Assembly: GCF_022447245.1 (NCBI RefSeq)
Contig: NZ_JAKVBC010000046.1
Span: 1 to 33,136, forward strand
Source of the DNA: Kordia sp.
Lineage (GTDB): Bacteria; Bacteroidota; Bacteroidia; Flavobacteriales; Flavobacteriaceae
Direction of reading: 5' to 3'
DNA length: 33,136 nucleotides
Under the pieces are notes generated by a model. That model saw only the letters and a list, made by a program, of their open reading frames with translations. It was not told the origin of the DNA and ran no database searches. The position numbers were made by a program, and so were the translations under genes. This document shows positions 1 through 33,136 of the stretch, in pieces. Positions within the stretch are counted from its first letter, which is position 1, and every line of letters begins with the position of its first letter.

Positions 1-1012
1 CTTTATCATATTCAGCATCAATTACATTTTTTCCGCGTTGACGGCGATTTTGACGTGTACCTATATTAACAGTTGGCACACCGATAAACGAGCATTCTCG
101 GATTCCAACACTGGAATTTCCAACCAAACAATCGCAATTTTTCAATAAGTGTAAAAAGTCATTTGGTTCCATGTTTTTGAAGAATCGAATGTTTTCAGGA
201 TTGAAATTTTCTCGAAAATAACGAATTCCGTTCGAAGTTCCATCTGAACCAGCATCTACATTTGGCCAAAACCAAAATGTTGGAATGTTGAGTTCATGAA
301 TCGCTTTTAAGGTACATAATACGTCTTCTCTTGCCGATTTGTAACGATTGGTCTCGGGATGTTGCATTACTACCAAATAACCGTCAGAAATATCTAAATC
401 AGCTCCTACTCCACCATATTTTTTGATTGGATCGAATTTGTAATCTTTTGTATCGAATACTTCTTTTGCAATATCAATTGATGGACAACCTGTATTGATG
501 ACATATGCTGGATCTTCTCCTAGTTTTATTACTCGATCGCGTGCATCTTCAGAAGCCACTAAGTGCAAATCTGCTAGTTTGGTGTTGGCATGACGTACTT
601 TTTCATCAATATTTCCTGTTACTTCTCCACCTTGTATGTGCACTAATGGAATGTTTTGATATGCCGCCGCAATACTTGTTGCAATGGTTTCAAAACGATC
701 TGCAATTGTAATTACTGCATCAGGTTTTAGATTGTAGAATACATTCGAAAGTTCCATCACACCTAATCCTGTGGTTTTTGCCATGGCAGTTGGATTTTCT
801 CCTTCCAAGACCATAAACACTTTTTCATCAATCTTAAAACCATCATTTTCAATAACTTTTACAGCATTCCCGTAACGTCCCAATAATGCAGAACCTGCGA
901 CTACTAATTGCAATTCTAAGTTTGGATGCTCTTGAATTGCTTTTAACGCAGTCTTTATTCTACTGTATGATGGTCGTGCGGTTACTACGGCACATATTTT
1001 TCGTTTGCTCAT
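1..1012 (-). CDS. neuC: UDP-N-acetylglucosamine 2-epimerase (hydrolysing), NeuC/LegG family, 3' end outside window
   Basis: Translating the minus strand from the ATG at 1012-1010 gives MSKRKICAVVTARPSYSRIK and stays open to the window edge (337 codons; family members are about 380 residues, so some 40-50 residues are missing). Visible family motifs are the N-terminal TARPSYSRIK, IADRFETIA (usually GDRFE or ADRFE), VHIQGGEVTGNIDEKVRHA and INTGCPSID. Such enzymes hydrolyse and epimerise UDP-GlcNAc to ManNAc and UDP, or a bacillosamine derivative in the legionaminic pathway, supplying the substrate of the NeuB-type synthase encoded just upstream. A 220-bp gap separates it from that gene, larger than elsewhere in the locus and carrying a degenerate repeat. 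The sequence alone does not decide between neuraminic and legionaminic acid, so the symbol is a family label. Confidence 0.9.
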   Translation of the reverse strand, partial: MSKRKICAVVTARPSYSRIKTALKAIQEHPNLELQLVVAGSALLGRYGNAVKVIENDGFKIDEKVFMVLEGENPTAMAKTTGLGVMELSNVFYNLKPDAVITIADRFETIATSIAAAYQNIPLVHIQGGEVTGNIDEKVRHANTKLADLHLVASEDARDRVIKLGEDPAYVINTGCPSIDIAKEVFDTKDYKFDPIKKYGGVGADLDISDGYLVVMQHPETNRYKSAREDVLCTLKAIHELNIPTFWFWPNVDAGSDGTSNGIRYFRENFNPENIRFFKNMEPNDFLHLLKNCDCLVGNSSVGIRECSFIGVPTVNIGTRQNRRQRGKNVIDAEYDK

Positions 1013-1159
1013 TCTTCTCTTTACTTTTAGCGGTCAGCTTTAGCTTTTTGGATTATATGTTGATTTGTCTGTTGTCAATTTGTTTGTTATTATCTTCAGC
1101 TCTAGTGAAATTGTGAAATAAAGTACTTTTAGTATCATAATTGCTCTAGACACAATTTT

Positions 1160-1225
1160 ATTTCCATTTTGACTTCACTCAATATGACAAAAATTACTCG
1201 AACTGACGTTTTGATTAACTTTTAT
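1160..1225. repeat. degenerate flavobacterial intergenic repeat between neuC and neuB
   Basis: On the minus strand this non-coding stretch reads AACGTCAGTTCGAGTAAT then, further on, TTGAGTGAAGTCAAAATGG. I recognise this as a decayed GTCAGTTCGAG/GTGAAGTCGAGA element of the kind scattered between flavobacterial genes. AACTGACGTTT also occurs at 2290-2300, in the next gap of the operon. Family assignment is from memory. Confidence 0.4.
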
Positions 1226-1232
1226 TGTAACT

Positions 1233-2237
1233 TCAAACCAAATCCTTTTCATTTAAAAAATCCCACTGTTTCATATCATTTACGAGTTTTTTCCCGATAA
1301 CATCTTGGAATTTGGACGCTAAGATTCCATAATTTTTAGGCTTTTTTGCTTCTAAATCATCAAACGTTAGTACATATCCTTTTGGTAAGTCTTTGTTGAT
1401 CGCTAGTGATTTTTCAAAGATTTGTTTTAACTCAGCGTATTGCGAATTATCTTTTTTATCTATCGGATGATTCAATGCCTCATCAATGTTTCTGATAGCA
1501 CTGACCAATTTTGTCGCTTCTAGAAATGTAAGTGATGATTTTGCATCTGGTCCAAACATTTCTTTATCAAATACGACATGAAATTCCAAGATTTCTGCAC
1601 CTAATGTTGCTGCAGCAATTCCCGCTTCGATTCCTGCGGAATGATCGGAAAACCCAATTTTTACGTTGTATCTATCTTTAAGCTCTTGAATAACATTTAA
1701 TCCAAATTGTTTTGGTGCTGTTGGATACGAAGTTGTACATTGCAAAATAGAGAACTCACAGTTTTTTTCTTTTAGAAAAGCTACGGTTTCATCCAATTCT
1801 ACAAAGGAACTCATTCCTGAAGAAATGATAATTGGTTTTCCTGTATTGGCAATTTTTTCTAACAATAGAAAGTTATTGACTTCCCCAGAACCTACTTTAT
1901 AACACGATACACCAACTTCTTCCAACAAATCTACTGCTGCGTTACTGAATGGAGACGATAAGAAACCTAAACCGACTTCATCACAATGTGATTTGAGTTC
2001 TTTCCATTGTTCCAATGTAAATTCCATACGTTTCCAGTACTCATAACGTGTGGCATCTTGTTTAGAAAATTTTACTCGGAATGGCTCATGAATACTACTT
2101 TCTGCTGCCGCAATATGTGTTTGAAACTTGATTGCATTTGCGCCTGTTTTTGCCACAGCATCAATATACGCATGCGCCATTCCTAGACTTCCGTCGTGTG
2201 CTTGTGCAATTTCTGCTATGATGTAGGTTATTTTCAT
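1233..2237 (-). CDS. neuB: NeuB-family nonulosonic (sialic-type) acid synthase
   Basis: 334 residues starting MKITYIIAEIAQAHDGSLG. The enzyme family condenses phosphoenolpyruvate with ManNAc or a 6-deoxy-diamino hexose to form a nine-carbon sialic-type acid in the cytoplasm. The N-terminal TIM barrel (about 1-260) shows EIAQAHDG, IKFQTH, SSPFS, YKVGSGE, IISSGM, LQCTTSYP, GFSDHSAG and EFHVVFDK. The C-terminal ~60 residues (SLAINKDLPKGYVLTFDDLE onward) match the SAF/antifreeze-like domain that closes the active site, so the protein is full length. It lies between a glycosyltransferase (86-bp gap) and the NeuC-type epimerase that would supply its sugar. No CMP-sugar synthetase is visible, so it must lie beyond position 1 or elsewhere. 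Substrate (ManNAc or legionaminic precursor) is undetermined. Confidence 0.92.
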   Translation of the reverse strand: MKITYIIAEIAQAHDGSLGMAHAYIDAVAKTGANAIKFQTHIAAAESSIHEPFRVKFSKQDATRYEYWKRMEFTLEQWKELKSHCDEVGLGFLSSPFSNAAVDLLEEVGVSCYKVGSGEVNNFLLLEKIANTGKPIIISSGMSSFVELDETVAFLKEKNCEFSILQCTTSYPTAPKQFGLNVIQELKDRYNVKIGFSDHSAGIEAGIAAATLGAEILEFHVVFDKEMFGPDAKSSLTFLEATKLVSAIRNIDEALNHPIDKKDNSQYAELKQIFEKSLAINKDLPKGYVLTFDDLEAKKPKNYGILASKFQDVIGKKLVNDMKQWDFLNEKDLV

Positions 2238-2322
2238 GGTTTTCTAGGTATTTGTCTTTAGGTTTTGAATACTTGGTTTTGGTAACACAAACTGACGTTT
2301 GATTTAATTTAAAATTCAACAT

Positions 2323-3537
2323 TTAACACTTAACATTCAATGCTTCCAAAAACCCTTTCAACTTCTCCAATTGCTCATTAACTGTAAAGTTTTCTATGAA
2401 CGTTTTTCGTGCATTGTCGCCTATAAATATCCGCTTTTCTCTGTTGTTATACAAATCCACCAATTGCTTGATCATCTGTTGTAAATCGTTACTTAATATA
2501 CTGTTTTGATCGTGAATGACTTCTGGATAACAACTTGCTGCTTCTTTAGTACACACCAATACTTGTGCGTAATTAAAAACCAACGGAATTCGTGTTCGTG
2601 TTCCAGTATTGTATTCCCAAGGAATGATGTGAATATCGTATGGTTTTAGTTCTGGTGTTAAGTCTTCCACAAAACCTAAACATTGTATTTGCGCGTCTTC
2701 CAAACGTTTTTTTAACGATTCGGAAGCATATTTTAGGTTTCCAATAACTTTCAGTTTTACATTAGGAATTTTCGCTTTCAATCTATTCCAACAAACTTCT
2801 AAAAATCGTTCTAACCCGATTCTGTTTGCTGTTGTTCCCATGCCACCTAAATGCACTATCGTTGGTGCTTCTTCAGTATGTTCAACCAATTCAACTTCCC
2901 GATACGTCAATGGTATGTATACTGCATTTGGATTTCCGTAATCTTTGATTTCTTGAGTTTCCGTATACGAGGCCGAAACGCAGCCTGATACATTTTTCAC
3001 AAGCTCCAGCTCTACTCTTTTCTTTTGTTGCAAGTGAAATTTTTGCAACAACGAAAGTTTACTTTTTAGTTTTCGTAACTTGAATTCCCAGTCGTGATGC
3101 GCGTAGACAATCGGAATATTTAGATTGGAATAGTTTGCTAAAATTGCTGTCCAACGCCATTCTGCCCAAACTAGATTGATCTTATGTTTTGAGATATATT
3201 CTTTTAAAATTTGCTCATTTTTCGAATTCACAAAAAAATATTCAAATTTTTCAGGTGCAAAAATTGCTTTTTTGATACGATCAAACATCCCTTTTGGATG
3301 AACTTGTGCAACCTGAAAATGATTTATTTCTGTATAAAATCCTTGTATTTCTTGAATGTATTCTGAATTGACTTCTGATGAAATTTTTGCTTCTGGCTTG
3401 TCTTTAAAATCCACAAATAAGACATGATTTTTGTAATTGAGTCTTGCTAGTAATTGCAAATGACTAAAGTACACAGACGCGCCACCATTGGCGTTCGGAG
3501 AGATTTTCGTGTTATTTACTAAAAAAAGTACATTCAT
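2323..3537 (-). CDS. GT-B fold glycosyltransferase (group 1/GT4-like)
   Basis: About 404 residues. The start is ATG at 3537, which overlaps the TGA of the preceding gene by one base (TGATG); an in-frame GTG at 3540 is an alternative. The N-terminus (VLFLVNNTKISPNANGGASV) carries the short Gly-rich loop of the GT-B acceptor domain. The C-terminal half has a nucleotide-sugar domain with GFVEDLTPELKPYDIHIIPW and TRTRIPLVFNYAQVLVCTKE, the usual glycosyltransferase group 1 region where a conserved acid would normally contact the sugar donor. A role in assembling the glycan made by this locus on the cytoplasmic face is inferred from family and position. Donor and acceptor sugars cannot be predicted. 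It is translationally coupled to the GT2 gene. Confidence 0.8.
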   Translation of the reverse strand: MNVLFLVNNTKISPNANGGASVYFSHLQLLARLNYKNHVLFVDFKDKPEAKISSEVNSEYIQEIQGFYTEINHFQVAQVHPKGMFDRIKKAIFAPEKFEYFFVNSKNEQILKEYISKHKINLVWAEWRWTAILANYSNLNIPIVYAHHDWEFKLRKLKSKLSLLQKFHLQQKKRVELELVKNVSGCVSASYTETQEIKDYGNPNAVYIPLTYREVELVEHTEEAPTIVHLGGMGTTANRIGLERFLEVCWNRLKAKIPNVKLKVIGNLKYASESLKKRLEDAQIQCLGFVEDLTPELKPYDIHIIPWEYNTGTRTRIPLVFNYAQVLVCTKEAASCYPEVIHDQNSILSNDLQQMIKQLVDLYNNREKRIFIGDNARKTFIENFTVNEQLEKLKGFLEALNVKC

Positions 3538-4394
3538 CACATGAAGTATTTATTCAGAAAACCAAGTCCATTTGCTATGCAAATACGTGCCAATTTTGAT
3601 TTAATAGCAATTGTTTTTGGGCTTCCCCATTTTTTATGAAAGATGATATGTCCTTGCAATAATTTTTTACGATCCAACATCCAACGATGTTGTTCTGTAT
3701 AGATGTATTTTGGAATGTCTTTTTCAGGAATTTTCACATCATCGAAAAAGGCACTTTTCTTTTTTTCTAATTCTTTGGAAACTTTACTTTCTAGGTGCGA
3801 AACTTCTGAATTTGCTACAATTACATGCTTTTTTCCATATTTCTGCAACATTAAACTATAATCATCATCTGCATAGAAAAAACTAAAACGCTCGTCTAAC
3901 AAACCTGTTTTAGCAAACATAGATTTTTCTGCAATGATACACCAACCTACAATATGCCTTCGGACTTTGAATCCAAAGAGAAAATTTTCTCCATTGAAAA
4001 AGTGTTGAGGTGTAAATTTAGAATCGTAATCTACAGGACAAAACGACTGCACTTTCGGATATTTCTGCTTTACTTTTAGAATTTCTGTAAACCAGTTTTT
4101 TTGAAAGATGAGATCGTTATTAAATAACCCAACAAAATCACCCGAAGCAGCTTTGATTCCTATGTTTAGAAACTTATGAAAGTTAAAATCTTCCGTAGGA
4201 ATGATCACTTTTACATACTCAGGAAATTGGTAGAATGAGTTTTGAATCTGTTTGTTACTTTCTATCAATAAAATTTCAAATTCAACATCAGGGTTGTCTT
4301 TTTCTGCTTCCATCATACTCTCAATACAATGCAGCGTCATATCGAAAATCGACTGACTTTTGGTATTGGACAATATGATAGCAGAAAATAACAT
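3537..4394 (-). CDS. family 2 (GT-A) glycosyltransferase
   Basis: 285 residues beginning MLFSAIILSNTKSQSIFDMT. The N-terminal ~200 residues have GT-A features: a hydrophobic first strand, EFEILLIESN, then GDFVGLFNNDLIFQKNWF, where NND stands in the position of the DxD-type metal/nucleotide motif, followed by FFYADDDYSLMLQKYGKK, resembling the acceptor-side ED/DD motif of GT2 enzymes. It probably adds one residue to the lipid-linked glycan. The start lies one base after the stop of the methyltransferase gene (4396) and the stop overlaps the next glycosyltransferase start, so the three are one translation-coupled block. The sugar is unknown. Confidence 0.8.
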   Translation of the reverse strand: MLFSAIILSNTKSQSIFDMTLHCIESMMEAEKDNPDVEFEILLIESNKQIQNSFYQFPEYVKVIIPTEDFNFHKFLNIGIKAASGDFVGLFNNDLIFQKNWFTEILKVKQKYPKVQSFCPVDYDSKFTPQHFFNGENFLFGFKVRRHIVGWCIIAEKSMFAKTGLLDERFSFFYADDDYSLMLQKYGKKHVIVANSEVSHLESKVSKELEKKKSAFFDDVKIPEKDIPKYIYTEQHRWMLDRKKLLQGHIIFHKKWGSPKTIAIKSKLARICIANGLGFLNKYFM

Positions 4395-4395
4395 A

Positions 4396-5043
4396 TTATT
4401 TTTTTACACAGCGAAATACATACTGAAATGTAAAGTAATTTTTGAAAAATCCTAATTTCTTGAAGACTCTTGGAATAAATGGAAAACCACCTTTGTAAGC
4501 ACTGTAGCGCATAACACGTGTTAATTCTTCAATTTTCATGTCTGCTTGATCCACTAATTCTTCGATGTTTTTTAGTGTAAACCAACGCATGTGTGTTTTA
4601 TCATATAATCCGCTTGGTTCGTACGGGAATTTCCCTTTAAATACTAAGTGCTTCAAAGTTTCTAAGTGCTGTACATTTGGCAAGGAAATGATCATTTTTC
4701 CCGTAGGTTTTAATGATTTTTCTAATTCCGACAATACATGCCACGGATCAATTAAGTGTTCTAAAACATCTCCCAAAATGATATAATCAAAATCTTCTCC
4801 TTTAAAACTCTCTAACAATTCTTGATCTTCAATGCTTTTTTCAATCACTTTTGTGATATTTTTTTTAGCATTTACAACCGATTCTTCGTGTGTTTCTACA
4901 CCAATGACTTCTGTTGCCATTCCTTGATCGAGCAACCATTTTCCATTGATTCCGTTGGAACAACCAACATCTAAGACTTTTAGATCTTTGCCTTCAATCA
5001 ATGCAATGATGTCTTTTCGAAGTTTTATGTAGGCTTGATTCAT
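4396..5043 (-). CDS. class I SAM-dependent methyltransferase in polysaccharide locus
   Basis: 215 residues. Motif I is VLDVGCSNGINGKWLL (residues ~23-38), followed by the acidic strand-2 residue in VIGVETHEE, motif II YIILGDVLEHLIDPWHVL, and MIISLPNVQHLETLKHLVFK; this is the Methyltransf_11/23 layout. The later FPYEPSGLYDKTHMRWFT is common to small methyltransferases in glycan loci. It may methylate a sugar, or cap the chain as terminal methyltransferases do in some ABC-transporter-dependent O-antigens, which would fit the Wzt-type ATPase with a C-terminal domain just upstream. That link is inference. It starts 7 bp after the ATPase stop. Confidence 0.82.
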   Translation of the reverse strand: MNQAYIKLRKDIIALIEGKDLKVLDVGCSNGINGKWLLDQGMATEVIGVETHEESVVNAKKNITKVIEKSIEDQELLESFKGEDFDYIILGDVLEHLIDPWHVLSELEKSLKPTGKMIISLPNVQHLETLKHLVFKGKFPYEPSGLYDKTHMRWFTLKNIEELVDQADMKIEELTRVMRYSAYKGGFPFIPRVFKKLGFFKNYFTFQYVFRCVKK

Positions 5044-5050
5044 TTTTGGG

Positions 5051-6379
5051 TTATTTAGGGTCTAAAGGTTGTTTTTTGATTTTCCACGATAACATTGGGC
5101 GCATCAGTCCTGGCCATTTTCCTGCGTACGGTCCGCGCACTCCATCACCTGTAGTATCATCAAATATTTCAAAACTTAATAAGTTGTCTTCAACCGCATG
5201 AATAATTTCTGGATTGTAGTTTCCAACAGCAACTAACAAGCTAAATTGCCCTTCTGCTAAGAAGTGACGAGGAATTTTACAAGTAGCTGTCACAATTCCT
5301 TTATTGGTTTTATCATGATATTCCAACCAATCTGGTGCATTAAATTCATTAGAAGCAAATAAGCGCTGTCCGCGTTCATTTACCACATGAATGATGGCTG
5401 TATTGTGATATTCTGTATTTAAATCCCAATAGGTAACTTCCACATACATGTCATCACGTACGCTAAAGCGATTGCACAATTCTCCTTTTTCATTACGAAT
5501 TGCTGCACTTTTTAGACGTCCAAAATCATTTCCTGGTGCCGTTTCCATGCTTTCCCATTCGTGATAAGGTTTGATATCCATTCCTTGATTTAAGTAGGCT
5601 TGAATTGCTGTATCTGTATCACCATCAAAAATGACTTCTCCATCTGCCAACACTACTGTACGTTGTGTTAGTTTTTGAATGGCATCCATATCGTGACTTA
5701 CAAATAAAACTGTTCGCCCTTCACCTTTGGCAATGTCTTGCATTTTTCCAATGGCTTTTTTCTGAAATTCCGCATCACCAACTGCCAATACTTCATCTAC
5801 TACTAAAATTTCAGGTTCTAAATGTGCTGCTACTGCAAATGCCAAACGTACTTTCATTCCAGAAGAATACCGTTTTACAGGTGTATCAACATATCGTTGA
5901 ACTCCTGCAAATTCTACAATTTCTTCAAATTTCGATTTGATTTCCGCTTTGGTCATTCCTAAAATAGCGCCATTCAGAAAGATATTTTCTTTTCCAGTCA
6001 ATTCTGGGTGAAATCCTGTTCCAACTTCTAACAAGGAAGCAATTCTACCTTTAGAACGAATGATTCCTTGCGTTGGCATGGTTACTTTGGAAAGAATTTT
6101 TAATAATGTCGATTTCCCTGCACCATTTTTTCCAATAATTCCTAATACTTCACCTTTACGCACATCAAAACTAATATCTTTGATTGCCCATACATAATTC
6201 GATTTTCCAACTGTATTACGTTTATTCCGTTCGCCAATACGTGTATACGGATCTTCTTTTCCACGAATTTTATGCCACCAGCGGTTTAGATCATGACTGA
6301 TAGTTCCTGTACCAATAACGCCTAAACGATATTGTTTCGAAAGCTTTTCTACACGTAATATGATGTCTTTCTCCTGCAT
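5051..6379 (-). CDS. wzt: Wzt-like polysaccharide ABC transporter ATPase with C-terminal substrate-binding domain
   Basis: 442 residues. The N-terminal ~270 residues are an ABC ATPase: Walker A GIIGKNGAGKST (~81-92), signature YSSGMKVRLAFA, Walker B EILVVDEVLAVGD and H-loop LFVSHD. A 60-residue insert between the first strands (SHDLNRWWHKIRGKEDPYTR) is typical of the teichoic/O-antigen exporter subfamily. The last ~150 residues form a beta-rich domain like Wzt-C, which in O-antigen exporters recognises the finished chain's terminal modification. It would power export of a lipid-linked glycan with the permease upstream. Stop and start overlap as TAATG at 6379, indicating coupled translation. 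The symbol is by family analogy. Confidence 0.92.
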   Translation of the reverse strand: MQEKDIILRVEKLSKQYRLGVIGTGTISHDLNRWWHKIRGKEDPYTRIGERNKRNTVGKSNYVWAIKDISFDVRKGEVLGIIGKNGAGKSTLLKILSKVTMPTQGIIRSKGRIASLLEVGTGFHPELTGKENIFLNGAILGMTKAEIKSKFEEIVEFAGVQRYVDTPVKRYSSGMKVRLAFAVAAHLEPEILVVDEVLAVGDAEFQKKAIGKMQDIAKGEGRTVLFVSHDMDAIQKLTQRTVVLADGEVIFDGDTDTAIQAYLNQGMDIKPYHEWESMETAPGNDFGRLKSAAIRNEKGELCNRFSVRDDMYVEVTYWDLNTEYHNTAIIHVVNERGQRLFASNEFNAPDWLEYHDKTNKGIVTATCKIPRHFLAEGQFSLLVAVGNYNPEIIHAVEDNLLSFEIFDDTTGDGVRGPYAGKWPGLMRPMLSWKIKKQPLDPK

Positions 6380-7245
6380 TATACCGTATCTATGAAATTA
6401 CGTTCTGTTTTGTTGAATATGATCAAACCGAATAGAAATACTACAATTGAGATTCCTAAGGTGAGAAATATAAATCCAATATCAAATTTTCCTTGTTGAA
6501 ATACCATATAACGAAAAGACTCAATTACTCTTGCTAAAGGATTAAACTCCACAATCCATGAAACATAGGATGGCAGTTTTTTTGATACGATTGCAAGCGG
6601 ATACATGACAGCAGAAACGTACATTAGCAACTGAATTCCGAACTGAACTAAGAATGTTAAATCGCGATATTTTGTCACCATGGATGAAATGATCATTCCT
6701 AAACCTAGACCTAGCATTCCCATGATAAATACAATAATTGGCAATAATACTAGATACGGAGAAATGCTTCCTGCATTACCTGTGATCGCAAAGAATATAT
6801 AAAAAGCTGTAAAAATCAGTACTTGAATTCCAAATTTTAATAAGTTGGAAACTGTGATGGATAGCGGCATGATAACTCTTGGGAAATATACTTTTCCAAA
6901 AATGTTTTCATTTTTTTTAAAGGTATCAGAAGTAGCTTTGAGACATTCGGCAAAGTAGTTCCAAATGGTTATTCCTGCAAGGTTAAACAAGAAAGCATTG
7001 ACTGTTCCTGTTTGAATATCTGCGATTCCATTAAAAACCAAAGTAAAAATTACCGAAGTCAACAAGGGTTGAATTAAATACCATAATGGTCCTAATACGG
7101 TTTGTTTGTATAAAGTAACCACATCACGGCGCACAAAAAGCATTAACAAGTCGCGATATTGCCAAATTTCTTTGAATTTGAAATCGAGGAGATTGCTTTT
7201 TGGAGATATTTCAAATAACCAAGTATGTTTTTGGGGCTTGTCCAA
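6379..7245 (-). CDS. wzm: Wzm-like ABC-2 type polysaccharide export permease
   Basis: 288 residues. The N-terminal cytosolic stretch contains KEIWQYRDLLMLFVRRDVVTLYKQTVLGPLWYLIQPLL, cited in parts: WQYRDLL, RRDV and QTVLGPLWYL are the hallmark of ABC-2 exporters of O-antigen and teichoic acids. About six membrane segments follow (near residues 55-75, 85-100, 130-155, 165-190, 200-220, 255-280). It pairs with the ATPase encoded immediately downstream to carry undecaprenyl-linked glycan across the inner membrane. Start is ATG at 7245, 17 bp after the SxtJ-family stop. Confidence 0.92.
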   Translation of the reverse strand: MDKPQKHTWLFEISPKSNLLDFKFKEIWQYRDLLMLFVRRDVVTLYKQTVLGPLWYLIQPLLTSVIFTLVFNGIADIQTGTVNAFLFNLAGITIWNYFAECLKATSDTFKKNENIFGKVYFPRVIMPLSITVSNLLKFGIQVLIFTAFYIFFAITGNAGSISPYLVLLPIIVFIMGMLGLGLGMIISSMVTKYRDLTFLVQFGIQLLMYVSAVMYPLAIVSKKLPSYVSWIVEFNPLARVIESFRYMVFQQGKFDIGFIFLTLGISIVVFLFGLIIFNKTERNFIDTV

Positions 7246-7262
7246 ACAGATTGAGTTTTAGG

Positions 7263-7643
7263 TTACCAAATATTTTCTAAGTCTTTTTTTGAGTAGGTAT
7301 GATTACGTTCTACAAAAGTTGTATTGGAATCATTTTTTAGCTTTAGTCCACTTTTTTTAGAGAATACTCTTGACAAAAGTCCAAATGGCGTTAGAAAGAT
7401 AAAAAACACAACGGATAATATAACTCGTGTATTGAACCATCCTAAACCCAAGGCAAATTTACCCCATAGCCATACAATCAAGCGTTCTAATGGTGGAATA
7501 AATGATCCTACTCCGACACTTAATGCTATAATAAACAATACTTTTGCAGCAGTTGCATACTCAGTTCTAAAGTGGAGGTAGGGTGCTATCAGCAAAAACC
7601 CCATCACCATGACTAAGATTACTTTTGAATTACTTTCCTTCAT
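7263..7643 (-). CDS. SxtJ-family small membrane protein
   Basis: 126 residues from the ATG at 7643, two bases before the stop of the 49-residue gene upstream (TAATATG). A longer in-frame start at 7688 would overlap that gene completely and is rejected. Three hydrophobic segments are visible: VILVMVMGFLLIAP, VLFIIALSVGVGSF and VILSVVFFIFLTPFGLL. The layout of an aromatic WLWGKFALGLGWFNTRVIL segment, a TPFGLLSRVF loop, and a soluble tail ending YSKKDLENIW fits the SxtJ family, named for a protein of unknown function in the cyanobacterial saxitoxin cluster. As there, it sits beside a DUF5989 peptide and a carbamoyltransferase. The biochemical role is unknown. Confidence 0.75.
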   Translation of the reverse strand: MKESNSKVILVMVMGFLLIAPYLHFRTEYATAAKVLFIIALSVGVGSFIPPLERLIVWLWGKFALGLGWFNTRVILSVVFFIFLTPFGLLSRVFSKKSGLKLKNDSNTTFVERNHTYSKKDLENIW

Positions 7644-7644
7644 A

Positions 7645-7794
7645 TTAGAATAAGGTATAGATAAATGGTGCAATTGCTGATCCACCACCTAAAACTAAGA
7701 TGATTCCTAGTAATAGTAATACGATTATCATTGGCAAAAGCCAGAATTTTCTTCGTTCTTTTAAGAATCTAAATAGATCTTTTAAAAACTCCAT
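7645..7794 (-). CDS. DUF5989 (SxtK-like) 49-residue membrane peptide
   Basis: A short ORF from the ATG at 7794-7792 to TAA at 7647-7645. It begins MEFLKDLFRFLKERRKFWLL, has one strongly hydrophobic helix (IIVLLLLGIILVL) and ends GGGSAIAPFIYTLF. That pattern, an amphipathic basic N-terminus, one helix and a GSAxAPFIYTLF end, is the DUF5989 signature as I remember it. The coding case rests on the family pattern, tight packing (3 bp after the SGNH hydrolase stop region at 7798, 1 bp before the SxtJ start) and the strand. Function unknown; co-occurrence with SxtJ and carbamoyltransferases suggests a small membrane subunit. Confidence 0.82.
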   Translation of the reverse strand: MEFLKDLFRFLKERRKFWLLPMIIVLLLLGIILVLGGGSAIAPFIYTLF

Positions 7795-7797
7795 AGG

Positions 7798-8940
7798 TTA
7801 TTGATTTAAAGTCTTTATAAATGTTGCTAATTCGTCGCCCATTTTTTTGTTCCCCAAAGGGTTAAAATGGCAATCGTCATATAAATAGTTGCTTGTTTTC
7901 GAAATAATAGAATCTGTTTTGAATACAGGAATTGAGAATTTCATACTTTCTCTTACTGTAACATCATTGATGCTATCTACTTTTTGCTGAAGCATTTTTG
8001 CGTTGTAACGAACACCACCACGCGAGGTCATCCAATGCCAATTCTGCAAGGCTTCTTCTTCCGTATCCCAAGTCACCACTTGCGTGGCAAATATAAGCTT
8101 TATATCATTTGCCTGACAAATCCCTATTAAGGTTTTTAATTTATTTGCATAATTCCCATAATCGGTTGTAGGTAACTGATTTTCAATAGGTCGAGACTTT
8201 GTTTTTTCTACTTTTTTCTTATATTTCGATTCAATCTCTATTGTTTCTAACGCATCTTCCTCACTTTTGAATGCGTAGTATAAACGTCTAGGAATTTGAA
8301 ATTCATATAGAAAAATACTCAATACTTGAGAGAATCCAATTTCTGTATCTACGTTTTGTTTTGAATTGAATTTTAAAGGATTTTTATCTAACATTAGGCG
8401 TGTAACATCATTGATACCACAAAAAACAATCACTTCATCTGGTTGTAAGTGTATGATTCTGTGTGACAACATTGCCACATGATCCTGAATGTTATCTCCA
8501 GACTTCCCTGCGTTGTAAACTTTTACCGTTTTATTTTGGTAGTTATCTCGATTTAAATTGTCTTGCAATACTTGTGTCCACACATCTGCATCATCTACAT
8601 ATAAACTTTCTGTAGAACTTCCTCCAATCGCAAAGATTCTGTATTCATTGTTAGGTTTCGGCATTTTGAGCTTATCGCCTCGGAAACCTACATTATTGAT
8701 CGTAAAGTTGGTCTTTTCTTTGTAGTTTTCAAAGCCTAACAAACCATCTTCCGTAGCAAATTCAAGTTTTGTATTTGGCTCAAATTGCGATTCTATGTAC
8801 ATGTTTCCAACTGCTGGAATAAACATGTTTTTCTTTGTTGCTTCATACGGATCAGGCACTGGAAAAAACTGTAGAATGATTTCTATCAGCACAATAAGCA
8901 CCAATAAGACAATGAGATTATATTTAATTGTTTTCCACAC
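7798..8940 (-). CDS. membrane-anchored SGNH/GDSL hydrolase-family protein
   Basis: 380 residues from a GTG start at 8940, chosen because a single N-terminal helix (YNLIVLLVLIVLIEIILQFF) follows at once and the next ATG lies beyond it. Blocks of the SGNH fold are visible: IFAIGGSSTESLYV (Ser nucleophile block I), YNAGKSGDNIQDH (Gly block II), VIVFCGINDVTRL (block III, Asn) and YDDCHFNPLGNKKM (Asp and His of block V). Catalytic residues appear intact. The enzyme would face the periplasm and act as an esterase or acyltransferase on the glycan; the substrate is inferred only from context between a carbamoyltransferase (6-bp gap) and the SxtK/SxtJ-like pair. Confidence 0.82.
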   Translation of the reverse strand: MWKTIKYNLIVLLVLIVLIEIILQFFPVPDPYEATKKNMFIPAVGNMYIESQFEPNTKLEFATEDGLLGFENYKEKTNFTINNVGFRGDKLKMPKPNNEYRIFAIGGSSTESLYVDDADVWTQVLQDNLNRDNYQNKTVKVYNAGKSGDNIQDHVAMLSHRIIHLQPDEVIVFCGINDVTRLMLDKNPLKFNSKQNVDTEIGFSQVLSIFLYEFQIPRRLYYAFKSEEDALETIEIESKYKKKVEKTKSRPIENQLPTTDYGNYANKLKTLIGICQANDIKLIFATQVVTWDTEEEALQNWHWMTSRGGVRYNAKMLQQKVDSINDVTVRESMKFSIPVFKTDSIISKTSNYLYDDCHFNPLGNKKMGDELATFIKTLNQ

Positions 8941-8946
8941 AGGTCT

Positions 8947-10806
8947 CTAATCTAATAAAAATTCTTCTTTCCAATCGTCTGTATCTTGCCAACTTGGCTG
9001 TTCTTCTTTTTTGTACACGTAATTTCCGACTACTAAATAGTCCATTTCCGTTCGCATAAAACAGCGATACGCGTCATCTGGTGTACATACAATTGGTTCT
9101 CCACGTACATTGAAACTCGTGTTTACCACTACTCCAACACCTGTCAGCTTTTTGAATTCATTGATCAATTCCCAATATTCAGTGTTGGTTTCTTTGTGTA
9201 CCGTTTGAATTCTTCCTGAAAAATCAATATGTGTAATTGCAGGTAATGACGAACGTTGCACATAGAGTTTATCACGTATTGGTAATTCGTGATAGTTTGC
9301 TGGCACTTGGTGTTTAATGTTCGGATGTACTTTATGTACCAATAACATGTATGGTGAAATTCCATCATAATCAAAAAATTCATTCACATCTTCCGAAAGT
9401 ACTGATGGCGCAAACGGACGGAACGATTCTCTGTATTTTATTTTTAGATTGAGTTTTTTCTGCATTTCTGGATTTCGCGCATCACCTAAGATACTTCTAC
9501 GTCCTAACGCACGCGGACCAAATTCCATGCGTCCTTGCATCCAACCAATGGCGTTTCCTTCTGAAATGTATTTTGCAACTTCCTTTGTCAACTTATTGAA
9601 ATCTGAGAAATATGTGGCTTTTGCGTTGTATTTTCTATTGATTTTTTCAATATCTAAGTCTGAGAATTCAGGCCTTAAATACGAACCGTTCATTGCATCG
9701 TTTGACTCCACCTTACGTTCTTGCTCAAAGTATGTGTAATAAGCCGTCAATGCTGCTCCTAACGAACCTCCTGCGTCTCCTGCTGCTGGCTGAATGAAGA
9801 TGTCTTTAAAGATATTTTCATTCTGCAATTTTCCATTTGCTACACAGTTCAACGCAACTCCACCAGCCATACACAAATAGTCTGCTCCCGTAATTTCCTT
9901 TGCGTGTTTGGCAAGTTTGATAATGATTTCTTCTGTTACTTCTTGGATTGCCAATCCTAAATCGGAATGCTGTTGTTCAAATTCAGATTCAGAAGTTCTT
10001 CTGGGGAAACCGAATAGTTTTTCCCATTTTTTATCATACACCATGCGCAATCCGACCGCATAGTTAAAGTATTTTTGATCTAACCAAATTGAACCATCAT
10101 CATTAATTTTGATGAGTTTCGTTTTGATGATTTCTTTAAATTTTTGCACGCGCTCCGATTGTGGATTTCCATACGGCGCCAATCCCATAAGCTTGTATTC
10201 ACCTGAATTTACTTTGAATCCTAAGAAATAGGTAAACGCTGAATACAATAACCCTAAAGAATGTGGAAATTGCAATTCTTTCAGCATGGTAATGTCTTTA
10301 CCATTACCTAGACATATAGAAGCCGTTGCCCATTCTCCTACACCATCTAAAGTTAGAATAGCAGCTTTTTCATAAGGCGATGGATAAAAAGCGCTTGCCG
10401 CATGCGATAAGTGATGTTCTGGAAAAAGCAGTTTTAGCTTTTTCTTGTTGAACGACTGCACTTCTTTCAATTCGTCCTTGATTAATTTTTTTAAGAACAT
10501 TTTTTCTTTCAACCAAACTGGAATTGCCGTAATGAAGGAAGATACTCCTTTTGGAGAAAAACCATAATAGGTTTCTAGTAAACGCTCAAACTTCAATAAA
10601 GGTTTGTCATAAAAAACTACGGCATCAAGTTCATCAATGGTTTTCCCTGTATACTCCAAACAGTATTTTACTGCATTTGCAGGAAAGGCAGGATCGTGTT
10701 TTTTACGTGTAAAACGCTCTTCTTGTGCTGCTGCTAAAATGTTTCCATCTTGAATGATTGCTGCAGCAGAATCATGGTAAAATGCTGATATTCCTAATAT
10801 CGTCAT
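8947..10806 (-). CDS. NodU/CmcH/SxtI-family O-carbamoyltransferase
   Basis: About 619 residues; ATG at 10806 preferred (MTILGISAFYHDSAAA), with GTG at 10812 as an alternative. The N-terminal Kae1/HypF-like ATPase-fold domain (~1-350) has DSAAAI, EERFTRKKHD, the HHLSHAASAFYPS metal-binding His cluster, LTLDGVGEWAT and GGVALNCVANGK. The C-terminal carbamoyltransferase domain has GWMQGRMEFGPRALGRRSI, SFRPFAPSVL and NTSFNVRGEPIVCTPDDA. Enzymes of this family transfer carbamoyl from carbamoyl phosphate, through carbamoyl-adenylate, to a hydroxyl group. In this locus the acceptor is probably a sugar. Neighbours downstream are the SGNH hydrolase, DUF5989 and SxtJ genes, an arrangement seen with SxtI homologues. 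Confidence 0.9.
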   Translation of the reverse strand: MTILGISAFYHDSAAAIIQDGNILAAAQEERFTRKKHDPAFPANAVKYCLEYTGKTIDELDAVVFYDKPLLKFERLLETYYGFSPKGVSSFITAIPVWLKEKMFLKKLIKDELKEVQSFNKKKLKLLFPEHHLSHAASAFYPSPYEKAAILTLDGVGEWATASICLGNGKDITMLKELQFPHSLGLLYSAFTYFLGFKVNSGEYKLMGLAPYGNPQSERVQKFKEIIKTKLIKINDDGSIWLDQKYFNYAVGLRMVYDKKWEKLFGFPRRTSESEFEQQHSDLGLAIQEVTEEIIIKLAKHAKEITGADYLCMAGGVALNCVANGKLQNENIFKDIFIQPAAGDAGGSLGAALTAYYTYFEQERKVESNDAMNGSYLRPEFSDLDIEKINRKYNAKATYFSDFNKLTKEVAKYISEGNAIGWMQGRMEFGPRALGRRSILGDARNPEMQKKLNLKIKYRESFRPFAPSVLSEDVNEFFDYDGISPYMLLVHKVHPNIKHQVPANYHELPIRDKLYVQRSSLPAITHIDFSGRIQTVHKETNTEYWELINEFKKLTGVGVVVNTSFNVRGEPIVCTPDDAYRCFMRTEMDYLVVGNYVYKKEEQPSWQDTDDWKEEFLLD

Positions 10807-10862
10807 AATCACTTTCTATTGAAATACCTTTTAAAAGTATTTCATATTTGGGGATTGTTAGT

Positions 10863-13316
10863 TTATTTTCTTTTAAAAGGTTTTGTGAGACGAGACAGTA
10901 ACGATCGGCGTTCTTCTTCGTGGTATCCATTTCCATAGTTTCCATAACCGTAACCATAGCCATAGCCGTAGCCATAACCATAGCCATACTTTGCTTTTTG
11001 ACGGTAATCATTGAATACGAAACTGATATTATTGACTTCTCCCTTTTTATATTTATCGTTAATGATGTTCAACATGGCTTTCTTTGAATAGTCTTGTCGA
11101 ACCATATATATTGTAGCGTCTGCATGAGCAATTAAATCTAAAGCATCAGAAACCAGCCCTAATGGCGGTGTATCTAACACAATATAGTCATAGCGTAGCT
11201 TTAATTCTTTAATAAATTCTTCCAATTGCTGACTAATCAGCAGTTCTGAAGGATTTGGAGGAATTGGTCCAGAAGTAATCACATCCAAATTATCATATTT
11301 TGTATGTTGAATGACTTCTTCCATTTCTTTTTGTCCGATCAGGTAGTTTACTACACCAATTTCATTTGTTATACCAAAATCTCCAAAAATCTTAGGTTTA
11401 CGTAAATCCAAACCAACTAAAATAGTCTTTTTTCCAGTCAAAGAAAATACTGACGCTATATTGATAGAACAAAAAGTTTTCCCTTCACCACTGACCGAAG
11501 AGGTGATCAAAACTGTTTTAGTTTTATCTTTTTCTAAATTCTTGTAGATGTATTGCAAACTTGATCGAATTCCTCTAAACGATTCTGCCACAGATGATTT
11601 TGATCTTTCAAACGCTACCAAATTGGTTTCACCTCTACTTCTGCTGACAATGCCCAAAATTGGAATATTTGATAGCTTTTTGATATCTTCTGGTGTATTA
11701 ATATTGTTATCTAATAGCGTAACAATAAACACAAATCCTAATGGGATTAACAGTCCCATAAATAAAGCCACAGAGTAGTTTTTATTAGTATTAGGTGAAA
11801 TTGATCCTTGTCCCAAATCCTTAGCGCTGTCAATTACTTTTACATCTGAAACATTGGCTGCTTTTACAATTCCTGCTTCATTTTTCTTTTCTAATAATAA
11901 GGTATATGAGGCTTCGCTAATTTTGTAGCTACGTTCTATATTGAATAATTGTTGCTCTTCTTCTGGCAGTTTTCTGAATTCGGCATTTGCACGTGCTGTT
12001 CTGGTTTCAACATTAGCAATATCTATATTCGTTGAAGCTCGTGCTGTTTTTACATTTTCTAATAATACACGTTTTGTCGCTTCAATATCCTGATCAATTT
12101 CTTTGAAAAATATATCATTTTTAACGGTTTCTGATAATTTGGCTCTTCTAATAGAAAGTCCAACTATTTTTGATACATTGTTTACAATATTTGGATCATC
12201 AATTCCAGAAGAAGCTGGCGCAGGCAAGGATCTATAATCAGTACTTTTGTTTAGGTAATTTTCGAGTAACTTGTAGTATTCAAGTTCCAACACATATGCA
12301 TTCTTTTCAATGCTATATTGATTTAGTTTCGCAAATACTTCTTCTCCTTTTGCAGTAGGATTAAATACTTTATTATCTTGCTTATACTGTTTTAATTTTT
12401 GCTCATCTTTTCGCAACGAATCTTCTACACCAACAATCATTTTATCGATAAAAGCCAAAGTATTGGTTGCAAATTGATTTTTTTCTTCAAGTTGCTTAGC
12501 TGTCAAAATTTCCGTTGTCATATTCAAATAATCCGCTAAGATTGCTCTATTAGGACCTGTAAGACTCAGCACTAACATAGAGGCACCTTGTACTTTTAGA
12601 CTAACACCAATAGAACGATATTTAGAGATTTCAGAATTTAAGCTTGTTAGATACACATAATACGGTTGCCCTATTTTGATTTGAATATCTGCTCGTGGTG
12701 TCAATGCAAATTTGAAATATGGTGTTTTAGCTTCCGTATTCATGACAAAATCGCCCGTATAGACTTCACCTTCTGGTACTATTGCTACTGCTTCATTTTG
12801 CTTGTATTTTAAACCACTAAAAGCTTCCGAAGTGGTAAAATTGATACTTGCGGTATAATTTTGTTCATCTTTAAATACAATCTTAATTGGTGTATTGATG
12901 AGTTGTGGATATGCTTCATCAAGACTTGCTACAAAAGGAGCATTTGTATGAATATCTTCCAATCTGTAAGCACCATCTACTTTATAGTGAATATACGATT
13001 GCAAAAAACGCACTACATTTTCGTTATGAGCTCTTGATTTTAAAGTTGTTTTGATGGTTTCTACCTTATCACTCGCGCCTCCCCAATTAAACGTAAGGTT
13101 CATACTTGAAGAAAAGAAAGGGTTTTGCTCTTCTTTGATAGAGATCAAACTTTCAATACGATAGATACGTTCGAGTCGTTTATTGTAGAAATAAGTTACC
13201 ACAAAAGCAATTCCTAAAGTAATCACAAACAGATACCAATAGTTGAGCGCTCGAAAAGCGAGGGCTTTGATATCAAAAGAATTCTGTGATTTTAATTCGT
13301 CAAACTCTTCTTCCAT
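10863..13316 (-). CDS. wzc: Wzc-like chain-length regulator and BY-type tyrosine kinase
   Basis: 817 residues. An N-terminal Wzz domain is bounded by helices near residues 28-46 and ~518-538, with a long coiled-coil/GNVR periplasmic region between. The cytoplasmic kinase starts near residue 600: Walker A SVSGEGKT (~608-615), Walker A' ILVGLDLRKP, Walker B YIVLDTPPLG. The C-terminus carries eight consecutive Tyr-Gly pairs (about 777-792) and two more tyrosines, an unusually regular version of the tyrosine cluster such kinases phosphorylate in trans to control polymer length and export. The gene follows the Wza-like gene by 4 bp. Confidence 0.93.
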   Translation of the reverse strand: MEEEFDELKSQNSFDIKALAFRALNYWYLFVITLGIAFVVTYFYNKRLERIYRIESLISIKEEQNPFFSSSMNLTFNWGGASDKVETIKTTLKSRAHNENVVRFLQSYIHYKVDGAYRLEDIHTNAPFVASLDEAYPQLINTPIKIVFKDEQNYTASINFTTSEAFSGLKYKQNEAVAIVPEGEVYTGDFVMNTEAKTPYFKFALTPRADIQIKIGQPYYVYLTSLNSEISKYRSIGVSLKVQGASMLVLSLTGPNRAILADYLNMTTEILTAKQLEEKNQFATNTLAFIDKMIVGVEDSLRKDEQKLKQYKQDNKVFNPTAKGEEVFAKLNQYSIEKNAYVLELEYYKLLENYLNKSTDYRSLPAPASSGIDDPNIVNNVSKIVGLSIRRAKLSETVKNDIFFKEIDQDIEATKRVLLENVKTARASTNIDIANVETRTARANAEFRKLPEEEQQLFNIERSYKISEASYTLLLEKKNEAGIVKAANVSDVKVIDSAKDLGQGSISPNTNKNYSVALFMGLLIPLGFVFIVTLLDNNINTPEDIKKLSNIPILGIVSRSRGETNLVAFERSKSSVAESFRGIRSSLQYIYKNLEKDKTKTVLITSSVSGEGKTFCSINIASVFSLTGKKTILVGLDLRKPKIFGDFGITNEIGVVNYLIGQKEMEEVIQHTKYDNLDVITSGPIPPNPSELLISQQLEEFIKELKLRYDYIVLDTPPLGLVSDALDLIAHADATIYMVRQDYSKKAMLNIINDKYKKGEVNNISFVFNDYRQKAKYGYGYGYGYGYGYGYGNYGNGYHEEERRSLLSRLTKPFKRK

Positions 13317-13320
13317 GCGC

Positions 13321-14121
13321 TTATAAATTTCTAGACAATACTAATACACTCGTCACCAATGACAATACTGTAACCACAGTGGTAATTGATTGAACCAAAG
13401 TAGTTCCTGTCCCTAGTGACTTCTGTTTTAATGGTTTTACATAAATCATATCATTGGGTTGAATATAATAATATGGAGAACTGAAAGCATCCACACTTGT
13501 TAAATCGATATGATGAATTTTTTGTCCTTGCGGATATTGACGAATAATTAAAACATCTTTTCTATTTCCTACTGTAGTAATATCTCCTGCACTTGCTAAT
13601 GCTTCAATAATATTTACACGATCTTGGAATAAAGTATAAATTCCGGTACTTCCAACTTCGCCTATGATTGTATAGCGCAATCCTGCCAATCTTACAACAA
13701 TGAATAAATCTTCTTCCTTATTAAAATATTCTTCTAATAGTTTCTTTTTGACAGCATCTTCAATTTCATCAAGCGTATATCCCAATACATTGAGTTCACC
13801 AAAAATTGGAATTTCTATGTTACCGTGTTTACTTACAGTAAAACCGTTGTAGTATATGGTTTGTTCTGATTGACCGCTACCTGAATTTTCATTTGACACA
13901 GGCTGAAACATCGCAACTAATTTTGCATCAGTAGATTTAATATTGATAGATAATAAGTCTCCTATCTGAACCCTGTAGGGTTTTTCGTTTAATTTTATCG
14001 ATTGCTGAATAAGTGCTTCATCACCTTCTTTTTCTCCAAAGTATGTGAGCTCCTTATTGGTAACACAAGAAGCTAACATGAAAAAAATGATCAGAATTGA
14101 TATTGGGGCTTTCAAATTCAT
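13321..14121 (-). CDS. wza: Wza-like polysaccharide export lipoprotein
   Basis: 266 residues from the ATG at 14121, chosen over the longer frame start at 14166 because it gives a clean lipoprotein signal (MNLKAPISILIIFFMLASC, lipobox LASC, Cys19). A polysaccharide-export domain follows (YRVQIGDLLSINIKSTDAK) and then an SLBB domain (LRYTIIGEVGSTGIYTLFQD). The C-terminal ~30 residues are hydrophobic (VQSITTVVTVLSLVTSVLVL), which would suit the barrel-forming or membrane-anchoring end. It should form the outer-membrane export channel with the Wzc-type protein. This is the first gene of the minus-strand polysaccharide operon, divergent from the ABC-F gene. Confidence 0.92.
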   Translation of the reverse strand: MNLKAPISILIIFFMLASCVTNKELTYFGEKEGDEALIQQSIKLNEKPYRVQIGDLLSINIKSTDAKLVAMFQPVSNENSGSGQSEQTIYYNGFTVSKHGNIEIPIFGELNVLGYTLDEIEDAVKKKLLEEYFNKEEDLFIVVRLAGLRYTIIGEVGSTGIYTLFQDRVNIIEALASAGDITTVGNRKDVLIIRQYPQGQKIHHIDLTSVDAFSSPYYYIQPNDMIYVKPLKQKSLGTGTTLVQSITTVVTVLSLVTSVLVLSRNL

Positions 14122-14146
14122 TAAATGAGTGCTGTTGTTTAACAAG

Positions 14147-14154
14147 CAAATATA
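14147..14154 (-). promoter_or_regulatory. -7 box TATATTTG, candidate promoter of the polysaccharide operon
   Basis: Read on the minus strand, TATATTTG matches the Bacteroidota -7 consensus TAnnTTTG and ends 25 bp before the Wza-like ATG. A good TTG -33 element at 17-23 bp upstream is not obvious, so only half the promoter is supported. Confidence 0.45.
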
Positions 14155-14231
14155 AGTTTTACACATTAATAATAAAATTCTATGCGACTTATCTGATCTT
14201 TTTATTCTTAATTTGTAAAAAAATCAACAAA

Positions 14232-16091
14232 GTGAATTATTTATCCGTCGAAAATATCTCAAAATCTTTTGGGGAACGTGTTTTGTTTAAAGACATCTCT
14301 TTTGGAATCAATAAAGATCAAAAAGTAGCATTCATTGCCAAAAACGGAACAGGAAAAACCTCGCTCCTCAATATTATCACTGGACGTGAAGAGTCTGATA
14401 GCGGACAAATTATTTCTCGAAAAGGAATTCACATTGCTTTTTTGTCACAAAATGAACGCTTAGATCCGAATCTTACGATTGAGGAAACCATTTTTGCTTC
14501 CGACAATCCAATTTTAGACATTATTGCTAATTATGAACGTGCTTTACTGAATCCTGATGATACAGACAACTATCAGATAGCATTTGAACAAATGGAATTG
14601 CACAATGCATGGGATTTTGAAACTCAATACAAGCAAATTCTATTTAAGCTAAAGTTAGAAAACTTAGCTCAAAAAGTGAGTAATTTGTCTGGTGGACAAA
14701 AGAAACGATTGGGATTAGCCACAATTTTGATTAACAAACCTGATTTATTAATCTTAGACGAACCAACGAATCACCTTGATTTGGAAATGATTGAATGGTT
14801 GGAAGATTATTTTAAAAAGGAAAATATAACCTTATTTATGGTGACACACGACCGTTATTTCCTGGAACGTGTGTGCAACGAGATTGTAGAACTTGAAAAC
14901 GGACAATTATACAATTACAAAGGAAGCTATTCATATTATCTAGATAAAAAAGAAGCACGAATACAAGCAGAGCAAGCTTCTGTGGAAAAAGCAAAAAATT
15001 TATATAAAAAGGAACTCGATTGGATGCGTCGTCAGCCAAAAGCGCGAACTACCAAATCTAAATCGCGTATCGATGATTTTTATGTAATCAAAGAAAAAGC
15101 GCATCAACGTAGAAAAGAACAGGAAGTTCAATTGGAAATCAATATGGAACGTATGGGAAGTAAAATTCTGGAGTTACATAATGTTTCCAAATCATTTCAA
15201 AATAAAGTCTTGCTCGATAAGTTTGAATATGTATTCAAAAAGGGCGAACGTATCGGAATCATAGGAAAAAACGGAACAGGAAAATCTACCTTTTTGAATA
15301 TGATCACAGGAAATTTAAAACCTGACGGCGGAAAAGTGATTGTTGGTGACACCATTAAATTTGGCTATTATACGCAAAGTGGAATCAACCCAAAAGAAGG
15401 TCAAAAAGTAATTGATGTTATTAAAGAATATGGCGAATATATTCCATTAAAAAAAGGACGTATTATTTCGGCTGCACAATTGCTAGAACGTTTTTTATTT
15501 GACAGAAAACGTCAATACGATTTTGTAGAGAAATTGTCTGGTGGTGAGTTAAAACGTCTGTATTTATGTACCGTATTGATTCAGAATCCGAATTTTCTAA
15601 TTCTGGATGAGCCTACAAACGATTTAGACATTGTAACATTAAATGTACTAGAAAGCTTTTTATTAGATTTTCCAGGTTGCTTATTAGTAGTGTCGCATGA
15701 TCGTTATTTTATGGATAAAATTGTGGATCATTTATTTGTATTCCGTGGAAACGGCGTTATTGAAGATTTTCCTGGAAATTATACGGATTTCAGAGTGTAT
15801 GAAGATAGTATTGAACCTGAAACGAAAACCGTTGAAAAAAAAGAAAAGAAATCGTGGCGACAAGATGATAGCGACAAACTTAGCTATAACGAACAAAAAG
15901 AATACAAGCGCTTAGAAAAAGACATTCAACGTTTGGAAGAAGAAAAAGAAGCAATTGAAGCACTATTTGTCACAGGTGAATTGTCTCAAGAAGAAATTCA
16001 AGAAAAGTCAATGGAATTACAAAAAATCATCAACGAGTCAGAGGAAAAAACAGAACGCTGGTTTGAATTGGCGGCTAAAATTGAAGACTAA
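14232..16091 (+). CDS. ABC-F family ATPase (Uup/EttA-like ribosome-associated)
   Basis: 619 residues from GTG at 14232 (VNYLSVENISKSFGERVLF), which is where homology to ABC-F proteins begins; the upstream in-frame extension to 14097 overlaps the divergent wza-like gene and is not credible. Two ABC domains are joined by a linker: Walker A KNGTGKTSLLN and GKNGTGKSTFLN, signatures LSGGQKKRLGLA and LSGGELKRLYL, Walker B LLILDEPTNHLD and FLILDEPTNDLD. The linker is rich in Arg/Lys (DWMRRQPKARTTKSK) and the C-terminal ~90 residues are a charged coiled coil, both Uup-like. There are no membrane segments. Such proteins act on ribosomes or branched DNA rather than in transport. The methyltransferase gene starts 2 bp after its stop. 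Confidence 0.93.
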   Translation: MNYLSVENISKSFGERVLFKDISFGINKDQKVAFIAKNGTGKTSLLNIITGREESDSGQIISRKGIHIAFLSQNERLDPNLTIEETIFASDNPILDIIANYERALLNPDDTDNYQIAFEQMELHNAWDFETQYKQILFKLKLENLAQKVSNLSGGQKKRLGLATILINKPDLLILDEPTNHLDLEMIEWLEDYFKKENITLFMVTHDRYFLERVCNEIVELENGQLYNYKGSYSYYLDKKEARIQAEQASVEKAKNLYKKELDWMRRQPKARTTKSKSRIDDFYVIKEKAHQRRKEQEVQLEINMERMGSKILELHNVSKSFQNKVLLDKFEYVFKKGERIGIIGKNGTGKSTFLNMITGNLKPDGGKVIVGDTIKFGYYTQSGINPKEGQKVIDVIKEYGEYIPLKKGRIISAAQLLERFLFDRKRQYDFVEKLSGGELKRLYLCTVLIQNPNFLILDEPTNDLDIVTLNVLESFLLDFPGCLLVVSHDRYFMDKIVDHLFVFRGNGVIEDFPGNYTDFRVYEDSIEPETKTVEKKEKKSWRQDDSDKLSYNEQKEYKRLEKDIQRLEEEKEAIEALFVTGELSQEEIQEKSMELQKIINESEEKTERWFELAAKIED

Positions 16092-16093
16092 TT

Positions 16094-16861
16094 ATGTGGT
16101 ATCAAATCTTTGCTTACTTCAAATTCTTTTTCAAATCTACCAATCAACATGGTATTCATTCGCCATTTGTATATGACTTGGTAACCCAGTGTTTTTATGA
16201 CAAAAAGAGGTTCCATGAATATCCATTTATTGATCAATACAGGAAGGAATTACTTAACAATCATACCCTCATAGAAGTTAAAGATTTTGGTGCAGGAAGC
16301 AGAGTATTTTCATCCAACAAACGAAAAGTTTCCGCCATTGCAAAAAATGCTGGAATTTCACGAAAAAGAGCTCGTTTACTCCATAGATTAACACATTATC
16401 TTACACTAAACAAATCGCTAGAAATTGGCACCTCACTAGGTTTGGCTTCAAAAGCTTTGCATTATAATGCTAATAAATTGATCACTATTGAAGGTTGTCC
16501 AGAAACTGCTAAGATTGCACAAAATCAATTTGATAAGCACAAAATGAAAAATATCAAGCTTATTGTTGGTGAATTTGAAACTGAACTTCCGAAGCTGATC
16601 AATACAAATTATGATTTGGTGTATTTTGATGGAAATCACCAAAAAGAAGCCACTCTTTTGTATTTTGAAACTTTACTCCAGACAATACATAACGAAACGG
16701 TTTTTATCTTTGACGATATTCATTGGAGTAAAGAGATGACTGAGGCTTGGGAAACCATTAAAAACCATCCAAAAGTTATTGTAACGATTGATACATTTTT
16801 TTGGGGATTTGTATTTTTTCGAAAAGAACAGGTAAAAGAACATTTTATTGTACGTTTGTAA
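16094..16861 (+). CDS. class I SAM-dependent methyltransferase (Methyltransf_24-like)
   Basis: 255 residues. The N-terminal ~70 residues (MWYQIFAYFKFFFKSTNQHG, HSPFVYDLVTQCFYD) are a conserved flavobacterial leader of unknown role. The Rossmann core follows: SLEIGTSLGLASKAL (motif I), LITIEGCPETAKIA (acidic strand 2), YDLVYFDGNHQKEATLLYFE and VFIFDDIHWSKEMTEAW, the last resembling the D-D-(I/V)-(H/R)-W metal/substrate site of O-methyltransferases. Substrate unknown. It is packed between the ABC-F and membrane-protein genes (gaps of 2 and 5 bp), so probably co-transcribed. Confidence 0.8.
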   Translation: MWYQIFAYFKFFFKSTNQHGIHSPFVYDLVTQCFYDKKRFHEYPFIDQYRKELLNNHTLIEVKDFGAGSRVFSSNKRKVSAIAKNAGISRKRARLLHRLTHYLTLNKSLEIGTSLGLASKALHYNANKLITIEGCPETAKIAQNQFDKHKMKNIKLIVGEFETELPKLINTNYDLVYFDGNHQKEATLLYFETLLQTIHNETVFIFDDIHWSKEMTEAWETIKNHPKVIVTIDTFFWGFVFFRKEQVKEHFIVRL

Positions 16862-16866
16862 CACTT

Positions 16867-18717
16867 ATGTTTGAACTTATTTTTACCATACTTACTCTAT
16901 TAATTTCGCTTTTAGGAAGCATGCTTTTTCTACAGCGAAAGTTCAAAATTTATAGCGGTTTCACTCCTATTCTGATGTTTTGTGGTTTGGGAATTATATT
17001 AACTATAGCATTGCTATTCGGAATTTTACAAATAGTCACCTATGCATTGTTTTCATTAGGATTAATTGGCTTTATTTACTACGCTTTTGAAAATCATAAG
17101 AAAGGTACTAATAAAGTTTTTATCGAATTTCCATTACGAATCTTCATTGTACTTTTTGGGTTCAGTTTTGCATTGTATGGAAGCTCCTATTTTTCTGCTT
17201 GGGACGAATTCAGTTTTTGGGCAGTTGCTCTCAAAGAATTGGTTGTGACCAATGAAATATACGGACTCAACTTTACCGATTTCCCAGAATACCCACGAAT
17301 CACAACCTTAATTCAATACTATTTCAACAAAACCATTGCGACACCTTTTCATGAAGGTATTAGTATCTCGACACATGTACTATTTTCATTAGCGTTTATC
17401 CCGATGATTTGTTATAAACAAAAAAAACGATATCTCAACTTAATTCTCACATGTACAGTATTATTTGTAGCATATCAAGTGTTATGCACGCCGATTTACT
17501 TTTTGTATGCAGATAACTTTATAGCGATGTTTTTAGGTGTTGGTTTAGCATTTTATTTTCTATTGAAAGATAAAAACAAAGCGTTACTTTTTGCTGCAAT
17601 TCCTTTAGCAGCGCTAACGTTAACAAAGCCAATCGGAATTCTATTTAGCATTATCGGATTAGGTATTATTAGCGTAAATTACCTCTTTACTAACAACATA
17701 CGTGAACAGTTTTTACAAAAAGTAAAACCTTTGGCGCTAGCAGGTTTGATAATTATAAGTTGCTATGGAAGCTGGAAAGTATTTATTGCTATCAAAAATA
17801 CGCAACCCATTTCTAAAACGACCTCGCAGATTACAGTTGATAACATTATGAATCCGCCGGATTATTATTACCCAATTCGCGATTCATTTATTGATGCTTT
17901 TTTCTTTGGCGGACAAGAAATTGGAAGCGCCATTTTAAAGCCTACAACACTTCAAAAAGACATTCAAAAATATACAGGTATCAATTTGTCGTTTTTGCAA
18001 GATGCTTCCAACATAAAAATAAGTGCTTTAGTTATTATCCTTTTATTAATCAGCATTGCTCTGTATCACAGAAAGCAACTTTTAGTCTACTTTCCAAAGA
18101 AATATAGTTTTACCATACTCGCAACTACTATGATTTTAGCAATTGTTGGTTATGCAATTTTACTGCTTTTTATTTATGCCTTTGTGTTTTATGAAATCAC
18201 GCAAAAAGAGGCTAGTGAATTGGCAAGTTATTATCGCTATATGGGAAGTTTACTCTTAGCCTTTTTCTTCTTTTTTAGCATCTTAATTTACAATACTAAC
18301 AAGAAATATACTTATTATATAATTGCGATCTTATTTCTATTTATGTTGGTTGTTCCGCGATCGTTCTTTTCAAATTTAATGAATTCTACACCAAATACTT
18401 CTGTAGAAAGCAGATTGAGAATCAGAACTCAATTTGACACGTTTATTCAAAACGAAAACGTTGAAAAAGTAGCGTATATGACCTATGACAATATTGAAGA
18501 TATTACACAATATCATTTAAAGTACGAGCTCCTACCAATTCAAACAAACAGTGAACCAATCACCTTCACAAAATTAACAGCTACTAAAACTATTGCAGCC
18601 GTAAAACAAGAGTTAGCTAAGTATGATATGATCATCATCAAAGAAGAAAAAAGTAATGAAATTCAACAATATTTCGCTTCCAACGGAATTGTAAAGCCAA
18701 TTTTTATTATTCGATAA
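16867..18717 (+). CDS. polytopic membrane protein, possible GT-C type glycosyltransferase
   Basis: 616 residues from ATG at 16867, 5 bp after the previous stop; an earlier in-frame ATG at 16801 lies inside the methyltransferase gene. Some 12-13 hydrophobic segments are spread over residues 1-510, followed by a ~110-residue soluble C-terminus. After the third or fourth helix comes the loop SYFSAWDEFSFWAVALKELV; an acidic residue in the first large periplasmic loop (here WDE) is where GT-C enzymes such as ArnT or Pmt place their catalytic Asp. A further loop TDFPEYPRITTLIQYYF is consistent with that. The GT-C reading is inference from topology and motif position; a polymerase or ligase is possible. 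Confidence 0.65.
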   Translation: MFELIFTILTLLISLLGSMLFLQRKFKIYSGFTPILMFCGLGIILTIALLFGILQIVTYALFSLGLIGFIYYAFENHKKGTNKVFIEFPLRIFIVLFGFSFALYGSSYFSAWDEFSFWAVALKELVVTNEIYGLNFTDFPEYPRITTLIQYYFNKTIATPFHEGISISTHVLFSLAFIPMICYKQKKRYLNLILTCTVLFVAYQVLCTPIYFLYADNFIAMFLGVGLAFYFLLKDKNKALLFAAIPLAALTLTKPIGILFSIIGLGIISVNYLFTNNIREQFLQKVKPLALAGLIIISCYGSWKVFIAIKNTQPISKTTSQITVDNIMNPPDYYYPIRDSFIDAFFFGGQEIGSAILKPTTLQKDIQKYTGINLSFLQDASNIKISALVIILLLISIALYHRKQLLVYFPKKYSFTILATTMILAIVGYAILLLFIYAFVFYEITQKEASELASYYRYMGSLLLAFFFFFSILIYNTNKKYTYYIIAILFLFMLVVPRSFFSNLMNSTPNTSVESRLRIRTQFDTFIQNENVEKVAYMTYDNIEDITQYHLKYELLPIQTNSEPITFTKLTATKTIAAVKQELAKYDMIIIKEEKSNEIQQYFASNGIVKPIFIIR

Positions 18718-18799
18718 CTTTTTTGTGTAATTTCATAAAATCAAAACTATAGAATGAAATTGACAAAACTATTCGTCCTTCATTTTGCAAGCCATCATG

Positions 18800-19030
18800 T
18801 TATGGACGTATAGCACAGTACATACACATGATGCAAAAAAGAACAATTAATAAATATCCAACGGCAACATTTCTTTTTTGAAACCTAATATCATAATAGT
18901 ATTCATGATTCTTTCTAAAACCGCCAATAATCATAAAAAAGATGGCTCCGAATATCTCTGCAACAACTAATGGACCAGCATCTCTGTATTCATTAAGCCT
19001 CTTTTTCTTATTTTCTTTATCTGATTTCAT
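18800..19030 (-). CDS. small two-helix membrane protein, function unknown
   Basis: 76 residues (MKSDKENKKKRLNEYRDAGP start). A charged N-terminus of ~18 residues precedes two hydrophobic segments, VVAEIFGAIFFMIIGGF and VAVGYLLIVLFCIMCMYCAI, separated by a polar KNHEYYYDIRFQKRN loop. The pattern looks like a real small inner-membrane protein rather than antisense noise. It is the only minus-strand gene between 14.1 and 28.5 kb and stands alone with more than 80 bp either side. I do not recognise a family. Confidence 0.6.
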   Translation of the reverse strand: MKSDKENKKKRLNEYRDAGPLVVAEIFGAIFFMIIGGFRKNHEYYYDIRFQKRNVAVGYLLIVLFCIMCMYCAIRP

Positions 19031-19206
19031 TAAACTTTAATAAAAGTATCAATTGATGAGACTTCATAAAAATTAAAAAGTTACAAATCAAACGACAAAC
19101 ACAAAGCAAGTCTAACAATCTAATTTCAAAGAAAAATTTACTATTATTCACTAGAAAAAAGTAAATTCGTAACAATTATTATATTTAGCCTCAAAAATCT
19201 ATTAAA

Positions 19207-20022
19207 GTGAGTGATACACGTTTACAAGAAGTCTTAGAAGTCAACAAAAAGCAGAAAGAATTCTACAATGTAAAAAAGAAGAATTTTGCAACGAAGCTTT
19301 GGTCTTTTATGCGAAATAAATTGTTGTCTGATTTCCGAAAAGAGCTACAAATCAACGAACAAGTTTATGAAAAGCACAAAGCTTGGTTGGGCGATTTATC
19401 CGATAAAAAAGTATTGGATTTAGGCTGTTTTGCAGGAAATCACCTAAGTTTATATTTAGCCGAAAATTCCAAAAGCTATTTAGGCATTGACTTAAGTGAT
19501 AAAGCTATTGGACAGTTAAACGAGCGCTTGAAAGATTTCCCGAATGCAAAAGCTGAAGCGGTTGATTTTTTATCGCCAGAATTTAAAGAAACGGACTTTG
19601 ACATTATCTATGCGTATGGTGTGTTGCATCACTTTGAAAGTTTAGACCTTTTATTTGGTAAACTCAAAGAAAAACTAGCTGATGATGGAAAATTGATTTC
19701 TTATGATCCGTTAAAAACAAGTTTACCATTGCGTATTATACGTGGTATGTATCGCCCTTTTCAATCAGATGCTGATTGGGAATGGCCGTTTACTAAAAAA
19801 ACTGTGCAACGCTTTCATAAAGAATTTAAAGTGGTAGAACGCAGAGCCATCTTAGGAAGTTCCAAATGGGCATTTTTCCTAAATTTACTTCCTATGAGTT
19901 CAACTAAAAAATTAAATTATATCAAAAAACTACATCAAAAAGATTGGGAGCAATCAAAAACTAGTGATCGTCACTTGTATAAATGTATGCACTTAACCAT
20001 GTTGATGGAACAAAACAACTAA
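19207..20022 (+). CDS. class I SAM-dependent methyltransferase
   Basis: 271 residues from GTG at 19207. The core contains VLDLGCFAGNHLSLYLAE (motif I), YLGIDLSDKAIGQL (acidic end of strand 2), FDIIYAYGVLHHFESLDLLF (motif II/III) and LISYDPLKTSLPLRI. The ~70-residue N-terminal extension (LQEVLEVNKKQKEFYNVKKK) and the basic C-terminus are lineage-specific. UbiE/Methyltransf_25-like; the YDPLKTS segment suggests a small-molecule or lipid-linked substrate but this is not decided by sequence. An AT-rich TATATTTA lies ~20 bp upstream, close to the TAnnTTTG box. Followed after 2 bp by a 52-residue membrane peptide gene. Confidence 0.82.
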   Translation: MSDTRLQEVLEVNKKQKEFYNVKKKNFATKLWSFMRNKLLSDFRKELQINEQVYEKHKAWLGDLSDKKVLDLGCFAGNHLSLYLAENSKSYLGIDLSDKAIGQLNERLKDFPNAKAEAVDFLSPEFKETDFDIIYAYGVLHHFESLDLLFGKLKEKLADDGKLISYDPLKTSLPLRIIRGMYRPFQSDADWEWPFTKKTVQRFHKEFKVVERRAILGSSKWAFFLNLLPMSSTKKLNYIKKLHQKDWEQSKTSDRHLYKCMHLTMLMEQNN

Positions 20023-20024
20023 CT

Positions 20025-20183
20025 ATGAGTCAAGAGTTAATTGTAATAATTATTATTGTGGCTGTATTAGGTCCTTTTCTAATCATTAACACACGAAAAA
20101 ATAAAAGACGTAATAATAGTCGTAAAGATCGTCAATTCATGAATGATTATCTAGAAAAGAAAAAAGATCAAAAAAATGATTAA
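20025..20183 (+). CDS. 52-residue single-helix membrane peptide
   Basis: Starts at ATG 20025, 2 bp after the methyltransferase stop, and reads MSQELIVIIIIVAVLGPFLI followed by a highly basic tail (NTRKNKRRNNSRKDRQ) and a charged end KKKDQKND. One N-terminal helix plus a basic cytoplasmic tail is a typical positive-inside small membrane protein. The spacing suggests the same transcript as the methyltransferase. A longer frame beginning at 19983 would overlap that gene and is rejected. No family recognised. Confidence 0.6.
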   Translation: MSQELIVIIIIVAVLGPFLIINTRKNKRRNNSRKDRQFMNDYLEKKKDQKND

Positions 20184-20384
20184 ATGCTACAAGAGTAAAG
20201 AAGTACAGAAATGAATATGTTTAGCTTTCACTCTTTATTAGTGTATTAATTGCTTATTGATTTATATATGCTTCGATTTTAAGCGTCAAAAAACCAATTT
20301 TAAGAGAATACCTAATATACAATTGAACGTAATCGTAACAAAAACAAAAAAAACTAACTGATAACAATAAATAAAAGAAGAAAT

Positions 20385-20468
20385 ATGACTGTTAGAGTAA
20401 TCCTTATTGGCATTGTTATCGTTGCTGTTATCTATGTATATGCGTATCAAAGAACCAATAGACATTAA
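20385..20468 (+). CDS. 27-residue hydrophobic micro-ORF upstream of the cobalamin adenosyltransferase
   Basis: ATG at 20385 after a purine-rich AAAAGAAGAAAT, reading MTVRVILIGIVIVAVIYVYA then YQRTNRH and TAA at 20466-20468. It is one membrane helix flanked by Arg on both sides. It ends 30 bp before the adenosyltransferase start, with another purine-rich stretch (AAAAAAAAGAAAAAGAAAAG) between. It could be a genuine membrane micropeptide or a leader ORF for the next gene. The ribosome-binding-like run and the helix composition are the only support. Confidence 0.4.
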   Translation: MTVRVILIGIVIVAVIYVYAYQRTNRH

Positions 20469-20498
20469 AAACATCTCAAAAAAAAAGAAAAAGAAAAG

Positions 20499-21074
20499 AT
20501 GAAAATTTATACTAAAACGGGAGATAAAGGAACCACTGCCCTTTTTGGTGGAACTCGTGTCCCAAAACATCATATCCGTATTGATAGTTATGGAACTGTA
20601 GATGAATTGAATTCATATATTGGTTTAATTCGCGATCAGGAAATCAACCCACATTATCAAAATGTATTGACAGAAATTCAAGATTTACTATTTACCATTG
20701 GTGCTGTTTTAGCTACAGACCCTGAAAAGGCAACTTTAAAAAATGGAAAAGATCGTTTAAACATTCCCAGAATCTCAGAAGCAAACATTGCAGTTTTAGA
20801 AAGAGAAATGGATACAATGAATGATGCATTGCCACCAATGACACATTTTGTGTTACCAGGTGGACATCAAACTGTGTCATTCTGTCACATTGCCCGTTGT
20901 GTTTGTAGACGAGCAGAGCGTTTAGCATCAGCTCTTTATGAATTAGAACCATTTGACGAGCATAGCTTAAAATACTTAAACCGACTTTCTGACTACCTTT
21001 TTGTATTGGCACGAAAGTTGTCGCATGACTTACAAGCGAACGAAATAAAATGGATTCCTCAAAAGAATTCTTAA
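20499..21074 (+). CDS. PduO-type ATP:cob(I)alamin adenosyltransferase
   Basis: 191 residues, the usual length for a single-domain PduO/CobO-like enzyme. It transfers the adenosyl group of ATP to cob(I)alamin to make adenosylcobalamin. Motifs: TKTGDKGTTALFGGTRV at the N-terminus (ATP-binding loop), RIDSYGTVDELNSYIGLIRD, HFVLPGG, and the C-terminal helices CRRAERLASAL and LNRLSDYLFVLARKL, where the Arg and Asp/Asn residues of the active site lie. No other cobalamin genes are nearby; the neighbours downstream are the DUF2795 gene and secA. Confidence 0.95.
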   Translation: MKIYTKTGDKGTTALFGGTRVPKHHIRIDSYGTVDELNSYIGLIRDQEINPHYQNVLTEIQDLLFTIGAVLATDPEKATLKNGKDRLNIPRISEANIAVLEREMDTMNDALPPMTHFVLPGGHQTVSFCHIARCVCRRAERLASALYELEPFDEHSLKYLNRLSDYLFVLARKLSHDLQANEIKWIPQKNS

Positions 21075-21150
21075 ACAACTAATTATTAAGGAAATAAATA
21101 TCCTTAAAAAAACGTTCTTAAAAATAATGTGTAAATAATGATTTTTTTAC

Positions 21151-21180
21151 TTGACTTTTTCATTTAAAAATTTATTTTTG
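21151..21180 (+). promoter_or_regulatory. Bacteroidota housekeeping promoter for the DUF2795-secA unit
   Basis: TTG at 21151-21153 (within TTGAC) and TATTTTTG at 21173-21180 are 19 bp apart, matching the TTG-N17-23-TAnnTTTG consensus for the Bacteroidota primary sigma factor. Predicted start near 21187 gives a ~16-nt leader before the ATG at 21203. No comparable element lies between 21425 and 21496, so secA probably depends on this promoter. Confidence 0.75.
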
Positions 21181-21202
21181 CAAAAAATTAATATCGAAGA
21201 AT

Positions 21203-21424
21203 ATGTATTGGACATTAGAACTTGCATCCCATTTAAGCGATGCGCCTTGGCCAGCTACAAAAGATGAGTTGATCGATTATGCAATTAGAACTGGAGCTCC
21301 ATTAGAAGTTGTAGAAAACTTGCAATCAATTGAAGATGAAGGAGATTCTTATGAATCTATTGAAGAAATATGGCCTGATTACCCAACAGAGGAAGATTAC
21401 CTCTGGAACGAAGATGAATACTAA
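21203..21424 (+). CDS. DUF2795 family protein upstream of secA
   Basis: 73 residues, strongly acidic, starting MYWTLELASHLSDAPWPATK. The first ~45 residues fit DUF2795 (a small helical domain with a WPATKDELIDYA motif); the C-terminal third is acidic (DEGDSYESIEEIWPDYPTEE). No signal peptide or membrane helix. Function unknown. Its own promoter, and a terminator-like hairpin between it and secA, suggest it is always transcribed while secA receives read-through. Position before secA recalls secM of enterobacteria, but no arrest-like motif is visible at its C-terminus. Confidence 0.85.
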   Translation: MYWTLELASHLSDAPWPATKDELIDYAIRTGAPLEVVENLQSIEDEGDSYESIEEIWPDYPTEEDYLWNEDEY

Positions 21425-21441
21425 AACAAATTTAAGCAAGG

Positions 21442-21471
21442 AAAAAAGTCTCCACATCGAGGCTTTTTTTT
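21442..21471 (+). terminator. hairpin and U-run between DUF2795 gene and secA
   Basis: AAAAAAGTCTC (21442-21452) pairs with GAGGCTTTTTT (21459-21469) across a 6-nt CACATC loop, with one G-U wobble, followed by more T. It looks like an intrinsic terminator, yet secA starts only 26 nt later with no promoter in between, so it may act as a partial terminator or attenuator. Confidence 0.75.
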
Positions 21472-21496
21472 GGTTTAATATAAAACCACATACACC

Positions 21497-24400
21497 ATGA
21501 GTTTTTTAAATTCAGTGTTAAAAATGTTTGTTGGAGATAAATCCAAGAAAGACATAAAGCTTATTCAACCAATTGTTACCAAAATAAAGGAACATGAGCA
21601 ACAACTAGCACAGTTATCACTTGATGAGTTGAGAGCTAAAACAACACAATTTAAGTCGCGCATTACGGAAGCGTGCAAAGAAGTAAATGCTAAAATTGAT
21701 GCATTACAACAAGAAGCAGAAAGCATTTCGGATATTGAACGTAAGGAAGATATTTATCAGGAAATTGATAAATTGAGAGACGAAGAATATGAAATTTCTG
21801 AGGGTGTTTTATTTGAAATCCTACCAGAAGCTTTTGCGGTTGTAAAAGAAACTGCAAAGCGTTTTACAAATAATACAGAATTGAATGTAACTGCAACTCC
21901 GTATGATAGAGAGTTGTCTGGAATACATGATTATGTAACCTTAGATGGAGATAATGCTATATGGCAAAATTCTTGGGATGCAGCTGGAAAGCAAGTAACT
22001 TGGGATATGATTCACTATGACGTACAGTTAATTGGTGGTATCACAATGCATCAAGGAAAAATTGCAGAGATGCAAACTGGTGAAGGTAAAACTTTAGTTG
22101 CAACACTTTCTGTATACTTAAATGCCTTGCCAGGAAAAGGAGTGCACTTAGTAACCGTGAATGATTACTTAGCAAAACGTGATAGTGCGTGGATGGCTCC
22201 TATTTTCCAATTCCATGGATTAACGATTGATTGTATTGATTACCATCAACCAAATTCGGAAGCAAGAAGAAAAGCATACATGGCTGATATTACGTATGGA
22301 ACAAATAATGAGTTTGGTTTTGATTACTTGCGTGATAATATGTCACATTCACCAAATGATTTAGTACAACGTCCGCATAACTACGCTATTGTCGATGAGG
22401 TCGATTCTGTATTAGTTGATGATGCGCGTACACCGTTAATCATTTCTGGTCCAATACCACAAGGAGATTTACACGAATTCAATGAGCTAAAGCCAAAAGT
22501 AGCTGATATTGTTCAAAAACAGCGTCAATACTTAACAGGTGTTTTAGCAGAAGCGAAAAAATTAATTAAAGATGGTGAAACTAAAGAAGGTGGATTCTTA
22601 TTATTAAGAGTATACAGAGGTTTACCTAAGAACAAAGCATTAATCAAGTTCTTAAGTCAAGAAGGAATAAAACAATTACTTCAAAAAACAGAGAACTTCT
22701 ATATGCAAGACAACAATCGCGAAATGCACAAAGTAGATGCAGAGTTATTATTCGTGATTGAAGAAAAGAACAATCAAATAGATTTAACAGATAAAGGAAT
22801 TGAGTATTTATCGGTAGGAAGTAACGATAAAGAATTCTTTGTAATGCCAGACATTGGTGGAGAGATTGCCCAAATTGAAGCACAAGGACTTGAAAAAGAC
22901 AAGGAAATTGAGTTAAAAGAGCAATTATTCAACGAGTTTCAAGTAAAAAGTGAGCGTATTCACACCATGAATCAGTTGTTGAAAGCGTATACCCTTTTTG
23001 TAAAAGATGTTGAATATGTTGTGATGGACAATAAGGTTAAGATTGTCGATGAGCAAACTGGTCGTATTATGGATGGTCGTCGTTATTCTGACGGATTGCA
23101 TCAAGCGATAGAAGCGAAAGAAAATGTAAAGATTGAAGATGCAACTCAAACTTTCGCTACCATTACTCTACAGAACTATTTCAGAATGTATCGCAAACTA
23201 TCTGGAATGACAGGTACGGCAATTACGGAAGCAGGAGAATTATGGGAAATCTATAATTTGGATGTAATTGAAATTCCAACAAATTGACCAATTGCACGTA
23301 AAGACAAAGAAGATTTAATCTACAAAACGAAGCGTGAAAAATACAACGCTATCATTGATGAGGTTACCGAATTGTCGAAACAAGGAAGACCTGTATTGAT
23401 TGGTACTACTTCGGTAGAAATCTCGGAATTGTTGGGAAGAATGCTTTCTATTCGTAAAGTTCCTCACAATGTATTAAACGCTAAATTACACCAAAGAGAA
23501 GCTGATATTGTTGCGGAAGCTGGTCGCCCAGGACAGGTTACAATTGCAACAAACATGGCAGGTCGTGGTACGGATATTAAGTTAAGTGATGAAGTAAAAG
23601 CCGCTGGTGGTTTAGCAATTATTGGTACAGAACGTCACGATTCTCGACGAGTAGACCGTCAGTTACGTGGTCGTTCAGGTCGTCAAGGAGATCCAGGAAG
23701 TTCGCAGTTTTATGTGTCTTTGGAAGATAACCTAATGCGTTTATTTGGCTCGGACAGAGTTGCCAAGATGATGGACAGAATGGGACTGAAAGAAGGAGAA
23801 GTAATTCAGCACTCTATGATGACAAAATCTATTGAACGTGCACAGAAAAAAGTAGAAGAAAATAACTTCGGAATTCGTAAGCGTCTTTTAGAATATGATG
23901 ATGTAATGAATGCACAACGTGAAGTAGTATACAAACGTCGTCGTCATGCCTTACACGGAGAGCGTTTAAAGGTTGATATTTCGAATATGGTATATGATAC
24001 TGCCGAAATCATCATTCAAACGAATAAAGCCGCGAATGACTTCAAAAACTTTGAATTTGAGTTATACCGCTACTTCTCTATAGAAAGCCCAATTACAGAA
24101 GAGCAATTTGGCTCACTTACAGATGAAGAAATCATAGGAAAAGTATATACAGAAGCTTTTAGAAGCTACAATGAGAAAATGGAAATCAATGCCGAAATGG
24201 TATATCCAGTTATCAAAGACGTATACGAAAACCCTGAAAATAAATACGAACGCATTGTTGTTAAGTTTACAGATGGAACGAAAGAATTAAACGTTATCAG
24301 TGACTTAAAAGAAGCTTACGAATCGAAAGGGAAGCAAATGGTAAATGATTTTGAGAAAAATATTTCTCTTGCAATTATCGATGATGCTTGGAAAACACAC

Positions 24401-24862
24401 TTGCGTAAAATGGACGAATTGAAACAGTCGGTTCAGTTAGCCGTTCACGAACAAAAAGATCCATTATTGATTTATAAGTTTGAAGCTTTTGAATTGTTTA
24501 AAGAAGTAATTGATAAAGTAAATCGTGAAATATTAACATTCTTATTCAAAGGAGAATTAGCCGATAACAATCCTGATCGTGTTCGTGAAGCTCGTGAACA
24601 AAAACGTAAAAAGGACAACTATACAACTTCAAAAGAAGAAGTATTAAACAGTGATGAGAAAGAAGCAGCACAACGCGCTGCAATGCAACAATCACAACAA
24701 CGTCCGCAAGTAACAGAAACAATTGTTCGCGATAAGCCAAAAATTGGTCGTAACGAACGTGTAACAATTAAAAATGTTATGACTGGCGAAAACAAAACTG
24801 TAAAATTCAAACAAGCAGAACCTTTAATTGCTAAAGGGCAATGGGTTTTAATTGAAAAATAA
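21497..24862 (+). pseudogene. secA: secA, preprotein translocase ATPase, interrupted by an in-frame TGA
   Basis: The frame from ATG 21497 to TAA 24862 encodes a SecA of about 1,121 residues, the normal length in Bacteroidota, except for TGA at 23285-23287 (codon 597). The first part (596 residues) has Walker [19 protein letters not shown] and the DEAD-like [14 protein letters not shown], plus the preprotein cross-linking domain and [15 protein letters not shown], ending EIPTN. The second part, in the same frame, resumes [20 protein letters not shown], then NBD2 ([31 protein letters not shown]) and the helical scaffold and wing. The missing residue is the Arg of IPTNRP, so one base (CGA or AGA to TGA) explains it. 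There is no SEC-C zinc motif at the C-terminus, as usual in this phylum. Sequence otherwise looks fully functional; error, recent mutation or read-through cannot be separated here. Confidence 0.93.
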
Positions 24863-24891
24863 ACTTTAAGTGCCTCAACCTAACTCACTGT

Positions 24892-24950
24892 AAACATTGA
24901 CTTCGTTCAGTGTTTATATTTAGTAAAGTCGAGATACACTTAATATATAT
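24892..24950. repeat. degenerate flavobacterial repeat downstream of secA
   Basis: AAACATTGA (24892-24900) pairs with TCAGTGTTT (24907-24915) around a CTTCGT loop, followed by AAAGTCGAGATACAC. The TTCGTTCAGTGTT and GTCGAGA parts resemble the intergenic repeat family seen at 1160-1225 and 31126-31150. Confidence 0.4.
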
Positions 24951-24984
24951 AAAACTCTCATGTGATCACATGAGAGTTTTTTTT
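24951..24984. terminator. perfect palindromic terminator after secA
   Basis: The 30-bp sequence from 24951 to 24980 is a perfect inverted repeat: AAAACTCTCATGT on the left, TGATCA at the centre, ACATGAGAGTTTT on the right, then more T to 24984. It should terminate secA transcription and could work on either strand. Between here and 25123 I see no convincing gene. Confidence 0.88.
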
Positions 24985-25123
24985 ATGTCTAAAAACATTA
25001 AAAACTTTGCCATTGCATCAGAATATTGTAGATTTAAGATTAACTGACTTATTTTTCTCAAAACAAAGAATTGTAATCTGATTTTAAAATAACAGGCGCC
25101 GTTTTTGGGTGTTTACATCCTAA

Positions 25124-25324
25124 AAAAATCATATTCATGTTGGATATGGAATCGGTATGACAGATGGTGGCGGATTATTAATGGTAGACACCGAAATAGT
25201 TCCTCCTAACTGTAGAATGCCTAATACACTCGTTTGGGTAATGGGAAAAGGTCATCCATATGAAAAAAATGTAACCATTAAAAAAACGACGTATTCAGAA
25301 GCGTTAAAAAACAATATCTGGTAA
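25124..25324 (+). pseudogene. possible gene remnant upstream of the GRDP-like gene
   Basis: The frame is open from a TAA at 25121 to TAA at 25322-25324. From ATG 25157 it reads MTDGGGLLMVDTEIVPPNCR and on through MPNTLVWVMGKGHPYEKN, 55 residues of protein-like composition. The residues before the ATG (KNHIHVGYGIG) also look protein-like, and a neighbouring frame holds ITGAVFGCLHPKKI just upstream, suggesting the 3' end of a larger gene broken by frameshifts. No family recognised. It could instead be a small intact gene starting at 25157. Confidence 0.4.
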
Positions 25325-25355
25325 TAAAAATGAAACAGTAGCTTCAATTAAGAAA

Positions 25356-25847
25356 ATGACCGAAGAGCAAAAAATACTATGGAATAAAATAGAAGCATTC
25401 CAATTGGATGACATTACATCTTCCTTCACATTTACAGACAGACTTTGCAGAGAAAATGGTTGGAAATATGAATATGCAGTGAGAGCAATTCATGAATATA
25501 AAAAATTTATGTTTCTTATTTGTATTGCTGATCATCCATTGACACCATCCGATCAAGTAGATCAAATTTGGCATTTACATCTTGTGTATACACGATTGTA
25601 TTGGACAGAGTTTTGTAAAAATACTTTAGGGCGAGAAATTCATCACGGACCAACAAAAGGCGGTTCCAGTGAAAAAGAAAAATTTAACGATTGGTATCAA
25701 AAAACAAAGGAATTGTATGTAACTATATTCAAAAAAAATCCACCAACAGATATATGGCCTTCTTCCAAGATAAGATTTGGAGAAATTCGCTTCAGAAGAG
25801 TAAATCTTCATAGAAATTGGGTATTACCAAAATTTAAAAAAATATGA
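25356..25847 (+). CDS. GRDP-like (DUF1399-type) glycine-rich-domain-containing family protein
   Basis: 163 residues starting MTEEQKILWNKIEAFQLDDI. The diagnostic stretch is HPLTPSDQVDQIWHLHLVYT followed by RLYWTEFCKNTLGREIHHGP; the family pattern HPLxPSxxVDxxWHxHL is that of DUF1399/GRDP proteins, best known from plants and also present in bacteria, whose activity is not established. The C-terminal ~45 residues are basic and aromatic. No signal peptide or membrane helix. Its TGA overlaps the next ATG (ATGA at 25844-25847), so it is coupled to the Cys-Gly-Gly-tailed gene, which suggests a joint function. Family call is from motif memory. Confidence 0.7.
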   Translation: MTEEQKILWNKIEAFQLDDITSSFTFTDRLCRENGWKYEYAVRAIHEYKKFMFLICIADHPLTPSDQVDQIWHLHLVYTRLYWTEFCKNTLGREIHHGPTKGGSSEKEKFNDWYQKTKELYVTIFKKNPPTDIWPSSKIRFGEIRFRRVNLHRNWVLPKFKKI

Positions 25848-26647
25848 TTAAAGAATTAACGTAACTATCTCCAGCGGAAGTCTTAATTATCGAAAACACT
25901 GCTGTTAAAATTGATGTGCTTGCAAGAGTAACCTTTTTTGATTTACTTTTAAAAGAAGTTTTTGAAATACTACCCAAACCTAAAGCTACGGAAGAGGAAA
26001 AGAAAAATCCGATTATACGTATTGGAAAAGCATATACAACGTACAAACCGTTAAAGCACGAATCTATATTTGTTGCAATTTTCTCAAAAGATGACACCCT
26101 ACAAATAAGTCTCTCCAATCTTTTAAAAACGGCCTTTGAAAAGGTTAAAAATAGTGAAGCATATAAATTAAAATATGTATATACAGATGAACGAATGAAG
26201 CCGTATTACAAATCAAACTTTTTTCAGATATTACTTGGGATTAGAGTTGTCACTGAAAAAGGAATTCATGCGCAAAATGAAATTAAAAGAGAACTAAGAC
26301 GTATCAAGATCAACGCAAGTAGAAAAACGAAAGGGGCTGTTGAATTATTATTAGCTATCAAAGGAAATATTATTCTAATTCCAAAAATTCCAACTGAAGT
26401 TTTTGAAAAATTAGCAAAAGAGAAGCAGAACTTAAAAAAGGAAAAATCAAATTTACTATTGGGAAACTTAAGTTATGTAAGCTTATATGAGCACAATACC
26501 ATAAAAAACCAATTTGATTTAATGGCAATTAATGATAGTGATTTCACGCCTATCATAGAATCTATTGATGGTTTTGATGATGGTTCTGGCGATAGCGGTT
26601 GTGGAGGTTGTGGGGGATGCGGCGGTTGCGGAGGCTGTGGTGGTTGA
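25844..26647 (+). pseudogene. protein with C-terminal (Cys-Gly-Gly)5 tail; reading frame has TAA at codon 7
   Basis: ATG at 25844 overlaps the previous stop and reads MIKELT, then TAA (25862-25864), then LSPAEVLIIENTAVKIDVLA in the same frame to the end at 26647. The continuation is plainly protein-like, so CAA (Gln) to TAA is the likely lesion. GTG at 25916 could restart and give 243 residues. Residues ~20-200 contain hydrophobic stretches (ILLGIRVVTEKG, GAVELLLAIKGNIILIP), and the end is DDGSGDSGCGG followed by CGG four more times. Gly/Cys-rich tails of this kind occur in TIGR04222-type proteins of unknown function; I cannot confirm membership. The tail could bind metal or be a modification site. 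Confidence 0.65.
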
Positions 26648-26678
26648 TAAAATTTAAATTACTGATAAAAGAAGTTCA

Positions 26679-27130
26679 ATGACAATATTAAATGTAAGTT
26701 TTGGTAGTTATGCATTCCTTCCTGAAGGATGGATTTTTATGATTGCAATTATCATAATTAAATGTTTGGCCTTTCCAAATTGCTTTCAAACACTTGGAAA
26801 AACGGAAAAGTTTACTCTACTGTAATTATTTCAAATCTAATAAGCGGTATCATAGGAATTGTTGGTTCAATGATTTTGAATGGAGGTTGGTGGCTAGTAG
26901 TATGGTTTCCTTGGGTAAGTAATCATGAAGTTAGAGGCGACAGAGCATTTCAACAATTGATCATTTTTTACCTGATAGCGTTTGTTTTGACAATTTTAAT
27001 TGAAGTCGCCATTAACATTTTTAGATTAAAATCTGAGTATTCTCAAAAAAGAATCATAACTAAAACACTAATTATAAATACAATAAGTTATTTAATTGGT
27101 AGTATTGCAATGTATTCTTTTACTTTTTAA
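26679..27130 (+). pseudogene. membrane protein gene with apparent one-base frameshift
   Basis: ATG 26679, after AGAAG, reads MTILNVSFGSYAFLPEGWIF then MIAIIIIKCLA, the start of a typical first membrane helix, but runs out of frame to TAA at 26823-26825. A second frame opening at 26762 continues sensibly as LSKLLSNTWKNGKVYSTVII and adds three more hydrophobic segments up to YLIGSIAMYSFTF at 27130. One base missing near 26768-26776 would join them into a ~150-residue four-helix protein. Alternatively the gene begins at ATG 26762 (122 residues) and the upstream frame is a coincidence, which its helix makes less likely. It lies 31 bp after the Cys-Gly-Gly gene. Family unknown. Confidence 0.55.
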
Positions 27131-27188
27131 AGATAAAAATCAGAAAATAGTTTAAAACAAATCATGTACTTTATTTACTATGCATGCA

Positions 27189-27217
27189 TTGCTTTTTGAA
27201 AAAAAATGCTAAATTTA
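27189..27217 (+). promoter_or_regulatory. candidate promoter of the sterol-desaturase-family gene
   Basis: TTG at 27189-27191 and TAAATTTA at 27210-27217 are 18 bp apart, one base off the TTG-N17-23-TAnnTTTG consensus; the ATG follows 18 bp after the -7 box. Confidence 0.5.
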
Positions 27218-27235
27218 TAGAAAATCGTTTGTTCT

Positions 27236-28519
27236 ATGGAAGCATATGCGAATGCCCTACTTTATGCCATTCCTTTTTTCTTTGTATTAGTAATCTTTGA
27301 AATTGCCTATGGTTACTTTATTAAAAACCAAACACATACTTTGAATGATACAATATCAAGTATCAGCTCAGGGTTAACAAGTATTATTAAAGATTCGTTG
27401 GGTTTAGCCGTTATTTTAATTTCTTATCCATTTTTATTAGAAAGTTTAGCAATCTTTTCTATTTCTGAAACTTGGTATGCCTATCTCCTAGCCTTTATTG
27501 CTATTGACTTTGCAAGTTATTGGAATCACCGATTGAGTCATAAGATAAATTTCTTTTGGAATCAGCATGTGATTCATCATAGTAGTGAAGAATTTAATTT
27601 AGCGTGTGCATTACGACAATCCATTTCAAATATTTTAGGATATTTTCCTTTATTGTTAATTCCTGCTGCATTGATAGGAATTCCATATAAAATCATTGCT
27701 ATTCTTACACCTATTCATCTATTTGCACAATTTTGGTATCATACCAAGCATATTGGAAAACTGGGTTTGTTAGAATACATTATTGTAACACCTTCACAAC
27801 ACAGAGTACATCATGCAATTAATCCTGAATATATTGATAAAAACTTAGCCGCTGTTTTTTGTATTTGGGATCGCATATTTGGAACATTCCAAGAGGAACT
27901 CGATGATGTACCACCAGTATTTGGAGTTTTAAAACCTGCGGCAACTTGGAATCCTATACTTATCAATTTTCAACATTTATGGCGATTAATTAAAGATGCT
28001 TGGCGCACTAATAGTTATTATGACAAACTTCGAATTTGGTTTATGCCAACAGGTTGGCGTCCAAAAGATGTAAAAGAAAAATATCCTGTAAAAATTATTG
28101 AAAATGTATATACTTTTGAAAAATACCATACTGCGTCTTCTATATCATTGCAAGTTTGGTCTGCATTTCAATTAGTCATGACCATATTGTTAATGTTATT
28201 CTTATTTTACAACTTTGGAAACATCTTAAAATCGAATGGTTATGGTATGCTAGTATTGTATGGAGGTATTGTTTTTGTTGGAATATACAGTTATACAAGC
28301 TTGCTAGATAAGTATAAATACACGATTATATTTGAAGCCATAAAAGTTGTTTTGGGACTTTTTGTAATTCTTACTTTTAAAGATTGGTATGGAATGAATT
28401 CTTATTTCCAATATGGAAGTCTCTTAATGGCAGCTTATTTTGTCATTAGCTTTTTAATGACAATTTACTTTTCATATATAGAAAAAATAAGGTTTTCCTC
28501 GAAATCAGTTACAGTCTAA
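27236..28519 (+). CDS. sterol desaturase/fatty acid hydroxylase family di-iron membrane protein (AGMO-like)
   Basis: 427 residues. Helices near 8-28, 60-75 and 80-95 lead into the di-iron histidine clusters: WNHRLSH (~101), QHVIHHSSEEFN (~114) and, after two further helices, HTKHIGK and SQHRVHHAINPEY (~193). The AAVFCIWDRIFGTFQEE segment is characteristic of the alkylglycerol monooxygenase/TMEM195-like subgroup. A C-terminal region with four more helices (~310-420) extends beyond the minimal ~250-residue enzyme. It is expected to hydroxylate a lipid chain or cleave an ether lipid in the membrane; the lipid is unknown. Its stop overlaps that of the convergent minus-strand gene (28516-28519). 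Confidence 0.9.
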   Translation: MEAYANALLYAIPFFFVLVIFEIAYGYFIKNQTHTLNDTISSISSGLTSIIKDSLGLAVILISYPFLLESLAIFSISETWYAYLLAFIAIDFASYWNHRLSHKINFFWNQHVIHHSSEEFNLACALRQSISNILGYFPLLLIPAALIGIPYKIIAILTPIHLFAQFWYHTKHIGKLGLLEYIIVTPSQHRVHHAINPEYIDKNLAAVFCIWDRIFGTFQEELDDVPPVFGVLKPAATWNPILINFQHLWRLIKDAWRTNSYYDKLRIWFMPTGWRPKDVKEKYPVKIIENVYTFEKYHTASSISLQVWSAFQLVMTILLMLFLFYNFGNILKSNGYGMLVLYGGIVFVGIYSYTSLLDKYKYTIIFEAIKVVLGLFVILTFKDWYGMNSYFQYGSLLMAAYFVISFLMTIYFSYIEKIRFSSKSVTV

Positions 28520-28914
28520 TTCAAATTCTTATCTAATTGTTTGGAAAAAATTTTTACTTGTATCACTACAAATACCAATAAAAAGAAGAAACAATACGCA
28601 TAAGTAGCTGGAATTTCAGGTATTTCAAACGTTGGCTCGTACTTTTCAATCACTAAGCTTGATAAGTTCCAATCGCCAAAAATGGAGAATCCTAAAGAGA
28701 AACGTGTCAATACAAACGCAAAAATCAAAAATAAAGCACCAATTATAAGCCAACCTACTTTACTAATTAAAGGTTTATACGCTTTTACAGGCACTTTTTC
28801 ATGGGTAACAGCTGCCATTACATTGGCTAAAAAATCTGTAGAAGGTGCTTGTAATCCAGCATCTTGCATCACTTCTTTTGTAAATTGATCTAACTTCTTA
28901 TTTTCTGCTTCCAT
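28516..28914 (-). CDS. putative anti-sigma factor (membrane protein coupled to ECF sigma)
   Basis: 132 residues starting MEAENKKLDQFTKEVMQDAG. The ~45-residue cytosolic N-terminus (LQAPSTDFLANVMAAVTHEK) is followed by two membrane helices, SKVGWLIIGALFLIFAFVL and YAYCFFFLLVFVVIQVKIF, with a short periplasmic loop. Its start overlaps the 3' end of the ECF sigma gene by 17 bp, the arrangement of sigma/anti-sigma pairs. It lacks the HxxxCxxC zinc motif, so if it is an anti-sigma it is of a non-ZAS kind. Function is inferred from context. The sequence P-S-x-x-F-(x)3-V-M near residue 25 resembles short anti-sigma-like proteins of flavobacteria. Confidence 0.65.
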   Translation of the reverse strand: MEAENKKLDQFTKEVMQDAGLQAPSTDFLANVMAAVTHEKVPVKAYKPLISKVGWLIIGALFLIFAFVLTRFSLGFSIFGDWNLSSLVIEKYEPTFEIPEIPATYAYCFFFLLVFVVIQVKIFSKQLDKNLN

Positions 28915-29482
28915 GATTCAAATATATAGGTTCTACAACATTTTTTAAAATATGAAATAGCTTTTTTCGACTGCGATGCAGTTTTATTTTCACATTATCA
29001 TACGATATTTTCACAATTTCTGAGATTTCTTTCAGTGGCAATTCTTCAAAATAAAACAAGGTCAGTAATATGCGTTCTTCTTCTGGTAATTTCAACAACG
29101 CCTTTTCAATTGTTTCCTTTCTTTCCTTGTCTTCAATATAAGTTAATGCATTTTGCATACTGCCAATATCCGATTCGTTAATCTCATCAATATGCTCTGA
29201 CAAAACGACTCTTTTGTTCTTTTTAACATAGTCCAAACTCGTATTATAAACAATTCTATACAACCATGTAGAAAATTTAGAAGTTCCTTTGAATGAGTCT
29301 AATTTCCTATACGCTTTTATAAAGGTGTCCTGCGAGACTTCTTCGGCATCTTCACGATTTTCTACAATACGCAATGCCAACGTGAATACCATATTCTTAT
29401 ACTTTGCTACAAGCATTGAATACGCATTTACGTTTCCAGAACGTATCTGATCTATATAATCTTGGTCAGTGTTTTGAGTCAT
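28898..29482 (-). CDS. ECF (sigma-70 family) RNA polymerase sigma factor
   Basis: 194 residues. Region 2 spans ~20-90 (NAYSMLVAKYKNMVFTLALR, NREDAEEVSQDTFIKAYRKL, KFSTWLYRIVYNTSLDYVKK), with the DAEEVSQDTFIKAY core that binds the -10 element. Region 4 spans ~130-185 (LPEEERILLTLFYFEELPLK, EISEIVKISYDNVKIKLHRS), the helix-turn-helix contacting the -35 element. There is no region 1.1 or 3. It precedes and overlaps the putative anti-sigma gene. A promoter-like TGTAACC-N16-CGTCTTAA lies immediately upstream and recurs before the divergent DUF6249 gene, suggesting autoregulation. Confidence 0.95.
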   Translation of the reverse strand: MTQNTDQDYIDQIRSGNVNAYSMLVAKYKNMVFTLALRIVENREDAEEVSQDTFIKAYRKLDSFKGTSKFSTWLYRIVYNTSLDYVKKNKRVVLSEHIDEINESDIGSMQNALTYIEDKERKETIEKALLKLPEEERILLTLFYFEELPLKEISEIVKISYDNVKIKLHRSRKKLFHILKNVVEPIYLNHGSRK

Positions 29483-29489
29483 TTCATAG

Positions 29490-29520
29490 TTAAGACGACA
29501 ACTTTTTAGAATTGGTTACA
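29490..29520 (-). promoter_or_regulatory. ECF-type promoter of the sigma factor gene
   Basis: On the minus strand: TGTAACC at 29520-29514, 16 bp, then CGTCTTAA at 29497-29490. The TGTAAC/CGTC pair is of the type used by ECF sigma factors. CGTCTTAA ends only 7 nt before the ATG, so the transcript would be leaderless or almost so. Confidence 0.72.
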
Positions 29521-29707
29521 GATTTTTTGTTTTTTTCTTGGGTTTTGTTTTTATGTATTAAGTTTTGGATTTTGGATCTTTCACTTCATTTTTAATAAAA
29601 ACTACTTTCTTTTACATTTAGAAGTACTTCAAACAATCACATCACTCTATTCTAAACTTCCTCATAACATACATTTTCATATTAAAAATAAAAAAAAATA
29701 AATTTTT

Positions 29708-29738
29708 TGTAACCGAAACAAAAAACCATTCGTCTTAA
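29708..29738 (+). promoter_or_regulatory. ECF-type promoter of the DUF6249 gene
   Basis: TGTAACC at 29708-29714, 16 bp, then CGTCTTAA at 29731-29738: the same two boxes at the same spacing as before the divergent sigma gene, with unrelated spacer sequence. The ATG at 29777 leaves a leader of roughly 30 nt. Confidence 0.75.
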
Positions 29739-29776
29739 TGGGCAAATACAAAAACTAAACTTAAAAAAACAGTAAT

Positions 29777-30181
29777 ATGCAACATGAGGTAATAACAACA
29801 GGACGCGAAGTAATAGCAACATCAGGAGGTATGGGATCAGAAGTAATTATAGTACCCGCAATTTTTGGGGTAATTTTTGGAATGTATTATTTATACATTT
29901 CATCAAGAAATAAAGAACGTTTGGCATTGATTGAAAAAGGTGCAGAAGCTAATATCTTTTTCAATACTAAAAAATCATTAACACCAACATGGAAAGTATT
30001 GGTCATCAATTTTGCCATTTTAATGATGGGTATTGGATTGGGTATTTTTATTGGTTACATGTTACATTCAGTGATGTCATTACCAGAAGAAATTGCGTAT
30101 CCAGGTACTATCTTCTTAGTAGGCGGAGCCGCTTTATTTACAGGTTTCTTTGTCACAAAAAAATTAGTTCATCAAAAATAA
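29777..30181 (+). CDS. DUF6249-type membrane protein, likely ECF sigma target
   Basis: 134 residues. Three hydrophobic segments: VIIVPAIFGVIFGMYYLYI (~24-42), WKVLVINFAILMMGIGLGIF (~71-92) and GTIFLVGGAALFTGFFVTK (~110-128). Between the first two lies a conserved-looking ERLALIEKGAEANIFF stretch, which I associate with DUF6249, a family of unknown function common near ECF sigma genes in Bacteroidota. It is transcribed divergently from the sigma gene, from a promoter matching the sigma gene's own. A terminator follows at 30226. Family call is from memory of the ExxxLIEKG motif. Confidence 0.75.
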   Translation: MQHEVITTGREVIATSGGMGSEVIIVPAIFGVIFGMYYLYISSRNKERLALIEKGAEANIFFNTKKSLTPTWKVLVINFAILMMGIGLGIFIGYMLHSVMSLPEEIAYPGTIFLVGGAALFTGFFVTKKLVHQK

Positions 30182-30225
30182 ACGACTGCATCAATCAAAA
30201 AACCAGTTAGTTAATTAAGAATGCT

Positions 30226-30262
30226 AAAACGATTGTTTTTCTCCGGAAAGGCAATCGTTTTT
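30226..30262 (+). terminator. intrinsic terminator after DUF6249 gene
   Basis: AAAACGATTG (30226-30235) pairs with CAATCGTTTT (30252-30261), followed by TGTTTT. The 16-nt loop holds a smaller inner pairing TTTC/GAAA around TCCG. Confidence 0.8.
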
Positions 30263-30309
30263 GTTTTATAATGCTTCATCATATATTAAAGTTCAAATAG
30301 CAAAGCGTG

Positions 30310-30357
30310 TCTAAATTAATCTAAACAAATCTAAAATAAATTCAATTCGTATCTTTA
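30310..30357 (+). promoter_or_regulatory. three TCTAAA boxes every 10 bp and TATCTTTA box before msrA
   Basis: TCTAAA starts at 30310, 30320 and 30330, exactly one helical turn apart. TATCTTTA at 30350-30357 is one base off the TAnnTTTG -7 box. The arrangement could be an operator beside the msrA promoter; no -33 TTG is visible, so this is tentative. Confidence 0.4.
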
Positions 30358-30448
30358 CAGGTAAGAAAAAGAAAAAATTCAGTCAATCTATTTTTAAGCG
30401 TAAGTTTTAAAATTGTGTACGACTGATAGAAAAACTAATTTAATTGTT

Positions 30449-31108
30449 ATGAAATCTATTTATTTGCCTTTGATCGCTATGGTATTTTTTACCTTAAGTT
30501 GTAACTCAAACACAAGTACAACTAATACAATGCAAAAGGAACAATTTACGCAAGAGCAACTTGAAAAGTACGAAACAGCCTATTTTGCAAGTGGTTGTTT
30601 TTGGTGTGTAGAAGCTATTTTTGAAAGTGTGAAAGGTGTGGAAGAAGTTGTTTCTGGATATGCTGGAGGAAAAGCGGAAACGGCAAACTACCAATTGGTA
30701 AGTGCAGGAAGAACAGATCATGCAGAAGCGGTAAAAGTATATTACGATCCTAAAGTCGTTACTTATGAAACTTTGGTAAAAGTATTTTTTGGTTCGCACG
30801 ATCCTACAACGTTGAACAGACAAGGTCCAGATGCTGGTAGACAATACCGTTCAGCTATTTTTTATAAAAATGATAGTGAGAAGAAAATTGTGGATATATA
30901 TATTGCAAAATTAAAAAAGGACAACGTTTTTAGAGGCGATATTACTACGGAAGTAACAAAGTATACTGCTTTTTATGATGCAGAAGGCTATCACCAAAAT
31001 TATGAAGCTAGAAACCCAAACAATCCATACATACGTGGAGTTTCTATTCCAAGATTAAAGCGTTTTCAAAAGAAATTTCCTGATTTATTGAAGAAAGGAA
31101 GTCATTAG
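30449..31108 (+). CDS. msrA: peptide-methionine (S)-S-oxide reductase, lipoprotein form
   Basis: 219 residues from the ATG at 30449, chosen because it begins a lipoprotein signal: MKSIYLPLIAMVFFTLSC, lipobox TLSC, then a Ser/Thr/Asn-rich linker. An upstream in-frame start at 30413 would bury this signal. The MsrA domain (~45-205) has the catalytic GCFWCVEAIFESVKGV (first Cys is the nucleophile), SGYAGGKAETANYQLVSAGR, GSHDPTTLNRQGPDAGRQYR and FYDAEGYHQNY. The enzyme reduces methionine-S-sulfoxide and, with this signal, would act as a membrane-tethered periplasmic repair enzyme. No MsrB domain is fused and no msrB is in view. Confidence 0.95.
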   Translation: MKSIYLPLIAMVFFTLSCNSNTSTTNTMQKEQFTQEQLEKYETAYFASGCFWCVEAIFESVKGVEEVVSGYAGGKAETANYQLVSAGRTDHAEAVKVYYDPKVVTYETLVKVFFGSHDPTTLNRQGPDAGRQYRSAIFYKNDSEKKIVDIYIAKLKKDNVFRGDITTEVTKYTAFYDAEGYHQNYEARNPNNPYIRGVSIPRLKRFQKKFPDLLKKGSH

Positions 31109-31125
31109 ACTAAATGAATGAGCAT

Positions 31126-31150
31126 GTCACATCGAGTACAGTCGAGATAT
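31126..31150. repeat. copy of flavobacterial GTCGAGA intergenic repeat
   Basis: GTCACATCGAGTACAGTCGA followed by GATAT. The CATCGAG...AGTCGAGA frame is the common flavobacterial intergenic repeat as I remember it. Related decayed copies lie at 1160-1225 and 24892-24950. Confidence 0.5.
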
Positions 31151-31200
31151 AAAATGCTGAAGTTTGAATGATTAGAAATTAAAAATTTATACATCAAATA

Positions 31201-31303
31201 CGTCATTACGAGCGATAGCGTGGTAATCTGTTCAAATCAAAGCACAATTAATATCTGAAAGAAATAAATTGCCACGAATTTCTTTAAAATTCTCGCAATG
31301 ATA
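31201..31303. repeat. inverted pair of TCATTRCGAG...CGTGGYAAT elements
   Basis: The left arm reads GTCATTACGAGCGATAGCGT then GGTAATCTG (31202-31230). The right arm (31267-31303), reversed, reads ATCATTGCGAG, then AATTTTAAAGAAATT, then CGTGGCAATT. Both arms share TCATTRCGAG at one end and CGTGGYAAT at the other, with different centres. Together they could fold into a long imperfect hairpin, like REP/MITE-type elements. Confidence 0.55.
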
Positions 31304-31318
31304 CTTCAAAAATACACA

Positions 31319-31348
31319 AACCGATAACTTTTTGTTAGCGGTTTTTTT
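31319..31348 (+). terminator. terminator-like hairpin downstream of msrA region
   Basis: AACCGATAAC (31319-31328) and GTTAGCGGTT (31334-31343) pair with one mismatch across a TTTTT loop, followed by five more T. It is nearly identical in sequence to the hairpin at 32650, so it was probably duplicated with the flanking lipoprotein unit. Confidence 0.65.
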
Positions 31349-31361
31349 AGTTTAAATATAT

Positions 31362-31454
31362 ATCAAGAAGTTTTCACAAAAAGATCAAGATAATTTTTAA
31401 AAACATCAAGACAAAAAAATATTTAATCAAGATAAAGTTGTTGAGATATCAAGA
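31362..31454 (+). repeat. five ATCAAGA direct repeats phased at 21-22 bp
   Basis: ATCAAGA starts at 31362, 31384, 31405, 31426 and 31448 (intervals 22, 21, 21, 22). The last two copies extend to ATCAAGATAAAGTTRTTG. Spacing of about two helical turns places every copy on the same DNA face, as expected for an array of protein-binding sites. No ORF crosses it. It lies ~200 bp upstream of the lipoprotein start. Confidence 0.7.
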
Positions 31455-31651
31455 TAAAGTTATTGTCCAACCTCTATAAAACAAAAATACTATTTATGTA
31501 AATCATTTCGTTAGAAAAATAACACTTACAAAATAAATTTGACGCTTATGAAATATTTTCCAGACTAAACAATATTATTCTTACATTTATAAAGTAATTA
31601 CATACAAAAAACGCGTTTTTTCTATTTAACGAATTAAACACTTTTAAACTC

Positions 31652-32623
31652 ATGAAGAAAAAAATGATCGCATTGGCTTCTTTGGGACTTGTATGTGCTA
31701 CATTTTTCCTTAGTTGTGAATCCAATAACCAAGCAGAAGAAGAACAATTATATATTGCTTTAGAAATACCTGCAAAAATTATTTCCAATGCACAAGCAGC
31801 AAGACTTTTCCGTAATGATCAACAAACACGTTTGGAACAAATTGGAAAAGCGAATACACGCTTTGAAGACAAAGCTATCCACTTTGATTTATCTACTTTA
31901 GAAAATTATATATATCGTTTGGAAACTTTAGCAACAGCAAATAATATTTCTGTAACTGGAGCCAGTTTTGTATTTGGAGTAGATACTGATGGGAAAAGAA
32001 CTGTTTTCTTAATGCCATCAACACATAATGAACATTTAGATTATCAAGAATCATTCACGATTGAAAATGAACAGTTTTTGACTTTTAAGCATGTTGACTC
32101 GTCATTAAAACTACAAGTTAACTCTCAAAATGATGAAAACTTAGTACTTTCACCAAATGGATATGTTTCGTTTAATGAAGCAGTTACTCAGTTTAACAAC
32201 TATCAAACTCAATATATTCAACCTTTTGCTAAGAAAGTTACAAAGGAGTATTACACAAAGGCGGTTTGGTATTCATTGAATGAATTTAAAGAGTATTTTC
32301 AATATCTAAAGAAAAAATCGACGCAGTATAATTTAGCTATTACTGGTGTTGATGTATTTTTTGGTGTGTACGATAATGACTCAAGTTTAGCATTAAAGTC
32401 AAATGCGCAAACGGTATTTTTAACTGCAAGTACACAAAAGCAATCTATTGTGAATAGTACAGGGAAGTCACTACAGAGCTTGTCTCAAGAAGAATTCATG
32501 GCAAAAGAAAGGACAGATGAAAGTAGTGAGAGTTTAACTTTCAATATTGGCCACCTTTCCCCTCCTCCATATACTAAAAAATGCTATGATGAACATGGAA
32601 ATAGGATTCCCTGTGAAGAATAA
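31652..32623 (+). CDS. lipoprotein with two internal repeat domains, function unknown
   Basis: 323 residues. The signal is MKKKMIALASLGLVCATFFL followed by SCES (lipobox FLSC, Cys22). The mature part holds two related units of ~100 residues. The first (~40-130) contains FDLSTLENYIYRLETLATAN, NISVTGASFVFGVDTDG and RTVFLMPSTH. The second (~170-270) contains VWYSLNEFKEYFQYLKKKST, LAITGVDVFFGVYDND and QTVFLTASTQ. The shared pattern is a helix, then (I/L)-x-(V/I)-TG-x-x-x-x-FGV, then TVFL-x-x-ST. The C-terminus is Pro/Cys-containing (PPPYTKKCYDEHGNRIPCEE) and could form one disulfide. Outer-membrane or periplasmic location is expected. A close paralogue starts at 33003. No family recognised. Confidence 0.85.
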   Translation: MKKKMIALASLGLVCATFFLSCESNNQAEEEQLYIALEIPAKIISNAQAARLFRNDQQTRLEQIGKANTRFEDKAIHFDLSTLENYIYRLETLATANNISVTGASFVFGVDTDGKRTVFLMPSTHNEHLDYQESFTIENEQFLTFKHVDSSLKLQVNSQNDENLVLSPNGYVSFNEAVTQFNNYQTQYIQPFAKKVTKEYYTKAVWYSLNEFKEYFQYLKKKSTQYNLAITGVDVFFGVYDNDSSLALKSNAQTVFLTASTQKQSIVNSTGKSLQSLSQEEFMAKERTDESSESLTFNIGHLSPPPYTKKCYDEHGNRIPCEE

Positions 32624-33002
32624 CTTGTAAAGAATATGAAAATATACAGAACCGATAACATTTTGTTATCGGTTTTTATTTAAAAAACAAACAAACACTT
32701 GAATAACAGTTGTTTATACATATTTAAATTATTTTATAAATAGAATAAACTCATAAATTCATTCTTTTTTTAACATTTTCTTATGAAAAAATGACAATTA
32801 CACATAAAAAAATGACATTTATACAACTTCACGAAAACGATTGCGAGTTTTTCCTACTTTTGATGGTGTAATTACATTTCTAGTCGACTTTATTAAAAAT
32901 TTAGTTATGAAGAATCTTTTAAGATATATTCATGACAATACAGTTAATTAATCCTGCTGAAAAGCAGTATCACATTCATTTTAATATCGTAAAACTATAA
33001 CC
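32624..33002. other. 379-bp intergenic region before the second lipoprotein
   Basis: After the terminator at 32650 there are two ATGACAWTTA copies 21 bp apart (32791 and 32812), each preceded by an A-run, and a TACTTTTG box at 32855-32862 that matches the TAnnTTTG consensus, without a clear TTG at proper spacing. The presumed leader of ~135 nt contains a 14-codon ORF (32907-32951, MKNLLRYIHDNTVN) and a CTGCT-GAAA-AGCAG hairpin with a GNRA loop (32954-32967). The ORF is too short to claim as a gene. Confidence 0.5.
32650..32677 (+). terminator. intrinsic terminator after first lipoprotein gene
   Basis: AACCGATAAC (32650-32659) pairs perfectly with GTTATCGGTT (32665-32674) across ATTTT, then T to 32677. 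It is the intact form of the hairpin at 31319. Confidence 0.85.
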
Positions 33003-33136
33003 ATGAGGAAAAAAATGATTGCATTTGTTTCTTTAGGATTGGTGTGTATTCCACTATTCCTAAGTTGCGAAACAAACTCGCAAACAGAAGAAGCCCAGCT
33101 TAATGCTGCGCTAGAGAAACCCGAAAAGATAATATC
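33003..33136 (+). CDS. second lipoprotein paralogue, cut by window end
   Basis: ATG at 33003 opens MRKKMIAFVSLGLVCIPLFL then SCETNSQTEEAQLNAALEKP and EKII, 44 residues to the window edge. It aligns without gaps to the start of the gene at 31652 (same FLSC lipobox, same EEAQL-xxALE-x-P-x-KII continuation), so it is a tandem duplicate. Only the signal and first mature residues are visible; whether it keeps both repeat domains cannot be seen. Confidence 0.85.
   Translation, partial: MRKKMIAFVSLGLVCIPLFLSCETNSQTEEAQLNAALEKPEKII

Follow-up and report, generated by a model that had tools for sequence, protein, structure and literature searches.

The in-frame TGA in secA of a Kordia draft genome is most likely a sequence or assembly error

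SecA and DnaB are essential in bacteria. The stretch of DNA analysed here (the window) is the entire contig C41, 33,136 bases long, of a Kordia sp. assembly, from the family Flavobacteriaceae, of 5.24 Mb in 82 contigs (genome G000; estimated completeness 99.75%, estimated contamination 1.07%). It contains a secA gene with a stop codon in the middle of its reading frame. Does the living cell carry this stop, or does it exist only in the assembly? A real stop would be a great surprise, as it would show that stop read-through can sustain an essential translocase.

The secA gene and the codon at the stop

The preliminary description of this DNA reported a TGA at positions 23285–23287 of secA, with the same frame coding for SecA on both sides. 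Reading the sequence directly (...ATT CCA ACA AAT TGA CCA ATT GCA CGT...) confirms the stop, which is followed by a C. The open frame 21497–23287 encodes 596 amino acids, with 596 sense codons upstream of the TGA. The frame resumes at 23288 and continues to a natural stop ending at 24862. The features of the locus are:

21497..23284, + strand: upstream part of secA; 596 codons with the SecA DEAD (NBD1) and preprotein cross-linking domains
23285..23287, + strand: in-frame TGA; all 108 readable loci other than the window's own have Arg or Lys here
23288..24862, + strand: downstream part of secA; 524 codons and the natural stop, with the P-loop (NBD2) and scaffold/wing domains
23372..23374, + strand: TTG, the first in-frame start-like codon, 28 codons past the TGA; an in-frame ATG first occurs at 23441

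The two halves match the NCBIfam SecA profile NF009536 (PRK12901) at positions 2–599 and 601–1118 of 1118, in agreement with the earlier reading of the gene. Pfam SecA_DEAD and SecA_PP_bind are found upstream of the TGA, P-loop_SecA and SecA_SW downstream. All four domains are thus present in the normal order, although not in one continuous reading frame. These matches identify the locus as a real SecA gene carrying one stop rather than a chance open frame. The break had been described as close to a domain boundary, and it indeed falls where the DEAD/cross-linking part gives way to the P-loop domain.

The codon at the TGA site could be read in 110 of 111 loci (L036 is unreadable at the site and was excluded). 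It is TGA in two, both the window's own, Arg in 95 and Lys in 13; the 108 non-own loci come from two collections that possibly share genomes, and 80 of them were taken as the best among at least 590. The lost residue is therefore correctly given as the Arg of the IPTN-R-P motif, with the addition that 13 of the 108 relatives' loci have Lys instead. Lys also occupies the position in all three alignments listed among those to 24 distinct solved SecA sequences; the three cross the site ungapped. Among the 60 genomes searched, including our own, 58 match the searched part of SecA. The stop inside the match is found in G000 alone, and in none of the 57 matching genomes among the 59 others.

The nearest congener, G001, shares 97% identity with our SecA over the 620 residues searched, and 91.6% at the level of secA DNA. 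Between these two genomes pN/pS is 0.045 upstream of the TGA (131 synonymous and 23 nonsynonymous differences in 595 codons) and 0.054 downstream (105 and 22 in 524 codons). Purifying selection on the two halves is strong and of similar strength, with no sign of relaxed constraint past the stop. Our SecA has five private amino-acid changes, the stop included, compared to 2 to 18 in the ten congeners; one of the others sits ten codons upstream of the TGA. No sign of decay was seen in secA, and the strong constraint together with the few private changes indicates that the stop is either very recent or not real. An error bias towards T, suspected from a few of the lesions described below, found no support here, as the private SecA changes show no T-ward excess.

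The preliminary description considered that another secA may exist. A SecA_DEAD family search of the genome returned one match only and hence no second secA, at 99.75% estimated completeness. An ordinary pseudogene beside an intact copy was rejected on this ground. A true secA pseudogene in a decaying genome, with export performed by another SecA, would be in line with the other broken genes of G000, some of which are broken more than once. However, the single SecA_DEAD match and the strong constraint in both secA halves speak against it, and we regard it as exceedingly improbable.

It was also proposed that re-initiation at the TTG at 23372 yields a split SecA. Such a working split protein, assembled from the 596-residue N-terminal piece and a re-initiated C-terminal piece, would agree with a break that separates the DEAD/cross-linking part from the P-loop domain. 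However, the first start-like codon is located 28 codons past the TGA, with the ATG at 23441 further still. The P-loop domain match begins at the first residue past the TGA, so a piece re-initiated at either codon would lack the start of the domain. As none of the 57 other matching genomes has a stop there either, the proposal is unsupported and a split SecA appears very unlikely.

Read-through, recoding and the tRNA array

TGA is the rarest stop in our sample of the genome. Among 423 long coding frames, the terminal stop is TAA in 307, TAG in 80 and TGA in 36 (premature stops are counted as well). The gene for release factor 2, prfB, matches positions 12–353 of its 353-position profile without stops. 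A reassigned code, marked by loss of RF2 and an unused TGA, was rejected, since the prfB frame has no stops and TGA ends 36 of the 423 frames. General recoding of TGA is likewise rejected, because prfB is free of stops, TGA is used to end genes, and all three stop codons are found at premature positions in the sample. Neither is the secA stop conserved in relatives (0 of 57 matching genomes), nor is TGA preferred over TAA, TAG and frameshifts in the other broken genes, where the lesion types are mixed. The suggestion that the stop is read through thus finds no positive evidence in the stop-free prfB, in a TGA absent from the relatives examined, or in other lesions that are TAA, TAG or frameshifts.

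The genome contains an unusual set of tRNA genes. ARAGORN detects an array of 24 on one strand (L165 12266–15506; G000:C14 32266–35506), beside the ordinary tRNA set; at least 59 matches were found in the tRNA search of this genome, with 150 of 407 first-look candidates scored. Family matches to TROVE/Ro60, SPFH/Band 7, a T4 Rnl2-like RNA ligase, an RNase H-like protein and RlaP are located within about 7 kb of the array. TROVE matches occur in three of the 11 genomes of the genus (G000, G001 and G009), and tRNA arrays lie near TROVE in G001 and G009 too.

One member of the array is a tRNA-like gene with a TCA anticodon and a seven-base anticodon loop (G000:C14 about 35340–35413; L165 15339–15414, by ARAGORN). 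It scores 36.7 bits and is degenerate, with TTG in the T-loop in place of the usual TTC. In G001 the body of the gene is 98% identical over 66 of 86 bases, compared to 91.6% for secA DNA, and the anticodon arm reads the same. The T-arm of the G001 copy (L211 about 4934–5070) is longer by about 50 bases, while our copy is compact. A second TCA call in G001 is a different gene, whose anticodon is ambiguous on reading. A T-arm insertion can also be seen, on reading, in another tRNA-like sequence of our genome. The TCA gene is possibly Y-RNA-like; the Rfam scan named only tRNA and tRNA-Sec. The Rfam tRNA-Sec threshold is passed by another array tRNA, called Ser(tga) by ARAGORN (51.9 against 47 bits; L165 14117–14202 and L211 8171–8256), which is probably an ordinary Ser-type tRNA.

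These observations bear on a second view of the stop, in which a real and recent nonsense mutation of secA is survived by UGA read-through, with near-cognate decoding or the TCA-anticodon gene supplying enough full-length SecA. The C after the TGA, the TCA gene with its seven-base loop, the continued constraint on both SecA halves and the rarity of TGA (36 of 423 frames) are all consistent with it. However, the body of the TCA gene is near-identical in G001, whose secA has no stop, and the gene is therefore unlikely to explain the secA TGA. The low score of our copy and its altered T-loop, the long T-arm of the G001 copy, the stop-free prfB frame, and the breakage of other genes by TAA, TAG or frameshifts argue further against read-through, which we consider improbable. 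The TCA gene was judged a coincidental candidate for an opal suppressor, and no link between the array and the secA stop was found. A more elaborate version, in which the TGA is real, the sole SecA is made via the TCA-anticodon tRNA of the array near the Ro60 and RNA-ligase genes, and protein export thus hangs on a tRNA-damage/repair locus, would be extremely improbable.

Broken genes elsewhere in the genome

The secA gene is not the only essential gene with a break. The only full dnaB of the genome is split into two frames at L237 about 3783 (G000:C27 about 33783). Two strong DnaB-family matches are the halves of one gene, covering profile positions 1–172 and 157–434 in different frames, with the N-terminal domain in one and the C-terminal domain in the other. 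A third match of 24 bits lies in a separate frame of 453 residues. Our dnaB is one base shorter than that of ten congeners, in an A-rich run, and the gene is a single unbroken frame in all ten. With two essential single-copy genes bearing one small lesion each, among assorted lesions elsewhere, sequence errors are the simplest explanation. Such errors are not everywhere, as no breaks were detected in the genome's matches to rpoB, dnaE, ileS and prfB. A match on contig C34 was flagged with a TAA, but on reading the TAA region is upstream of an unbroken frame, which we take to be metG from our own reading.

We scanned 1,136,182 bases of the genome, including the window, and samples of two congeners as controls (780,000 bases of G001 and 420,000 of G009, a one-contig genome). 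More broken genes are found in our sample than in the two same-genus samples, with TAA, TAG, TGA and small indels alike, although the samples differ in position, ours being rich in contig starts and that of G009 coming from one closed contig. A coding scan in which stops and frameshifts are allowed but penalised detected five in-frame stops in our sample (two TGA including secA, two TAA, one TAG) and 12 frameshift candidates. The same scan gave no stops and two frameshift candidates in G001, and neither in G009. On reading, six of our 12 frameshift candidates look real (L113, L114, L172, L182, L237, L239), four are ordinary gene overlaps (L129, L170, L249 and window position 6379), and the two in L128 are ambiguous; the G001 pair are overlaps of the ordinary kind as well. 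The TAG, in L115, is doubtful, being only 21 bases past the modelled start.

A stop scan based on single-codon scores gave six candidates in 736,182 bases of our genome. One based on codon pairs gave 20 in the full 1,136,182 bases, and three in 380,000 bases of G001. Ten of the 20 read as premature: secA, L130, L166, L116, L131, L245, two stops in L182 and two in L250 (8348 and 8003). Five are ordinary gene boundaries (L123, L125, L126, L231 5106, L241) and five are of unsure status (L179, L231 18498, L238, L240, L250 7366). The G001 candidates comprise two boundaries and one ambiguous case (L226). The coding scan is the stricter of the two approaches and missed several premature stops of the codon-pair scan.

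The affected genes are diverse. In L130 (14591; G000:C19), the in-frame TGA of a subtilase gene, whose product has MAM domains and a Por secretion tail, is flanked by MAM matches. In L166, an MGH1-like glycoside hydrolase matches its profile at 4–131 upstream and 172–356 downstream of a TAA. From the translations, we take L182 and L245 to be S41-type peptidases, L250 to be YHYH-type, L116 LanC-like and L131 adenylate-kinase-like. A Sua5/YrdC-family gene (L119 15777; G000:C8) has an in-frame TAA near its end and, on reading, a second stop beyond.

A homology test was made in both directions. With G001 probes, 11 of 140 genes are broken in G000, and with G009 probes 3 of 35, all three within the 11. 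In the opposite direction, probes from our genome found 0 of 133 broken in G001 and 0 of 38 in G009; between the two controls the counts are 0/33 and 0/34. Three of the 11 rows were dropped by hand, L117 15379 and L236 4443 as upstream of the likely start and window position 5632 as antisense to the gene at 5051–6379. For one row that was kept (L236 8145) the probe is antisense, and the sense frame there is likewise broken. With secA set aside, 7 of 139 compares to 0 of 133 (Fisher p = 0.015), or to 0 of 238 in pooled sets that overlap (p = 0.0008). The test was tightened after its first results were known, the final form removing overlapping shadow frames and stops in the first 30 residues. 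The first version had given 21 lesions (G001 probes) and 3 (G009 probes) in our genome, 6 (our probes) and 2 (G009 probes) in G001, and none in G009; many were in antisense frames or close to gene starts.

Some findings speak against error. Among the seven other genes retained as broken, four have more than one lesion. Evenly scattered errors would explain this less well than real decay of genes or stretches of poor sequence, and true pseudogenes may be present in the genome too.

Origin of the stop and comparison with known systems

Since the same draft breaks dnaB and several ordinary genes, the secA TGA is most likely an error and not new biology. We hold this most likely because a search for a second secA found none, both halves are constrained, the relatives examined lack the stop, dnaB is broken, and breaks are more frequent than in the congener samples. 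Sequence comparison makes a sequence or assembly error the probable origin of the TGA, and we would not count the stop as a feature of the organism's biology. Our secA would then be an ordinary Bacteroidetes gene, intact in the living cell. The TGA would most likely come from one wrong base in a draft that has other errors as well, and the cell would make normal full-length SecA. We infer that this base was introduced during sequencing or assembly and is absent from the living cell. Among the possibilities listed in the preliminary description, sequence error has gained from the genome-wide broken genes, dnaB included, whereas a second secA, a split SecA and read-through have lost ground.

A related view is that a minority variant or a damaged template, from mixed strains or amplified DNA, entered the consensus, so that the TGA is present in some molecules and not in the living population. 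The 82 contigs, the 1.07% estimated contamination, and the several lesion types, partly clustered in genes, are consistent with this, and we consider it unlikely. Even a draft with 99.75% estimated completeness can contain stops and frameshifts in essential genes that look false, and such lesions should be treated with caution.

The array on C14 resembles the inducible 26-gene trn operon of Anabaena PCC 7120 described in PMC10272220, in that 24 tRNA genes are clustered beside an ordinary set. It differs from the operon, as presented there, in its location near Ro60, SPFH and RNA-ligase genes and in its degenerate members.

A further point against error is that an essential-gene frameshift can be tolerated in life. 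In E. coli, spontaneous suppression of about 5% suffices to rescue a +1 frameshift in rpoB (PMC7022156). As in our secA, an essential gene there carries an apparently lethal lesion. In that account, however, the lesion was verified and suppression measured, while the secA stop is read from an assembly that has further lesions.

The closest known system is the Bacteroidetes-type SecA itself (NF009536/PRK12901). Our secA shares all of its domains in order and covers the profile nearly end to end, and it differs in having a single in-frame TGA where IPTN-R-P has its Arg.
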